64,000 nt of DNA from contig CALGAW010000043.1 of assembly GCA_937959115.1 (NCBI GenBank), forward strand, positions 37,165 through 101,164, read 5' to 3'. This document shows positions 1 through 64,000 of this stretch, in pieces (within the stretch, counting starts at the first letter, position 1; every line of letters begins with the position of its first letter). The notes under the pieces are model-generated. The model was not told where the DNA came from, made no database searches, and was given only the letters and a program-made list of their open reading frames with translations. Position numbers and translations under genes: made by a program. This DNA is from an uncultured Saprospiraceae bacterium (GTDB lineage Bacteria; Bacteroidota; Bacteroidia; Chitinophagales; Saprospiraceae).

Positions 1-102
1 GATAAATTAAAGCAAGATTTTTCTTTACAAAACATCAATCTAGGAAACAATCAACTGGAGCAGGATGAGTATTGGTTGTCTTTTGAAATTGGTGAACAGT
101 GA
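1..102 (+). CDS. C-terminal end of a truncated upstream gene
   Basis: An open frame runs in from the left edge and stops with TGA at 100-102, so only the last 33 residues (ending WLSFEIGEQ) are visible. The stop overlaps the GTG start of the next gene in a GTGA arrangement, which points to translational coupling and a shared operon with the STM4014- and STM4013-like genes. The tail contains NLGNNQLEQ, which resembles a leucine-rich-repeat step. The Salmonella cluster includes an LRR-type member (STM4015), so that is one possible identity, but the visible piece is too short to decide. Confidence 0.6.
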   Translation, partial: DKLKQDFSLQNINLGNNQLEQDEYWLSFEIGEQ

Positions 103-1187
103 ATTATCTTATTTTCGGTAACACCGACTCCAGACGAGCAAAAGAATGGGAAAAGGCGATTGGTAACAACCCATTTGAACTCGTTACTTTTCAAGCAATT
201 GCAAGTGGACAGTTTCCAAGCATTTCAGTGCTTACAACTGTTCGAATCACTTCACCTGGAGAAAACTTCGAAACGTTTAGATTGTTGGTATCCTTAGGAG
301 GATATGCGGATTCGTATGATTTAGACAATGAAAAAGGAAGAATACTCCTGCATGCCTATTGGTACAAGGGTTGGTCCTTAATTTTAGATAAGATTCAAGC
401 GTTTCTTGCCATCAATCCACTGGCTAAAGTTATGAATGATCCGTTATCGATCAAACAAGCCTTTAACAAACCGTTCAGTCAACAGATGCTAAGGAAGGCA
501 GGGATCCCCGTACCTAAAATCTACTGCCAACAGTTAACTGGTTTCAAGCAATTGCTTCAGATAATGGAAGATAATGGACTGTCGAGAGTTTTTCTGAAAC
601 CAGCGCACGGCTCAAGTGCTTCAGGTGTAATGATGTTTAGAAAATCAGCCAATAAAATGTTACTTGAAACGACCATTCATCTTGTGAAAGAGGGTAGGGA
701 ACCCAAATTGTTTAATCACTTGCGCCTTCAGCGGTATCAGAATATTGAAGACATCAAAACCATTGTAGAATTGATGATCCCAAATCACCTGCACGCAGAG
801 CAATGGATCAGGAAAAAGCGCTTTCAGTCAAAAAGCACGGACTTCAGGGTTGTAATCATCAATAAACAACCGATTTTTGTTCAACCCCGACACAGCAATC
901 ATCCAATCACCAATTTGCACCTAGACAATGAGAAAGGGGTGATCGAAACGCTTGAAAACGCTTGGAGTTCCTTAGCAATTGATAAGGTAAGAACCATAGC
1001 GGTTGATGTTGCGACCGTATTCAGTGGACTGTTTTATGCAGGCATTGACATTGCTTTGGATGAAAAAGACAATCCTTATGTGCTAGAAATCAATCCCTTC
1101 GGTGATTTCCTTAAGGATATTTATATCGATCAAAAAAATACCTATGAATTTGAATTCTCCGCTTGGAAAAACAAAGTTGTTCAATAA
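99..1187 (+). CDS. ATP-grasp protein, STM4014 family
   Basis: This is a probable ATP-dependent carboxylate-amine/thiol ligase of the uncharacterised STM4014 family; its substrate is unknown. The ATP-grasp signature is visible: Lys167 in VFLKPAHGSSASG with a glycine/serine-rich loop at 171-176, Asp317 in AGIDIAL, and the metal-binding Glu330 and Asn332 in VLEINPFGD. The region up to about residue 110 is a pre-ATP-grasp domain. There is no signal peptide or membrane segment, so it is probably cytosolic. The GTG start at 99 overlaps the preceding stop, and only 19 bases separate this gene from the STM4013-like hydrolase, so the three genes form an operon. The ATP-grasp assignment is firm; the family name rests on motif recognition together with its partner gene. 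Confidence 0.85.
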   Translation: MNYLIFGNTDSRRAKEWEKAIGNNPFELVTFQAIASGQFPSISVLTTVRITSPGENFETFRLLVSLGGYADSYDLDNEKGRILLHAYWYKGWSLILDKIQAFLAINPLAKVMNDPLSIKQAFNKPFSQQMLRKAGIPVPKIYCQQLTGFKQLLQIMEDNGLSRVFLKPAHGSSASGVMMFRKSANKMLLETTIHLVKEGREPKLFNHLRLQRYQNIEDIKTIVELMIPNHLHAEQWIRKKRFQSKSTDFRVVIINKQPIFVQPRHSNHPITNLHLDNEKGVIETLENAWSSLAIDKVRTIAVDVATVFSGLFYAGIDIALDEKDNPYVLEINPFGDFLKDIYIDQKNTYEFEFSAWKNKVVQ

Positions 1188-1206
1188 ATCTTTAAACTAA
1201 AATTCG

Positions 1207-2043
1207 ATGTCATCCAATAAATTTGCTAATGAAAATCTTATGTGGGAATTTAATATGAAGGAAGAGATTGACAGCTCCTCTAATGTCCTGTTTATGGTGT
1301 TAGATGCTTTGCGTTATGATGTTGCGCAGGACTTATTTTTACAAGGAGAGCTACCTAATTTTGCTAGTTATCTGCCAGCAACAGGTTGGGAAAAACGGTA
1401 TTCTCCGGCAAGCTTTACGTATCCTGCACATCAAGCCTTTTTCTCAGGCTTTTTGCCTACAAGAGTGGACCAACCTGTGACTCCCAGACGGTTTGCTGCT
1501 GATTTTAAAGGAAGTGTATCGACTACTGCGGAAACATTCTGCTTTGAAGAGACTGATATAGTAACGGCACTTAACAATCGGGGTTATTCCTCTTATTGTA
1601 TAGGCGGCGTCGGTTTTTTTAATAAACAAACGGCTCTTAGTCGCATTCTTCCTGACTTATTCAGGGAGAGTGTTTGGTCTTCCGTGTTGGGCGTTACTAA
1701 TCCGAAGTCGACTAAGCATCAATTTGAGAAGGCGGTAGACTGGATTCAAGCGACTGAGCAACCGTTTTTTTTATACATCAATGTATCAGCGATCCATCAG
1801 CCAAATTGCACCTATATTAATGAAGAGAAGGATACACTAGAAAGCCATAAAGCAGCTTTGAAATATGTTGACAGTCAACTCCCGACGCTTATGAATGCAA
1901 TTGAGGAGGAAACATCAACCTGCTGCTTCTTTTGCAGTGATCACGGCACTGCTTATGGCGAGGATGGGCATTGGGGACATCGGAATGGGCATAAAACGGT
2001 TATGGAAGTTCCTTATGTCGACTTTTTATTGAAAGGTAATTGA
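1207..2043 (+). CDS. Sulfatase/alkaline phosphatase-fold hydrolase, STM4013/SEN3800 family
   Basis: This is a predicted metal-dependent hydrolase of the alkaline phosphatase superfamily. The N-terminal strand FMVLDALRYDVA carries the first metal ligand (Asp33), and the C-terminal SDHGTAYGEDGHWGH supplies Asp245, His246 and further His ligands. The segments SFTYPAHQAFFSGFLPT and IGGVGFFNK are characteristic of the STM4013 family. At 278 residues it is far shorter than true sulfatases, as expected for this family. There is no export signal. In other genomes the family travels with two radical SAM enzymes (STM4011 and STM4012) and STM4014; the radical SAM genes are not downstream here, because the next gene is an unrelated lipase, so they are either left of the window or absent. 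The pathway and product are unknown. Confidence 0.88.
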   Translation: MSSNKFANENLMWEFNMKEEIDSSSNVLFMVLDALRYDVAQDLFLQGELPNFASYLPATGWEKRYSPASFTYPAHQAFFSGFLPTRVDQPVTPRRFAADFKGSVSTTAETFCFEETDIVTALNNRGYSSYCIGGVGFFNKQTALSRILPDLFRESVWSSVLGVTNPKSTKHQFEKAVDWIQATEQPFFLYINVSAIHQPNCTYINEEKDTLESHKAALKYVDSQLPTLMNAIEEETSTCCFFCSDHGTAYGEDGHWGHRNGHKTVMEVPYVDFLLKGN

Positions 2044-2137
2044 AAAGGATACTCTAGAAGATGATATACTTAATCATTTCAATTCTACAACTTCTTAATT
2101 ATTCATCGTTAATTATTCATTGTTATTAATAATATTG

Positions 2138-2145
2138 TATTTTTG
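2138..2145 (+). promoter_or_regulatory. Putative Bacteroidota -7 element for the lysophospholipase gene
   Basis: TATTTTTG matches the Bacteroidota -7 consensus TAnnTTTG and lies about 28 bases before the ATG at 2174. A TTG at 2120-2122 could serve as the -33 element, although the spacing is slightly short. Confidence 0.4.
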
Positions 2146-2173
2146 CGTGGCTACAAAATAAAGTGAATTATTT

Positions 2174-3004
2174 ATGCAACAATCAGAATTTAATTGGAGA
2201 ACAACAGATGGATTAAAAATCTATGCAACCATTTGGAAACCAGAGCAAGAGGTAACTGGAGTTATCTGTCTTGTGCATGGTATGGGCGAACATTGTTCAA
2301 GATATAAGCACGTTGCAGAATTTTTCACAAGCAAAGGATATGCAATAATTGCTAATGATCATCGAGGTCATGGCAGATCAGAAGGAAAAAGAGGGCACAC
2401 GCCTTCCTTTGACCGATTGCTCAATGAAGTCGGTCGTCTAATAGAAGAAGCAGATATTCGATTTCCAGATCAACCAATATTTGTATACGGCCATAGTATG
2501 GGAGGCAATCTAGTCCTCAACCATCTGTTTCGGAAAAAGCCAAACGTAAAGGGTGTGATCGTATCTGGCCCTTGGATAAGATTAGCTTTTGAGCCCAATA
2601 AGGTATTAATAATGCTAGGAAAACTTAGTAGAAAACTAGCCCCGTCATTTAGCCAAAGTAGTAACTTGAATGCTAGTCATATTTCAAGAGATGCAAAAGA
2701 AGTTGAAAAGTATAAGAACGACCCACTTAACCATGATAAAATCTCATCTGAAATGGGTATGTGCCTATTAGATTCGGGTGAATGGCTCCTGCGTGAAAAC
2801 AAATCTACTAGTACGCCGTTGTTGGTCATGCATGGAAGCGCGGATCAAATTACTAGTCATGATGCGAGCAAGGAATTTTGCAAGAATCTTTCTGGTGATG
2901 TCTCCTTTAAAAGCTGGGAAGGATTTTATCACGAGATTCATAATGAAGAAGAGAAATTAGATGTCTTTAATTATACGTTAGATTGGATGAAAACCAAAGT
3001 CTAA
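2174..3004 (+). CDS. Alpha/beta hydrolase, monoacylglycerol lipase/lysophospholipase-like
   Basis: This is a serine hydrolase of the Hydrolase_4/S33 group, probably cleaving monoacylglycerols or lysophospholipids. The oxyanion loop VHGMGEH is at 34-40, the nucleophile Ser108 sits in GHSMGG, and the triad is completed by Asp224 (HGSADQIT) and His253 (GFYHEIHNE). NDHRGHGRSEGKRGH is the typical family signature. Length (276 residues) is normal and no signal peptide is present, so it is cytosolic. The ATG of the SCP2-like gene follows the stop codon immediately, so the two are one transcription unit and may act together on lipids. Exact substrate not determinable. Confidence 0.88.
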   Translation: MQQSEFNWRTTDGLKIYATIWKPEQEVTGVICLVHGMGEHCSRYKHVAEFFTSKGYAIIANDHRGHGRSEGKRGHTPSFDRLLNEVGRLIEEADIRFPDQPIFVYGHSMGGNLVLNHLFRKKPNVKGVIVSGPWIRLAFEPNKVLIMLGKLSRKLAPSFSQSSNLNASHISRDAKEVEKYKNDPLNHDKISSEMGMCLLDSGEWLLRENKSTSTPLLVMHGSADQITSHDASKEFCKNLSGDVSFKSWEGFYHEIHNEEEKLDVFNYTLDWMKTKV

Positions 3005-3325
3005 ATGGAAAACGTGATCCAAATGTGGTTTAACTCACTTGAAACTGCCTTTGACGGAGAAAAAGTAAATGCTGATTCTGTGTTCCATTTCAAAATTTCA
3101 GGGGAAGAAGGTGGTGAGTATACGGTTACCATCAAAGACAAGCAGTTGAGGGTCCGTACTGGCTTGCATCAAGAGCCCAAATGTGAAATATCCGCCTCTG
3201 ATATAAATTTCAAGAACATCCTACTGAAAATCTCAAATCCAGGGATTGCACTTGCAAATGGAAAACTTCAGATTACTAATGTGGCAGAAGTCTTGAAATT
3301 TGCAAAACCGCTAGGACTTTTGTAG
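3005..3325 (+). CDS. SCP2-like sterol/lipid-binding protein
   Basis: A 106-residue single-domain protein that looks like the sterol carrier protein 2 fold: an N-terminal helix (MWFNSLETAF), beta strands with FKISGEEGGEYTVTIKDKQ, and the typical late segment with ALANGKLQITN followed by a C-terminal helix. Such domains bind hydrophobic ligands such as fatty acyl chains. It begins on the base after the lipase stop codon, so it is translationally coupled and may hand substrate to, or accept product from, that enzyme (inference). No signal peptide. Confidence 0.75.
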   Translation: MENVIQMWFNSLETAFDGEKVNADSVFHFKISGEEGGEYTVTIKDKQLRVRTGLHQEPKCEISASDINFKNILLKISNPGIALANGKLQITNVAEVLKFAKPLGLL

Positions 3326-3445
3326 CCTTAATAAATCTCAAATATCAAGTTGATTAACTAAAAAAGTACCTGCCTTTTACAACAGATACTTTAATTACTA
3401 ACAAACAAACAAATTTGGAGTTTGAGAACAACTCCTTTCTAACTA

Positions 3446-4834
3446 TTACTGAATACTTATTCTTTTTGAAGTCATAAAATCCTCTTTCATTACTGAGATC
3501 TGATAGATTCCCGCAGGTAATTGATTCGGCGTAAATGACATTTGAAATTCAGTTGATGTTTTCTCGAATGTCGAATTGAAAACTGTACGTCCAAGAGCAT
3601 CTGTCATTTCTAACTGGAAAGTACCTGTGATATCGTGATCCATCACTATGGAAACTGCTTCATTAGAGGCAACTGGATTAGGAAATACGGACATTCGGGT
3701 GGTTTTCTCTACAACTTCATCCGTTACATCAGTAGACACTTGGAATTCCATGATCATCTGTGTTGCATCAACAATACCGCCGTAATGTCCCGCCCAGTAT
3801 TCAAAATCATATCCACCATGTTCCACATTTACTTTAGCAAGACCAGGACCATAGTTTTCAAATGTATGACCAAGTTGTTGCCACTGATCGGTTCCAGTAA
3901 TGACTCCAGAAGTATATGAATCTAATACATTTCCATTGTTGTCTAGCAGTTCAATTGTCATTTCGTGTGTATCACCGAACCCAGTTCCTGAACCACTGCC
4001 ATCAAAACCGAGAAAGAATTCCCAAACAGTAATTTTAGGCTCAGTGTTTAATTCAGCAGCAGTGTAGCCAAGATCTAAAAGATTTACAGTTTGGTTCTTA
4101 GTACACGTATTAAAAGAGGTCTGAAATCCTGTCACTGCCGTGTGATTGGCTTTCCAACCATCGCCACCATTCTCTGTAACGGTCCAACCAGCAAGATCTT
4201 TAGTTCTGTTTGAAGCATAAAGGAAATGGTTGCCTACTACTAGACATGCGGCATCCATTATAACACCAACAGTGCTGGTCTGATCAAACTCAGCATCTAC
4301 ACCGTTTCTAAGGATTGTGATTTTACGTAACCCTGCACCATAATTGACAAAAGAATGCGTATTCATTTTCCAGTTTGTGCCATCAGTCGTAACCCATCCG
4401 TTATCTACATACGAATTGTATTCAGCAATTACATTGTCATTTACATCAAGTAATTTAACCTCATACTCATAAAGGTCAAGTGGATCTGGTCCAGCTCCCT
4501 TTATAAAGTCTGAATACCGAACGATTGGTGCTTCATCAAGCTTGGCCGCTGTATAACCTGCAGCAATCAAGTCGATTTCCTGTGTAATTTGTGTTCTGTA
4601 ACCTGCTTGGATGGCTCCTGTACCGTCATACCCCCCAGTAGGTAGGTGTAAGTGGCCTGTTCCTTGGTCAAAGACGATTGTCCAATCAGTAAGCGTGTCA
4701 TTAATTCCTGGATTTGTCAACAGATTCACGTATTGTACTTGAGCAGTCATAGTATTTGAAACAAAAGCAATCATAGCGACCAATCCTAGGGTCATTAAGT
4801 AGTTTGATAAAGAGTAAACGTTTGAATTTTTCAT
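3446..4834 (-). CDS. Secreted protein with two tandem FBA-like domains and a T9SS sorting domain
   Basis: An exported 462-residue protein. Residues 1-31 form a signal peptide ending TAQ. Residues about 37-200 and 203-365 are two copies of a domain whose second copy follows the F-box-associated (FBA) domain of Fbs1/FBXO2 closely: GGDGWK, then SFNTCTKNQTVNLLDLGY, EPKITVWEF, TIELLDNNGNVLDSY, HTFENYGPG and EHGGYDFEYWAGHYGG. In Fbs1 the aligned Tyr-Trp pair contacts the chitobiose of N-glycans; it is kept here at 346-347 but absent from copy one. Residues about 380-462 are a T9SS type A sorting domain (SVFPNP ... LPAGIYQISV). Expected to be secreted or surface-attached and possibly glycan-binding. 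It stands alone on its strand. The FBA call is from recognition of conserved positions and needs a profile search. Confidence 0.75.
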   Translation of the reverse strand: MKNSNVYSLSNYLMTLGLVAMIAFVSNTMTAQVQYVNLLTNPGINDTLTDWTIVFDQGTGHLHLPTGGYDGTGAIQAGYRTQITQEIDLIAAGYTAAKLDEAPIVRYSDFIKGAGPDPLDLYEYEVKLLDVNDNVIAEYNSYVDNGWVTTDGTNWKMNTHSFVNYGAGLRKITILRNGVDAEFDQTSTVGVIMDAACLVVGNHFLYASNRTKDLAGWTVTENGGDGWKANHTAVTGFQTSFNTCTKNQTVNLLDLGYTAAELNTEPKITVWEFFLGFDGSGSGTGFGDTHEMTIELLDNNGNVLDSYTSGVITGTDQWQQLGHTFENYGPGLAKVNVEHGGYDFEYWAGHYGGIVDATQMIMEFQVSTDVTDEVVEKTTRMSVFPNPVASNEAVSIVMDHDITGTFQLEMTDALGRTVFNSTFEKTSTEFQMSFTPNQLPAGIYQISVMKEDFMTSKRISIQ

Positions 4835-5104
4835 TTTCTAAAATTTGTATTAATTAATAAATTGGTTTTAAAGTTTTAGAGCTTGCATATTGATATACCC
4901 ATCCCATGTATCGCAAAAACAAATGCGAATACGCAATATTATTTAATTACAAGGCATAAGATTGACCAGATACGCAGTGTGTTAAAAATGTATTTTGTTG
5001 TTGTTGTTGAAATGGTAACTGTAAATAATGTTACCGAATAGATTGATTTGCAATAAGAATTGCAGTTATCCGTTGATTGTACCGCTAATTTACAATATTT
5101 ATTT

Positions 5105-6217
5105 TTATTCTAATATAATTACATCATCTTTTGTCAATATAATTCCAGTAGTTTTCACCTTAGATCCTCCATTAAAAGGGTCCTGAGCAACGATCTTTCT
5201 GTATTTAAGTTTCTGATTTCCAATGGCAGTAGGCTTTATGGTTTCAGCTATTCTAGACGCTCTCCTCCTATTTCCTATGGTTAGAGGCTCTAGCTCTGGA
5301 GCAGGTGCGCCAGTAATTTCATAAACAAGGGTGTATAATTCTCCTGAGACGATTGTTCCTTCTGGATTTAAAGACGTCCAGGTTACTGTTATCTCATCCT
5401 TTACTGAATGGTCGATATTTGATAGATTAAACCCAGGCATTGCTGGGGATGACCAATCCCAATACATGTACTCCTTTATGTTTTCTAATTTATGAGTGAT
5501 ACGCAATGCCATCACAGTGACTGGTTCATCAATTACTACCGGTACTTTGGAAGTCATACGCATCGTCTCGTTATTATCAAAGATCATCATTTCCTCATAG
5601 ACCGTCTCGTTACTGCATGGATTATCGATTACTTCAGACGATTTGTTTTCTATATCAAAATAAACATAATCATAGCAAGTTCCATTTGAAGCCTCTAGTC
5701 TAATATTAAACTTGTCAAGCGTAGTTGGCGTAAATGTATAATCCTTGCTAGTACTAACAAGTGTTTTTTCGTCTAAGATCCACTTGTATGAATTAGCATT
5801 TGTAGTATTATTAACGAATGTGACGCTTTGTCCAATACACATATCAACATTAGGCGCAATAACGACTACGTTGATTGGGCAATCTTGTATGGAAATGTTT
5901 CTAGCAATCGTATAATTTCTTGGATTGTTTACCGCAGTAATTTTTATTGAAATTGAATTCATGCTGAATTCAATGCCATGCATATCAAAGTCATAGCTAC
6001 CATCATTAGGAGTTGAAAGCTCAATAATATTGGTAAACCCGTTGTTCAGGTATTCAATTTTGACAAATTCTACGTCTGATCCAGGTGTCCAGGTAATTGG
6101 AAGGATCGATTTTTCTGAAATCGTCTGTGAACTTAAAGGACTCGTGATCTGAAGTTGTGCAAAGCCAGATGTTAGAATCAATAGTAAACAAAGAGTGAAC
6201 AGATTTCGTAATTGCAT
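5105..6217 (-). CDS. Secreted protein with Kre9/KNH-like and PKD-like domains
   Basis: The ATG at 6217 is preferred because it is followed at once by a signal peptide (MQLRNLFTLCLLLILTSGFAQ); an upstream in-frame start at 6274 would bury it. After cleavage, residues about 20-110 resemble the Ser-Thr-rich Kre9/KNH domain (ITSP..SQTI, ILPITWTPG, PNDGSYDF). A PKD-like segment follows (APNVDMCIGQSVTF ... SYKWILDEK ... YTFTP), then an unassigned beta-rich region. There is no T9SS tail, so it may be periplasmic or outer-membrane associated by other means. No enzymatic motif is visible. Function unknown. Confidence 0.7.
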   Translation of the reverse strand: MQLRNLFTLCLLLILTSGFAQLQITSPLSSQTISEKSILPITWTPGSDVEFVKIEYLNNGFTNIIELSTPNDGSYDFDMHGIEFSMNSISIKITAVNNPRNYTIARNISIQDCPINVVVIAPNVDMCIGQSVTFVNNTTNANSYKWILDEKTLVSTSKDYTFTPTTLDKFNIRLEASNGTCYDYVYFDIENKSSEVIDNPCSNETVYEEMMIFDNNETMRMTSKVPVVIDEPVTVMALRITHKLENIKEYMYWDWSSPAMPGFNLSNIDHSVKDEITVTWTSLNPEGTIVSGELYTLVYEITGAPAPELEPLTIGNRRRASRIAETIKPTAIGNQKLKYRKIVAQDPFNGGSKVKTTGIILTKDDVIILE

Positions 6218-6385
6218 GTGTTGGTTTTTCAATATAATACCTAATATATGAATATTTATTTTAATGTCAAACATAAAGCAAGTTTGTTTTTAGTAATTTA
6301 GTAAAATACGCAGAGGCACTTGTTTAGGACCTGTCTTCCACAAGACGTAATGAATGCCTCTGCGACTAACAATCAGTAATAGGAG

Positions 6386-7516
6386 TTATTTAATGTTACT
6401 TTTTGTAATCGAGTAAAGCATTCTTGACTGAGACTTATTATCAGAATAGTTCACTTTTTTAGTGTGCAAATCTAATTGGATTTTTTGCCAAGTATTTTTT
6501 GCAACATCCTTAGCATTTAGATAAACTGACCATTGATCTCTGTGGGTTTCAATAAATACTTTTCCGTTATTATCCTTATTGTATTCTTTCCATTCTTGAA
6601 TACCTGTTTGTTGGAAGATACCACCTTTGTATTCTACTTTACTTACCTTTACCGAAGGAAGAATTTTATAAATCACTCTTGAATTCTTGTTTTTAAAATC
6701 AGAATACTTCACTTCTTTTGTATGAAGATCTAGTTGAATTCTAGCCCAACCATTGTTGCCCAAGTCATTTGCTTGCAGGTAAATGGACCATTCGTCTCTA
6801 GCCGTTTCCTTGTAAACACGACCATTGTTGTCCTTGTTGTACTCTCTCCATTCCTGTACACCTGTTCGGATAAATTTTCCACCACTGTATGCAACATAGT
6901 CAACCTCAATAGTCGGGGTTATTTTATAAAGTACGCTTGGTTTTGTAAGGTTATTATCTGAATATTTCACTTCTTTAGTGTGAAGGTCTAATTGAATCCT
7001 TTGCCAGCTTTTAGGCGTTGAGGTTGCTGTTTGCAAATAGATAGACCATTCATCGCGGTGTGTCTCTTTAAATTTCTTGCCGTTGTTTTCTTTATTGTAC
7101 TCTTTCCATTCTTCTACTCCAGTTCGGATAAATTTTCCACCCTTATAGGCTACGTAGTCTATGTCTATTGTAGAGGTGATTTTATACAGTACACTTGGTT
7201 TAATCAAGTTGTTATCTGTATACTTCACTTCTTTTGTAAAAAGATCTAGCTGTATTCTTTGCCAGCTATTTGAAGTTGATGTAGCTGTTTGCAAATAAAC
7301 TGACCACTCGTCACGGTGTGTTTCTCTAAATTTTTTACCGTTGTTTTCTCTGTTGTATTCTTTCCACTCATTTGCGCTTGTTTGGACAAATTTTCCACCG
7401 CGATAAGCGACATAATCTGTTTCAATTTCTTGTGCACTTGCTAAATTTGTCTGTGTTCCTAAAGAAATGATAATTAAGAATAATAAGCTGATAAATTGGT
7501 TAATTGAATTTCTCAT
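6386..7516 (-). CDS. Secreted protein of four 86-residue tandem repeats
   Basis: A signal peptide (ending NLASAQ at about 29) is followed by four repeats at about 32-114, 118-200, 204-285 and 289-371 with an exact 86-residue period. Each repeat contains YVAYxGGKF, a WKEYNKENNGK-type segment, ETHRDEWSIYL, and WQRIQLDLHTKEVKYSD ending in LYKI. Repeats one and two are closest; repeat four is most diverged. The W-x-E-Y and RDxWSxYL cores suggest a small beta fold used in binding, but I cannot name the family. No catalytic residues, no membrane segment and no T9SS sorting domain are apparent. It is flanked by another secreted protein on the same strand. Confidence 0.8.
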   Translation of the reverse strand: MRNSINQFISLLFLIIISLGTQTNLASAQEIETDYVAYRGGKFVQTSANEWKEYNRENNGKKFRETHRDEWSVYLQTATSTSNSWQRIQLDLFTKEVKYTDNNLIKPSVLYKITSTIDIDYVAYKGGKFIRTGVEEWKEYNKENNGKKFKETHRDEWSIYLQTATSTPKSWQRIQLDLHTKEVKYSDNNLTKPSVLYKITPTIEVDYVAYSGGKFIRTGVQEWREYNKDNNGRVYKETARDEWSIYLQANDLGNNGWARIQLDLHTKEVKYSDFKNKNSRVIYKILPSVKVSKVEYKGGIFQQTGIQEWKEYNKDNNGKVFIETHRDQWSVYLNAKDVAKNTWQKIQLDLHTKKVNYSDNKSQSRMLYSITKSNIK

Positions 7517-7746
7517 TGTTTTAATTTTTAGTTGTTTTTAAATAATTTGTTTCATTAATGTTATTAACTTCTGACAACACAAAAGTAAGTCAGGACGGAA
7601 GGTTGAGAAACCAAAAAAAAATAGAATAATATATTTAATTTAATATACATTTAGGAAATTTACACTAATAATTCATTGATTATTAGGTATATTTAAAATT
7701 TTCAAGTGGTTAATTTGGATATAAAGTATATAGTACATACCTTGCA

Positions 7747-9192
7747 ATGGTGAAAAAAAGTAAATTTATTAAATTATTGAAGTCATTATCTCTAGAAGAA
7801 GTAAAGAGATTTAATGATTTTCTATGTTCTCCTTATCATAACAAAAACAAGAAAAGTGTTGCATTAATGGAGATTATCCTTCCATTTGCCCCAGAATTCA
7901 CTGATCCCAAACTAGAGAACGTTGGACTTCTAGATTCAATCTATACCAATAAGAATTCGATTAAAACATTGCTCCAAACGATGATTAGACTCTTTGAGGA
8001 GTTTCTAATTGTAGAAGGATTACGAAGTCAGGAACTTTATAAAAAGTATATCCTAATGAAGGAATTGCGAAAACGGAAATCCTTTAATCAATTCAATTCC
8101 GTTTATAAGCAAATGAAAGACAACTTTGAGCGAAAGCCTCAAAAAGATTTACTTGATTTTAATCACAGATATTTGTTGGCTGCAGAATACTTTCAATATC
8201 TATTTTTAAATAAAGAACTAACTTCCGAAGATTATAATCGATTATGGTATTTTATGGATCAATCATATGTCTTAAGTAGATTGAAGTATACTGGCAGCAT
8301 GTTAAATAAGCAGCGAATAAAATCGGGATCTATGGACGTTCCATCTGCTGACACTATGCTAAAGCTGGCTGATGAGAAACGACTCTCAGTTAATCCGCTG
8401 GTTAATATTTATAAAACAGCCTATCTGTTAATCCTACATAATGAGGATTCTTATTTCCATAAGTTTCAGGAAACCATGCGTAAAAATCATAATTGTCTAA
8501 CAAAAGAAGCTGCTACTGAACTTTATGCTGTTGCAATTAACTTTTGTATTCGCAAACATGTGGAAGGAAAATCGGGATATTATAATCAGATTTTTCAAAT
8601 TTATAAGTTCTGTCTTGAAGAACGAATTTTCTATGTGAATGGAATGATTTCACCGCAAAGGCTTCATAATTTGGTGGTAATTGGAAGCTATACAAACAAT
8701 TTTGAATGGGTAGAAAATTTTTTAGAGCAGAACAAATCTAGTATTGAAACGGAATTTCGGGAATTTGCATATCATTATTGTAAAGGTGTGTTAAACTATA
8801 ACCAAGGCAAATTATCAGAGGCTAGTGATGCCCTATTAGAGGCTAGTTTTGAAGGTACTCCAAAAAATATGGCAAAATATACTTTTATGAAACTGTATAA
8901 TATTAGTATTCAAATTCTACTTCTAAAAATTTATTTTGAACAAGTTGAAGTTTTTGCTTTTGATAGTTTGATCAAATCATTTTCAGAACGAATTCGACTG
9001 TTAAAGGATATTAATCAGAAAGAAAAAAATGGGCATCAGAATTTTATATCGATCATCAAACAACTATTCCGTTTTAAAACTGATCCAAATTATAAAAAAT
9101 CATTAGAATCAATAGAAACAACGCTAAACGAATATTCAATTACAAGTAATAAAAAATGGCTCCTATCTAAAATTAAGGAATTAGGCAAGTAA
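7747..9192 (+). CDS. Large helical protein of unknown function
   Basis: A 481-residue protein, rich in Leu, Lys, Phe and Tyr and predicted to be almost entirely helical, with no signal peptide or membrane segment. The N-terminus (KLLKSLSLEEVKRFNDFLCS, then PYHNKNKK) is the most family-like part; the C-terminal half (SEASDALLEASFEGTPKN) looks TPR/SEL1-like but no clear repeat can be phased. It is convergent with the downstream START-fold gene. A TACCTTG element lies only a few bases before the ATG, so the promoter may be very close to the start codon. I do not recognise a function. Confidence 0.7.
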   Translation: MVKKSKFIKLLKSLSLEEVKRFNDFLCSPYHNKNKKSVALMEIILPFAPEFTDPKLENVGLLDSIYTNKNSIKTLLQTMIRLFEEFLIVEGLRSQELYKKYILMKELRKRKSFNQFNSVYKQMKDNFERKPQKDLLDFNHRYLLAAEYFQYLFLNKELTSEDYNRLWYFMDQSYVLSRLKYTGSMLNKQRIKSGSMDVPSADTMLKLADEKRLSVNPLVNIYKTAYLLILHNEDSYFHKFQETMRKNHNCLTKEAATELYAVAINFCIRKHVEGKSGYYNQIFQIYKFCLEERIFYVNGMISPQRLHNLVVIGSYTNNFEWVENFLEQNKSSIETEFREFAYHYCKGVLNYNQGKLSEASDALLEASFEGTPKNMAKYTFMKLYNISIQILLLKIYFEQVEVFAFDSLIKSFSERIRLLKDINQKEKNGHQNFISIIKQLFRFKTDPNYKKSLESIETTLNEYSITSNKKWLLSKIKELGK

Positions 9193-9221
9193 AATACAGT
9201 CAGATTTGAGTTTGAACCCTG

Positions 9222-9674
9222 TTAAACTTCCTGATCATCGCGTTCAGCAAACGCCTTAAAATTATCTAGCCATTTCTGAACCTGCTTCTTGAACATCCCT
9301 GGAAAAAGCAACGCCAGCATCCTAGGCATCAGCCCCCTGAATTCCGTATACTCGATTTCTGTATAATATTCCGTTTGATTGTTCCCTAGATCTGAGAATG
9401 TTACGCGCATCGTATTGTCCATGTGCTTGTGGTAATAACTCCCTAGAAACTCATCTGGCAAGTTATTGACCAAGACCGTTTCCTCTATTTCCATCTCCCG
9501 ATTGCCCGTCTTGTAATACATCAGCGAAACCGCATCAACCATTCCTGCTGTACCGCTGACCAACTCTTTTTTGATGAAACCTTCCTGGTATTCACCCAAG
9601 TGGTCAGGGTTTTCAAACAAAGAGACAACTTCATTTACAGAGCGATTGATAACAACAGAACAATTAAATTTCAT
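9222..9674 (-). CDS. SRPBCC (START-fold) ligand-binding protein
   Basis: A 150-residue protein with the layout of polyketide-cyclase/SRPBCC domains: an N-terminal strand FNCSVVINRSVNEVVSLF, a central antiparallel sheet (EIEETVLVNNLPDEFLGSY, TEYYTEIEYTEF), and a long C-terminal helix (KKQVQKWLDNFKAFAER) that would close the hydrophobic cavity. No signal peptide. Ligand unknown. Its 3' end faces the 3' end of the preceding plus-strand gene, so it is separately transcribed. Confidence 0.75.
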   Translation of the reverse strand: MKFNCSVVINRSVNEVVSLFENPDHLGEYQEGFIKKELVSGTAGMVDAVSLMYYKTGNREMEIEETVLVNNLPDEFLGSYYHKHMDNTMRVTFSDLGNNQTEYYTEIEYTEFRGLMPRMLALLFPGMFKKQVQKWLDNFKAFAERDDQEV

Positions 9675-9849
9675 GATATACGTATTTTGAGTTGAAGTAA
9701 TTTACGGTATTTTTTACTAAAAGCAACGAAGATAAAGCAGTGCAAATCCTATCGTTAAATATAAATCTGTTTCTGTTTAATTTCAAAATCAGAACTTTTT
9801 ATAGTATATTGGTTATGAACGAATTGAACTAAATACATCTGTCTTCCTT

Positions 9850-12800
9850 ATGAAAAAGCCATTCTTCTTTACCTTTTGGATAATACTAGGCGTTTTACCT
9901 ATAGCCTTCACTCAGCCATATGTCAATCTTACGAATATGGGGCAGTTTCCAACAAATAACATCAATGAGTCATCAGGGTTAGCTTATTTTAGTGCTTCTG
10001 GCGTTTGGACTCATAACGACAGTGGAGTAGGGGATAATACCGCTTACCGTTGCAATTCAGCAGGACAGCTTCAAAGCACCATCACCTTAACCAATGCCAC
10101 AAACGTGGACTGGGAAGATATGACACAAGATGACGCAGGAAGAATTTACGTAGCAGACCTCGGATCTCAAGCTAGAAATGGCAATCGAGTGATCTACAGA
10201 TATACTCCAACGAATAATACGACATCGGTAACTGCTGAAAAGATTCATATCCAGTTCAGTGATAATGAGATTTATGATTGTGAGGCCATGTTTTATTACA
10301 ATAATGCCTTGTATTTCTTTTCAAAGTTCTACCTATCAAGTGTCAATGACCCGAATTATGGATATGTTAGAATGTATAAGCTGACGAATCTATCTGCAAA
10401 TACCGATCAAAACCGTCACACCGCTCAGTACATCGGCCGTCAGCTCATTGGTGCCTCTACAACTGACCTCAACGGAGTTGAACAGTCAAATGGTATAACA
10501 GGAGCGGCGATTTCCCCAGATGGCACTACAATGGCACTCATTGGGGTTCAGTCAATGCAGCTTTTTTCTAATTATACTGGAGATGACTTCTTTGGAGGAA
10601 CCTTAACGCCGATCGCCTTCAACTTAAGGTCTCAAAAAGAAGCCATTGTCTTTCAAACCAACGATTTAGTGTTGATTTCTGATGAAAACTGGAACAATAA
10701 TACCACGACAGGCTGGTTGAGATCACTCAATATTTCCAATTACCTACCCCAAAATACGGTTTCGGTGACAAGGTCAACCTATCTGCAAGCTGCGACTCCA
10801 ACGAGCATGGTGCTCAAGTGGAGAACCAATGCTCCAACAAACAGTAAAGTGTGGTATGGAAACAGCCCCGCTAATCTAGACCAAACGGTTACGCTAATGC
10901 CTAATGTGGTTGATCATGAAGTAAAAATCAGCAACCTAGCAGCCAATACGACTTATTACTATGCAATTGGGAACAATACAGGTCAGCTGCAAGGTGGTAC
11001 CGCTGATTACTATTTTAAGACGCATCCAACTGTTGGTACTCCACTCAATTCAAGGATCTGGGTGCTTGGAGATTCGGGCACTCAGCCACCTAAAAACAAT
11101 GTTGAGTCTGTACGTGATGCCTTTCTTGCAAAGAACAATAATCAGTCTCCTGATATGATTTTGATGCTAGGCGACAACGCTTATCAAAATGGCTTAGATG
11201 CTGAGTTTCAGACAGGCATGTTCGACAGATTTGATGATCAATTCAGAAATACTGTAACATGGTCCTGTGTTGGAAATCATGATTATTCAAGTGGTTTACC
11301 AGTTAAACCTTACTTTGACATCTTCACGTTTCCAACCAATGGTGAATCAGGTGGGGTGGCCTCTGGTACAGAAAAATACTTTTCATACGATTATGGAAAT
11401 ATTCATTTCATTTCACTAGATACTGACAATAATAATACAGGAATCACAACTGCAATGCTTAATTGGCTACAACAGGATTTACAGGCGACATCTCAAGACT
11501 GGATCATTGTCTTACTTCACCACACGCCCTACACTAGAGGATCCTACAATTCTGACAACAGAGTGCTAATGACCGCAACAAGACAACAGATTCTTCCAAT
11601 ACTAGAACAACATGAAGTGGACCTCGTTTTGGGTGGTCACAGCCATGTCTATGAACGTTCATTTTTGATTCATGGGCATCATGGAACTGCTGCAACGTTT
11701 AACAACGCAATGGTTATTGATGGTGGAAATGGCAGGTCAAACGGAGATGGTGTTTATCAAAAAAATAGCAACGAAGAAGGAACCGTTTATGTTACCTTGG
11801 GTTGCTCTTCCAATGCCTACGGGAATAATGGATTAAATCATCCTGCAATGTTCACCAGCTTTGTTGATCATGGATCTGCCTATATGGATGTGAATGGTGA
11901 TCAAATCGACTTTGTCTTTTTAGATCAAAACGGTAATATAGACGATTCATTTACATTAAAACAAACCAATTCAACTCCTGGACAAACTACCACAATTCCC
12001 ACTACAGTTAAGTCAGGAAGTGATGATGCTGAAGAAAATGAATTGACTGGAAATATCTACTTGAATAGTTCTGATCTTGAGTTGGTCAATGATGGACCAA
12101 GTATTGGAAATCAAACGGTTGGTATTCGTTTTAATAATGTAAATATTCCGAATGGAGCCAATATTACAAATGCCTACATTCAATTTAATGCTAAAGAAAG
12201 TGATAGCGATGCCTCTGATTTAACCATTAAGGCGCAGCTTTCGCCCAATTCACCTCCTATCGGAACAACGCCGAATTCGTTAAGCGGATTAACAACAACA
12301 ATTGCTGGTGTTTCTTGGCAGTCACCTGCTTGGGCATTTGGCAATATTTATTCAACACCAAACATCAGCTCCGTTATTCAAGAATTGGTCAATTTAAACG
12401 GTTTTAGCGAATCCAGTAGCATTACGATCCTGATGACTGGTATTGGATCACGAACCGCACATTCATATGATGGAGATCCAACAAAAGCGGCGACCTTAGT
12501 CATTGACTATCAAAATGTAAATCCGCCACCACCACCGCCTCCTGGGCCTACTGAGTGGAAACAACTACCCATTGGTGGAGGTGGTTACATCACAGGCATG
12601 GTGATTCATCCTCTAAATCCTGATATCAGATACTTGAAAACAGATATTGGTGGCGCCTACAGATTCAACACCCAGGAAAGTAATTATGAGCAGATACTAA
12701 ACTTCCCATTTGATGAACATGAGCAAAGCAGTGGAAACGATGTTGAGAACGATGGTACTTCTAACCTTTACGGAATAGACGGAATTGCCCTACATCCAAC

Positions 12801-15800
12801 CAACACTAATATCGTCTACATGTCGGCTGATAAGAAGCTAAGAGATAGAGCCTCCGCTATTATCAAATCAACGGATCAAGGAGCTACTTGGCAAGTTATC
12901 AATGCGCCAGATGGCGTTGCCTTTGGAGCGAATCAAATGGTAAGGCAAGGAAACAATCTAGCCATTAATCCCAATAATTCCAATGAACTCTGGATTGGAG
13001 TACGTGGAAAAGGCTTATGGAAGCTAAATGGTACCACATACACCCAAGTTAGCGCCGCTCAAGTACCCAACTCAGCTACTGCTAATCATGGTATTCGTGC
13101 GATTTTGTTTGATCCTAATAATACCAATACAATCTATCTAGGATATTATGGTCTAGGAGTTTATCGTAGTACAAATGGTGGTAATACATTTAGCTTGATT
13201 CCTAATTCTCCTACAAACATCAATGATCTAAGCCTATCTTCCAATAGTAGCAAGCTGTATGTGGCCTGTCGTGAGCAAGGAGTCTATCGGCTCAACAGTC
13301 CTGCAACTTCAAGCACTTGGTCTCAGATAAAAACAGGAAGTACAGCTGCTCCATACTTCACCGTTACCGCTCATCCGACAAATGACAATACGGTGCTTAC
13401 CTGCGTGAGCGCTTGGAATGCAATGAACAATACTAAGTTCCAAGTTTCTACAAATAGTGGTACAAACTGGACAGGGAAGAACCATAGCATCAATCAGTTT
13501 TATGACTGGCACCCAAGCCAATATCCAGGATCAGCGATTTCACAGATTATCTTTGATCCCGTCAATACCAACACTGTTTATTTTGTAGATTGGTTCAGTA
13601 TCTTTAAAACCACAAATTACAATGCGAATCCGATTGTTTGGGATAACTCCGAAAGCCAAGGACATGAAGAGGTGGTAACCCTTTCCATGGCCTGCCCGCC
13701 TACAAATTCCAACAATACGTTATTGTATTCTGCTGTAGCAGATGTCAGTGGTTTTGTACACAATAATTTGACGGATTATCCTGATGATAACATTAAACGA
13801 CTTACACCAAATATGCCTGCTGGACTAACAGCCAATGAAGGAACTGGTCTTGACTTCTGCGAAACGGATCCAGATTTTATGGCATTTGGCAATTGCAGCG
13901 TTTGGGAAGGAGATCGCGCTGGTATTTTTTATACTGAAAATGCAGGCGTATCATTTACACCAATGACTGGATTCACAAATACTTGGGGACGTGCAAAAGT
14001 AGCAGTAAGTGCTACCAACAAGCAAAACCTAGTGGCCTTGACCAATGGGGGACTTCGTCATACAACGAATAAAGGAAACAGCTTCGGACCGCCAACGCTT
14101 ACCATACCATTTGGACGCGGTATTTGGGAAGGAAACATAGAACCATTAGCTGCTGACAGAGTAACAGGTGGTCAATTTTATGTTTATGATTATTCTAATG
14201 GAAAATTTTATCGCAGTAGTAACAATGGTGCAACTTGGACGAATGTAAGCACCTTGCCTGCGAGTTCTCAGTGGTCCGGAGGTGTTCAGGCAACGCCTGA
14301 TAATGCAAATCATGTTTGGGCATATCTCAATAATCAAGGATTGCATCACAGCACTAACGGAGGGAATTCTTGGACAAAGATATCAGCAATCAGAACCGCA
14401 AGAACATTCACTGTAGGGAAAGCAGCGCCTGGTAGCAACTACCCAACAATCTATGTGTTCGGAAGACTAACAGGAAATGACAATTACTTTGTTTACCAAT
14501 CTACTGATGCTGGAACCACTTGGGAACAATTCAACGATGAAACGAACTATCTAGGAAACAATCCTGGTAAAATGGCTGCAGACCGAAACGTATTTGGAAG
14601 AGTTTTCATTTCACAAGGAGGAGGTGGTATATTATATAGTTGCCCTACCCAAAACTGCCCAGCAGAAGGAACTCCTTGCGATGATAATGATCCAACAACT
14701 TACGATGATCGATATGATGACAACTGTCAATGCCTAGGGGAAACAGAGAATATCTATGATGCCTTTATTCGTTGCAATCCGCTCAATCCATCTATCAATG
14801 GCAATGTTGGAATCGTTTGGGATCAAGCAGTCAGTTATCAAGTGGATGAATATATCGGTGGAGTAGTGCCTGCATCTGACTTGTCAGCTGAATTCGGTGC
14901 GATTTACAATGATGATTATCTGACGTTGTATGTTGACGTAGTGGACGATGTCGCCCAACGAGATTCAGGCAGTAAACCATACGATGATGACGCAATTGAG
15001 ATCTTCCTTGATCCAGATGATAGCAGAGGCACAACATATGATGCAAACGACTTGCAGATTGTTATCGGTCGTGGAGATATAACATACTATGCGTATAGAG
15101 GCGGGTTTTCTGCTACAGTAACTGGTCTTGTGTTCGCACAACAGGAGAACATTGGTGGTTACTCACTAGAGCTTCGAATTCCTTGGAATTCCCTAGGTAT
15201 TCAAAGCGCTACTGGCAATCAGAAAATCGGGATTGAAATTCAGGTAAACGATGACGATGATGGTGGTATTCGAGATCACAAAATTGCATGGAAGGATGCT
15301 ACTGATAACGCTTGGAATAATCCATCACTATTTGGCACAGGTAACTTTGCCCCTTGTCAATCTGTTAATCTGTGGATGGGAATACAAGGAGCGATGTATA
15401 CAGGCACATCTTCCTATTCAGAGACGATGCGTTCTAGTCTCAATAAGCAATTCAAACTATTACCAGGTATGAGCAATAGTGTTTCCAACGGACAGCCTTA
15501 CAATATAATGCCTTGGAATTACAATGGTACAGAAGGCAATGGCTTTTCAGATAATAAATATCTAGAACTTGAGAACCTAAATGGTAATCTCTCAATTGTA
15601 GACTGGGTACTTGTAGAATTTCGAACGGGAACAGCTGCAAATACGATGGTTGTCCAACAAGCAGGATTGCTCTTAAGTGATGGGTATATTGTGTTTGATG
15701 ATCCTAGTGTTTTCAATAGTCTAAATGGCTCATATTATATTAAAGTAGATCACCGAAATCATACGGGAGGCATGTCTCCAGTCGCCGTAACTGTTTCGAA

Positions 15801-16089
15801 TGGGGTGGTTCGGTATGACCTACGTGCTCAAAACGGTTATGCCGCGGGTGGAGTAGGGATGTTGGAAGTTTTGCCAGACCGCTGGGTGCTACATGCTGCC
15901 AACGGAGATCAGGTTTCTGATGGTCAGTTTTATGACATCAACGCTGCTGACAAGCAGTTATGGTCAACTGAAAACGGTAATTTTAATGTGTATCGGACAG
16001 CTGATTTTAATTTGGATGGAGACATTAACGGATTAGATCAAATCTTATTTAATTTGAATAACGGTTTGTTTAGTACGCTGGAGCGCTAA
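9850..16089 (+). CDS. Giant exported multidomain protein: PAP-like phosphatase, GH74-like propeller, CBM9 and Ca-loop module
   Basis: A 2079-residue exported protein. Approximate order: signal peptide 1-22; beta-propeller-like region 25-295; purple acid phosphatase fibronectin-like domain 306-393; metallophosphoesterase 400-670 with GDSG, GDNAY, GNHD (about 474), LLHHTPY and GGHSHVYE (about 594-601), so the metal-ligand set looks complete; a beta-sandwich 700-885; a polyproline linker near 890; a GH74/sortilin-like propeller 902-1597 starting GGGGYITGMVIHP and TDIGGAYRF with repeated STDQGATW-type Asp-box motifs; the Cys/Asp linker GTPCDDNDPTTYDD near 1607; a CBM9-like domain 1635-1835; and a terminal module 1837-2079 ending in FNLDGDINGLDQ, a dockerin-like calcium loop. 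Probably extracellular, combining phosphoester and glycan chemistry. There is no canonical T9SS tail. The phosphatase part is firm; GH74 activity is inferred from its opening motif. Confidence 0.85.
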   Translation: MKKPFFFTFWIILGVLPIAFTQPYVNLTNMGQFPTNNINESSGLAYFSASGVWTHNDSGVGDNTAYRCNSAGQLQSTITLTNATNVDWEDMTQDDAGRIYVADLGSQARNGNRVIYRYTPTNNTTSVTAEKIHIQFSDNEIYDCEAMFYYNNALYFFSKFYLSSVNDPNYGYVRMYKLTNLSANTDQNRHTAQYIGRQLIGASTTDLNGVEQSNGITGAAISPDGTTMALIGVQSMQLFSNYTGDDFFGGTLTPIAFNLRSQKEAIVFQTNDLVLISDENWNNNTTTGWLRSLNISNYLPQNTVSVTRSTYLQAATPTSMVLKWRTNAPTNSKVWYGNSPANLDQTVTLMPNVVDHEVKISNLAANTTYYYAIGNNTGQLQGGTADYYFKTHPTVGTPLNSRIWVLGDSGTQPPKNNVESVRDAFLAKNNNQSPDMILMLGDNAYQNGLDAEFQTGMFDRFDDQFRNTVTWSCVGNHDYSSGLPVKPYFDIFTFPTNGESGGVASGTEKYFSYDYGNIHFISLDTDNNNTGITTAMLNWLQQDLQATSQDWIIVLLHHTPYTRGSYNSDNRVLMTATRQQILPILEQHEVDLVLGGHSHVYERSFLIHGHHGTAATFNNAMVIDGGNGRSNGDGVYQKNSNEEGTVYVTLGCSSNAYGNNGLNHPAMFTSFVDHGSAYMDVNGDQIDFVFLDQNGNIDDSFTLKQTNSTPGQTTTIPTTVKSGSDDAEENELTGNIYLNSSDLELVNDGPSIGNQTVGIRFNNVNIPNGANITNAYIQFNAKESDSDASDLTIKAQLSPNSPPIGTTPNSLSGLTTTIAGVSWQSPAWAFGNIYSTPNISSVIQELVNLNGFSESSSITILMTGIGSRTAHSYDGDPTKAATLVIDYQNVNPPPPPPPGPTEWKQLPIGGGGYITGMVIHPLNPDIRYLKTDIGGAYRFNTQESNYEQILNFPFDEHEQSSGNDVENDGTSNLYGIDGIALHPTNTNIVYMSADKKLRDRASAIIKSTDQGATWQVINAPDGVAFGANQMVRQGNNLAINPNNSNELWIGVRGKGLWKLNGTTYTQVSAAQVPNSATANHGIRAILFDPNNTNTIYLGYYGLGVYRSTNGGNTFSLIPNSPTNINDLSLSSNSSKLYVACREQGVYRLNSPATSSTWSQIKTGSTAAPYFTVTAHPTNDNTVLTCVSAWNAMNNTKFQVSTNSGTNWTGKNHSINQFYDWHPSQYPGSAISQIIFDPVNTNTVYFVDWFSIFKTTNYNANPIVWDNSESQGHEEVVTLSMACPPTNSNNTLLYSAVADVSGFVHNNLTDYPDDNIKRLTPNMPAGLTANEGTGLDFCETDPDFMAFGNCSVWEGDRAGIFYTENAGVSFTPMTGFTNTWGRAKVAVSATNKQNLVALTNGGLRHTTNKGNSFGPPTLTIPFGRGIWEGNIEPLAADRVTGGQFYVYDYSNGKFYRSSNNGATWTNVSTLPASSQWSGGVQATPDNANHVWAYLNNQGLHHSTNGGNSWTKISAIRTARTFTVGKAAPGSNYPTIYVFGRLTGNDNYFVYQSTDAGTTWEQFNDETNYLGNNPGKMAADRNVFGRVFISQGGGGILYSCPTQNCPAEGTPCDDNDPTTYDDRYDDNCQCLGETENIYDAFIRCNPLNPSINGNVGIVWDQAVSYQVDEYIGGVVPASDLSAEFGAIYNDDYLTLYVDVVDDVAQRDSGSKPYDDDAIEIFLDPDDSRGTTYDANDLQIVIGRGDITYYAYRGGFSATVTGLVFAQQENIGGYSLELRIPWNSLGIQSATGNQKIGIEIQVNDDDDGGIRDHKIAWKDATDNAWNNPSLFGTGNFAPCQSVNLWMGIQGAMYTGTSSYSETMRSSLNKQFKLLPGMSNSVSNGQPYNIMPWNYNGTEGNGFSDNKYLELENLNGNLSIVDWVLVEFRTGTAANTMVVQQAGLLLSDGYIVFDDPSVFNSLNGSYYIKVDHRNHTGGMSPVAVTVSNGVVRYDLRAQNGYAAGGVGMLEVLPDRWVLHAANGDQVSDGQFYDINAADKQLWSTENGNFNVYRTADFNLDGDINGLDQILFNLNNGLFSTLER

Positions 16090-16154
16090 GCTGAGCAAGT
16101 AATATAAAAGAAGTTTTGTGTTGTCTAAGAAGGCGAATTTATAAATCAATAGGC

Positions 16155-17876
16155 TTATTTATGCGTAGCTAACCTGCTGTTTTCAGAAGCCACATTTAGA
16201 TTGATGGGTAGCTCAATTCTGAAGGCTGTGCCTGTGTCTCCTGTTTTCTTAAGAAAGATACGCCCTTTATAGTAATCAAGGATCTTCTTAGCCATTCCAA
16301 GTCCAAATCCTGTTCCTCCATACATGGCTTTGTTTTCCATTTGTGTAAAAAAGTCAAAGATTTTCTTTTGGCCAAAAGTGTCTATCCCAATTCCATTATC
16401 AACGATATTGAAGACTAGTTTGTCATTTTCAACTAGCTTTTCAATAGAAATGGTTGGAACCTCTGAATTGTTAAACTTAATTCCGTTTTCTATTAGTATT
16501 TTAAATAATTCTTGCATATCTGATCTTCTTGCCCAGATTGTCGGCAATTTACTTTCATTAAGAATTTTGATTTGGTTTTTGGATTCAGAATGAAGCTCGA
16601 TTCCGATGTGTTCAATGATTTTATTTAAATCGACATTCACTTCAGGTTCTGTTTTAGTATTATAGTTTGAAATTTGAAGAATTTTGTTCAACAACTCATT
16701 GAGCTCATTGCTACCATTATCTATAAAATTCAAGTACTCTTCAGCTTCAGCATCAAGGGACGAGGCATACTTTTTCTTTAATAGTTGAGAGAATCCAAAA
16801 ATATTCCGAATGGGGCTTTTTAGATTATGTGAAAGGATGTACGTCAGTTTTTGTAGCTCATCTTTTTGGTGTTTTATTTTCAGATTAATCTGAGTCAAAT
16901 TATTGAAAAACTCCACATACTGCTCTACAATAATCTGTGAGGCAATGTTTTCTTCATTGTTCGTTTTAAGATTTTCCTCATACAGTTCATTCAAAAATAA
17001 TAGTTCATCTTCTTTCTTGAATAGCTCCTTTGCCAACTTAATCAAGTGCGTAAGACAATCAATTCGGTCTTTCGCATTGGTCATTTTCGAGAGACAAGTA
17101 TAATTCTCCTTCAATAACTCGTACCGTTCAGAAGAAGACATCGGCATGTGCTTAATAATGTGTTTTCTTAGTTTTATCCCAATCGAGGTATTCTCTTTTT
17201 CTGCCTCCTTAATAAAGTCAATTGCAACATCTAAATCTGTAATATCAAGTAACGCAATGAAATTTCCGATGTATGCATACGCATATTCAACATGAAAAAA
17301 CTTTAGATTATCTGTATCTACTTTTTGATACCATTCTCTACCTTTTTCATAATCACCAAGCCGAATACAGCTAATCGCCTGATTGAGTATAGTAAGATTT
17401 TTGGGGCCAAAGGCTTCCTTTCCATTTGCTTCATAGTAGCTATCAATAAAGCTCAATGCTTTTAAATAAAAGGTATTTGCTAGTTCAAAATTTTCTAGAT
17501 TTGCTAAAGAGGAACCTACATTGTTGTAATATCTCGTTCTGTCTATGCTTTTACCTGACAACAAGGCGAGTAGGTATAGATACAACGATTCTTTTCCTAA
17601 ATCTAATTGTGCACAGAGGAGGCCTGAAAGGTTGATGAAATACGCGCTAATGGAATTGTGGTCTTTTGGGCTATTGTGTATTGCTACTAGGATTCTGTTC
17701 AACAGTAGAAATGTAGTATTGTATTTCTCCTTTTTGCTAAAAAAGACTTTAATATGTTTATCAAGAATTGTTTTTATAGACTCAAAATTTTCTGAGCGTA
17801 TCAAACAATCAATATTTTCAACCAACTCCTCATATGTAATTGTATTGGAATCTATATCTAAACATTTTTTTTTCAA
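16155..17876 (-). CDS. Cytosolic sensor histidine kinase with TPR-like input region
   Basis: A two-component histidine kinase of 573 residues without membrane segments or signal peptide. Residues about 15-330 are helical and TPR-like (LGDYEKGREWYQKV, ANLENFELANTFYLKAL), a coiled helix follows, and the phosphoacceptor is His350 in LSHNLKSPIRNI. The ATPase domain has the N box (ILIENGIKFNN), G1 box (VDNGIGID) and G2 box (GGTGFGLGMAKKI). All catalytic elements look intact. No response regulator gene adjoins it, so it is an orphan whose partner must be elsewhere. The TPR front suggests it senses a cytosolic protein or peptide (inference). Confidence 0.88.
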   Translation of the reverse strand: MKKKCLDIDSNTITYEELVENIDCLIRSENFESIKTILDKHIKVFFSKKEKYNTTFLLLNRILVAIHNSPKDHNSISAYFINLSGLLCAQLDLGKESLYLYLLALLSGKSIDRTRYYNNVGSSLANLENFELANTFYLKALSFIDSYYEANGKEAFGPKNLTILNQAISCIRLGDYEKGREWYQKVDTDNLKFFHVEYAYAYIGNFIALLDITDLDVAIDFIKEAEKENTSIGIKLRKHIIKHMPMSSSERYELLKENYTCLSKMTNAKDRIDCLTHLIKLAKELFKKEDELLFLNELYEENLKTNNEENIASQIIVEQYVEFFNNLTQINLKIKHQKDELQKLTYILSHNLKSPIRNIFGFSQLLKKKYASSLDAEAEEYLNFIDNGSNELNELLNKILQISNYNTKTEPEVNVDLNKIIEHIGIELHSESKNQIKILNESKLPTIWARRSDMQELFKILIENGIKFNNSEVPTISIEKLVENDKLVFNIVDNGIGIDTFGQKKIFDFFTQMENKAMYGGTGFGLGMAKKILDYYKGRIFLKKTGDTGTAFRIELPINLNVASENSRLATHK

Positions 17877-18092
17877 TGTAGAGGTTTTTATTTAAAACGA
17901 TAATATTAACGAAAAGTTTCAATTAATTGGACCATTCTGTTAAGAAATCGTTGTTTAAAAACAGTTGTAATTCACTAGTAACTTACTAGAGTCAACTTTG
18001 ATTTATTCATTATGTTAATTGGGTGAATGAATACATTAGAAAGGCTCATTTATAGAGGTTTAAGCTCTTTCTTAATAATGGTTTTCTTAGAT

Positions 18093-18467
18093 CTATTTGC
18101 TTGCTAAAGGGGGTGAAGAACCAATTTCCTTTGTCAAAACTCTAGTAAAGGTGTATAGCTCAATTGTAAAGTTACCAGTGGCTTCTTCTGCATAACTCCA
18201 TTCATAAATATTACCGTTTAGGTTAAATTCATCCCATAGTTGTGCTTGGAAAATGATTTCATCATTATCATTCTTAACGATAACTTCTTTCGCGAAACCA
18301 TTAATTTCTTCAAAATCTATAAAAACGATTTTTTCATCAGGGTCTAAAAAGAAACAGTTATCAGCAGTGATTGTACGATCAGTATTCGCGGGAGGGTTGT
18401 CGTTGTTAGCGAAAGCGGTAAATATAACAAGAATTGAAAAAGCGATTGTAACGATTACTGACTTCAT
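18093..18467 (-). CDS. Small secreted protein of unknown function
   Basis: A 124-residue protein with a clear signal peptide (MKSVIVTIAFSILVIFTAFA) and a short beta-rich mature part containing IVFIDFEEINGFAKEVIV and FTIELYTFTRVLTKE. The pattern (a strand, a short acidic insert, then NGNIYEWSY) hints at a small beta sandwich that may pack against other surface proteins. No known motif. A 12-base inverted repeat lies about 50 bases upstream of its start and could control it. Confidence 0.6.
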   Translation of the reverse strand: MKSVIVTIAFSILVIFTAFANNDNPPANTDRTITADNCFFLDPDEKIVFIDFEEINGFAKEVIVKNDNDEIIFQAQLWDEFNLNGNIYEWSYAEEATGNFTIELYTFTRVLTKEIGSSPPLASK

Positions 18468-18925
18468 GATTATTAGTTTAGTTGATTACTGATTACAAGA
18501 AGCAAGTTGCAGGATTTTTCACTGTCACACAAATCCTTTTTTTGTTAAATAGTTGATTGTCAGTTAATATGTGACAGTGAATAGGATGATTAAATCCGAT
18601 ATACCCTTGAAGATAAATAGAATTGAATGGCAGCAGTGAACTACTAATATTGATTTTTTTCGTGACAATGCAACCGATCTATTTTTACTATAAATGTCTT
18701 GATTTTATTGTGGTTTATAAGTAAACTATGCAACACATTTAAAGGTTTAGAAAATTCCTCATTAATTTGATTTTGTAGACAATGCAATTTAAAAAAACAT
18801 GCAAGGTGTACCGTTCTTCTTCAAGAAAGGTCAATTTATTCAAAAGAAAAAGTACCGTTTTATAAACAATCATTCTTAATTTGCATTATAAGATTTGATG
18901 ATTATAGTTTAGATTGCAGCAAATT
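18468..18925. other. Intergenic region with a 12-bp inverted repeat
   Basis: This 458-base gap between divergent genes holds no convincing ORF. It contains TTCACTGTCACA at 18518-18529 and its perfect complement TGTGACAGTGAA at 18570-18581, 40 bases apart. The remainder is AT-rich and presumably carries both divergent promoters. Confidence 0.5.
18518..18581. repeat. Inverted repeat TTCACTGTCACA...TGTGACAGTGAA
   Basis: Two perfect 12-base arms separated by 40 bases, upstream of the small secreted protein gene. The spacing is long for a terminator, and no T-run follows, so a paired operator site is more likely than a transcription stop. Confidence 0.55.
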
Positions 18926-19528
18926 ATGGATAATCCCGTTGACAATTACTCAATTCGCATACACCCATACCAGGTTATTATATTCTTAATGCTGGCTGGT
19001 TTATCAGCATTGTTCATAGCATTGACCTTGTCTTACATGTACCAGCGTGTAGTGATGGGAATCGAGCCGATTAGATTACCCATCCTATTCTTATTAAACA
19101 GTTTTCTACTCATTGGCTGTAGTTATTTTATCAAACGAGCAAATAAAGCCTATATTGAAGACAATACCGCTCAATACATTCACAATCTCTACCTGACGAC
19201 TGGGTTAACTGTTATTTTTATGATTGCTCAATATTTCGGTTGGCAGTTAATGGTTAATAGTGGGATGCTTTTAAGCGATGGTCCTGCAACTTCTTATCTA
19301 TATTTGCTCTCAGGATTGCATCTGGTTCACGTTTTTGGAGGATTGCCAGCCTTGCTCTGGTTTATTTATACAGCGAATAAGTACATGAAAGAACCTGTGA
19401 CAGTTCTAGTTTATTTTTCTGATCCAGACCGACGTCTTAAATTGAAACTATTGACCACGTACTGGCATTTTCTTGATGTCTTGTGGATTTATCTTGTTTT
19501 GTTCTTTATGATCATGAGCCTATTTTAG
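18926..19528 (+). CDS. Cytochrome c oxidase subunit III-like membrane protein
   Basis: A 200-residue heme-copper oxidase subunit III homologue. The ATG at 18926 is preferred over a TTG twelve bases upstream. Five hydrophobic helices are visible (about 16-38, 51-70, 88-108, 128-148, 175-198), matching the short bacterial five-helix form. Family hallmarks are QYFGWQ in helix three, SGLHLVHVFGG in helix four and TTYWHFLDVLWIYL in the last helix. Subunits I and II are not adjacent, so this is a stand-alone copy that may belong to an oxidase encoded elsewhere or to a NorE-like accessory role. Confidence 0.85.
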   Translation: MDNPVDNYSIRIHPYQVIIFLMLAGLSALFIALTLSYMYQRVVMGIEPIRLPILFLLNSFLLIGCSYFIKRANKAYIEDNTAQYIHNLYLTTGLTVIFMIAQYFGWQLMVNSGMLLSDGPATSYLYLLSGLHLVHVFGGLPALLWFIYTANKYMKEPVTVLVYFSDPDRRLKLKLLTTYWHFLDVLWIYLVLFFMIMSLF

Positions 19529-19637
19529 ATTGCTTGGCAGTTAGTTGAAGGACACAAAGATTGTCGACCTTGGCTTGTTAATTTGATATATATTGATGTG
19601 GAGAAAATAGAATGATGTTTTAATTACAATTAATAAT

Positions 19638-19850
19638 ATGAAAAAGAAAAAAAAGATAAAAAAAGGAGGAATCGAAAGTTATTATGATGAAAACAAGCCA
19701 GATTCTTCAAGGAGAACAAATTCTGGTTGGTATGAAATCAGAAAATTAAAGAAGGGTTTTGAACTTTCTATTCACCTTGAGCGAGGTATTGATAAAAAAT
19801 TATTCTTTGATGATAAGAAGGCGCTCGACGAATATGTAAAGAAGTTATAG
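19638..19850 (+). CDS. Small basic protein of unknown function
   Basis: A 70-residue ORF starting with a lysine run (MKKKKKIKKGG) followed by a compact, plausible small fold: SGWYEIRKLKKGFELSIHLERG and FFDDKKALDEYVKKL. Composition is coding-like and the ATG is 109 bases after the oxidase gene. No family recognised; it could be a nucleic-acid-binding peptide on the basis of charge alone. It may not be expressed. Confidence 0.45.
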   Translation: MKKKKKIKKGGIESYYDENKPDSSRRTNSGWYEIRKLKKGFELSIHLERGIDKKLFFDDKKALDEYVKKL

Positions 19851-20937
19851 GTTTCTAGGAGTTTTCGGAAACTATATATAGGTTATAAGGAGAATATAAA
19901 TCTAATTACTGCTCCGAAATTTAAATCCTGGGCATTCAGTAAGACCTTAGATGACAGTCGAACTTGAAACAATAAAAACATATTGTTTGGAAAAGAGGTT
20001 TCAGATTAAGACAAATGAATTTGTTCAGATGTCAATTAGAATGTATCCTAAGAATTTTTCACTAGAGAACCTAATCAGTTATATGGTTCTATAATAACCC
20101 ACCCTTTCCCGTTTACAAGTATGTCCCTTTCTAGCCAAGGCCGTATGGTACAGACAACCTGACCACGAGGTTAGCAGATAATCTGATCCAGGCAATTGAG
20201 GAATCAAGCCAAACAGCTTTACCGTCTTCTTGATCTAGGCAATGGAGGAATCAACCCTTTACCGTCTTCTTGAAGGCAAGTTTTGTATTTTTGGCAGTTT
20301 GCTCATAGAGTGCTGGCATCTAATTTTGCAGTGTAAGACAAGCATTGCTTACTTAGATAGGTATTCCCTGTAAATTATGAGTGCTTTTAGAGTTCTTTAT
20401 TTTTCAGTCAATTACTATTAGTACAAAAATATTCAAAGTATTTGGTCTACTGATGTTTACATTGGTTTTACAAGTGTTTCTATCAAAAACACCTTGCCCC
20501 CGTTTTTGACAATAATGCTTGATTTGGGGTGAAACAATAAGCGAATCAAGCCGTAATGCATTGAAAGTGATGGGTGGTTTAATTTTCAGGACTCCCAAGA
20601 TAAGAAGAATTATAAATGTCATTAAGTTAACTCGTTTGCGATCACTATTCATTAAGGAAATTACGCCTCACATGCAGTGCTCGAAAAAAGGTGCTGCAAA
20701 TTCTGAGGTGTATGCACCATGCTGAGTTATCACGCACCTAGAGCATTAAACCACGTTAGACTTCAATGGTTTATCTCTTAGCTTAACGATATTAATTGAA
20801 TTATCACGAATTTAAATGATACTGCCAAGATTTTGAGTATCCATGTACTACGCCAGCATGTTGGAGAATCTTCGATTATACAAAAGCTCCAATCTAAAAG
20901 AATCAACTGCTGCTAGTCTCTATAGACGAAGTATATT
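19851..20937. other. Gene-poor, apparently decayed region
   Basis: About 1.1 kb without a convincing gene. Short open frames exist but have no start context or recognisable motif. On the minus strand near 20090-20170 a short peptide frame (RPWLERDILVNGKGWVIIE) reads like a fragment of a real protein bounded by stops. The stretch also holds an imperfect tandem duplication at 20184-20270. Its position beside the repressor pair suggests an old, eroded insertion. Confidence 0.5.
20184..20270. repeat. Imperfect tandem duplication (47 + 40 bp)
   Basis: Copy one at 20184-20230 and copy two at 20231-20270 both start TGATC(C/T)AGGCAAT and end CTTTACCGTCTTCT. They differ by a 7-base indel and a few substitutions, so the duplication is not recent. 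Confidence 0.7.
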
Positions 20938-21648
20938 TTAATAGATTCCTGAACTTGTCAAGCGGCATTTAACCTTTAATATCTGGGTTATTTCATCCAA
21001 CTCGACATCATAGGGCTTATAAACAGCGTCATTATCAGAGATCAGTCGAAATCTGGCAACGATATTGTTTTCTCTGATTTGCTGGATGCGTTTAGTAACT
21101 ACGACATCAGTAACTACGACGTAAACAGAATTGTCTTTAACAGGCTCCCCACGTTCGAGTGGCTCGCAGATTATGATGTCTCCATTTGTAATTGTAGGAA
21201 GCATACTGTCACCACTAATTTCAAAAGCAATCAATTTCCCTTCTTGTCCAGGAATACTAAAATTCTGTAAACTATTGAGGTATTCCTTGTCATGCTTGCC
21301 TAAAGCATAACCTGCAACCGCTTTATATGGAACAAGTGTTATGTTGTTCCGACCTTCATACCCATCGTCATTTAAACTGGCAGAGTTCCCAGATGGCCCA
21401 TCTCCAAGAACCATTTCTGGACTACAGCCAAACACATAATTTGCATTTATGTTATAAGCCTCAATCAATCGATTTATTTGATCAACAGTAATATTCCTTT
21501 TTCCTTTAAGAATACTATTAACAACATGGTTGTAAGTACCTAATTTCTTAGCAATATCAGATTTACCCCTGATCAATCTATTTTCTTCAAGATAAGCGTA
21601 GATTTCTCTAAACTTAATATTGACGATGTTCTCTAAAAATCCAGTCAT
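20938..21648 (-). CDS. XRE/S24 (LexA/CI-like) self-cleaving repressor
   Basis: A 236-residue transcription repressor. The N-terminal helix-turn-helix spans about 28-70 (SDIAKKLGTYNHVVNSILKG, then TVDQINRLIEAYNIN). The C-terminal S24 domain has the Ala112-Gly113 cleavage pair in KAVAGYALG, the nucleophile Ser148 in ISGDSMLPT and the general base Lys186 in VVTKRI, so self-cleavage looks possible. Proteins of this type are phage repressors or stress-responsive regulators. It is divergent from the small HTH protein across a 176-base gap, an arrangement common in genetic switches. No phage genes are in the window, so it may be a relic of an element or a chromosomal regulator. Confidence 0.88.
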   Translation of the reverse strand: MTGFLENIVNIKFREIYAYLEENRLIRGKSDIAKKLGTYNHVVNSILKGKRNITVDQINRLIEAYNINANYVFGCSPEMVLGDGPSGNSASLNDDGYEGRNNITLVPYKAVAGYALGKHDKEYLNSLQNFSIPGQEGKLIAFEISGDSMLPTITNGDIIICEPLERGEPVKDNSVYVVVTDVVVTKRIQQIRENNIVARFRLISDNDAVYKPYDVELDEITQILKVKCRLTSSGIY

Positions 21649-21713
21649 AACTATTTTATTATGTATAAAATCTTAATTAAGACACCGCAAGTTAAATATT
21701 ATTGTTTCAAAAA

Positions 21714-21721
21714 CAAAGTTA
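21714..21721 (-). promoter_or_regulatory. Putative -7 element for the S24 repressor gene
   Basis: Read on the minus strand, TAACTTTG fits TAnnTTTG and lies 66 bases before the repressor ATG. It sits in the 176-base gap shared with the divergent HTH gene. I could not place a well-spaced -33 box. Confidence 0.3.
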
Positions 21722-21824
21722 TTAAGAACAAAATGTTTATTTAGTTTATAAATAGCTACAAAAAGTTTTCATTTGTGTATATAATTCAAAATATGTTGTA
21801 TTTTACACCAAAATTAGATTTGAT

Positions 21825-22154
21825 ATGAGATACGTATTGGTTTTTATAGCGTTTATTTTCTTTACAGCTTGTGAAATAGATCATAACCGACCTGGTGCAA
21901 ACATGGATCAAGCGGCCTTTGATGTAAAATTGCAAGAAGTTGCAAAGAAAGGGAAATACCCTTCTATTGGTGAGCAAATTTTAAATGCTAGGACCTTGAA
22001 AGGTATATCTGAAGATGAATTGGCTAAGGCAGTTGGTCTTTCTAAGAATAATATTATTTCTATCGAAAAAAATAGAGTCGTTCCCACACGAGAAGTTATC
22101 ACAGATTTGCAAAGTGTTCTCGAATCAGAGATTATTATTGATGCAAATAAATAG
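21825..22154 (+). CDS. Lipobox-containing XRE-type helix-turn-helix protein
   Basis: A 109-residue protein combining two elements that rarely meet. Residues 1-16 look like a lipoprotein signal (MRYVLVFIAFIFFTAC, lipidation at Cys16). Residues about 48-105 form a clear XRE-type HTH: IGEQILNARTLKGISEDELA, KAVGLSKNNIISIEKNR, VPTREVITDLQSVL. An internal ATG at 21903 (Met27) would yield an 83-residue cytosolic HTH protein, so dual starts are possible. It diverges from the S24 repressor and precedes an ECF sigma gene by 99 bases. If the signal is used, the HTH would be periplasmic or outer-membrane tethered, where DNA binding is not expected, so the fold may have been reused. Confidence 0.7.
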   Translation: MRYVLVFIAFIFFTACEIDHNRPGANMDQAAFDVKLQEVAKKGKYPSIGEQILNARTLKGISEDELAKAVGLSKNNIISIEKNRVVPTREVITDLQSVLESEIIIDANK

Positions 22155-22253
22155 CCAATAGTAAAGCAAGATTAAGAAATAATCGTTTTTTTTTCACCTT
22201 AACACACCATTTCTCGTTAAAGGTGCATCTATGTTATTGAAGTTAAGTATTAA

Positions 22254-22838
22254 ATGTACTCAATGCATACTTTCGATAACATAAACCTAATCATACACGC
22301 ATTGACTGAACAAGAGCTCATAGCACGTTGTAAAAGTGAAGACCGTCAGGCTCAGAAGCTACTTTATGAGAAATTTTCTCCTAAGATGTTCGGTGTATGC
22401 AGACGTTACCTAAAAATTAATGAGGATGCTGAAGATGTACTAGTAGAAGGCTTTTATAAAGTGTTCAACAAGATTGATATGTACAAGGGGAATGGTAGTT
22501 TTGAAGGTTGGATCAGAAGAATAATGGTGAATGAATCTCTCATGTTTTTAAGAAAACGAAACAATTTTAACCTTTCAGTAGAAATAAGCAATATAGAAGT
22601 AAAATCAGTGATCAATGCACAAGATGAGCTAGAAGCCCAAGATATCATGGACTTGCTTGGCTTATTGCCCACTGGATACCGTACGATATTCAACCTTTAT
22701 GTTATTGAAGGATACAAGCACCGAGAAATTGCTGAAATGCTGGGAATTAGTATCAATACCTCTAAATCTCAGTTGATCTTAGCAAAAAAGAAACTTAGGA
22801 AATTAATCCGGCTAAACCAGTATCCCGAAGCGGGATAA
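22254..22838 (+). CDS. ECF-type RNA polymerase sigma factor
   Basis: A 194-residue sigma-70 family factor. Region 2 spans about 37-100 (YEKFSPKMFGVCRRYLK ... EDVLVEGFYKVFNKI ... FEGWIRRIMVNESL) and region 4 about 135-185 (LPTGYRTIFNLYVIEGYKHREIA, EMLGISINTSKSQL). There is no region 1.1 or 3, as expected for ECF factors. It is followed after 8 bases by a one-membrane-segment protein that is probably its anti-sigma partner. The start used is the first ATG; another ATG three codons later is equally possible. Confidence 0.9.
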   Translation: MYSMHTFDNINLIIHALTEQELIARCKSEDRQAQKLLYEKFSPKMFGVCRRYLKINEDAEDVLVEGFYKVFNKIDMYKGNGSFEGWIRRIMVNESLMFLRKRNNFNLSVEISNIEVKSVINAQDELEAQDIMDLLGLLPTGYRTIFNLYVIEGYKHREIAEMLGISINTSKSQLILAKKKLRKLIRLNQYPEAG

Positions 22839-22846
22839 ATTGTATT

Positions 22847-24220
22847 ATGAAGAATAACGAAGAAATATTTGATCAGTTTCGCAAAAATGAGCACAAACTG
22901 GATGCGGCACCCACGCCTATGGCTTGGGACAGATTAGAGCAAAAACTCGACAGTAAGAACACCACCAAACGAAAAGTATTGTGGAATTACTACGCTGCCG
23001 CAGCTGGCTTCCTTCTATTGGCTTTGATGGGGATATTCTATCTTTTTCAAGATAACAATCAATTACACACCACCACAACAATCGCTCAAGCTGATAAATC
23101 AGATGCACCCAATTCCAGTATTGTGCAACAGGAAGAGGCAAAACCAGCGCGTCCCATCTTAATGAGCCATCGTGAAAAACAGTATTACTATGGAAATCAG
23201 CCCATCGCTGCAAATATTCCTAAGAAGAATAATGTAAACAAAAGTCCTATAAATCAAACTCAGTCTGCCACCGTTGAAGAAGTAGAAGAAAGTGTACTAG
23301 ACGATAAGTTAATTGCATTGAACACGGATAAATATAACCAATCCGTTCCTTCAGACAAAAGTGTCCCAACGAATATACCAAAGTCAAAATCGAAAATCGA
23401 TCCAGTTCCTTCAAAACCAATGAGAAAGGCTCCATTAGTGGAAGTTATGATTGAAGACAATACTGATGCAGAGGGCATGGTTAAAAAGGAACAAATGGCT
23501 CCTTCCCTTGAGCAATATTCTAAGACTTCATCTATGCCTGCAGTTGAAGAAACTTCCCCGCAGGTTTCAGCAGAGCTTAGTGATAATCTAGCAGAAGAAG
23601 TAGAAGAATCAATTGCAAGAGATGAGAAACCAATGGTACTTGATCAAGTTGAAACGACAACCGTAGAGAAAAAAGTTGAGCGTAAAAGAAGAAAATCAGA
23701 AGCCTATCCGTCCAATCAACCAATGATGACGGCTGCTTCCGAGGCAGAAGACATTGTAGATCCTGAACCACCAAACCTCAAAGATATTGCTCTTGGTAAC
23801 TCAGTTTCAGCAATGCCGAAAGCTAGTTCCTCAAATGACGACGCTGCCTCAAGTCAAAATAATTACCAAATTAACCAACTGAATTGGATTTCTGGTTCTT
23901 GGATTGATTATAACTTGAATACAAAAGAGGTTTGGGAAAACATATCTGCTAATCAGCTTATTGGAACGGTCTACTCCTATGAAAACAATAATGAGCCGTA
24001 CGAATCTGATCGGATCCAAATAAAGCGGTCAAGAGGTAAAATTATCTTAATTCAACAAAATGAGGTGTTTGACTTAATTGAAATCAATGGTAAAAAGGCT
24101 ATTTTTAGAAGTCAAGTAGATAATAAAACGTTGGTCAAAATATTCCAATCTGGCAACAAACTTAAAATTTCTAAACTGAAATCTAATAAAACTGAAACTA
24201 AAGTTCTTAGAAAAGAATAA
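22847..24220 (+). CDS. Probable anti-sigma factor with single membrane segment
   Basis: A 457-residue protein. The N-terminus (EEIFDQFRKNEHKLDAAPTP, then AWDRLEQKLD) is the short cytosolic sigma-binding type common beside Bacteroidota ECF factors. One transmembrane helix lies at about 48-66 (AAAAGFLLLALMGIFYLF). A long low-complexity acidic/Ser/Lys-rich periplasmic stretch covers about 70-335, and a compact beta domain ends the protein at about 342-457 (LNWISGSWIDYN ... VWENISANQLIGTVYSY). That last part resembles lipocalin-like DUF6265 domains. Co-transcribed with the sigma gene. Anti-sigma role is inferred from position and topology. Confidence 0.75.
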   Translation: MKNNEEIFDQFRKNEHKLDAAPTPMAWDRLEQKLDSKNTTKRKVLWNYYAAAAGFLLLALMGIFYLFQDNNQLHTTTTIAQADKSDAPNSSIVQQEEAKPARPILMSHREKQYYYGNQPIAANIPKKNNVNKSPINQTQSATVEEVEESVLDDKLIALNTDKYNQSVPSDKSVPTNIPKSKSKIDPVPSKPMRKAPLVEVMIEDNTDAEGMVKKEQMAPSLEQYSKTSSMPAVEETSPQVSAELSDNLAEEVEESIARDEKPMVLDQVETTTVEKKVERKRRKSEAYPSNQPMMTAASEAEDIVDPEPPNLKDIALGNSVSAMPKASSSNDDAASSQNNYQINQLNWISGSWIDYNLNTKEVWENISANQLIGTVYSYENNNEPYESDRIQIKRSRGKIILIQQNEVFDLIEINGKKAIFRSQVDNKTLVKIFQSGNKLKISKLKSNKTETKVLRKE

Positions 24221-24372
24221 TGACATGATTAATAGGTAAATATATACTACCTTTGAGGACAACCATAAGGATATGTCTACCAATCAATAAGTGATTTTAA
24301 TAAAAACTTTAAGAAAATATTAACACTTTTTAATCAGTTTTCTCGTCATAATAAGGAACGCTAAAAATAAAC

Positions 24373-25686
24373 ATGCTAAAGATGACTAAATCAAACTTTT
24401 TCTTTTCCTTTCTAACGCTCCTTTTCCTAAGCACAACGTCAATATCCGCTGAATCAATTGCAAAAGACTCGTTGAATCTAATTGAGTTTAATAGAGCATT
24501 AAATGGAGGGGACTGGAAAGTTAAATGGGATTTTAAACAACCTGTTTCAAAATGGTATGGTGTCAGAACCTCAAAGGGTAGGGTAACCCACCTAACATTG
24601 TTTGGAAATAACTTGAAAGGTAAAATTCCTGCTGAATTAGGATATTTAACCGGATTAATTTCCTTAAATCTTGGTAACAATCATTTTGAAGGTAATTTCC
24701 CATCTACGATTGAACATTTAGATAAGTTGGAACGTATGTTTGTTCAGAATAGTGAACTCTCAGGACCATTACCAGCTGAAATTGGCCTACTAGACAATTT
24801 GGCTTATCTAGGGTTGAAAGAAAATAGAATTAGCGGAGATTTACCTGAAACTTTAGGCCTATTACCGAAATTGGTTAGTGTCTATTTAGATGACAATCAA
24901 TTGACTGGAACCGTACCAGCGTCAATGGCTACTATGGATAGTCTAAGAACAATTTCGCTTAAAAATAACAACATAAACGAAGTGCTTTCTAGCCAATTCG
25001 TTGAGGCTAGACTAGGAAACTTCAATCTCATAGGAAACAGCCTAACGTTTGAAGATCTATTGCCACTTAAAGCAATCGCTAGTCAGTTAAACCGATGTGG
25101 ACATAAAACCTTAAGTTATGACGAGCAGGCAATACTTGAGTTGCCAGCATTCCTTGAACTATATCCGAAGCAGTCTTCAATCATCTCGATTCCAGAACTC
25201 ACAAGTGTTAGCGGAAATGTGTTTAACTGGTTTAAAGATGGAGAATTCCTAGAAACACGTTATTCAAATGACTTTGCAATAGTGAAAATGGACGCATTTA
25301 AAGAAGGTGTTTATAGTTGTGAGATATCGAATCCAAGCATACCAGATCTCATTCTAAATACGACAGATATCAAGGTGACTAAGAAAAAATGGAATGGAGA
25401 AGACTTCAATGATCAGATCACAGTTTCCAGTGGGCTAAACATCTTTCCGAATCCAACTGATGGAGCATTCAGCTATTCGTTCAATCATAAAAATTCTGGT
25501 AAATTCACCGTAACCGTAACGGATGTACTCGGCCAAGTTTTCTTTACTGAAGAAATCAACAAAGCAGATTCTAGCTTTAAAGGAAACATCACGATTGACG
25601 GTCTAGCTAGTGGAATCTATCTTCTAACAGTGAAAAACGATGCAAGTAAGTTCTCAGGAAAACTGACGATTATCCCTAGAGACTAA
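24373..25686 (+). CDS. Secreted leucine-rich-repeat protein with T9SS sorting domain
   Basis: A 437-residue exported protein. Signal peptide about 1-26 (ending SISAES). Residues about 30-65 resemble the LRRNT-like cap found before plant-type LRRs (LIEFNRALNGGDWKVKW), and about 68-220 hold six or more plant-type repeats with the LxGxIPxxLGxLxxLxxLxLxxNxx pattern (GKIPAELGYL, GPLPAEIGLL, GDLPETLGLL). An Ig-like segment follows at about 240-340, then a T9SS type A domain (LNIFPNPTDGAFSY ... LASGIYLLTVKND). Likely a surface protein-binding or adhesion factor. The ECF pair upstream is not obviously linked: a 152-base gap separates them. Confidence 0.88.
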   Translation: MLKMTKSNFFFSFLTLLFLSTTSISAESIAKDSLNLIEFNRALNGGDWKVKWDFKQPVSKWYGVRTSKGRVTHLTLFGNNLKGKIPAELGYLTGLISLNLGNNHFEGNFPSTIEHLDKLERMFVQNSELSGPLPAEIGLLDNLAYLGLKENRISGDLPETLGLLPKLVSVYLDDNQLTGTVPASMATMDSLRTISLKNNNINEVLSSQFVEARLGNFNLIGNSLTFEDLLPLKAIASQLNRCGHKTLSYDEQAILELPAFLELYPKQSSIISIPELTSVSGNVFNWFKDGEFLETRYSNDFAIVKMDAFKEGVYSCEISNPSIPDLILNTTDIKVTKKKWNGEDFNDQITVSSGLNIFPNPTDGAFSYSFNHKNSGKFTVTVTDVLGQVFFTEEINKADSSFKGNITIDGLASGIYLLTVKNDASKFSGKLTIIPRD

Positions 25687-25823
25687 GGTTTTTTATTGAT
25701 TAATTCTACTAATCAATGATTACTTAGGAAGTTGTTCTGTTAATGAACGAAGGTCTTATATTCGTCCTGAATTTATCTAGTAAATACCTTGTCTTTAGTT
25801 AATGATTAAACTTAGATTTCAGT

Positions 25824-26858
25824 TTAAACTAAATCCCGTTTAAACAACGGTTTAAAAAACCGAATAAAGGTCCGAGTGGAATGATCTAACTCAGTATCCA
25901 CGTGATAAAAGTCATCTACAGCCTCAGGTTTTAAATAATGCCGTCTTATCGAAACAGCCACACGATCAGATTCTGCCCCCATTGCCTTAAATGTCCAAAC
26001 TTCAGAGCCTCCGTCAATTCCAATACGCTCTACAAAAGACATTAGAACCATGTTATGAGACGCATTGCTGCCAGACCCATTAAACAATTGGACCACACAA
26101 CCAGGTGTCACCTCTTCAACTGTCAACTGCTTATACCGGCTGGAAACTTGTAAACTGCCTGCCGTAATATAATGGTCATTTGATAGCATATCAGGCTGAT
26201 ATCCGCTGAAGAAAACACAATCATGCATGAAGATATTGCATTTCCACAAATCAGGTCCCCAATTCACCTTAAACTCCTTGTTTCCATTTATCAGTTCAGT
26301 TCTCCGTTCTGATGCGCCATCCAACTGCCCGTTGGGGCTGCGGAAAACTAAAGAGGAAGTCCCGTAAAACTTACCTAGCTCACCTGCCCCTCTATACCGT
26401 GCAGCCTTTAATAGTTTCTTATTTGGTGTTTCTGGCATCGTCAAGTAGTTCGCCTTTGCCATTTCAAGTTCCTTGTACTTCAAGCAATACTCATAAAAGC
26501 ATAACTCATCCACTGATGGCACATAACATTGATTGCCGACCGTAAGTGCTCTGTGCTCGTTAAACGCGCTTAGAGAGGACTCATGCATGCCATTACGCTC
26601 TGCGACTTTCTCTAAATCAATAACCGCCTCATTCTCAAACATGTCCTCAGCAGTCAGTGTGTAGTTCGTCCCTTGTGTTAAGTTTACGCCATCGACCTGA
26701 TCCGCTTTCAACGGGTATGTGATTAAAGGCGTAGGATCTGTAATCGGTGGATCTGCTATTGGTGGCTCGCTAGGTGTTGGCTCTGATGGAGTAGGAGTGG
26801 GTGAAGGTTGTGTCTTAGGACCAAACAACCATTTAAAAAAATCAAGAATGAATTTCAT
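25824..26858 (-). CDS. Putative cysteine amidase (NlpC/P60- or CHAP-like) with proline-rich linker
   Basis: A 344-residue protein. A short amphipathic N-terminus (MKFILDFFKWLFGP) is followed by a Pro/Thr/Ser linker to about residue 45, a LysM-like segment around 66-118 (YTLTAEDMF ... VGNQCYVPSVDEL), then a domain with a candidate cysteine nucleophile Cys207 (WKCNIFMHDCVFFSG) and candidate His268 (ASHNMVLM). That arrangement recalls papain-like peptidoglycan amidases, but key surrounding motifs are weak. No standard signal peptide is visible, so its location is unclear; it could be injected, lysed out, or anchored by the hydrophobic N-terminus. It resembles cell-wall hydrolases and toxin-like amidases; no immunity-type partner adjoins it. 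Confidence 0.55.
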   Translation of the reverse strand: MKFILDFFKWLFGPKTQPSPTPTPSEPTPSEPPIADPPITDPTPLITYPLKADQVDGVNLTQGTNYTLTAEDMFENEAVIDLEKVAERNGMHESSLSAFNEHRALTVGNQCYVPSVDELCFYEYCLKYKELEMAKANYLTMPETPNKKLLKAARYRGAGELGKFYGTSSLVFRSPNGQLDGASERRTELINGNKEFKVNWGPDLWKCNIFMHDCVFFSGYQPDMLSNDHYITAGSLQVSSRYKQLTVEEVTPGCVVQLFNGSGSNASHNMVLMSFVERIGIDGGSEVWTFKAMGAESDRVAVSIRRHYLKPEAVDDFYHVDTELDHSTRTFIRFFKPLFKRDLV

Positions 26859-26885
26859 AGTATGGAGATTTTAAGCACATAAATA

Positions 26886-28793
26886 CTAATTGGGCGCTAG
26901 AGATGGATCGATTTTTCTTGCTTTCTGGTACGCTTCATTTGCTTTCACTTTATCACCCATTCTGTCATAGGTAATTCCCATATTGATATAATATCGAGCG
27001 TTATTCGGATCTTTTTTGATCAATCGCTGAAAGATTTCTAATGCTTTCGGAAAATCTCCTTTACCAGCATAGGCATTGCCCAGGTTTTGCAGAGATCCTT
27101 GGCTGTCTTCCTTAAACACATTGACTGCTTTTTCTAGGTAAAACACGGATTTGGTGTAGTCTTTCATCAGTCTGCCGTACACCTTTCCGAGTAGGGTATG
27201 CGAATTGATATGCGTTGGATACATTTCCAAGGTTTTATTCAGGTACTCAATGGCTTTAGGCGCATTATCTCTTTGTTCATAGACATTTCCAAGATTGTAA
27301 GTACAATGATGAAACTTAGGGTTTATTTCTAGCCCTTTCAAGAAATGACGCTCAGCAATATCAAGTAATTGTTTGTTTTCGGGCGTTGGATCCGCTAAGT
27401 ATTTTTTCAAATTTATGTTACCATAATAATACTGCATTTTAGCACTTTGAGAGGACGTCTCCACATCCTTAGCAAACAATGTAAAATTATCATACCAATC
27501 AAAATTTCTAATCACACTTCTTAAACTCCCAGTCACTAGAATCAACCCTACAAGACCAATAAGTGCATAATTTGATTTCCAGTTGTCATCCAGTTCTTTT
27601 ACCTTCAACAGCTTACTAATACCATAAGCGACCAATAGGCAAAATCCAAAGGAAGGAATGTATAAAAAACGTTCGCCCATTGGTGCTCCAATATTAAAGA
27701 AGAAGTTGGAGGTAATAGACAAAGGAGCCAAGTATAATAAGGTACACAACGCAATCATACTTCGACTTTTCATTTTAAGAAGCATGTAAATACCAATACC
27801 AAAGTAAAACAGGACACTTATAATTACAAAAATGTTTGACCAACCTACAAAAGGAATTTGATTAAATGAATAATCACATGTTAATGGGTGGGGTAGTATC
27901 AGTAAGCCAAAATACTTCAACAAGACGTAGAAAATACTTGCATACTTTTCGTTGAATGAAGAGTTTACGTAGGGGTTTTCCATGATGTCTGAACTATCAG
28001 ATCCTCCAGGCATACCGACTAATGCAAAACGGAGTAATAAGTAGATTACGGCAGGTGCTATAAAGTATAAGCCTTTTATTACTCCATCAGGAATAGATTT
28101 TTGTCTGAAAAAGTAGATAAACAATGGAAAAACAGGTAAGTAGGTGATTGCAGTTTCTTTAGCCAGTAGGGCCAGGAAGAAAGAACCAATCCCAATCCCC
28201 ATCCACTTGCCGAGCTCCTTTGTATCGATTGCTTTGAATAAAGCATACATGGAGATTAACATAAACAGAAAACAAAGAATTTCATCTCGACTTTTAATGT
28301 TCGCAATCACCTCAGTATGAATTGGGTGTACTGCAAATATTAAAGTAGTGATGTAAGGGATTATTGACTTGCTATTAAAACATAATTGTAACACAATAAA
28401 CAATAGCATTAATGTTAAACCATAAAGAACAATATTAATCAGATGTCCAATAAAAGGATTTTCACCAAAAATGCCATATTCCACGGCAAACATCGCTAAA
28501 GACAATGGTCGATACCGTCCACCAGTCAGCTCAGTACTTTTGCCATAAATACCTTCAAAGAAGTCTCGGGTCATCAAATCGCCAATTCCGCTAAATCCCT
28601 TCTTGGTGAAGGCATTTTCTGTAATCACAATAGAATCATCAAAAGCATATTGATGCCCTAGTGTATTACCATAAAGGACAAAAGCGAGGATAAACAAAAT
28701 CCCAAGGAATACATTGTTTGAAGATTTTTTAACTGCCTGTTTTTGGACTTTCTTTTTAGAAGCCTGTTTCTTCTTTTTTTTCTGCTGTTTCAA
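26886..28793 (-). CDS. TMTC-like polytopic membrane protein with C-terminal TPR repeats
   Basis: About ten membrane helices followed by TPRs, as in TMTC/DUF1736 proteins that resemble O-mannosyltransferases. Signature segments are LYGNTLGHQYAFDDSIVI, GGRYRPLSLAMFAVEYGIFG and AVHPIHTEVIANIKSRDE. The lysine-rich N-terminus (KQQKKKKKQ) precedes the first helix. From about residue 450 of the mature reading, four or five TPRs appear (HCTYNLGNVYEQRDNAPKAI, ARYYINMGITYDRMGDK). I place the start at TTG 28793: an in-frame ATG at 28952 lies inside the terminator stem of the upstream gene, while a TATATTTG -7 element sits between the two. Probable glycosyltransferase using a lipid-linked sugar; substrate unknown. 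Confidence 0.8.
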   Translation of the reverse strand: MKQQKKKKKQASKKKVQKQAVKKSSNNVFLGILFILAFVLYGNTLGHQYAFDDSIVITENAFTKKGFSGIGDLMTRDFFEGIYGKSTELTGGRYRPLSLAMFAVEYGIFGENPFIGHLINIVLYGLTLMLLFIVLQLCFNSKSIIPYITTLIFAVHPIHTEVIANIKSRDEILCFLFMLISMYALFKAIDTKELGKWMGIGIGSFFLALLAKETAITYLPVFPLFIYFFRQKSIPDGVIKGLYFIAPAVIYLLLRFALVGMPGGSDSSDIMENPYVNSSFNEKYASIFYVLLKYFGLLILPHPLTCDYSFNQIPFVGWSNIFVIISVLFYFGIGIYMLLKMKSRSMIALCTLLYLAPLSITSNFFFNIGAPMGERFLYIPSFGFCLLVAYGISKLLKVKELDDNWKSNYALIGLVGLILVTGSLRSVIRNFDWYDNFTLFAKDVETSSQSAKMQYYYGNINLKKYLADPTPENKQLLDIAERHFLKGLEINPKFHHCTYNLGNVYEQRDNAPKAIEYLNKTLEMYPTHINSHTLLGKVYGRLMKDYTKSVFYLEKAVNVFKEDSQGSLQNLGNAYAGKGDFPKALEIFQRLIKKDPNNARYYINMGITYDRMGDKVKANEAYQKARKIDPSLAPN

Positions 28794-28812
28794 CGTGTGG
28801 TGCTTTAGATTC

Positions 28813-28820
28813 CAAATATA
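28813..28820 (-). promoter_or_regulatory. Putative -7 element TATATTTG for the TMTC-like gene
   Basis: On the minus strand TATATTTG matches TAnnTTTG exactly and lies about 20 bases before the TTG at 28793. It supports starting this gene downstream of the hairpin at 28943-28978. Confidence 0.45.
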
Positions 28821-28942
28821 TAGGATTAATTTAGAATTTAGAAATAACAGACCTTTTAAGAAAGAAGTATTAAGTAAAGTTGATGGTCTACTTTCAGAAT
28901 ATGAATAGTTTTCCTGTGGGAAAAAAAAGAAAATGTGTTTAT

Positions 28943-28978
28943 AAAAAAGCATTAATTCCCTAGAGTTAATGCTTTTTT
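28943..28978 (-). terminator. Intrinsic terminator of the 29051-29827 hydrolase gene
   Basis: A perfect 13-base stem (AAAAAAGCATTAA paired with TTAATGCTTTTTT) around a 10-base loop. Minus-strand transcripts end in a run of six U residues; the structure is symmetrical enough to work in both directions. Confidence 0.8.
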
Positions 28979-29050
28979 GTATTAAAAGTCGTTTAAAGTA
29001 TTGATTGATCTACTAAAAGATAATGTAACTAAATATCAGTAGATTATTTT

Positions 29051-29827
29051 TTAGGCGATCCATAATTCAGGTTGCTCATACAGTCGGTATTCCAGTTCAA
29101 GCTCTTTACTATGTGCCCATTCCTGATGCAGGCTCAAAAGCCAATCTTCTAGGTGTTGCCCAACAATTTCAAAGTATGTAGTTAATGCAAAATGATCTCC
29201 AGGCACTTTGATATGCTCCTCGTCTGGAGACTTCACTATCCAATCTGACATTGGATGCAAAATAAGTGAAGGACGCTTTGTTCTATTTTTTCTGAATAAT
29301 CGAGTCCATGATTTTTTCTTGGGTTCGATTATTTTGATTAGTTTATAAATATCTTCTTTATTGTAAGAATCAAAGACAGACAATGTATGTTCAATCTCGG
29401 CAACTGAAGGCTTTTTCTCATACGTCTTCCAAAGCATCTCTTTGAATAGCTTAGACGTAAACATTCCTTTCATTGTCAAGAGTTTAATTACTCGTTTAAA
29501 GCCAACAGGAATTTTTATTTTTGAAGGATCTGTAAAAGAAGCAATCAAACAATTGTGACAGTCAGTTGATTGTTTGATTTTATGTGAGATGTAGCCACCG
29601 AGTGAGTGACCAATTAGTATATCTTTGCTATTTATATCGTAGTATTCAATCAATTCATGGACAAATTTATCCATGGTTATGTTTTCTACTTCAAATTTCC
29701 TCAACACATCCCGATAATCTACGTATAAGAGACTGTAGCCGTTTAAAAAGGGTTTGATCTTGCGAAAAATCTTATCATCTTCTCCAAATCCAGGCAAAAG
29801 CACAACCCTTTGCGACGAATACTCCAT
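29051..29827 (-). CDS. Alpha/beta hydrolase
   Basis: A 258-residue serine hydrolase-fold protein. The ATG at 29827 gives a start immediately before the first strand (SSQRVVLLPGFGEDDKIF); a TTG at 29878 would only add an unconserved tail. The nucleophile is the Ser in IGHSLGGYISHKI, an acid is likely in PMSDWIV, and the His in VPGDHFALTTYFE completes the triad. The C-terminal region is rich in Glu and Tyr. No signal peptide. Substrate unknown; the weak similarity is to small esterases and thioesterase-like hydrolases. Confidence 0.75.
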   Translation of the reverse strand: MEYSSQRVVLLPGFGEDDKIFRKIKPFLNGYSLLYVDYRDVLRKFEVENITMDKFVHELIEYYDINSKDILIGHSLGGYISHKIKQSTDCHNCLIASFTDPSKIKIPVGFKRVIKLLTMKGMFTSKLFKEMLWKTYEKKPSVAEIEHTLSVFDSYNKEDIYKLIKIIEPKKKSWTRLFRKNRTKRPSLILHPMSDWIVKSPDEEHIKVPGDHFALTTYFEIVGQHLEDWLLSLHQEWAHSKELELEYRLYEQPELWIA

Positions 29828-30061
29828 TAGTTCTTGGTTTAGTTTAATAATGAGATGCAATATAGGTATATTTTGCAATGTCAGTTAATATTTCAAGACT
29901 TTTATAACAAATAGGCCAATTTTTGCCTAATAATATTTCAGGCCCTATTGTATTGAACAAAATTAAATATTGAGTTGTTAGTAAGTGCAATGTTAGAATA
30001 GTGTTCAATTTTCAAAATTTTGTTATGTTTGCATACTGTTATGGACTAAAATGAAGAAGCT

Positions 30062-30967
30062 GTGGTACTTGATCTACTAAGAAATGAATTAATCAAATTG
30101 TGGCTAAGGCGCCTCAAGCGGAAAACAATTCCGTTTGCTGATAATGTGCCTAAAATGCGAAGCTTCTTTGATGCTCAATCCGCTCGACTGCCCGTCAGCT
30201 GGAGGGTCCGGAACATCCCTTTCAAAATAAAGGAGATAGAAGCTGAATGGATAAAGCCACTCCTCGGTCCTACAAAAAAAGTAATTTTGTATTTTCATGG
30301 AGGCGGTTACGGTCTCGGATCCATTAACACACACCGTTCTATGATGGCTCAAATTGCCATTAAAGCTGATATCCGCGTTTTGGCAATTAATTACAGGCTC
30401 GCACCTGAGCATCCTTTTCCTGCTGCTTTAGAAGATACCATGGCAACCTATAAATGGCTTTTAGAAACGGGCTACAAGCCTAAAAACATAATTTTGAGTG
30501 GCGACTCTGCTGGTGGTGGCTTAGCGCTCTCCACCTTGCTTAAAATACGAGATGAGGGTATGGAAAACCCTGCAGCAGCAATCGTACTATCGCCTTGGAC
30601 TGACCTTTGCGCAACGGGTAAATCAATCAAGCAAAAAGCACTCAATGACCCAATAATTAAAAAAACGGACATCACTGCATGGTCAAACAGATACGCAGTT
30701 GACACACCGTTAGATCATCCATATATCTCACCACTGTACGCAGACTTGTCTGGTTTGCCTCCAATTTTGATACAAACAGGGCAAGAAGAAATATTGCTAG
30801 ACGATTCTACAAGATTTGCACAAAAAGCAAGGAAGAGTGGCGTAGATGTTACCCTTCAAGTCTACGAAGGTATGATTCATGTATGGCACATTCTGTGGCA
30901 ATTTCTACCGAAATCAAGAGAAGCAATTGCGGGCATTGGTAAATTTGCAAACAAACATATTGAGTGA
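30062..30967 (+). CDS. Hormone-sensitive lipase family esterase
   Basis: A 301-residue alpha/beta hydrolase of the HSL (bacterial family IV) group. The oxyanion motif HGGGYG is at 79-84, the nucleophile Ser149 is in LSGDSAGGGLAL, an Asp follows in ILLDDSTRFA, and the catalytic His is in YEGMIHVWHI. No signal peptide. The GTG at 30062 is the best available start because no in-frame ATG occurs before the conserved core. Likely hydrolyses short-chain acyl esters. It is divergent from the preceding hydrolase. Confidence 0.88.
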   Translation: MVLDLLRNELIKLWLRRLKRKTIPFADNVPKMRSFFDAQSARLPVSWRVRNIPFKIKEIEAEWIKPLLGPTKKVILYFHGGGYGLGSINTHRSMMAQIAIKADIRVLAINYRLAPEHPFPAALEDTMATYKWLLETGYKPKNIILSGDSAGGGLALSTLLKIRDEGMENPAAAIVLSPWTDLCATGKSIKQKALNDPIIKKTDITAWSNRYAVDTPLDHPYISPLYADLSGLPPILIQTGQEEILLDDSTRFAQKARKSGVDVTLQVYEGMIHVWHILWQFLPKSREAIAGIGKFANKHIE

Positions 30968-31395
30968 TTCGTGCTTAGTACTACTGGATGGACTGGATTG
31001 TATACCATCAAATACGTAAAACCTACCTGATTTTGAATACCATTCTGGTTGTTTCCTGAGATTAGTTCGTGTGGTAATTATCAATCAGCAATTTTTCATT
31101 GAATTGATGGTGGTTTATTAACAAAATAAAATCCATCTTCATTGTGACGTACAACATTGATAACCAGAATTATAAATCAATATATTTAAAGCTGCACTTT
31201 AGATGATGAATATTGTTAAGCAAAGTTGTTAACAATTGTTGATCATACTATATATTTCTTTCCATTTAAATGCCTGATTCTTACCCTAATTCCTTATCTT
31301 TGCAAGGTTAAATAACAAGGTAAAAACGCTTGTTAAAAATTCAATACAATTCTCTATAAAATTGTATTCATTAATTTTTAAATCAAAATCTTTAT
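30968..31395. other. Intergenic region carrying the gyrA promoter
   Basis: A 428-base AT-rich stretch with no coding signal. Its downstream end holds the gyrA promoter element; the remainder shows only a small TTGTTAACAA palindrome near 31229 and nothing else I can support. Confidence 0.5.
31295..31302 (+). promoter_or_regulatory. gyrA promoter -7 element TATCTTTG
   Basis: TATCTTTG is an exact TAnnTTTG match in the common Bacteroidota context TTATCTTTGCA, about 93 bases before the gyrA ATG, implying a leader of roughly 85 bases. Confidence 0.6.
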
Positions 31396-34074
31396 ATGGC
31401 CACAGATGAACGGATAATCCCAATTAGTTTAGGGGAAGAAATGAAATCAGCGTACATCGACTATTCGATGTCAGTGATTGTGTCCAGAGCCCTTCCAGAT
31501 GTAAGAGACGGACTGAAACCAGTGCACAGGAGAGTGCTCTACGGTATGTCAGGATTGGGTCTCACATTCAATAAATCACATAAGAAATCTGCACGTATCG
31601 TAGGAGAAGTCTTGGGTAAATATCATCCACATGGTGACTCCTCAGTTTATGATAGTATGGTGCGGATGGCACAGCCCTGGTCCCTAAGATATCCATTAGT
31701 AGATGGACAAGGGAACTTTGGTTCAATTGATGGTGATAGCCCTGCAGCAATGCGATATACAGAGGCACGCCTTCAAAAAATTAGTGATGAAATTTTAGCG
31801 GATATTGATAAGGATACAGTTGATTTTAAGCTGAATTTTGATGATTCATTGAAAGAGCCAACTGTATTACCAACTCGTGTCCCAAATCTACTGATCAACG
31901 GTGCCTCAGGTATCGCAGTGGGTATGTCTACCGATATTCTTCCCCATAATCTTGGAGAAGTTGTAGACGGAACCATTGCATATATTGATGATAACGACAT
32001 CACAATAGAAGAATTAACCAAATATATTAAAGCACCAGATTTTCCTACCGGTGGAATTATATACGGGTATAGTGGAATCAAGCAAGGCTACGAGACTGGA
32101 AATGGTAGGGTAGTGCTGCGTGCAAAAGCGAACATAGAAACCACCAAAACCAATAAAGAGCGGATCATTGTTACAGAAATACCTTACCAAGTAAATAAAT
32201 CCAATCTGTTGATCAAAGCAGCAGAACTGGTGAACGCTAAGAAAATTGAAGGAATTTCTGACATCCGAGATGAGTCGGATAGAAACGGAATGCGTATTGT
32301 CTTTGAAATTAAGCGAGATGCAATGGCATCAGTTGTGCTAAGTAAACTATATAAATATACACAGCTACAATCGTTCCTTAGAATGGGACATATCGCTCTA
32401 GTAAATGGGCGACCGCAAGTGTTGAACCTAAAAGACTTCATTGTAGAGTTTGTAAAGTTCCGATTGGAAGTCATTGAACGTAGAACACGTTTCGATCTTA
32501 GAAAAGCAGAAGAACGCGCTCACATCCTTGAAGGACTGTTAGTAGCGTTGGACTACCTAGATGCTGTAATTGCGTTTATTAGAAGCTCTAAAAATCCTGA
32601 AGAGGCACGTCAAGGCTTGATGGATGGAACCTTCCTTTCAAAAGCAGAAAAATCTAAATTAGGCAAACGAGCCATCAGTGAACTGTTAACAGAGGAGAAG
32701 TTTACAAATGGTGATGTGCTAAGTGAAGCTCAGGCAAGAGCAATTCTTGATATGCGTCTTCAGAAGCTAACTGGTCTAGAACGTGATAAGATCAAAGGAG
32801 AAGCTGCTGAAATCAAAGCACTGATTGATGAATTGAAGTCAATTCTTGATAGCGAAGTAAAGCGGAAGGAAATCATCAAAGAAGAACTCCGCAATATCAA
32901 GGAGAAATATGGAGATGAGCGTAGAACACAAATAGAATATACTGCAGAAGGTGATATTAGTATCGAAGACCTAATCGCAGATGAGGAAGTTATCATTACA
33001 ATTTCGCACTTAGGCTACATGAAACGCACCAAAGCATCTGAGTTTAAGATTCAGAATAGAGGTGGAAAAGGCTCTAAAGGAAGTAACACAAGAGATCAAG
33101 ATTTTATTGAGCATATCGTGGCCGCTACGACGCATAACTATGTCCTGTTCTTTACTGAAATGGGGCGTTGTTACTGGTTGCGAGTGTTCGAAATACCGGA
33201 GGGCACGAAAGGCTCGAAGGGTAGGGTGCTTCAGAATATCATTAACATTCCGAAAGAAGACAAGGTTCGTGCTTATGTGATGATCCAAAATCTTAAGGAT
33301 GCAGAATTCCTGTCCTCGCACTATATCATGTTCTGTACTAGAAAGGGACGCATCAAGAAGACGAGCATGGAAGCCTTTAGCAGGCCTAGAACGAATGGTG
33401 TAAATGCGATTACAATTAATGAGGGTGACCAATTGCTAGAAGCTAAGTTGACAAATGGCCAGAATGATATTTTGATTGGTATTCAATCAGGACGAGCCAT
33501 CCGATTCCCAGAATCTAAAGTTAGAGCAATGGGGAGATCAGCTGCAGGAGTGAAAGGAATAACCATTGATAATGAGACAGATAGGGTAATTGGTATGGTT
33601 TGTGTAAATCCTGAAGATGAAAACGCTAGTATACTTGTACTATCAGAAAAAGGAAACGGTAAACGTACCGCATTGTCAGAATACAGAGTTACGAATAGGG
33701 GAGGAAAGGGTGTGAAAACCATGAATGTTAACGATAAGATTGGTCAATTAGTTGCCATCAAGTCGGTAAGCGATGAGGAAGATCTGATGATTATTAATAA
33801 ATCTGGTATTACAATTAGAATGGAGCTTTCTTCACTAAGAGAAATGGGACGAGCAACACAAGGTGTACGTTTGATTAATCTTTCTAAGAATGATCAAATT
33901 GCTGATATTGCAGTTGTACCGCATGATGATGAAGAAGAGTTTGATGCTGAGTCAGAAAATGCTGAAAATGTTCCTGCAAATGAAGGTGATGATCAAACTA
34001 TAAGTGAAGATGATGCAACTACAAATGAAGGTGATGCTGAAACAAGTGATGAAACACCACCAACTGAAGATTAG
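31396..34074 (+). CDS. gyrA: DNA gyrase subunit A
   Basis: Breaks and rejoins DNA in the gyrase A2B2 complex, driving ATP-dependent negative supercoiling with GyrB. The sequence opens [20 protein letters not shown]; the catalytic Tyr121 is in [10 protein letters not shown]. The quinolone-determining region reads [11 protein letters not shown] with Ser82 and Asp86, the unmutated states. The C-terminal beta-pinwheel has a GyrA-box-like NRGGKGSKG near residue 553 and a second NRGGKGVK. An acidic tail of about 35 residues ends the protein, as in many Bacteroidota. At 892 residues it is of normal length. A TPR protein follows after 45 bases and is probably co-transcribed. gyrB is not in the window. 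Confidence 0.97.
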
Positions 34075-34119
34075 ATTATTTAACAAATCATCCATATAAA
34101 CTAATAAACAATTTTAAAA

Positions 34120-35397
34120 ATGAGAAAAGTAATTACCTGTTTATTAATGATCGCACTCCTTGCAACATCAATGTATGCACAGGACTATAAATCTGCAAAA
34201 AAAGCATTTACCAACTATAAGTTCGATAGAGAGAAGAACTACAGTGATCTAGATAAAGCAAGACTTGGGGCTGATGCTGCTATTCAAGATGAAGAATCTG
34301 CAGCACTTGCTAAAGTTTGGCTCCTTAGAGGAGAAATCTACAATGAGATCGCTTCTCATGATTTAGCAAAACTTAGACATCCTGAAGCTGCTGAAAATTC
34401 ATACGACGCTTTCAAAAAAGTACTTGATCTTACACCTAAGACTTTTGAGAAAAAATCAGCGTTTGACGGGTTGATAAAATCAGGAGACTCTTTCCGTGAA
34501 CTTGCTGTAAGAAGCTATGAATCACAAGACTTTAAGGCTGCTTATGGTGCATTTTCAAAGATTCTTAATATTAAGACATTCTTAGATGGCAATAAAGTAC
34601 AAGGGTTTTATGATGATAAAGCGGAATTCAATCAAATCAAATACTTTGCTGGAATGACTGCTAATTTGGCAGGAGAATCAGCACAGTCAAAAGCACTTCT
34701 TAATGAATTGTACGATGATGGTTATGATGATCCAGACCTTTATAAAGCTTTGTATGACGCTACAATCAACGATGATGAAGAGAAGGCAATGAAGATTATG
34801 GCTGAAGGAAAAGAAAAGATTTCAGCTAAATTGGCAAAAATAGATCGTAATGATGCAGAGAATGAAGCAGAAATCACGAGACTAGAAGCTGCTAATACTG
34901 GCTTATTATTCAGTGAAATTAACTATTACCTTGGAAAAGGGCAGTTAGAAGTGCTTGAGACAAAATTGAAGCAAGCGATTGAAAAAGAGCCGGACAATAT
35001 TTCATTGTATTCAACATTAGGTAAAGTTTATGATGATTTATATCAACAAAAAGATGAACAAGATTACTTTGACAAAGCAAAAAACTACTACGAAAAAGCA
35101 ATTGAGATAGACGGAAAGTATTTGAATGCTGTTTATAATCTTGGTGCATTGTATTTCAATAAGGCCGCATCACTATCTAAGAAGATGAATGATACTGCAG
35201 ACATGAAATTGTACAATGAATTGAAAGGTCAGGTAGATTCTATGTTTGGAAGTGCATTACCGTACTTTTTGCAAGCAGAAGGAATTGACGGATCTGATAG
35301 AAATACATTGATCGCTTTAAAAGAACTGTATGCAAATACAGATAAGCTAGACAAGGCTACAGAGTATAAGAAAAAGATTGAGGCGCTGGGCGAGTAA
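34120..35397 (+). CDS. Exported TPR protein
   Basis: A 425-residue protein with a signal peptide (MRKVITCLLMIALLATSMYAQ) and tetratricopeptide-type helices throughout, clearest at about 280-345 (ISLYSTLGKVYDDLYQQ, NAVYNLGALYFNKAASLSKK). Composition is rich in Lys, Asp and Ala. It is probably periplasmic and acts as a protein-binding scaffold. It lies 45 bases after gyrA without a terminator between, which is a recurring Bacteroidota arrangement, and is followed by a likely terminator. Partner unknown. Confidence 0.8.
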   Translation: MRKVITCLLMIALLATSMYAQDYKSAKKAFTNYKFDREKNYSDLDKARLGADAAIQDEESAALAKVWLLRGEIYNEIASHDLAKLRHPEAAENSYDAFKKVLDLTPKTFEKKSAFDGLIKSGDSFRELAVRSYESQDFKAAYGAFSKILNIKTFLDGNKVQGFYDDKAEFNQIKYFAGMTANLAGESAQSKALLNELYDDGYDDPDLYKALYDATINDDEEKAMKIMAEGKEKISAKLAKIDRNDAENEAEITRLEAANTGLLFSEINYYLGKGQLEVLETKLKQAIEKEPDNISLYSTLGKVYDDLYQQKDEQDYFDKAKNYYEKAIEIDGKYLNAVYNLGALYFNKAASLSKKMNDTADMKLYNELKGQVDSMFGSALPYFLQAEGIDGSDRNTLIALKELYANTDKLDKATEYKKKIEALGE

Positions 35398-35409
35398 GAA
35401 ACAAACTAA

Positions 35410-35444
35410 AAAAGGGGATGGAGTAATTCTGTTCCCTTTTCCTT
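35410..35444 (+). terminator. Likely terminator after the gyrA-TPR unit
   Basis: A 9-bp stem pairs AAAAGGGGA (35410-35418) with TTCCCTTTT (35432-35440), including one G-U pair, 12 bases after the TPR stop. The following T-run is weak. Confidence 0.5.
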
Positions 35445-35567
35445 TAAACAATCTATTTAACATAATATAAATTATAGGGAAAAACTAATTGTTTTGTTTC
35501 AATCCATATTCTATGGAGAATACACGGATATAAGGAATTAAGAATTTTACTTGAATGGTTATGCTAA

Positions 35568-36302
35568 TTATTTTACCATACTAATTCTAGAATTAAATTT
35601 CCATTGATTTATAACGTTTTCATTGCCTAATAAATCACCAATCATAAAATTGTGAGATCCTTGTATAATATCAGACTCCGATAAAATTTCTTTAACGACG
35701 ACAGCTTCGCCAGTGAATCCTGAATGCATAAAATAATTTTTATCGTTTTCACGAATAGCAAATCCTACATGATTATCCATTGCTATAATAAACAGTTTCC
35801 TGCCTGTATACTGGTTTAAATAATTTTCAACACGTTCTAGGCCCACTAAGCGCTTTATCGATTTTCTATCACACATGGAGTTGATCATCACAGAACCAAC
35901 TTGCTGAGCAAACTTATATCGGTTTAGATTGAAACTGGCGTGTTTCAAATTTGTTGTTACGTAATATCCACAGGCGATCATTCCCTTTCGTGGGGTTTCT
36001 GTAATCCCATTAAAGTCCCAGTCTGTCCCCTTCCAGGAATTGTAATAGTCATGAGTTATTATGTTAAATAGAAAGTCTTGAATCTCTTTATTCGAGTAAT
36101 CACTATTAAGAGCGTTAAGTTGAAAGGCCTTGACTACTGCTCTTTGCTTCAAGTATTCCTTATTTAACGAATCTAAATCGATTTTCTTTTGCGGAACAGA
36201 CTCTTGGACTATAAGTTTAGATAGTGAAGGTTTATCTACTGATTTACAATTGATTAGTAAGGCAATAGTTATAGTTGCAAGAAAAAATTGGGCGTACTTC
36301 AT
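35568..36302 (-). CDS. Lipoprotein of unknown function
   Basis: A 244-residue predicted lipoprotein: the hydrophobic start MKYAQFFLATITIALLINCK ends with a lipobox Cys19. The mature part is helical and contains DYYNSWKGTDWDFNG, MIACGYYVTTNLKHA and LFIIAMDNHVGFAIRENDKN followed by FMHSGFTGE. The Cys in ACGYYV and the His in DNHVGF and MHSGF hint at a papain-like (NlpC/transglutaminase) arrangement, but I cannot confirm a catalytic set. Isolated on its strand. Confidence 0.65.
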   Translation of the reverse strand: MKYAQFFLATITIALLINCKSVDKPSLSKLIVQESVPQKKIDLDSLNKEYLKQRAVVKAFQLNALNSDYSNKEIQDFLFNIITHDYYNSWKGTDWDFNGITETPRKGMIACGYYVTTNLKHASFNLNRYKFAQQVGSVMINSMCDRKSIKRLVGLERVENYLNQYTGRKLFIIAMDNHVGFAIRENDKNYFMHSGFTGEAVVVKEILSESDIIQGSHNFMIGDLLGNENVINQWKFNSRISMVK

Positions 36303-36417
36303 TATTAAATATAATGTAATGCCTCCTCAACATACAACATCCACTTTCGAATAACAATAGATTAACCATTTGTTTGGTATTTAGTAACAGTGGTTAAACC
36401 TCGCCTCTACCCTATTT

Positions 36418-37188
36418 CTAGAAAACATCTCTTGTAAACATCCAATCTAACTCAGTGGAAAGACGCTCGTTATAGGTATAATTTTCATAATCAAAGCCTT
36501 TCAAGAGTTCTGGGTCAGTAATCTTGTTCTTAATGGCATAGTGACACATCATACCTCTTGCTTTCTTAGCTGAAAAGCTGACTACCTTGTATTTGCCATT
36601 TCTAAGTTCCTTGAAATTGATATTTAATACGGGATGGTTTAGTTTCTTTGTGTTAACAGACTTAAAGTATTCTTTAGAAGCTAGGTTAATTACGATTGTG
36701 CTATTAGAAGCCTCAAGGTCTTCATTGATGAGGTTCGTGATTCTGTCTTTCCAAAATTGATAGAGATTCGTACCCCTTGTGGTTTTAAGCTTAGTGCCCA
36801 TTTCTAGACGATATGGCTGCATCAAGTCAAGTGGTTTCAGTAAACCGTACAAACCAGAAAGAATAAGAAGATGCTGTTGCGCAAATTCTAGGTCACCATC
36901 ATCAAAAGACTCTGTGTCCATACCTGTATAGACATCTCCTTTAAAGGCAAGAACAGCTTGCTTAGCGTTTGAAGGTGAGAAAGGTGTGTGATATTCCTTA
37001 TATCGGGCGACATTTAAAACCGCTATCTTTTCACTTACATCCATAAGATTCTGGATGCTTTTGTGGGACTTTTTCTTAAGCGTATTGATTAATTTATCAC
37101 TTTGATCAAGCAATCTTGGAATCGAATATTCCTTCGTTTCTGTATCTGAATAATCGAGTGTTTTTGCAGGAGAAATTAAGAATAACAT
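36418..37188 (-). CDS. yaaA: Peroxide stress protein YaaA (UPF0246)
   Basis: A 256-residue member of the YaaA/DUF328 family, which in E. coli lowers free iron and protects DNA during hydrogen peroxide stress. Diagnostic segments: the N-terminus MLFLISPAKTLDY, the middle LILSGLYGLLKPLDLMQPYR with LEMGTKL, NLASKEYFKSV, and KKARGMMCHYAI. Length and start are normal. No adjacent oxidative stress genes. Confidence 0.95.
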   Translation of the reverse strand: MLFLISPAKTLDYSDTETKEYSIPRLLDQSDKLINTLKKKSHKSIQNLMDVSEKIAVLNVARYKEYHTPFSPSNAKQAVLAFKGDVYTGMDTESFDDGDLEFAQQHLLILSGLYGLLKPLDLMQPYRLEMGTKLKTTRGTNLYQFWKDRITNLINEDLEASNSTIVINLASKEYFKSVNTKKLNHPVLNINFKELRNGKYKVVSFSAKKARGMMCHYAIKNKITDPELLKGFDYENYTYNERLSTELDWMFTRDVF

Positions 37189-37401
37189 AATGCACTGAGT
37201 TAATTAACAAAATTTTAACATAATATTAATGAAACATAAATTTGTATACCTTATCGCGAATACGCACTAAATGAAAAGATATATCTAGAATTTCATGTCA
37301 CAAATAATAAATCTAATTTGTTGTATTATATAAAATGATATTATCTTCGTTATAGCTATTATTTAATTAATAGTTTTTGTGTTTATTTGTTTGGGTTAGG
37401 G

Positions 37402-37440
37402 AACCTTGTTCAATCCTTAGAACAAGGTTTTCCTTTTTTT
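37402..37440 (+). terminator. Strong hairpin with T-run in plus orientation, no plus-strand gene upstream
   Basis: A perfect 10-bp stem (AACCTTGTTC, 37402-37411; GAACAAGGTT, 37420-37429) with an 8-base loop is followed by TTCCTTTTTTT. The T-run is on the plus strand, whereas both neighbouring genes are on the minus strand. It may end a short unannotated plus transcript or act as the boundary of the M28 peptidase gene. Confidence 0.65.
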
Positions 37441-37445
37441 GTTGA

Positions 37446-39125
37446 CTAGTCAAATTTTACCTGAGTCGATACCGTTTCTTTACCACGAATCACGTTCACT
37501 TCAATTTCATCTCCAGGGCTGTATTTTTCAAGAGCATCCATATAATCATAAATATCGTTTACTTTGATGGCTCCCATTTGAATAATGACGTCTTCAGCCT
37601 TGATACCAGCAATCTCAGCTGCCTTTCCTTCAGTTACACCATCGATCATCATCCCTTCACCTGAAAAGCCATAATTGGGCATCACTCCTAAGGTTACATT
37701 AAATCTACGTTTCTTCGTTTGCTTGTTTTCTTTGGTTCTTGTAAATTCAAAATTGTTCGCATAATCCGTAGAATGATCTACAATACCGTGCACAAAATCA
37801 AGGATTTGAGCCATTCCTTTATAGTTTAATGTATGGATATCATCCGCAGGCGTGTGATAATCCTTGTGCACACCGGAGAAAAACGCTAAGACAGGTAAGT
37901 CTTTCTGATAAAATGAGGTGTGATCAGATGGGCCGGTTCCAGATTGATTTGCGGTTACATTTAATGCCCAGTTTTTAGGGTTTGCCCTTACGAGTAGGTT
38001 TCCCCAATGCGGAGAAGTCCCAGTCCCATTGACAATCAGCGTTCTGTTTTTCATTCTACCTACCATATCCAAATTAAGCATGTAGTCTACTTTATCCAAG
38101 TCAATAGTAGGGTTTTTAACAAAGAAAGAAGAACCGAGTAAACCCATTTCCTCTCCTGAGAAGGCAATGTATAAATAGTTATAAGCCTCATGCCCAGGTT
38201 CTTGAAATTCCCTAGCTAATTCTAACAAGATCGCTACCCCACTCGCATTATCATCCGCACCATTGTGAACAGGATGATCGTGCCCAGTATGCCTTGAGCC
38301 AAAATGTCCACGCCCTAAGTGATCATAGTGTGCACCGATTACAACTGTTGTCTCAGCGCTGTTATCATCAAATCCAATTACATTGTGTGCCGTACGCTGA
38401 TCTGGTACTAAATCAACTGATATTGAAGCTGTTTCATTCTTCACCTTAGCCAATGCGCCACCGTTTTTGAGAAATACAACAGGAATAGATGACGTTTTCA
38501 GCTTTCTAGTATAATCTGGAATAGGATCGTGCGTAGAATTGCTTGTATTGATCACAATAACGCCTACAGCTCCTTTAGATTCAGCGTAGCTAATCTTATG
38601 TCTTAGATCAGCAAATTTGCCTTCTTCTGCATGTGGATTATCAAATTTCGGTAATCCAGCTTCCATGATAAAGATTTTGCCTTCTGCGTTCTTAATTTTC
38701 TGATAATCATTAAGTTTTGGATTGGTAGAGGCTATCCCGTATCCAACATAGATCAGTTTACCAGTTGCTTTTGCATTGCCAGAGTATTCAAGTGGATAGA
38801 AATCAGATTTTACTTGATACTGTTTTTTACTAACAGAAAGAGAATTATTCTCGCCATAGTTCTTGCCAGCAAGCACCTCAAAAGGTTGAAGGAAGCTGTT
38901 TTTGTTTCCTGCAGGTTGAATGTCGAAATCTTTAAGCTGTTTTATGATGTAGTCCGCTGCCATCAACTCATATTTTGTGCCTGTTTCACGGCCTTGCATT
39001 TCGTCAGAAGCGAGTATTGCAACATGATCATACAATCTTTGTTCTGTGTCGGTTTCTAGCTTTGCTTGACCAAAAAGGATCGTTTGAGCTAGGAAGAAAC
39101 TAATTAACGCTGCTACTTTATTCAT
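37446..39125 (-). CDS. M28-family zinc aminopeptidase with PA and PDZ domains
   Basis: An exported metallopeptidase of 559 residues. The ATG at 39125 places a signal peptide (MNKVAALISFFLAQTILFGQ) at the start; a GTG 21 bases upstream is less likely. A PA-like insert spans about 115-240. The M28 core carries the dizinc set: His266 (GAHYDHLG), bridging Asp291 (NGADDNASG), the general base/ligand pair Glu325-Glu326 (FSGEEMG), Asp353 (LNLDMVGR) and His424 (DYHTPAD). A PDZ domain ends the protein at about 468-550 (GKAAEIAGIKAEDVIIQMG). Probably periplasmic or surface peptide trimming. Confidence 0.93.
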   Translation of the reverse strand: MNKVAALISFFLAQTILFGQAKLETDTEQRLYDHVAILASDEMQGRETGTKYELMAADYIIKQLKDFDIQPAGNKNSFLQPFEVLAGKNYGENNSLSVSKKQYQVKSDFYPLEYSGNAKATGKLIYVGYGIASTNPKLNDYQKIKNAEGKIFIMEAGLPKFDNPHAEEGKFADLRHKISYAESKGAVGVIVINTSNSTHDPIPDYTRKLKTSSIPVVFLKNGGALAKVKNETASISVDLVPDQRTAHNVIGFDDNSAETTVVIGAHYDHLGRGHFGSRHTGHDHPVHNGADDNASGVAILLELAREFQEPGHEAYNYLYIAFSGEEMGLLGSSFFVKNPTIDLDKVDYMLNLDMVGRMKNRTLIVNGTGTSPHWGNLLVRANPKNWALNVTANQSGTGPSDHTSFYQKDLPVLAFFSGVHKDYHTPADDIHTLNYKGMAQILDFVHGIVDHSTDYANNFEFTRTKENKQTKKRRFNVTLGVMPNYGFSGEGMMIDGVTEGKAAEIAGIKAEDVIIQMGAIKVNDIYDYMDALEKYSPGDEIEVNVIRGKETVSTQVKFD

Positions 39126-39306
39126 TTGTTTGGCTTTTATTAGCACAAAAGTAATCTATAATTGTATAATACAATAATCTACAAATGGTTTAAATAAAAA
39201 ATGACATTCAACTGTTTTCAGCAAAAAAGTTTGAGCTGAACGTTATAGGAATTAATAATTGATTGGTTATTGAAGAATATCCTTTTTCTTCAATTACATT
39301 CAACTG

Positions 39307-40404
39307 TTAGAATCTAATAATTTTGAAGGATTGGTTGTCGATGGTTACAATATAACTGCCAGAAGGAAAGGATTCAATATTAATTGTATAATAATCGTTG
39401 TTTTCTACTTGCTTTTCAATCATCACTTGACCATTGATACTGTGGATCCACAATGCTTTTCCATTCGCTCCTTCAATATGTATTTCATTGGTAGCTAATG
39501 TAGGATAAACACTGATTTCCTGTTGCTTAACTGCTTCCACTGGTGTGGAAGTAGGTACACCATACTTTCTGAAGAAATGCCATACGGATTCTGCATAATA
39601 AATGTCATTGCTAGGACCTGTCCAGTTATGATCTAGACCGTTTACCTTATAAAAAACGACTTCTGTCTGTTGATCACAAAATGGATAATAGGTTAGATCT
39701 ACTGTCAATCCATCAGCATAGGTGTCAGGAAGCATTGAGGTGATTGGAGGTATTGCACAGTTATTCTCATTGATCCAAAAATCAACTAAATCATTGGCAG
39801 ACAGTAGTCCTAAAAAGGTGTTTCCATTTATACTTACGTTATTGTCAGCAGTGCCGTGAGCGTGAAGGGCAGGCATCGGTTTAGATAGCACACAACTTGC
39901 CTCTACTGTGGTATGCATTGTGCCTGCTATCGTTGCTATCGCGGTGATCCGGTTTGTGAGTTGGCATGCCAATCGGCTCGTCATAAACCCTCCTTGTGAA
40001 AATCCGCATACATACACCCGATTTAGATCTATGTTGGCTAAAAATTTCATTGTATCGATCAATGCATCAATAAATCCTACATCATCTGCTGATTGGGTGG
40101 GATCGGTACCAGAGTTCCAACTTGTTCCAATCACACTTGAAAGTGCAGCTGGATAAACGGTAATAAAGTTGGCTGTATCCGCAACATCATTAAACAAGGT
40201 ACGTGGCATAAAGTCTACTGGTGGATTATTCAAACCATGCATTGCAAAGATGACTGGAGATTCATTTGCGAATTGATATCCAGGTGGTAAATAGTATAAG
40301 AACTCCCTTGAACCACCATCATGCTGCAACGTAGCAGAGACCACTTGAGCATTGGAGGTAGATTGCGTCAGGATTAAAGTCAATATGACAAATAATATTC
40401 GCAT
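39307..40404 (-). CDS. Secreted PHB depolymerase/feruloyl-esterase-like hydrolase with T9SS sorting domain
   Basis: A 365-residue exported esterase. Signal peptide about 1-20. The alpha/beta hydrolase of the LpqC/PHB depolymerase group has the oxyanion segment FAMHGLNNPP, nucleophile Ser136 in VCGFSQGGFM, acid in HAHGTADNNV and His in NGLDHNWTG. Residues about 285-365 are a short T9SS type A sorting domain (ISVYPTLATNEIHI ... FPSGSYIVTID). Likely released or surface-held to cleave polymer esters. It abuts the stop of the DoxX-like gene, so the two are co-transcribed. Confidence 0.88.
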   Translation of the reverse strand: MRILFVILTLILTQSTSNAQVVSATLQHDGGSREFLYYLPPGYQFANESPVIFAMHGLNNPPVDFMPRTLFNDVADTANFITVYPAALSSVIGTSWNSGTDPTQSADDVGFIDALIDTMKFLANIDLNRVYVCGFSQGGFMTSRLACQLTNRITAIATIAGTMHTTVEASCVLSKPMPALHAHGTADNNVSINGNTFLGLLSANDLVDFWINENNCAIPPITSMLPDTYADGLTVDLTYYPFCDQQTEVVFYKVNGLDHNWTGPSNDIYYAESVWHFFRKYGVPTSTPVEAVKQQEISVYPTLATNEIHIEGANGKALWIHSINGQVMIEKQVENNDYYTINIESFPSGSYIVTIDNQSFKIIRF

Positions 40405-40788
40405 TTATTCATCAACTGTATTCGTTTGAAAAAGATCCAATCCTCTAATCCAAGCAATTGCCCATACTGCGACTAGAAAAACGGTTGGTCCTAAAAATGG
40501 TTGGCGCTCAACGACTGGGTTTGTCATATGAAACACAATAGCGCCACCAAAATATGCACTAAGTAGCAAGGCACCAAATCGCATTGTTTTTGGTATAAGG
40601 AATAGAACTAATGCAAGCAACTCCCCTACTCCAAGAATCAATATCCAATCCTGAATGTTGTTTGTACCTAGCATGGTTACGACTTCATCCATTTGGGTAA
40701 GTTTCCCAAAAATACTAGGAATTAATGGCAAGGCAAGGCAGACTGCAAGGCCTAAACCGATGTTTTTTCTTGTTAAGTGTTGCTTCAT
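40405..40788 (-). CDS. DoxX-like small membrane protein
   Basis: A 127-residue protein with four hydrophobic helices (about 10-28, 47-65, 69-87, 98-115) and the DoxX-type pattern IPSIFGKLTQMDE and GVGELLALVLFLIPKT. DoxX-like proteins are integral membrane proteins of uncertain function linked to thiol/redox and membrane homeostasis. The stop codon is immediately followed by the ATG of the secreted esterase gene, implying coupled expression without an obvious functional link. Confidence 0.8.
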   Translation of the reverse strand: MKQHLTRKNIGLGLAVCLALPLIPSIFGKLTQMDEVVTMLGTNNIQDWILILGVGELLALVLFLIPKTMRFGALLLSAYFGGAIVFHMTNPVVERQPFLGPTVFLVAVWAIAWIRGLDLFQTNTVDE

Positions 40789-40961
40789 AATCTGTATTTC
40801 ATGCTAATATAGTTCAAACTTTTTATTTTGAAGCAATTTGTTCTAGGTTTAAGGTATTGGGTTCATCTTGTTTGAATAATAGTGTTGTTGGAGTGATTTT
40901 TTAACCAAGAATATTTTAGATGTTGATCTTTAAAGGATTGTAATTGTTTTCTAAACAAAAA

Positions 40962-40990
40962 AGAGGCTTCCCGAATATCGGAAAGCCTCT
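40962..40990 (-). terminator. Strong terminator after groEL
   Basis: On the minus strand AGAGGCTTTCCGA and TCGGGAAGCCTCT form a 13-bp stem with a 3-base loop, followed by TTTTTT. It lies 22 bases after the groEL stop. Confidence 0.9.
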
Positions 40991-41012
40991 GGTATTTTTC
41001 AGCAAGGATTGG

Positions 41013-42653
<1,641 letters not shown>

Positions 42654-42700
42654 TTATGTAAATTTTTTAATTTAACAATAATTGAATAAGGATACAATGA

Positions 42701-42964
42701 TTAAAGAATGACTAAGATGTCATCTTCTCTCATGATTAAATAATTATCACCATCGAATTGCAATTCCTGGCCGGAGTATTTCCCATAAAGAACGGTATCT
42801 CCTACTTTGACAGTCATAGCATTTCCTTCTTTCCCTGGTCCAACTGCAATAATTTCACCTTTTTGAGGTTTCTCTTTTGCTGTGTCGGGTATGATAATTC
42901 CACCTTTGGTTTTTTCCTCTGCGTCTGCTGGTCTTACAACCACACGATCATTGATTGGTTTCAT
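42701..42964 (-). CDS. groES: Co-chaperonin GroES (Hsp10)
   Basis: The 87-residue lid of the GroEL chamber. [20 protein letters not shown] opens the barrel, the mobile loop segment [11 protein letters not shown] contacts GroEL, and the end [13 protein letters not shown] is the typical closing strand. It is the first gene of the chaperonin operon; upstream lie three phased copies of a CTGCCAA-type box, and a terminator separates it from secG. Confidence 0.98.
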
Positions 42965-43054
42965 AAATCCGAATGTTATTATTTAATAATGTTTTAATAA
43001 ATTAAATTTCTGATACAACACCCTATTATCATGAGTTATGCCAATTGAAAAAAC

Positions 43055-43121
43055 GTCAATTTTTGGCAGGGATTCATGTTATTTTGGCAGGATGATTTTT
43101 TAGATTTTTACAAATTGTCAG
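43055..43121 (-). promoter_or_regulatory. Three phased operator-like boxes upstream of groES
   Basis: Reading minus: CTGCCAAAAATTGAC (43069-43055), CTGCCAAAATAACAT (43090-43076) and CTGACAATTTGT (43121-43110). The common cores fall 21 and 31 bases apart, two and three helical turns. A full palindromic version (CTGCCAATTTGTCA) occurs upstream of miaB. No classical CIRCE element is present. Probably binding sites for a heat-shock or proteostasis regulator (inference). Confidence 0.5.
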
Positions 43122-43152
43122 GTATTCATTAAAAAAATGTAATTGCTGACAT

Positions 43153-43186
43153 AAAAAAAACTCGCATTGTAATTAAAAATGCGAGT
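43153..43186 (-). terminator. Bidirectional terminator after secG
   Basis: The arms CTCGCATT and AATGCGAG flank a 9-base loop, with A-runs on one side and T-runs on the other, so minus-strand transcripts end in a U-run. It separates the secG unit from groES. Confidence 0.85.
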
Positions 43187-43209
43187 CTTATTTTTTAAAA
43201 CTGTAGGAA

Positions 43210-43536
43210 TTATCCTTTGTAGTAATAAGTAGAAACTTCATCACCATTGACTGGTGAAACTTGAATCTCACTTGTCTTAGAATCTCGTAAGTTTCCAGAA
43301 CCTCCAGATTGTACAACTAGAGAGGTAATAATACAAAGAACAAACAATGTAATTGCAAGTCCCCAAGTTAATTTTTCGATTAGATCAGTTGATTTAGCAG
43401 CACCTAAAACGCTGTTTCCACCACCACCGCCGCCAAATGTAGAATCCAATCCACCACCTTTAGGGTTTTGAATTAGGATAACTCCCATTAGAAGGAGACA
43501 AACTAGAGCGACTAAAACTGTTAAAACTTGTATCAT
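43210..43536 (-). CDS. secG: Preprotein translocase subunit SecG
   Basis: A 108-residue small subunit of the SecYEG channel. Two membrane helices at about 2-22 and 56-76 flank the glycine-rich loop NPKGGGLDSTFGGGGGGN, a SecG hallmark, followed by SVLGAAKSTDLIEKLTW. The C-terminal tail is polar. The gene follows the charged TPR protein after only 2 bases, so it is the last gene of the miaB-to-secG run, terminated by the hairpin at 43153-43186. Confidence 0.93.
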   Translation of the reverse strand: MIQVLTVLVALVCLLLMGVILIQNPKGGGLDSTFGGGGGGNSVLGAAKSTDLIEKLTWGLAITLFVLCIITSLVVQSGGSGNLRDSKTSEIQVSPVNGDEVSTYYYKG

Positions 43537-43538
43537 GA

Positions 43539-45146
43539 CTATTTCTGTTTAATATCTTTCAATTTTTGTGCAAATAACGTGCTTTTTTCTGGGAATTTCA
43601 AAATTAATTTCTTGTACATTGATTTTGCTTCCTTTATTTTTCCTTGAGCCACTAGTATTTTGGCCAAATTTTCTGCCACAATATCTTCATTTTTTGAAAC
43701 ACTTATTTTAGCAATTACTTTTATTTTGTTGTTTCTCTTTTTCTTCTTTTCTTTCTTCTTGTGCTTGGCTTTCTTCTTGTTTTTCTTAGATACTTTAGCT
43801 TTATCCTTTACCTCAAGTTTTTTTTTAGACTTTTTTTCCTTGGTCTTTTTAGACTTGGCATCGTTTTTCTTCATTTTCTTTTTTCTTTTTCGAACTTTTA
43901 TCATTGGTGGAGTTTCCTCTTCATTATCAGTCGATTGTGGAGCTTGAACAGGCTTGCCATTATTCAACCAATCTGAAAACGACAGGCTATCTTCTTCCTC
44001 TTCATCTTTTATCGCTGTGTCTGATTCTTCATATGGAATTTCAATTTCAGACAAGAACATTATTTCATGAATGGATCCAATCGTTTCGGTTGAATCGGTC
44101 TTTATATCTTTCATTGATGCTGTTAGGTCAAGCACTGAATGTTCAATTTCTAACCCTGGGGAATCTTTTTCATCTGATTCAGAACTATACTCCGCTTGTC
44201 CCTCTTCAAAAACTATTTCTTGAATTTCTTCCTTTACACGATTTTCTGAAGCGACATCAATTGAGTCAATTTCAATCGCTTCTAACAATTCATCTTCAGT
44301 TGAACCATCCTCTGGCAATTCAAGTTCCACAGCGATTGCCTGAGCTTCAATAAGCTGTTCTTCTTGGTCTACCACGCCATCTGCTATACTTTTCTCTACA
44401 GCGTCCTCTTTGACTGCTTGATCATCAAAGTTGTTAACGATCTCCTCTTCAACTTTCGTGTCTTTTAAGATTTGATTGTCTTGACCTTCTTCAACTAATG
44501 CTTCAGTTTCTAAAATTAGCTTTTCAGTTTCTTGTATAATCTCTGATTCTTCAACGCTATCTAATGTATCTGTCTTTAACGCCTCAGATTCTTCAACTAT
44601 TTCTTGATTTTCTAGGGTTTCTGTTGACTCCTCTTTTGCTGTAATGTCAGTTGTAAGAGCCGTAGAAGATGCGATGACAGCTCCTGCGGCAACACTATTT
44701 TCTAGGAGCGTATCATATTTTGTAGTGTCTGAATCATTAGAACCATCGGAATTGTCTTGCTTATCTATTACAGGATTCTCATTAGTCGTTTCTATTTCTA
44801 TTTCTTCCTCTGCAATCGTGGAATGAACAGATTCTGCTTCAATTTTTTCGTTAGGCTCAGTCATATCTGCTTCAACCTGCAGCAGCGTGTTTTCTTTTGG
44901 AGGATAATTCTTTAAAGGGGATTTAAGGTAATTGAACAGTGATTTTCGATCAGGTGAAATGGTTGCTGTAAGGTTTAATTGTTTTTGGAAATCAGCGTCT
45001 TGCTCCACTTGCATTTTCTTGACCAACAACATTTGAAATACTGAGCAATATGGATATTTACCAGCTAAATCTTTGATTGATTTAATATTTATCTCCAAGA
45101 GATTTTCAGGATTATTGAGAATAGAGAATAACTCCTGTTTTGTCAT
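43539..45146 (-). CDS. Charged TPR-like protein between lptE and secG
   Basis: A 535-residue protein with three parts. Residues about 1-78 are a conserved-looking helical head (MTKQELFSILNNPENLLEIN ... YPYCSVFQMLLVKKMQ). The middle, about 90-395, is strongly acidic and low complexity (repeated EES, ETE, EEIE). Residues about 415-485 are lysine-rich (RKRKKKMKKNDAKSKKTKEK), and the last 55 residues are a TPR-like helical hairpin (NLAKILVAQGKIKEAKSMYK). No signal or membrane segment. Bacteroidota often carry a TPR gene at this spot; its role beside LPS transport and Sec genes is unknown. The acid-then-base layout suggests self-interaction or nucleic acid/ribosome contact (inference). Confidence 0.75.
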   Translation of the reverse strand: MTKQELFSILNNPENLLEINIKSIKDLAGKYPYCSVFQMLLVKKMQVEQDADFQKQLNLTATISPDRKSLFNYLKSPLKNYPPKENTLLQVEADMTEPNEKIEAESVHSTIAEEEIEIETTNENPVIDKQDNSDGSNDSDTTKYDTLLENSVAAGAVIASSTALTTDITAKEESTETLENQEIVEESEALKTDTLDSVEESEIIQETEKLILETEALVEEGQDNQILKDTKVEEEIVNNFDDQAVKEDAVEKSIADGVVDQEEQLIEAQAIAVELELPEDGSTEDELLEAIEIDSIDVASENRVKEEIQEIVFEEGQAEYSSESDEKDSPGLEIEHSVLDLTASMKDIKTDSTETIGSIHEIMFLSEIEIPYEESDTAIKDEEEEDSLSFSDWLNNGKPVQAPQSTDNEEETPPMIKVRKRKKKMKKNDAKSKKTKEKKSKKKLEVKDKAKVSKKNKKKAKHKKKEKKKKRNNKIKVIAKISVSKNEDIVAENLAKILVAQGKIKEAKSMYKKLILKFPEKSTLFAQKLKDIKQK

Positions 45147-45204
45147 GGTGTTCTAAGCGTTGTGTGTGATATAACTGATAATGTGCCTTAAAGATCAACA
45201 ATAT

Positions 45205-45699
45205 TTACCAATTATTAAATGCTTTTCTAAAAATATCTTCTACCAATTCTTCATTAATTTGTTCTACGAGTTGTTCTTGTATTGAAATAAGATCTTGACT
45301 ACTTTCAAATTCAGCAAACCTATTAAATTTAGATGTCCAATTTTGAGTTCGGTCTGCAGGACAGCTATATTCAACACTAACTTCAATATCTAGTCTGTTG
45401 AATGCAGAAGTTGCATCTGCTGTAGGTGCTTGTGGCGTGACTTGGTATCTTGTAATGGCGCCTTTGAAAGAAATATCACCTTCATCAGCATAATTGAGCC
45501 TCGACTCTGACAGGATCTTATCCTTTAATGCTTCTGAGAATATTTGTGGTAATGCAGGCAGGGAATTGCTTGCATAATTCTCAAATTGTATGACGGTGAA
45601 TGTCTTTACCTCGGCAGGGATACTTGTTCCCTTGAAGGAATAGCAACTATAAAATGTGATCAGCATCAGTGTAACCCCGAAAACAATTAATTTCCTCAT
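45205..45699 (-). CDS. lptE: LptE-like LPS assembly lipoprotein
   Basis: A 164-residue outer membrane lipoprotein (MRKLIVFGVTLMLITFYSC, lipid on Cys19) that in this phylum partners with LptD in lipopolysaccharide insertion. The body has the LptE pattern SFKGTSIPAEVKTFTVIQFE, FSEALKDKILSESRL and ISFKGAITRYQVTPQAP. The ATG overlaps the stop of the sigma-54 activator by 4 bases (ATGA), so translation is coupled. The conserved Bacteroidota order sigma-54 activator - lptE - secG supports the call. Confidence 0.85.
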   Translation of the reverse strand: MRKLIVFGVTLMLITFYSCYSFKGTSIPAEVKTFTVIQFENYASNSLPALPQIFSEALKDKILSESRLNYADEGDISFKGAITRYQVTPQAPTADATSAFNRLDIEVSVEYSCPADRTQNWTSKFNRFAEFESSQDLISIQEQLVEQINEELVEDIFRKAFNNW

Positions 45700-46964
45700 T
45701 CTTTTAGTCCGTAATTTTTGATTTTTCGATAAAGTGTCCGTTCGGAGATCCCTAGTTCATAGGCTGCGTCCTTGCGTTTTCCCTTATGTTTGGATAATGC
45801 TTTTTGGATCATATCCTTTTCCATATCTTCTAGCGAAAGGGTTTCCTGAACTTCGATTGTATTGTTATAACCAGAGGAAGGATCGAGGATGATTGGTTGA
45901 GACGCATTAGGATTCGTTCGTTGATAGGCTTGGCGATCATCATATTCAGAATATCCACTGGAATGTATTGGCTGTTGTTGTTCTGAAATCTGTGTAATCC
46001 TTGATAACTTTTGCATATCAGGCATATCCAGATTGTTTTTAGTGATCAACTCAAACACCAATGACTTCAAGTCATTTAAGTCGTTTTTCATCTCAAACAA
46101 TAACTTGTATAAAATTTCACGTTCTTTTAGATTCTCTGTTTCTGCCTTTGCATCTGCGGCTAGCATTGGGAGATTGCGGTGTGTCGCATTGGGAATAAAT
46201 TCTAATAAATCAGTTCCACTAACTAATCGGTTTTTTGCTAGTACAGATACCTGTTCTGCAATATTCTTGAGTTCTCGGATATTTCCTGGCCATTTATAGT
46301 TTTCAAGCATGGCTTGCGCTTCTTGGTCGAGCCTTACTGTCTCACTTCTATACTTATCTGCAAAGTCAGATGCGAACTTTCTAAACAGCAGATAAATATC
46401 CTCTGGGCGTTCTGACAGGGAAGGGACTTTGATTGGCACCGTATTCAAACGATAGTATAAATCTTCTCTGAACTTTCCCTTGTTTATTTTATCGAGTAAC
46501 GCAGCATTTGTAGCCGCCACAACCCTAATATCAGTTTTCTGAACAGCAGATGAGCCGACTTTCAGATACTCACCAGACTCTAGCACTCTCAGTAAAAATG
46601 ATTGAGTGTCCAATGGCATTTCTCCAATCTCATCGAGAAAAATAGTGCCGCCATTAAGTGTTTCGAAATATCCTTTCCTATCGCTGGTCGCTCCAGTAAA
46701 TGCGCCTTTCTCATGACCAAACAGCTCAGAATTAATCGTGCCTGGTGGAATTGCACCGCAGTTAACGGGGATTATCTTGTTATGCTTTCTACTACTGAGA
46801 GAATGAATGATTTTGGAAAAAACTTCCTTTCCTACTCCACTTTGTCCTGTAATCAATACTGTCAGGTCTGTTGGGGCAACACGAACGGCAGTACTCAATG
46901 CATTTTCAAGTGCGGGAGAGTTTCCAATTATACCAAATCGTTGTTTTACACTTTGTAAATTCAA
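45696..46964 (-). CDS. Sigma-54-dependent transcriptional activator
   Basis: A 422-residue bacterial enhancer-binding protein that uses ATP to open sigma-54 promoters. It starts directly at the AAA+ domain with no receiver or GAF domain: Walker A TGQSGVGKEVF, the sigma-contact loop GAFTGA, Walker B GGTIFLDEIGEMP, arginine finger region REDLYYRLNTVPI and sensor II WPGNIRELKN. The Fis-type HTH ends the protein (DAAYELGISERTLYRKIKNY). It overlaps lptE and lies 3 bases from miaB. Without an input domain, it is probably controlled by level or a partner. Confidence 0.93.
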   Translation of the reverse strand: MNLQSVKQRFGIIGNSPALENALSTAVRVAPTDLTVLITGQSGVGKEVFSKIIHSLSSRKHNKIIPVNCGAIPPGTINSELFGHEKGAFTGATSDRKGYFETLNGGTIFLDEIGEMPLDTQSFLLRVLESGEYLKVGSSAVQKTDIRVVAATNAALLDKINKGKFREDLYYRLNTVPIKVPSLSERPEDIYLLFRKFASDFADKYRSETVRLDQEAQAMLENYKWPGNIRELKNIAEQVSVLAKNRLVSGTDLLEFIPNATHRNLPMLAADAKAETENLKEREILYKLLFEMKNDLNDLKSLVFELITKNNLDMPDMQKLSRITQISEQQQPIHSSGYSEYDDRQAYQRTNPNASQPIILDPSSGYNNTIEVQETLSLEDMEKDMIQKALSKHKGKRKDAAYELGISERTLYRKIKNYGLKE

Positions 46965-46967
46965 ATT

Positions 46968-48419
46968 CTATTCGTTTATCTGTGCTTCACCTAATAAGGT
47001 AGCTGATGTTACTTTTTTAATTAAAACTGGTATGTAATCTCCTGGCTTATATCCATCTACTTTGGGGAAAATCACCATTTTGTTTTGAGAATTTCTACCC
47101 TTAAAATCAGCATCAGAGCGTTTAGAACTTCCTTCAATTAACACCTTAAACGTCTTTCCAATGTCTGCTTGATTTGTTTCTAGAGAGACTTTGCCTTGTA
47201 ACATTATGATTTCATGAAGTCTCCGTTTCTTCGTTTCATGAGGAACATCATCCTTATATTTCTTTGCTGCTGGAGTACCAGGGCGCTCAGAGTATACGAA
47301 CATATAGGAAATGATATATCTGGAAAACTCAATCATAGAAAGGGTGTCCTGGTGTTCTTCTTCCGTTTCAGTGCAAAAACCAGCAATGATATCTGAAGAA
47401 ATGGCGCAATCTGGCATGATCTCGTAAATCTTATTTACGCGTTCCATATACCATTCTCTGTCGTAGGTTCTGTTCATCAGACCAAGTACTCGAGAGTTTC
47501 CTGATTGGACAGGTAGGTGGATGTACTTACAAATGTTCTCGTAGCTTGCCATTGTGGTCAATACCTCATCCGTAATGTCTTTTGGATGGGAAGTTGAAAA
47601 CCGAATACGCAACAACGGATTTACCTTAGCGACTGCTTCTAACAGTTGAGCAAAGTTGACCGTTTCCTTTGTTTCTGGATTTTCCCATTTATAAGAATCT
47701 ACGTTTTGACCTAGTAAAGTGACTTCTCTAAACCCATTATTAAACAACTGAGTTGCTTCAGCCACGATACTAAATGTGTCTCGACTTCTCTCCCGCCCTC
47801 TTGTAAAAGGAACCACGCAGAACGAACACATGTTGTCACATCCTCTCATAATGCTAATAAAGGCTGTTACACCATTGGATTGGAGGCGGATTGGACTGAT
47901 GTCTGCATAAGTCTCTTCTCTTGATAAGAATACATTGACTCCCTTATCACCGTCTTCAGCAGTACTGATTAGTTTAGGGAGATCGCGGTAGGCATCTGGA
48001 CCAACGACTAGATCAACTAATTTCTCTTGTTCGAGTAGTTTTTTCTTCAGTCGTTCAGCCATACAGCCAAGGACACCGACAAGTGTTCCTGGACGATTCT
48101 TTTTAACTTTATCAAAAATTCTTAGCCGTTTTCTTACGGTATCTTCCGCTTTTTCTCGGATGGAACAAGTATTGATCAAGATTAGATCCGCAATTTCCAT
48201 ATTTTTGGTAGGCTGATAGCCATTGTCCAAAAGAATAGAAGCTACAATTTCTGAATCACTGAAATTCATAGAACACCCATAACTTTCTATATAGAAGTTC
48301 TTCTTCTTAGGGTCTAATACTTCGCCTATCTCTTTAAAGGCCTCGCCTTGTCTGTTTTCGTCAATCTTCTTATCTGATTTTAGAAAGTCGATTGTCGGAT
48401 TATCATTGTACAATTCCAT
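46968..48419 (-). CDS. miaB: tRNA-2-methylthio-N6-dimethylallyladenosine synthase MiaB
   Basis: A radical SAM methylthiotransferase that converts i6A37 to ms2i6A37 in tRNAs reading UNN codons. The UPF0004 domain has cluster cysteines Cys49 (ESYGCSMN), Cys85 ([10 protein letters not shown]) and Cys119 (GVLGCMAER). The radical SAM triad is Cys194, Cys198 and Cys201 in [19 protein letters not shown] domain ends the protein ([11 protein letters not shown] ... VLIKKVTSA). At 483 residues the length is normal. It heads the operon miaB - sigma-54 activator - lptE - TPR - secG. Confidence 0.96.
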
Positions 48420-48442
48420 AGTCTGTCTACTATTTCTGGCTA

Positions 48443-48480
48443 CAAAAATAGGTTTTTTCTTTCAGACTGCCAATTTGTCA
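48443..48480 (-). promoter_or_regulatory. miaB operon promoter overlapped by a CTGCCAA/TTGTCA palindrome
   Basis: On the minus strand a -7 element TATTTTTG (48450-48443) lies 24 bases before the ATG. About 19-20 bases further upstream, the TTGG of TGACAAATTGGCAG (48480-48467) sits at the -33 position. That 14-base near-palindrome matches the boxes upstream of groES. Confidence 0.55.
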
Positions 48481-48573
48481 CGCCATCTGATTTAGTTAAA
48501 TAAAATACAAAAGTTGATTCCTCCTACTAATCGAACTCAAGTTACTAGGAATATAAAGGAATAACGGATAGAT

Positions 48574-48605
48574 AAAAAAAGCCGATTAGTGAATGCTAAT
48601 CGGCC
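48574..48605 (-). terminator. Terminator after the OmpA-like gene
   Basis: Perfect stem GCCGATTAG / CTAATCGGC with a 6-base loop; minus-strand transcripts then run into TTTTTTT. Confidence 0.9.
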
Positions 48606-48626
48606 GAAATATGATAATATTTGTCT

Positions 48627-50492
48627 TTAATCTAAGGAAATACGTTCACCACCTTGAAACTGAATGACTTTAGCATCAGGATATCTAAATGATACTGAGC
48701 GTTCCATATATGTTTCAGCAAGGTTGCCATTTCTGAAGTCTCCCATCAGGTAGTGATATTTTTTTTCTACTCCTCGTTGAAGATCGATTTTACCGAATTG
48801 TTTAAACATTGGATGATTTCCTAAGACTTCTTCATTTGTAGCTAAAATCTCAATTTTATATCCAGTATAGCCACTGCTTAATTCACCAATGTTTGCAGGA
48901 GGAATTGCAACTTCTTCCACTTGAACCTCTGGTTCTTCTACTGCAGTCTCTGCGTCTATCTCTGGAGTTGGGTTAACAATTTCTTCTACCGCTTCTTTTG
49001 CTGATTCCACGGCGGTTATAGCTTTTCCTTTGCCAATAACTGGTTTTTCAATTGCCTCTACTTTTCCTTCAATAGCTGCACCCTTACCAATGACCGGCTT
49101 CTGGATAGTCGCATTAACTGCTTTCCCTTTACCGATTATTGGTTTTTCAATAACTTTTTCTGGCATTTCAATAATAGTGTCATCTATTTCGTCACCAGTT
49201 GGTATTTTCATAGTTTCCGTCTCTCCTCCAAGCAAGTCGTTTGTAGTATTTTCTTCACCTTCTTCTCCTTCTTTTAATGGGGGAGCTTGGTATATGCCGT
49301 CACCTGCTGCTGGTGCTTGATATATTCCACCATCATCAACACCAGAAATTAAATCATCAATTGCTTCGTCCTGTAAAATGTTTCGAAGGCTAAGGTTTTT
49401 GAACGGATCATCTAAGAAGCCAAGTACTTTAAACTCTGTTCTTCTGTTTACAGCATGCTCTTCATCCGTACAATCTGATTTACTGTTACACCTTTTGTCC
49501 TTTAGATTATTTTCTCCATAACCTTTAGGTGTTACTCTAGAACGATCTACGCCAGATTCAACAAGGTAATTCACTGCTGACATTGCTCTTTTTTCTGATA
49601 ATGCTTGATTTTCGTGTAGCAAACCTCTTGCATCGGTATGAGAGCCAAGCTCAACGAGCAGATGTGGATTATCTTTCAACATTCCTGAAAGTTTATCTAG
49701 TTCTAAAGCAGCATCAGGACGGATATCAGACTTTCCGAAATCATAATAGATATTGTTGATTTCGACGGGTTCTCCAATCTTAATTCGCTTCATTTTGATG
49801 TCTGTACCAAGTACACCACTCTGGTGTCCACCTGCTACCGTCAGGTTATCATTTACCATTGGTCGAATGTCTCCTACTCCTTCAAAACAAAGAATACAAT
49901 CGTTAATGGCAACATTCGCTTCCAGTCGTTTTGTAAAGAATCCTGCTTTTCTGATCATTAATATGTAGTGATTCCCTTTTTCGAAAGTAAACGAGAAGGT
50001 ATGACTATTGTGATTCTCCAGCACTAAGACTTCTTTTTTAGTCGTCATGTTGAATATCTCAATTCTACAACCCGTCATTGCATCCTTTGGTTGTTCTTGT
50101 TGATCAGCTGGGACCAACTCAGAAAGTGTTGCTTCAAAAATGTAACCTGGCGCTCTTTTCATAGGCACCTTGGCAAACACTTTATCTCCATCTTTTTTAT
50201 CGGCTGTAGAAAGTTCCATTTCTCCTTGATCGAAGCCATTCTTATTTGCAACGATTCGATAATTTTTGCCTGCAGGAAGTTCCATTTCAAACTTTCCTTC
50301 TTTATCTGTCATTGCTTTTTGGACAATCAGATTGTCTTTTCCTGTCATTGCCTCAACCTCTACTTCATTAAGGTATCCAGTATTATTATCAGCAAAAACA
50401 AATCCTTGCACTAAAATAGATTGGCTATTTAATGTAGTGCTAAGTAGGATCAATCCAAAGAAAAGTGTCAAGTTTACTATAAGAGATTTCAT
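48627..50492 (-). CDS. OmpA-family outer membrane protein with SPOR-like tail
   Basis: A 621-residue exported protein. Signal peptide about 1-23. Two carboxypeptidase-regulatory-like beta domains follow (about 28-110 with GKFEMELPAGKNYRIVANKN; about 115-205). The OmpA/Pal peptidoglycan-binding domain is at about 243-355 (IYYDFGKSDIRPDA, LGSHTDARG, NQALSEKRAMSAVNYL, NRRTEFKVL). A low-complexity region follows with two GIYQAP motifs and three PxIGKGxA motifs at about 455-505. The end (about 540-621, YKIEILATNEEVL ... YHYLMGDFRNGNLAETY) resembles a SPOR-like domain. Likely links the outer membrane to peptidoglycan. Confidence 0.85.
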   Translation of the reverse strand: MKSLIVNLTLFFGLILLSTTLNSQSILVQGFVFADNNTGYLNEVEVEAMTGKDNLIVQKAMTDKEGKFEMELPAGKNYRIVANKNGFDQGEMELSTADKKDGDKVFAKVPMKRAPGYIFEATLSELVPADQQEQPKDAMTGCRIEIFNMTTKKEVLVLENHNSHTFSFTFEKGNHYILMIRKAGFFTKRLEANVAINDCILCFEGVGDIRPMVNDNLTVAGGHQSGVLGTDIKMKRIKIGEPVEINNIYYDFGKSDIRPDAALELDKLSGMLKDNPHLLVELGSHTDARGLLHENQALSEKRAMSAVNYLVESGVDRSRVTPKGYGENNLKDKRCNSKSDCTDEEHAVNRRTEFKVLGFLDDPFKNLSLRNILQDEAIDDLISGVDDGGIYQAPAAGDGIYQAPPLKEGEEGEENTTNDLLGGETETMKIPTGDEIDDTIIEMPEKVIEKPIIGKGKAVNATIQKPVIGKGAAIEGKVEAIEKPVIGKGKAITAVESAKEAVEEIVNPTPEIDAETAVEEPEVQVEEVAIPPANIGELSSGYTGYKIEILATNEEVLGNHPMFKQFGKIDLQRGVEKKYHYLMGDFRNGNLAETYMERSVSFRYPDAKVIQFQGGERISLD

Positions 50493-50541
50493 TTTATTGA
50501 ATTTTCATTAATTATATTAACGTGCATTAATTTTTGCAAAA

Positions 50542-52176
50542 TTAATCAAATTTTAATCGTTTCACAGAAAGTAAGTTAATTGCATTGTTGCTAAAGCCTG
50601 AAATTGATTTTTGGGAAAACCTGGCAGTTTCGTCATAAAATAAAAAGATGACTGGAGCTTCGTCAATGATCAACCGCTCCATTTGATGATAAAGGGCGAA
50701 CCTTTTGTTATCATCATTCTCTGCAAGTGCTCGTTCGTATAGTTCATTATATTTAACGTTGTTAAATCTGGTATAGTTGGGTGGCGTTGGATTTTTTCCA
50801 TAAAAAAGTGTTAGGAAGTTTTCGCCATCCGGGTAATCTGCAATCCAAGATGCTCTAAAGAATGGAGCATTTCCTTTCACTACCATTTCTCTCATAACGC
50901 CCGACTGTTTTACGTCTATTTCTACATCTACACCGATCTCTTTCCACTGTTTCGTTAAATAGGTGCTGATATCTTTATAGTTGGGATTGGTCAGCAACGT
51001 AATTTTAGGCAATCCTTTTCCATTGGGGAAACCCGCTTCGGCTAATAAGCGTCTTGCCTTTTTCGGATTATAAGAGTAGCCTACCACTTTTGCTGGATTG
51101 TGAGAAGGAAGTCCTGCTGGTATAAAGCCGGCATTTGCTGGTTTACCAACATTGTTTCGCAAGGATCGCATCATTGTTGCACGGTCAATACCATAATTCA
51201 ATGCTTGACGAACTTTCTTGTTTTTCAGTGGTGTGTTTCCTTTGTAATCAAGATTGATTCCAAGATATTCCATGTTAAGGAAAGGAGATTTCTCAAAATT
51301 AATTTTGTTGGTATGTTTGTCCAATAGTTCGCCTTCTGGAGTCAACAGTTCATTAACGATGGAAGCTTCTAGACCAGAAAGCATTTCCTGTTTACCCTTC
51401 ATAAATTCAAGATAACTGGTATTTCGATCTCCTAGGAAATTGATGCGCACTCCATCCATGTATGGCAACTGATTTGCGCCATCTTTTTCAAAGTATTGAG
51501 GATTTTTCTTAAGGAGGATCGCCTGATTATCTACCCAATTAACGAAGGTAAATGGGCCTGTTCCTACAGGGTTACGATCAAACGTTTTTTTGTATTTATC
51601 AACAGCTTCCTTAGGGACAACTGAGCAATATTGCATGGTCAAAATTCCTAGCATTGGTCGAAACGGTTTTGCTAGTTTTAGTATAAACGTTGATGGTCCA
51701 GCGACTACAAATGGGTCTTTAGCTAATCGATTTTTAAAAATCCAGAGTCCTGGCGAGGCGACAGCGGGATCAAGTATTCTATTTAGACTGTATTTTATGT
51801 CATCCGCTACTACCTTTCGACCTTTGCCATCAGGAAACGCTTCACTGTCGTGAAACACCACATCATCTCTTAATTGAAAGGTATACGTTTTTCCATCTTC
51901 AGAAATCTTCCAGCTCTTAGCAATTGCGGGCTTTACGTTTAAGTTGTCATCCAACTGTACTAAACCATTAAACAATTGGTTGACAGGCCAAATATTCGCC
52001 ATATTCTTTGCAAATGCTGGATCTAGCGAAGTGGCTGGTGCTACTTGACTGTATGTGAATAGTTTTTGCTTTTGTTTTACAGGTTTGTCGTTTTCTGATT
52101 TACAAGAGACAAGCATTGAAATAGCAAATAGGCAAATTAAAGTCGACTTTAGATATATTAGATATTGATTCATCAT
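50542..52176 (-). CDS. ABC transporter substrate-binding lipoprotein, family 5 (oligopeptide type)
   Basis: A 544-residue periplasmic-facing lipoprotein (LICLFAISMLVSCK, lipid on the Cys near 25). The family 5 fold is evident: FTYSQVAPATSLDPAFAKN, then WKISEDGKTYTFQLRDDVVF with HDSEAFPDG, YCSVVPKEAVDKYKK, and VRQALNYGIDRATMM. The C-terminal segment LYHQMERLIIDEAPVIFLFY is typical. It probably feeds peptides to a Dpp/Opp permease, but no permease or ATPase gene is adjacent. Its ATG overlaps the stop of the FMN reductase gene by one base (TAATG). Confidence 0.92.
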   Translation of the reverse strand: MMNQYLIYLKSTLICLFAISMLVSCKSENDKPVKQKQKLFTYSQVAPATSLDPAFAKNMANIWPVNQLFNGLVQLDDNLNVKPAIAKSWKISEDGKTYTFQLRDDVVFHDSEAFPDGKGRKVVADDIKYSLNRILDPAVASPGLWIFKNRLAKDPFVVAGPSTFILKLAKPFRPMLGILTMQYCSVVPKEAVDKYKKTFDRNPVGTGPFTFVNWVDNQAILLKKNPQYFEKDGANQLPYMDGVRINFLGDRNTSYLEFMKGKQEMLSGLEASIVNELLTPEGELLDKHTNKINFEKSPFLNMEYLGINLDYKGNTPLKNKKVRQALNYGIDRATMMRSLRNNVGKPANAGFIPAGLPSHNPAKVVGYSYNPKKARRLLAEAGFPNGKGLPKITLLTNPNYKDISTYLTKQWKEIGVDVEIDVKQSGVMREMVVKGNAPFFRASWIADYPDGENFLTLFYGKNPTPPNYTRFNNVKYNELYERALAENDDNKRFALYHQMERLIIDEAPVIFLFYDETARFSQKSISGFSNNAINLLSVKRLKFD

Positions 52177-52712
52177 TAAAATTCTATTAATTCTTTTACC
52201 TGCTGAGTCATTACTTCAAGCGTTTTTTCGTCTGTTATTTTATCCTCTGTCATTAAGGAATTAACAATAGAAATGGGCAATTTATTTGGCATGACCGTTA
52301 CCCTCAAATGATGAAGTATGTTTGATAAATAATCCAATCCACGCAGATTCCCAGCTCTTCCAGAGGCTACACCCACTAGCGCGGCCTTTTTATTGGTAAA
52401 ACTTTCACCAGATAAATGGATGGAACAGGCATCAAGAAACAATTTCAGCACACCTGGAATACCACCATTATATTCAGGAGCAAGGATGACAAACTTAGTT
52501 GCCTTTACCATGTATTGGTTCTGTAAATCAGAAAAAGATTGGTCTCTATCTTCAGCATTGTACATTTCTGGTTTCATTAAAAAACCAGTAAGCGTTGTTA
52601 AATCAAGAACTTGTGTTGATTCTCCTAGGTGCTCAAATATAGAAGCATATTGCGTTGCTATTTTTAATGTAACGCTATTTTTACGGTTGGTACCCGAAAT
52701 AATTGTAATCAT
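52176..52712 (-). CDS. NAD(P)H-dependent FMN reductase
   Basis: A 178-residue flavodoxin-fold reductase of the FMN_red family. The FMN phosphate loop is ISGTNRKNSVTLKIA near residues 5-19, and the second flavin motif is LAPEYNGGIPGVLKLFLD, followed by KKAALVGVASGRAGN. Such enzymes reduce FMN, quinones or other acceptors at the cost of NAD(P)H. It is co-translated with the downstream substrate-binding protein. Divergent from the UDG-like gene, sharing a 71-base promoter gap. Confidence 0.9.
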   Translation of the reverse strand: MITIISGTNRKNSVTLKIATQYASIFEHLGESTQVLDLTTLTGFLMKPEMYNAEDRDQSFSDLQNQYMVKATKFVILAPEYNGGIPGVLKLFLDACSIHLSGESFTNKKAALVGVASGRAGNLRGLDYLSNILHHLRVTVMPNKLPISIVNSLMTEDKITDEKTLEVMTQQVKELIEF

Positions 52713-52783
52713 TAATATGGTTTAATAATTTGTGCAAAGTTAATGTTCGAAACCGACAACAAAGAACCTTTTTTACTTTTTCA

Positions 52784-53410
52784 ATGAACAATCAGAAAAT
52801 TAATCGATTTATTCAACGATTAGGGAAGCCAATGCCGTCTTCAACAGTGGATAATTTTTATCATAAATCATCTGAGGGATATTTTCTAAAACGGAAGAAC
52901 CTAAGAATTTATCTACATAAAATGATTGAACTTCAACCCAAGATCATATTGGTGGGTGAAGCTCCTGGATATAAAGGATGTAAATTGACAGGCGTCCCTT
53001 TTAGTAGCGAGCGGTTAATGTTAGAAGAGCAGTTACCATTCGGTCAATCAATTGGCTATAAATTGCTTGCTCAAATGCGTAAACCTACTTCTGAAAGCTC
53101 GGCTACTATTCTCTGGCAGACGATTTGGAAGGCTGGGATTACCCCTTTGTGTTGGAATGCTTTTCCGTTTCATCCTCATCATCATGAACAGCCAAATTCT
53201 AACCGTAAACCAACCAAGGAGGAGCGAATTGCTGGATCTTATTTTTTAAAGCGAATTATTCATTTATACAAGCCAGACAAGGTTGTCGCAGTGGGACAAT
53301 CGGCAACCGATGCCTTAGAATTATTGAAGATGGAGCATCAGCATATCCGTCATCCTTCTTATGGAGGGAAGCGGGATTTTGAGGATGGAATTTCTAATCT
53401 TATTGGTTAA
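52784..53410 (+). CDS. Uracil-DNA glycosylase superfamily protein
   Basis: A 208-residue protein. The ATG at 52784 is preferred over a TTG at 52730, which would add an unconserved tail. The UDG-like motif A is visible as LVGEAPGYKGCKLTGVPF, the central part has LCWNAFPFHPH, the third strand is KVVAVGQSATDAL, and the motif B position reads IRHPSYGGKRDF in place of the usual HPS(P/A). The changed motifs place it in an atypical branch whose base preference is unknown; it may not be a true uracil glycosylase. No signal peptide. Confidence 0.75.
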   Translation: MNNQKINRFIQRLGKPMPSSTVDNFYHKSSEGYFLKRKNLRIYLHKMIELQPKIILVGEAPGYKGCKLTGVPFSSERLMLEEQLPFGQSIGYKLLAQMRKPTSESSATILWQTIWKAGITPLCWNAFPFHPHHHEQPNSNRKPTKEERIAGSYFLKRIIHLYKPDKVVAVGQSATDALELLKMEHQHIRHPSYGGKRDFEDGISNLIG

Positions 53411-53569
53411 TACTCGTGAAGAACATCAAGAATTATCTATTCAAAAGGGTCATTGAGTTTTTATAAAAAAGTCCTTTAGATTCCAATTTTTCTTGAGGTT
53501 GACACTTAATAAACGTAAATAACTAATAAATCAGATAAAAATTTGAACAAATTGACCGAACATCTTCAG

Positions 53570-56392
53570 TTACCGCACCTCAAAAGCCCCAATGTCGGGG
53601 TTGGTATCACGAGGAAGTCCGAGTATATCATCACTTGGCATTGTAGCAGTATCGGCAGCATCTATCGCCGCACTCCCAGCACCTGGTTTTCCATAAGTTG
53701 AAACAATAGTGACAAAGGCATCTCTGATTGAAGTGTAACCACCTGCAAATGTTTTATTGTTTCGATTAAAGCGCGGTGCAATTGCTGTACTGGCATTTGT
53801 TAAGATTGGGTTGGCAGTAATAGCAGCAGCATCATTTTGAGGGATAATAACGTGGTTTGAGTTAGCTGATATCGAGTTTCCACCATTGTGATAAAGGTTA
53901 TTGTTAATTTCTCCTCCTGTCATAATGTTAGCGCGGCTATCCGAAAATATTGGCATAGTACCAGAAGGATCGGAGCAAATATTATTGCTGAACTTTATAT
54001 TATTAAGCATTGGATTGTTACTGCCGCGATTGATATTCGCTAAAAAATAAGTATTTGTCTGAGGTCCAACAATGGTATTGGCATTAAAAGTAAGACGCCG
54101 TGACCCAAGTATGGAGAATGTGACTTGGTTGACTTCTCCATTTAGTAGTAATAGGTTGTTTTCGATTAAACAATCCTGCGACTCATAGGCCCCCAGAAAG
54201 CGATTGTCACCGCCGAATTGAACCATACTCATATCCGCTCGACCCTGATATTGCATAAATATATTTCGTCTGATCGACACTTCTCCTGTAGGTCTTGTGT
54301 TTGCACTTGTCTTTACAACGATAAATGCTTTTGTTCCACTAGCTAATGGCCTTCCACTTCCGGGGAAATCGTTGAAGAAAATATTATCACGAATTATGAC
54401 ACCCCGCGCACCATTATTAACATCAACATGCTCATCAGATCCTTCTTGGTTATAGAAGATGTTTTTTTCGATAATGGTGTTGTTGGTTGACAATACACGC
54501 ATGATATCGTTATTATAAGAGTCATGAATAATGTTGTTGCGTATGATGTGCTTATCGCCTCCATCCATAAAGAATACCCCAGGATCTGTTGTGTTACTAC
54601 CGGAAATGTCAAAACCATCGATACCTATATTTGAGCACTGGGAAAGCCTTATGACTCTGTTACTGGAAGGGTTAATTATTGTTGCACAATAAGGATTTTC
54701 AGATAACAGCCAAACCCGATCGGTAAATTTTCTACCAACGACCTTTGCAAACTCAATGTACTGCCCATCTGCAACCCAGATCGTAGCATCACCTACAATC
54801 GGGACTGTATTGAGGGCGTGTCCTATCGTTCTCCATGGGTTGGCCATAGAACCGTTGTTGTTATTGTTGCCGGTTGTCGATACATAGTATTCTGTTCCCA
54901 AATCGGGACGATCTCTTGGGTCATCATCATTAACGCCTGTTGGTCCTGGTTTCGGTACTGAAGTGAATATTCCATTATTATCATTAAAAACAATTCGATC
55001 TGCGGCATTGATATCACCATCTAGATCATAGTCTCCAGGATTGTAGACACCAAAAAGACCGTTAACAGATTGCCAGAGTATACGGTCTCCAGCATTGATA
55101 TCGCATCTATTGAGCGAATCCTGGTCTCCATTACCAGCATACATCATCCAGTCGCTGCCAATCTGTTTTTGGCCAAATCCTGTAGGATTGTAACTGTCTT
55201 GAGTCCGAAAGTCGTAGGAAAGCATGTTCTGCACAACAGGAATCGGTTGTGCAGAAAGGATTGGTAAATGATTGTGATGTTCTACCATCACATACACCGG
55301 GGCAGTGGAGTTGTTTAGATTGACATCGAAGGGTGAAATGCTGCCATCATCCAAAAGCACAGCTGCAACACGAGCCACCTGACTTGTCGGGTCTAATGAT
55401 CTCCAAATTGAAACAAGGACCCAGTCTACTGTTCCTGCTGGATAATCTGATGGCAACCAACCACTACCTTCTGTCCCTGGATAATTCCAAGGGGAGCCAG
55501 TATAGGGTTGACCTGGTGGAACGACTCCTCTTAGAAGTAAATTACCGTTCATCGAGGATTGTGTTTGGTCAAATGGGCCTTCCAAATATACCTTTAGGTT
55601 GCAGGTTACCATTCCGTTTGGATTTGGATTGTTGCCTGCAAAGGTTGGATCATTTGTGTCCCCACCACTGGTACTTCCAAGTAAGGTATTGTTATTTCCA
55701 GTGGCGTCATTGATAGTTTGTCCTGTACCTTCATTAAATTGATAGTAGGCTTGAAGGCCTGGTTCATTGCCAGTCAACTCTATGTTTTTATTGGCTTGCA
55801 ATTCTGCTTGGGTTCTGGCTGTATTCCAAATTCTTACTTCGTCGATACCGCCATGCCAAGGGAGATTACTCGCATTAGGAGGGTTGCCTCCAATCCAAGA
55901 ATTTGCGGATGGGTTTGTTGTTAAAGGGCCTGTTTTTGGGGTGCTGGCAACTTCATTTCCATCAAGAAATAGTTTCATTACAGAACCATTGTAAGTTGCT
56001 GCAATGTGATACCAGGTGTTTTCTGATAAGGCACCACTGGGTGCAATCAGGGTTTTCGTAGTCCCATTAGTTTTTACCCTAAATCGTAGAACGTCGTTGG
56101 TACCATTATTGATTGTACTTAGCATCCAGTAATGGTCGCCTTCAGGAGTTCCTGAGGCTTTTGAGATAATTCTGCATTGGCTGCCAAAACAATTGTCTAG
56201 TTTTGTACTGTTTATTAAGGCTTCAAGTGTAATGGCGTTACCTACAACATCCATGTTATTTAGACTAATATAGTCATCTGTTCCATCAAATTGTAAATGA
56301 TTGTTGAGTGGTTGTGCAGTGAGTGGTGTTGTTTCTAAGATGGTAAATAGCGATAGGTATACGCACAATGCAAAGAAAGTCTGTTTGTTCAT
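53570..56392 (-). CDS. Secreted LamG + Ca-loop module + beta-helix protein
   Basis: A 940-residue exported protein. Signal peptide about 1-26. A LamG/concanavalin-like lectin domain spans about 28-215 (FDGTDDYISLNNMDV, LSENTWYHIAATYNGS, GGIDEVRIWNTARTQ). Residues about 262-480 are the shared module (PWNYPGTEGSGW, VDWVLVSIWR, HHNHLPILS, then two calcium-loop segments CDINAGDRILW and YDLDGDINAADRIVF). From about 505 to the end is a right-handed beta-helix that opens YVSTTGNNNNNGS (IIRNNIIHDSYNNDI, GVIIRDNIFFND), resembling pectate lyase/DUF1565 folds. No T9SS tail; it ends DTNPDIGAFEVR, a common terminus of such helices. Likely polysaccharide-binding or -degrading. Confidence 0.88.
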   Translation of the reverse strand: MNKQTFFALCVYLSLFTILETTPLTAQPLNNHLQFDGTDDYISLNNMDVVGNAITLEALINSTKLDNCFGSQCRIISKASGTPEGDHYWMLSTINNGTNDVLRFRVKTNGTTKTLIAPSGALSENTWYHIAATYNGSVMKLFLDGNEVASTPKTGPLTTNPSANSWIGGNPPNASNLPWHGGIDEVRIWNTARTQAELQANKNIELTGNEPGLQAYYQFNEGTGQTINDATGNNNTLLGSTSGGDTNDPTFAGNNPNPNGMVTCNLKVYLEGPFDQTQSSMNGNLLLRGVVPPGQPYTGSPWNYPGTEGSGWLPSDYPAGTVDWVLVSIWRSLDPTSQVARVAAVLLDDGSISPFDVNLNNSTAPVYVMVEHHNHLPILSAQPIPVVQNMLSYDFRTQDSYNPTGFGQKQIGSDWMMYAGNGDQDSLNRCDINAGDRILWQSVNGLFGVYNPGDYDLDGDINAADRIVFNDNNGIFTSVPKPGPTGVNDDDPRDRPDLGTEYYVSTTGNNNNNGSMANPWRTIGHALNTVPIVGDATIWVADGQYIEFAKVVGRKFTDRVWLLSENPYCATIINPSSNRVIRLSQCSNIGIDGFDISGSNTTDPGVFFMDGGDKHIIRNNIIHDSYNNDIMRVLSTNNTIIEKNIFYNQEGSDEHVDVNNGARGVIIRDNIFFNDFPGSGRPLASGTKAFIVVKTSANTRPTGEVSIRRNIFMQYQGRADMSMVQFGGDNRFLGAYESQDCLIENNLLLLNGEVNQVTFSILGSRRLTFNANTIVGPQTNTYFLANINRGSNNPMLNNIKFSNNICSDPSGTMPIFSDSRANIMTGGEINNNLYHNGGNSISANSNHVIIPQNDAAAITANPILTNASTAIAPRFNRNNKTFAGGYTSIRDAFVTIVSTYGKPGAGSAAIDAADTATMPSDDILGLPRDTNPDIGAFEVR

Positions 56393-56889
56393 AGAAGTTA
56401 GTAATTAGATTACCTAAACATAATAAAAATACAGAACTTTACCAGGTAGAATTTATAAAAAAAAAGTTGAAAAATTTAGCTATTAATCTAGCAATACTGC
56501 AATTTTTCTCATATCGTTAAAACAGCCCTACAAACTGTTTTTATTATAATTTCGAACGTACATGATTGTTTAGTTTCCCAAAAATCTACTTCTATATTTG
56601 TAATTTATTCTACTGGTTGGTTAATCCAAATTCCATATTGTCAAGGCTAATGAAGTCATCGTTACCATAAGATTGTAAACGACTTTCAGGTGGTTTTGCA
56701 CTAGAAGAGTCGTTAGAATATTAAGCTGAATCTTATTCCGCAAATTTTATTTTCATGTAAAAACTGTAGAATACGCTTTTGAATAAAAGAATATAACGTT
56801 GTTAATTTAATTTCCGTAAAGGCCTGGTATTTCTAGCTATTTAACTAATTTATTATTTGAGTGGTTTTCTTTGTTTCGACTATTTTTTT
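56393..56889. other. Intergenic region containing a LamG-gene relic
   Basis: A 497-base gap in the beta-helix array. It is AT-rich with no complete gene, but holds a short minus-strand fragment clearly related to the start of the LamG genes on either side (56610-56720). The remaining bases presumably include the promoter of the 53570-56392 gene. Confidence 0.55.
56610..56720 (-). pseudogene. Relic of a LamG-domain paralogue
   Basis: The minus-strand frame reads AKPPESRLQSYGNDDFISLD followed by NMEFG, then a stop. It aligns with the mature N-terminus of the two LamG proteins in the array (AQPLNNHLQFDGTDDYISLN, then NMDVVG), sharing about half of its residues. A stop precedes it in frame, and the rest of the gene is missing, so it is a remnant of a deleted array member. 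Confidence 0.65.
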
Positions 56890-58509
56890 TTAAGTTATTT
56901 TATAGGTCAATTTAAATCGAAAAGTTCCTGTTCCTGTACCTGCAAGTACTCTATAAACACCATCCTCTGTCGCTCTAATGTAGGATGATGAAGGAAGTTC
57001 TCCTTGTCCTCTTTCTAATGTAATAGCGTCCAAGGCTATTGTATTAACTAGCTCATTAAGATTTACTACAGAGCCTATTTGTAATTTACAACCCGTTAAA
57101 TCACCCTGGACATCAATCAATTCTGCGCTAATCAATCGACCACCATATAACATTTTATTGGCATCAAGCCATTTAGTTATAGAAGTGGCATTGTTTGCAG
57201 AGAATACAGGACTAATGTACTCTCTTGGTACAATGGAACTTTTATGTTCAGGATACAGAGTATTTGAGATACTTTTTTGAAGATCAACATCAATATAATT
57301 TCTTGATCCAAGTCCAGCTAATAATGATCCGTTCCCGGAATATACGCCTGAAAGAAGTAGATTTATTGGTTGCCTATGTTCAATTTCGTTACCTGATATC
57401 GTATTTCCTTCTACGGTTTCTGCAGCGTTCATAACCAGTTCCATTGGTGTTTCATTGATTGCATTTAGGATTTGATTGTTAACAACTTCAGTATTATAAA
57501 TTCTACCCATTTTTATTGAACTATAACGATTCGGGACCACGCTTGTTTCACTATTTCCTATAATGTTGTTTTTTACTACGCCGTTGAACCTAAACTTACC
57601 GCCTACAAAAATGGGAACCTCTGACTGCTCGATATAATTATCTGAAACCCTTACTGATCTACTAGCGCCGCCTGTTGCGGAAGTAGTAATGGAATCGGAA
57701 CTTACAAATATTCCAAACTTACTTGACTCAATAATATTGGCTGCTATTTGAGCATTCGTATTTGGTCCTCTAAGATTAATGGCTCCTCCGGCAGTACCAC
57801 CGGTTATAACATTGTTCGTAATTTTTAATCCATTGATATAGTTGTCAGCAAGTACAGCCCATGTTCCAACACCAGAGGCACCTAGTTTACATTCAGATAT
57901 AATACCTCTTACTGCGAATGTGATATAAACACCTTGTCTAACATGACAATTTTGTATTATAAAATCTGGTGATTTGAATATTCTTATTGCAGGGTAAGTA
58001 TCTCCATCGACATTCATGTGATGCAAGGATATACTACGTTGTGAACTCCCTACTCCATCTCCAAAGTGAAATGCACTAACTCCTACTGCTTTTAATCTTG
58101 TTACGTATTTCCCTGCTCCTGTTATATTTGCAAATCGTTTAGGATAAAGTGTATTTTCTATAGTATATGTTCCTTCAGGAAAATAAATATTTAGCTTAGT
58201 GTCCAATGCCGTTTGAATGTAAACTGATAAATCGACTGCATTTGTTCCATCTAAGATTGAAGCATGTAAGCTATCTGGAATATAGTCCAAAACATTGTTA
58301 TTTGGCAAGTTGCGGGTAGTCAATGATTTCCAAACAGAACCATCAAACCCTTCAAAGTCTTGACCTGTCCATCGAATGGTTCCAGGAGCTGGACTATTGT
58401 CTTCGTTATTTGAAAGTATAATTGCACCTTCAATTTCCATTCTTTCACCTTGAGAAAATCCAAAGTGGTAAATAGATGTGAAGATTATTAAGAGTAATAA
58501 TTTATTCAT
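56890..58509 (-). CDS. Secreted right-handed beta-helix (pectate lyase superfamily) protein
   Basis: A 539-residue exported protein. Signal peptide MNKLLLLIIFTSIYHFGFSQ. Residues about 22-65 are the short head common on Bacteroidota surface proteins (AIILSNNEDNSPAPGTIRWT). A pectate-lyase-3-like helix begins near 90 (AVDLSVYIQTALDTKLNIYF, PEGTYTIENTLYP) and continues through repeated turns (IIQNCHVRQGVYITFAV, GLKITNNVITGGTAGGAIN, NQILNAINETP) to about 400; a small beta domain ends it. Catalytic residues cannot be assigned. It lacks the LamG and calcium-loop modules of its neighbours and has no T9SS tail. Function may be glycan lyase or binding. Confidence 0.85.
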   Translation of the reverse strand: MNKLLLLIIFTSIYHFGFSQGERMEIEGAIILSNNEDNSPAPGTIRWTGQDFEGFDGSVWKSLTTRNLPNNNVLDYIPDSLHASILDGTNAVDLSVYIQTALDTKLNIYFPEGTYTIENTLYPKRFANITGAGKYVTRLKAVGVSAFHFGDGVGSSQRSISLHHMNVDGDTYPAIRIFKSPDFIIQNCHVRQGVYITFAVRGIISECKLGASGVGTWAVLADNYINGLKITNNVITGGTAGGAINLRGPNTNAQIAANIIESSKFGIFVSSDSITTSATGGASRSVRVSDNYIEQSEVPIFVGGKFRFNGVVKNNIIGNSETSVVPNRYSSIKMGRIYNTEVVNNQILNAINETPMELVMNAAETVEGNTISGNEIEHRQPINLLLSGVYSGNGSLLAGLGSRNYIDVDLQKSISNTLYPEHKSSIVPREYISPVFSANNATSITKWLDANKMLYGGRLISAELIDVQGDLTGCKLQIGSVVNLNELVNTIALDAITLERGQGELPSSSYIRATEDGVYRVLAGTGTGTFRFKLTYKIT

Positions 58510-58611
58510 AGTAATAATTTTTGTGTATTTATAACTATAGATAAAATAAACAATTTACCATGATTTTCAACTATCTTAACAATGTTTTTTAGTTGAATCA
58601 AAACGTGCGTT

Positions 58612-61600
58612 TTACTCATATTCAGCGACTGTCCAAGGAATAAGAAACTGATTTCCAGTTAGGACCATATTGCCAGCTGGCCAACCAGAAGATGGTAAAC
58701 TCCACGTTGAAAAGTCCCAATGATGTTCAATAGCTCCAGAACCATTAATAATATTATCTTTTACGGAGCATTGAACATAGCGTCCGTAGACTCCTGCACC
58801 CTTTACCTTAAAATAGAAGACACTTGGATTGTTATTTACGGTACCTTGGTCATTAGAGTTGATAGTGAACATGTTACAATCTATATGTCCGTCCGTAGTG
58901 TTTACTGTTGATGTAATATTTGGCCCCATTTCACACATACGTTCAAGTCGTCCATTTGTTGCTGCTTCTACTTTAAATCTATTGTTTCTAGCAGATACGC
59001 GATGTGCATTCGTAATAATTGCTACAAAGGCCAATAATGTACGATCAGGCATTCCAGAGTTCCCCTTTTTTTCAGTCCAAACCGCTCTATTACTTAATAT
59101 CAGGCCATCACTAGATTGAAATTTCACAAACCGTTTCCCTGCATCAACACATCGATTTCCAAAGATTCTTACTTTCTGCCCTTGACTTGTAAAACTCTGT
59201 CTGGTATAAAACTCTGAATCTTTTGTAGCTCCTTCGCTTTGAAAATTTGTAGCAGAATTATTTACTATATATCCTCCAGAAGTAGGTCCACCACTACTAG
59301 GTGATTGCCAGATGGCATTAGCACGCGACGTCTGAGAGGAACCAGAATTATTTATGAGATTGGTAAAGGTGTTGCCAGCAATATAGAAATCATCCACAGC
59401 TCTAAGCCTTACAGCACACATACTGTTGCCGTCCTTTACGCGTACGTCTTTCAACCCAGAATTGATTAAATGGAATCGATCAGAGCCATCAAAAACATGC
59501 CAACCAAATTGAAACCCAGAACTGTTATTTCCATCAATCGGGCTATTATAAATTCTAATATCAGAAGTATTAATGTGCCAGATATCATTTGTTGTTGAGC
59601 TTACTGGTCGAGAAGGAACATTCCAGATTGAAGCAGAAACATTTACATCTAATGCATTTAAACGGTAAGTACCGCCAGTTCCAACGAAATTTTTACCAGG
59701 ATTTCCATTAATTATGGATTCTAATGCTTGAGTATCATCCCCTCCACTAGGGGCTGGAAGTTGAATTGCATTACCTGGTACCGTTGGTACATCCTCAGGC
59801 ACAACACACTTTTCTCCATTAGGCAGCGTCACAACATTCCAGTAGTAAACGTTAGGATGCTGGTACAAATACTCTGCAACGTAAGAATCATCTCCATCTG
59901 GATCACAGAAATTTGATTCTGCATCATTCGCTATTTGAGCAAATGTTTTTCCCTGTCCATGCGTAGATGAACCAGCGATATCATAGTTGATGGAACATAT
60001 TTCAATAGTATCTATGTTGGTTACGTCACCATCGAACCAATAGTGAATCTCTCCTGAAATCGTTCCAGATCCTGAGGTAATCCCTAACAGCGCACAGATA
60101 TCTACTGTGTTAGAGTTTACTGGATAGGATACAGACGGGCCAACATCCTTTCCATTTATAATTAGATCATAGTTGACCGTTGTGGATGTTGGATTAGGAT
60201 GAGTCCAACTAAATGTGTAACTACAAGTATCTAATACAAAATTTGGTGCTGGACAATTAAAAATAACTTCTGGATTTGTCGACTTCGGAATTGTGGTAAA
60301 TATTCCATTATTATCATTAAAAACAATTTTATCTGCACCAGTAATATCACCGTCCAAGTTGTAGTCTCCCGGATTATACACACTAAATTGACCATTAACA
60401 GTCTCCCAGAATGCTCGATCTGCTGCATTGATATCACAACCGTTTGTGCCTTCCTGATCTGAATTTCCACCATACATCATCCAGTTTGCACCCACCTGTT
60501 TTTGACCAAATCCAGATGGGCTGTAACTGTTTTGTGTTGTAAAATCATAGGAAAGTATTCCATTTACAATTGGAATCGGCTGTGCTGAAATAATCGGCAA
60601 ATGATTTCGATGTTCTATCATTACGTGCAATGGTGTCGATGCCCCGTTTAGATTGACATCGAAGGGAGAAATACTACCATTCTTTAATAAAACGGCAGCA
60701 ACACGTGCTACTTCAGTTTCAGGATCTAAAGACGCTCTTAATGTAACTAAAACCCAGTCTACCGTTTCTGTCGGGTAATCTGTAGGCAACCAACCGCTGC
60801 CCTCTGTGCCTGGATAGTTCCAAGGAGAAACGCTATATGGTTGACCGGTTGGTACAACCTGTCTTTGCAAGAGTCCGCCAGTCATAGCCGTTTGTGTTGG
60901 GTCAAAAGCTCCTTCTAGAAAAACTTGAAGGTTGAAAGTGGTCCTTGGGTTCGGATTGTTTACAAAGGATGGATCATTTGAATCTGAGTTATTAGTGCTT
61001 CCAAGGACAGTATTGTTGTTTCCTGCTTGGTCATTGATCGTTTGTCCTGAACCTTCATTGAATTGGTAATAGGCTTGGAGACCTACTTCGTTTCCTGTTA
61101 ATTCGGTAGAGCTGTTTGCTTGGATTTGTGCTTGTGTTCTTGCGGTGTTCCAAATTCTGACTTCGTCGATTTCGCCTTTCCAGGGGTTTTCTATGCCAGG
61201 CGGGTTGGCACCGATGAATGTTCCAACAGCGGAGTTAGTTGTCAAGGTACCTGTTTTTGCAGTGCTGCCAACTTCTGTGCCGTCCAAGAATAGTCTCATC
61301 ATTGCACCGTCGTAAGTGGCAGCGACATGATACCACGTGTTTTCTGATAGAGCGCCTGTTGTAGCGACGAGCGTTGTCGAATTACCATTTGTTTTTAACC
61401 TGAATCTCAAGACTGTGTTTGCTCCCGAGTTGTTGGTACTTAGCATCCAGTAATGATCAGGAGTTGAGAGACCAACAGCTTTAGAGATGATTCTGCAATC
61501 CTGGTATTGGCAGTTGCTGAGATCTGAGCTGTTTATGAGTGCTTCGAGTGTGATGGCATTGCCTGAAACGTCCATATTGTTTAGGCTGATGTAGTCATCA

Positions 61601-61728
61601 TTCCCATCAAAAATTAGATGATTATTTAAGGGTTGGGCAGTTATTGAAGCCATTCCTAATATAACGAATAGACTAATACAACAATTTAATAAAAAAAAGT
61701 TATACATGGTTCTAAGTATGGTAGTCAT
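58612..61728 (-). CDS. Secreted LamG + Ca-loop module + beta-helix protein (paralogue 2)
   Basis: A 1038-residue exported protein. The signal peptide ends near MASITAQ; an ATG at 61707 is an alternative start. LamG about 34-215 (ISLNNMDVSGNAITLEALIN, ENTWYHVAATYDGAMM, GEIDEVRIWNTARTQ). Shared module about 260-481 (PWNYPGTEGSGW, VDWVLVTLR, HRNHLPIIS, CDINAADRAFW, YNLDGDITGADKIVF). Residues about 485-665 form a beta-sandwich plus a conserved segment (FCDPDGDDSYVAEYLYQHP, LPNGEKCVVPEDVPTVPGNA). A beta-helix fills about 670-1038. Same layout and about half-identical C-terminal region as the truncated gene to its right, 61 bases away, so they are tandem duplicates. Confidence 0.88.
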   Translation of the reverse strand: MTTILRTMYNFFLLNCCISLFVILGMASITAQPLNNHLIFDGNDDYISLNNMDVSGNAITLEALINSSDLSNCQYQDCRIISKAVGLSTPDHYWMLSTNNSGANTVLRFRLKTNGNSTTLVATTGALSENTWYHVAATYDGAMMRLFLDGTEVGSTAKTGTLTTNSAVGTFIGANPPGIENPWKGEIDEVRIWNTARTQAQIQANSSTELTGNEVGLQAYYQFNEGSGQTINDQAGNNNTVLGSTNNSDSNDPSFVNNPNPRTTFNLQVFLEGAFDPTQTAMTGGLLQRQVVPTGQPYSVSPWNYPGTEGSGWLPTDYPTETVDWVLVTLRASLDPETEVARVAAVLLKNGSISPFDVNLNGASTPLHVMIEHRNHLPIISAQPIPIVNGILSYDFTTQNSYSPSGFGQKQVGANWMMYGGNSDQEGTNGCDINAADRAFWETVNGQFSVYNPGDYNLDGDITGADKIVFNDNNGIFTTIPKSTNPEVIFNCPAPNFVLDTCSYTFSWTHPNPTSTTVNYDLIINGKDVGPSVSYPVNSNTVDICALLGITSGSGTISGEIHYWFDGDVTNIDTIEICSINYDIAGSSTHGQGKTFAQIANDAESNFCDPDGDDSYVAEYLYQHPNVYYWNVVTLPNGEKCVVPEDVPTVPGNAIQLPAPSGGDDTQALESIINGNPGKNFVGTGGTYRLNALDVNVSASIWNVPSRPVSSTTNDIWHINTSDIRIYNSPIDGNNSSGFQFGWHVFDGSDRFHLINSGLKDVRVKDGNSMCAVRLRAVDDFYIAGNTFTNLINNSGSSQTSRANAIWQSPSSGGPTSGGYIVNNSATNFQSEGATKDSEFYTRQSFTSQGQKVRIFGNRCVDAGKRFVKFQSSDGLILSNRAVWTEKKGNSGMPDRTLLAFVAIITNAHRVSARNNRFKVEAATNGRLERMCEMGPNITSTVNTTDGHIDCNMFTINSNDQGTVNNNPSVFYFKVKGAGVYGRYVQCSVKDNIINGSGAIEHHWDFSTWSLPSSGWPAGNMVLTGNQFLIPWTVAEYE

Positions 61729-61789
61729 CGTAATTGAGTTTTGTAACTTTTAAGAGAAGATTAGTTTATATTTAAGCCTTTCGACAATT

Positions 61790-64000
61790 TTATTTTCTTT
61801 CTATGCCTTGATGCGGAGATCCTGGACTCAAATTGAACGTATTTCCTGTAGGCTGAATTGGACCACTATTTACATCATAACCTCTACCAAACCAATAGTG
61901 ATAGTTAACACCACCAGTTCCAAAAATTGTATTATTGTCCATTGAGCAGTTGATGTTTTCTTGAGAGGTATCTGTCCCTGTAGATCCATCGTTAAGGGAA
62001 AAGGCGGCAAGTATAGATTGATCATAAGTTGCCCCATTCCAAGGGTTATTGATCTCAATTAAATTACAATCAAAATGAACATTTGTACCAGTTTTGTTTT
62101 GCGACATTATTAGCATAACCCAGCCCCAATTATCATTTCCATTAATTGTAAATCGATTGTTTCTTGCTATAACGTCACCTACCCCAAGTTGTACGTCGAC
62201 CATGCTTAATCTCTTCCTATCTCCTACAGAAGAATGTTTTGTTCTCCACTCATAAGAATTTGAAAGTGCTGTAACACCTCCGTCGCCCTGCGCTTTTATA
62301 AATCGCTTTCCAGCGTCGACACAACGATTGGCAAATACTTTGATCTGCTTTAAATGACCTGAGTTTGATTGAATGGTGAGGAATTCTGCATCTTCGTTTC
62401 CAGCCTGAGAATTTGTTGCAGTGCTTTGGAAGTTCTCGCCAATATTATTTACGATATGCCCTCCATCAGTAATATCATAAATGCCAGAATTCTTCCAGCC
62501 ACTAATCAAGAATGCATTAGCTCTAGAAAGAGAGGTCCCATTCTTAAGATTCAAAAGATTTCGATAAGTGCCACCTGCAATATGAAAATCGGTACAATCT
62601 TTAATGATAACACCTCCACCAGATTGTACACCTGTATGGAGCATATTCGTAGTGCCTGAACGAATTAGGTGAAATCGATCAGCAGAATGCGCGCGAACAC
62701 CCAAGTAGGCAGTACTTTGATTCTGCAGATCTTGAGGACAGTCAATTAGTTTGATGTCATTCGCGTTAATTCGAATTAACTCACCTGCTCCTACTGCTGG
62801 CGTAACTTTCATGTTATGAATTATTGTTCCTGCTTGATTAAGATCGAGTTGATTAACTTTATAAGTTCCTGATCCAACAAAGGTCTTATTTGTACCATTC
62901 CCATTGATTACCGACTCTAACGCTTGCGTATCATTACCACCGCTTGGTGCTGGTAATTGTATAGCATTAGCGGGAACAGTTGGGACATCCACTGGTACTA
63001 CACATTTTTCGCCATTGGGAAGCATGGCAACGTTCCAATAACAAACACTGGGGTTTTGATACAAATATTCTGCAACATAAGCATCATTACCATCCATGCT
63101 GCAAAATTTTGGTAAATCTGTATCCGCTTCGATTTGTGCAAAGGTCTTTCCCAGTGAATGAGGCGGAGAAGAGCCAAAGTCATAATTAACTGTACAGATT
63201 CCTGCTGATATCTGATTGTAAACATCTCCGTCATACCAATAAAACAACTCTAAAGTAATGGTTCCTGTTCCAGAATTCAATGATAGTAAATTACAGATAT
63301 CAACTGAATTGGACGTTGCGGGATAGGTCACTGACAATCCTGGATCAATACCATTAATTCTGAGATCATAGTTTACAGTTGTAGAAATTGGATTGTCATG
63401 TATCCAGTTTACCGTGAAATTACAGTAGTCCAGAACAAAATTCGGTGCAGTACAACTCAATACAGCAAGTGTCCTTAGAGTATCCGATTTGGGAACTGTG
63501 GAAAAAACACCATTATTCAAGTCCCAATAGATTCGATCATTACCAGTTACATCACCATCCAAATTGAGGTCTTCCTGAAGGTAAGCACCAAAGGAACCAT
63601 TTGCTGTAGCCCATAAAACTCTGTCTGCTCCATTGATGTCTAAATCGTTATTGATATCACCACTAAACATGGTCCATTTCCCATTACTTAATTGTTTTTG
63701 TCCTCTTCCTCCGCCGGTATAACTATCTGCTATGGTAAAATCATAGGTCAACATTCCGTTCATTACTGTAACTGGTTGCGGAGACATTATCGTAAGGTGG
63801 TTACGTGTTTCGATTACGATGTATACTTGTGTATTCAAACTGCTGGGTAAGACATTGGAAGATGGGAAATGAATTTGTCCATCTGACTGAAGTAATCCAG
63901 CAGCTCGACCAATTTCTGAGTTGCCATCTATCTCAGTTCTAAAGGAAACTAGTACCCAATCTGAGACTTGTGCAATTACCTTCGTCTCATTTCCATTGTA
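61790..64000 (-). CDS. Partial Ca-loop module + beta-helix protein (paralogue 3), cut by the right edge
   Basis: The frame stays open to base 64000, so the gene's 5' end is outside the window; 736 residues are visible. The visible part begins inside the shared module (VSDWVLVSFRTEIDGNSE, IETRNHLTIMSPQP, LDINGADRVLW, LNLDGDVTGNDRIYW). It continues with the beta-sandwich and the conserved segment (FCSMDGNDAYVAEYLYQNP, LPNGEKCVVPVDVPTVPANA) and a beta-helix to the end (DFHIAGGTYRNLLNL, GVIIKDCTD). Homologous along its length with the 58612-61728 protein. An internal TTG at 63838 is not a real start. A LamG head is likely beyond the edge but not seen. Confidence 0.88.
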   Translation of the reverse strand, partial: YNGNETKVIAQVSDWVLVSFRTEIDGNSEIGRAAGLLQSDGQIHFPSSNVLPSSLNTQVYIVIETRNHLTIMSPQPVTVMNGMLTYDFTIADSYTGGGRGQKQLSNGKWTMFSGDINNDLDINGADRVLWATANGSFGAYLQEDLNLDGDVTGNDRIYWDLNNGVFSTVPKSDTLRTLAVLSCTAPNFVLDYCNFTVNWIHDNPISTTVNYDLRINGIDPGLSVTYPATSNSVDICNLLSLNSGTGTITLELFYWYDGDVYNQISAGICTVNYDFGSSPPHSLGKTFAQIEADTDLPKFCSMDGNDAYVAEYLYQNPSVCYWNVAMLPNGEKCVVPVDVPTVPANAIQLPAPSGGNDTQALESVINGNGTNKTFVGSGTYKVNQLDLNQAGTIIHNMKVTPAVGAGELIRINANDIKLIDCPQDLQNQSTAYLGVRAHSADRFHLIRSGTTNMLHTGVQSGGGVIIKDCTDFHIAGGTYRNLLNLKNGTSLSRANAFLISGWKNSGIYDITDGGHIVNNIGENFQSTATNSQAGNEDAEFLTIQSNSGHLKQIKVFANRCVDAGKRFIKAQGDGGVTALSNSYEWRTKHSSVGDRKRLSMVDVQLGVGDVIARNNRFTINGNDNWGWVMLIMSQNKTGTNVHFDCNLIEINNPWNGATYDQSILAAFSLNDGSTGTDTSQENINCSMDNNTIFGTGGVNYHYWFGRGYDVNSGPIQPTGNTFNLSPGSPHQGIERK

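Follow-up and report, generated by a model that had tools for sequence, protein, structure and literature searches.

The window examined here is a stretch of 64,000 nucleotides from a contig of an uncultured Saprospiraceae bacterium. Its minus strand carries, from 4834 to 3446, a gene for a protein of 462 residues in which two tandem F-box-associated (FBA) domains are followed by a C-terminal T9SS sorting domain. This open reading frame (3446..4834), proposed in an earlier note on the same DNA, is real, and stops occur throughout the same frame on the plus strand. Residues 1-31 (4742..4834, minus strand), read by eye, form a putative signal peptide made up of a hydrophobic helix at 9-29, also present in the predicted model, and then TAQ. 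FBA copy 1 spans residues 35-201 (4232..4732), copy 2 residues 201-364 (3743..4234) and the type A sorting domain residues 383-460 (3455..3688), all on the minus strand. The motifs quoted in the earlier note are all found, namely GGDGW at 223-227, KNQTVNLLDLGY, HTFENYGPG and EHGGYDFEYWAGHYGG, and the Tyr-Trp pair lies at 346-347 exactly as claimed; a third contact residue, F241 of copy 2, had been overlooked. On the 3' side of the gene, a consensus scan alone points to a terminator-like stem of 12 pairs with a T-run (3363..3392, minus strand), one of 5 such sites between 3300 and 7800 against 2.2 expected, and an Rfam search of the window gave no match. Eukaryotic contamination was considered and ruled out, the gene lying on a 101-kb contig among bacterial neighbours, lacking introns and having relatives that recur in other bacterial MAGs.

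Membership of the FBA family is borne out by profile search. The whole protein matches PF04300 over two stretches (E = 1.3e-37, 129.7 bits; Pfam cut-off 32.4), and both copies pass the cut-off separately when the whole genome is scanned, at 83.8 and 44.8 bits. The predicted fold is an Fbs1-like beta-sandwich, as had been expected, so the outcome named beforehand as refuting (no FBA match and an unlike fold) did not arise. In a search of the PDB by sequence alone, the top entry was a loop mutant of FBXO2 (5b4n, 6.6e-21), by a small margin over other FBXO2 entries (1umi, 1.5e-20), followed by FBXO6 (1.8e-14) and FBXO44 (1.2e-13). By fold, the best matches after the Fbs proteins were tailspike-type and CBM61/CBM16 domains, the latter two at 9-19% identity and apparently weaker than the Fbs match. 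The Pfam listing, which extends to E = 10, includes neither an F-box family nor a CBM. The protein therefore belongs to PF04300 and is not an F-box lectin. Its closest known systems are Fbs1/FBXO2 and Fbs2/FBXO6 (PDB 2e31, 1umi, 8zuh), from which it differs in having no F-box, two FBA copies and predicted T9SS export. Compared with Fbs1, copy 2 further shows a short b2-b3 segment, a long Gly-rich b5-b6 segment and an Ala (A348) at the residue after Trp280, Lys281 in Fbs1. With FBG3/FBXO44 (PDB 3wso), copy 2 shares both PF04300 and Tyr-Trp-Ala in the b9-b10 loop.

The T9SS-type export signal proposed in the earlier note is upheld by two profiles over their cut-offs, PF18962 (Por_Secre_tail) at 383-460 (3.6e-08, 34 bits; cut-off 27) and TIGR04183 on the C-terminus (31 bits; cut-off 23). 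The window's genome encodes the translocon component SprA (SprA_N, 6.4e-158) along with at least 150 T9SS-tail matches, and SprA is present in 9/9 of the carrier genomes tested. Export to the cell surface is predicted because the sorting domain follows the two FBA domains; the N-terminal segment would then act as signal peptide, and the mature protein would probably be attached to the surface.

Fbs1 is reported to touch GlcNAc-GlcNAc through Phe177, Tyr279 and Trp280 (PMC4603797). By alignment, the equivalents in copy 2 are F241 (4112..4114, minus strand) and Y346-W347 (3794..3799, minus strand), a complete aromatic triad. Those in copy 1 are Y79, F183 and D184, an incomplete set in which the Trp is replaced by Asp (F183-D184 at 4283..4288, minus strand), and the claim that only copy 1 has lost the Trp thus holds. 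A residue survey took in 182 domain hits from the collected proteins and loci. Where a residue stands at this position, it is Trp in 65/68 domains on the prokaryote side (72 hits, 4 gaps), 70/70 F-box/animal domains (72 hits, 2 gaps) and 11/11 unclear ones (12 hits, 1 gap). Within the window's clade, Trp occupies 14/14 of copy 2 and 0/11 of copy 1 (12 hits, 1 gap), the latter having 10 Asp and 1 Asn, while the tandem proteins L012 and P0051 keep it in both copies; the asymmetry is therefore real and confined to one clade. Conservation, ranked among 163 columns from the 61 prokaryote-side rows that cover 80% or more of the columns, places Trp 17th, Phe 28th and Tyr 119th, the Tyr position being often Phe, Asn, Gly or Ser. 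The W347 column corresponds to the b9-b10 loop, and its conservation could be structural in cause. At residues 180-184 of copy 1 (4283-4297, minus strand), the sequence reads DAEFD. Such an acidic Asp-Ala-Glu-aromatic-Asp patch stands in place of the aromatic platform of other copies in most of the clade's copy 1 domains, and may serve as a new site for a ligand or metal.

The earlier note took the Tyr-Trp pair as the mark of an N-glycan site, which is not supported. FBXO44/FBG3 has Tyr, Tyr, Trp and Ala at these positions and no detected sugar binding, explained in the accessible text by differences in four loops (PMC4603797); in addition, the Tyr column ranks low on the prokaryote side, as given above. 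The same partial source describes loop transfers from FBG3 into Fbs1: the b9-b10 loop, or b2-b3 alone, affected RNase B binding little or not at all, b5-b6 lowered binding, and b2-b3 and b5-b6 together lowered it dramatically (PMC4603797). In copy 2, W227 and F241 enclose a b2-b3 segment of 13 residues, close to the prokaryote-side median of 16 (10-23, n = 65) and outside the range of the F-box/animal rows (median 28, 21-34, n = 64). The b5-b6 segment of copy 2 has 24 residues versus 18 in 68/68 F-box/animal rows. In the accessible portion of a second study, Asn159 of mouse Fbs1 is reported in contact with a mannose, the human residue there is Ser, and changing this Ser to Ala or Gly increased fetuin capture; of human Asp154, Asp212 and Lys280, each replaced by Ala, two of the three exchanges harmed binding (PMC5457524). 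The argument from loop length is thus suggestive only, since the b2-b3 swap alone was nearly harmless and the Ser to Ala or Gly exchange raised capture.

FBA domains are distributed well beyond F-box proteins, in support of the earlier note, with exported members free of an F-box in bacterial MAGs and one archaeal MAG. Besides the window's protein, ten close relatives were found: nine tandem proteins that likewise end in a T9SS tail, and a single fragment. Two profile searches returned 40 and 115 proteins, partly overlapping. Few whole genomes have a PF04300 match above the cut-off: 3/60 among relatives, 6/298 in the family, 1/298 in the order, 4/395 in the class and 1/395 in the phylum, the samples overlapping, each count including the window's own genome and those for order and phylum consisting of it alone. 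One carrier (G002) belongs to the same genus. A phylum-sample match (G293, E 8.5e-4) was dropped as it fell below the cut-off, contained one internal stop and lay opposite a 634-aa ORF, itself without a Pfam match. Named prokaryotic carriers, all of them MAGs, include Saprospiraceae (L008-L010), a Bacteroidales MAG (L011), Flavobacterium sp. MedPE-SWcel (L013; FN3 and T9SS matches below cut-off), a Deltaproteobacteria MAG (P0122) and the archaeal Candidatus Methanospirareceae (P0068). The protein of L012, itself from a MAG, turns up again in L014, a genome from the same family as that of the window.

The single-FBA exported proteins (L011, archaeal P0068, P0014) resemble the window's protein in PF04300, the absence of an F-box, an N-terminal hydrophobic segment by eye and, in most, the Trp; they differ in having one copy, other C-terminal ends and often Asn, Gly or Ser at the Tyr279 position. 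The protein of L012/G708, from the same bacterial family, shares the two FBAs and T9SS tail and differs in having Trp in both copies. Other architectures include MAM, GEVED, FBA and T9SS domains in L027, and PEP-CTERM-like ends in P0014 (below the PEP-CTERM cut-off) and others. Four apparently bacterial exported proteins (P0111, P0116, P0118, P0121) combine Kunitz/BPTI, FBA and a T9SS tail, Kunitz/BPTI and FBA both being usually considered animal domains. P0055, P0056, P0064, P0068 and similar proteins end in a hydrophobic segment which, by eye, is perhaps a sortase-type anchor. With the single-FBA protein of L011 as query, none of 72,556 plasmid records and none of 50,697 phage records gave a match.

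A literature search on FBA in prokaryotes and in a lectin context found no study of a prokaryotic FBA, subscription papers being mostly beyond its reach; in the literature it covered, as far as accessible, FBA is treated as part of F-box proteins. One survey, in its accessible part, tabulates zero bacterial FBA proteins, but required an F-box as well, and assigns PF04300 to Arabidopsis too (PMC3719486); the sequence searches made here contained no named plant FBA row. That the window's protein is an FBA of an unexpected kind, predicted to be exported, doubled, free of an F-box and with one intact and one altered platform, is confirmed and well supported.

As to function, the preferred reading, given a probability of roughly 0.55, is that of a surface-exported protein in which copy 2 is likely a lectin and copy 1 is altered. 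The protein would leave the cell via the T9SS, and the F241/Y346/W347 platform of copy 2 would stack on a sugar face; copy 1, its platform Trp turned to Asp, would probably have become a spacer or taken another ligand. Judged from residue states, sugar binding and such a division of labour between the copies are plausible. As ligand, an exposed extracellular glycan, of GlcNAc type or another, would be likelier than specifically a high-mannose N-glycan, because the segment of the mannose-touching loop is about half its Fbs1 length and the b5-b6 loop is different. If copy 2 binds sugar, it would thus stack on a GlcNAc-like unit, and the mannose part would not be read as in Fbs1. Several points weigh against a lectin: FBG3 keeps the aromatics and, in the accessible account cited above, does not bind sugar; the top PDB sequence match is, by a small margin, a loop mutant of Fbs1; the loci read have no glycan-handling neighbour in common; the Trp may be conserved for structural reasons; and, by analogy with the loop swaps that cut binding in Fbs1, the shorter b2-b3 and longer b5-b6 of copy 2 may be unfavorable. 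By the same kind of analogy, the near-harmless b2-b3 swap and the improved human Ser variants may weaken the argument for a GlcNAc-type ligand.

A clearly less probable alternative is that the FBA fold has been kept as a beta-sandwich spacer or a protein-binding surface domain, in the way that FBG3 handles a non-glycosylated substrate. FBG3, which keeps the residues with no detected sugar binding, is reported in the accessible text to ubiquitinate the non-glycoprotein BRCA1 (PMC4603797), and the poor conservation of the Tyr position on the prokaryote side together with the loss of Trp in copy 1 would suit such a module. The high rank of the W347 column at the b9-b10 loop, the retention of Trp in every copy 2 of the clade although the sister copy lost it, and the tailspike-type and CBM61/CBM16 domains that follow the Fbs proteins among the best matches argue instead for the lectin.

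More doubtful, and unlikely on present evidence, is a high-mannose N-glycan adhesin that, as the earlier note proposed, would bind eukaryotic or algal glycoproteins, in this reading for attachment or feeding. The full F/Y/W triad of copy 2 is in its favor, as is the tolerance of Fbs1, with RNase B as ligand, for an FBG3 b9-b10 loop (Tyr-Trp-Ala, as in copy 2) or b2-b3 alone. Against it stand the b2-b3 and b5-b6 segments, which are unlike the animal ones, and the window's genome, where profile search found two GH18 matches but none to PF09113 (PNGase F C-terminal) or PF07971 (GH92). Counting in favor of the proposal, PF09113 occurs in 8/9 carriers (the exception being the window's own genome) and GH92 in 5/9, but non-carriers are nearly as often positive (10/15 and 6/15), and GH18 is not commoner in carriers (4/9 versus 7/15). 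The sample is small, with the 15 non-carriers picked by hand from those listed, and N-glycan or chitin degradation as genome context was set aside as showing no clear association, PF09113 and GH92 leaning slightly to carriers.

The history of the domain was approached through trees. Copy 2 is 30% identical to copy 1, 36% to the best F-box row and 41% to the closest row on the prokaryote side beyond its own clade. The 182 hits were reduced to 147 with at least 85% of columns and, after thinning at 72% identity for F-box/animal rows and 82% for others, to 108. In the 108-row tree, 39 F-box/animal rows and the unlabelled P0100, P0043, P0088 and P0130 form one side (SH-aLRT 98). A more careful tree of 89 rows, with 20 of the 39 F-box/animal rows kept, separates 24 rows, the four unlabelled ones included, from 65 (99/94; 98% of 200 bootstrap trees), with the window's clade outside the 24. 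A further tree, in which all 39 were set against 11 copy 2 rows plus 10 selected rows, likewise put the 39 on one side (100/99; 100% of 200). Because the F-box/animal rows make up one side without the window's clade, neither copy of the window's protein falls within the sampled F-box proteins; the members of the F-box side that carry a name in the two profile searches are all from animals. The tree is unrooted, its midpoint falling between the F-box and prokaryote sides. When copy 2 of the window's clade was constrained to join the F-box side, the resulting tree scored 5.2 log units above the unconstrained search (p-AU 0.568); with both copies so constrained, it scored 1.7 log units below (p-AU 0.458). 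As for the duplication, grouping both copies of the window's clade gave p-AU 0.508, grouping all copy 1 rows (with those of L012 and P0051) gave p-AU 0.13, and all copy 2 rows already form one side, unsupported (40/88).

A recent transfer of an animal F-box gene into bacteria, with a T9SS tail added later, is very improbable: the description of FBA from F-box proteins, its patchiness in the family and the unrejected constraint of copy 2 with the F-box side are compatible with it, but the F-box/animal rows stand apart from the window's clade in both the 89-row tree and that with all 39, many unrelated exported FBAs exist, and the GC of the gene's stretch (0.396) is like that of its surroundings (0.31-0.42). 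The FBA of the window is better seen as part of a wider exported prokaryotic family, the F-box/animal side of the domain having come to read substrates for SCF ubiquitin ligases. The breadth of that family and the lower mean identity of 69 unlabelled rows (38%, versus 46% in 35 F-box rows) favor, without proof, a prokaryotic origin of the domain. A tentative scenario, given somewhat less than an even chance, is that FBA arose as an exported glycan-binding module of bacteria and archaea and that one copy was taken over by an early animal and joined to an F-box, which made a cell-surface lectin into a cytosolic sensor passing misfolded glycoproteins on to the proteasome; in the Saprospiraceae protein the original exported form would then persist, duplicated and with one site blinded. 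P0100, which has an FBA, no F-box and, by our own reading, an FN3-like N-terminus (no Pfam match there), branches on its own at the base of the F-box side and is a possible intermediate.

Of most interest beyond the window, and with no match in the literature search, is an exported prokaryotic side to the FBA domain of sugar-reading ubiquitin ligases. It makes the origin of these ligases testable, offers many natural variants for asking which residues make a chitobiose pocket and holds possible new lectin reagents.

No glycan-handling neighbour gene is common to the FBA loci read; in L011 and L012, GH43 genes are found at a distance of about 7-8 kb from the FBA gene. In the window, a gene for a PKD-like exported protein (5105-6274, minus strand) lies upstream on the strand of the FBA gene, and a homolog of this protein (35% identity) also precedes the FBA gene in L008. 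Further upstream, again on the same strand, lies a gene for a repeat protein (6386-7516, minus strand) with no Pfam family over cut-off and four repeats (ETHRDEWSVYL...RIQLDLHTKEVKY). Matches to it were found in 5/5 tandem-FBA genomes tested versus 0/4 others (G530, with one FBA match, G001, G003 and G004). Its gene is on contigs other than that of the FBA gene in G002, G005 and G602, is two genes away from it in the window and adjoins it in G708/L012.
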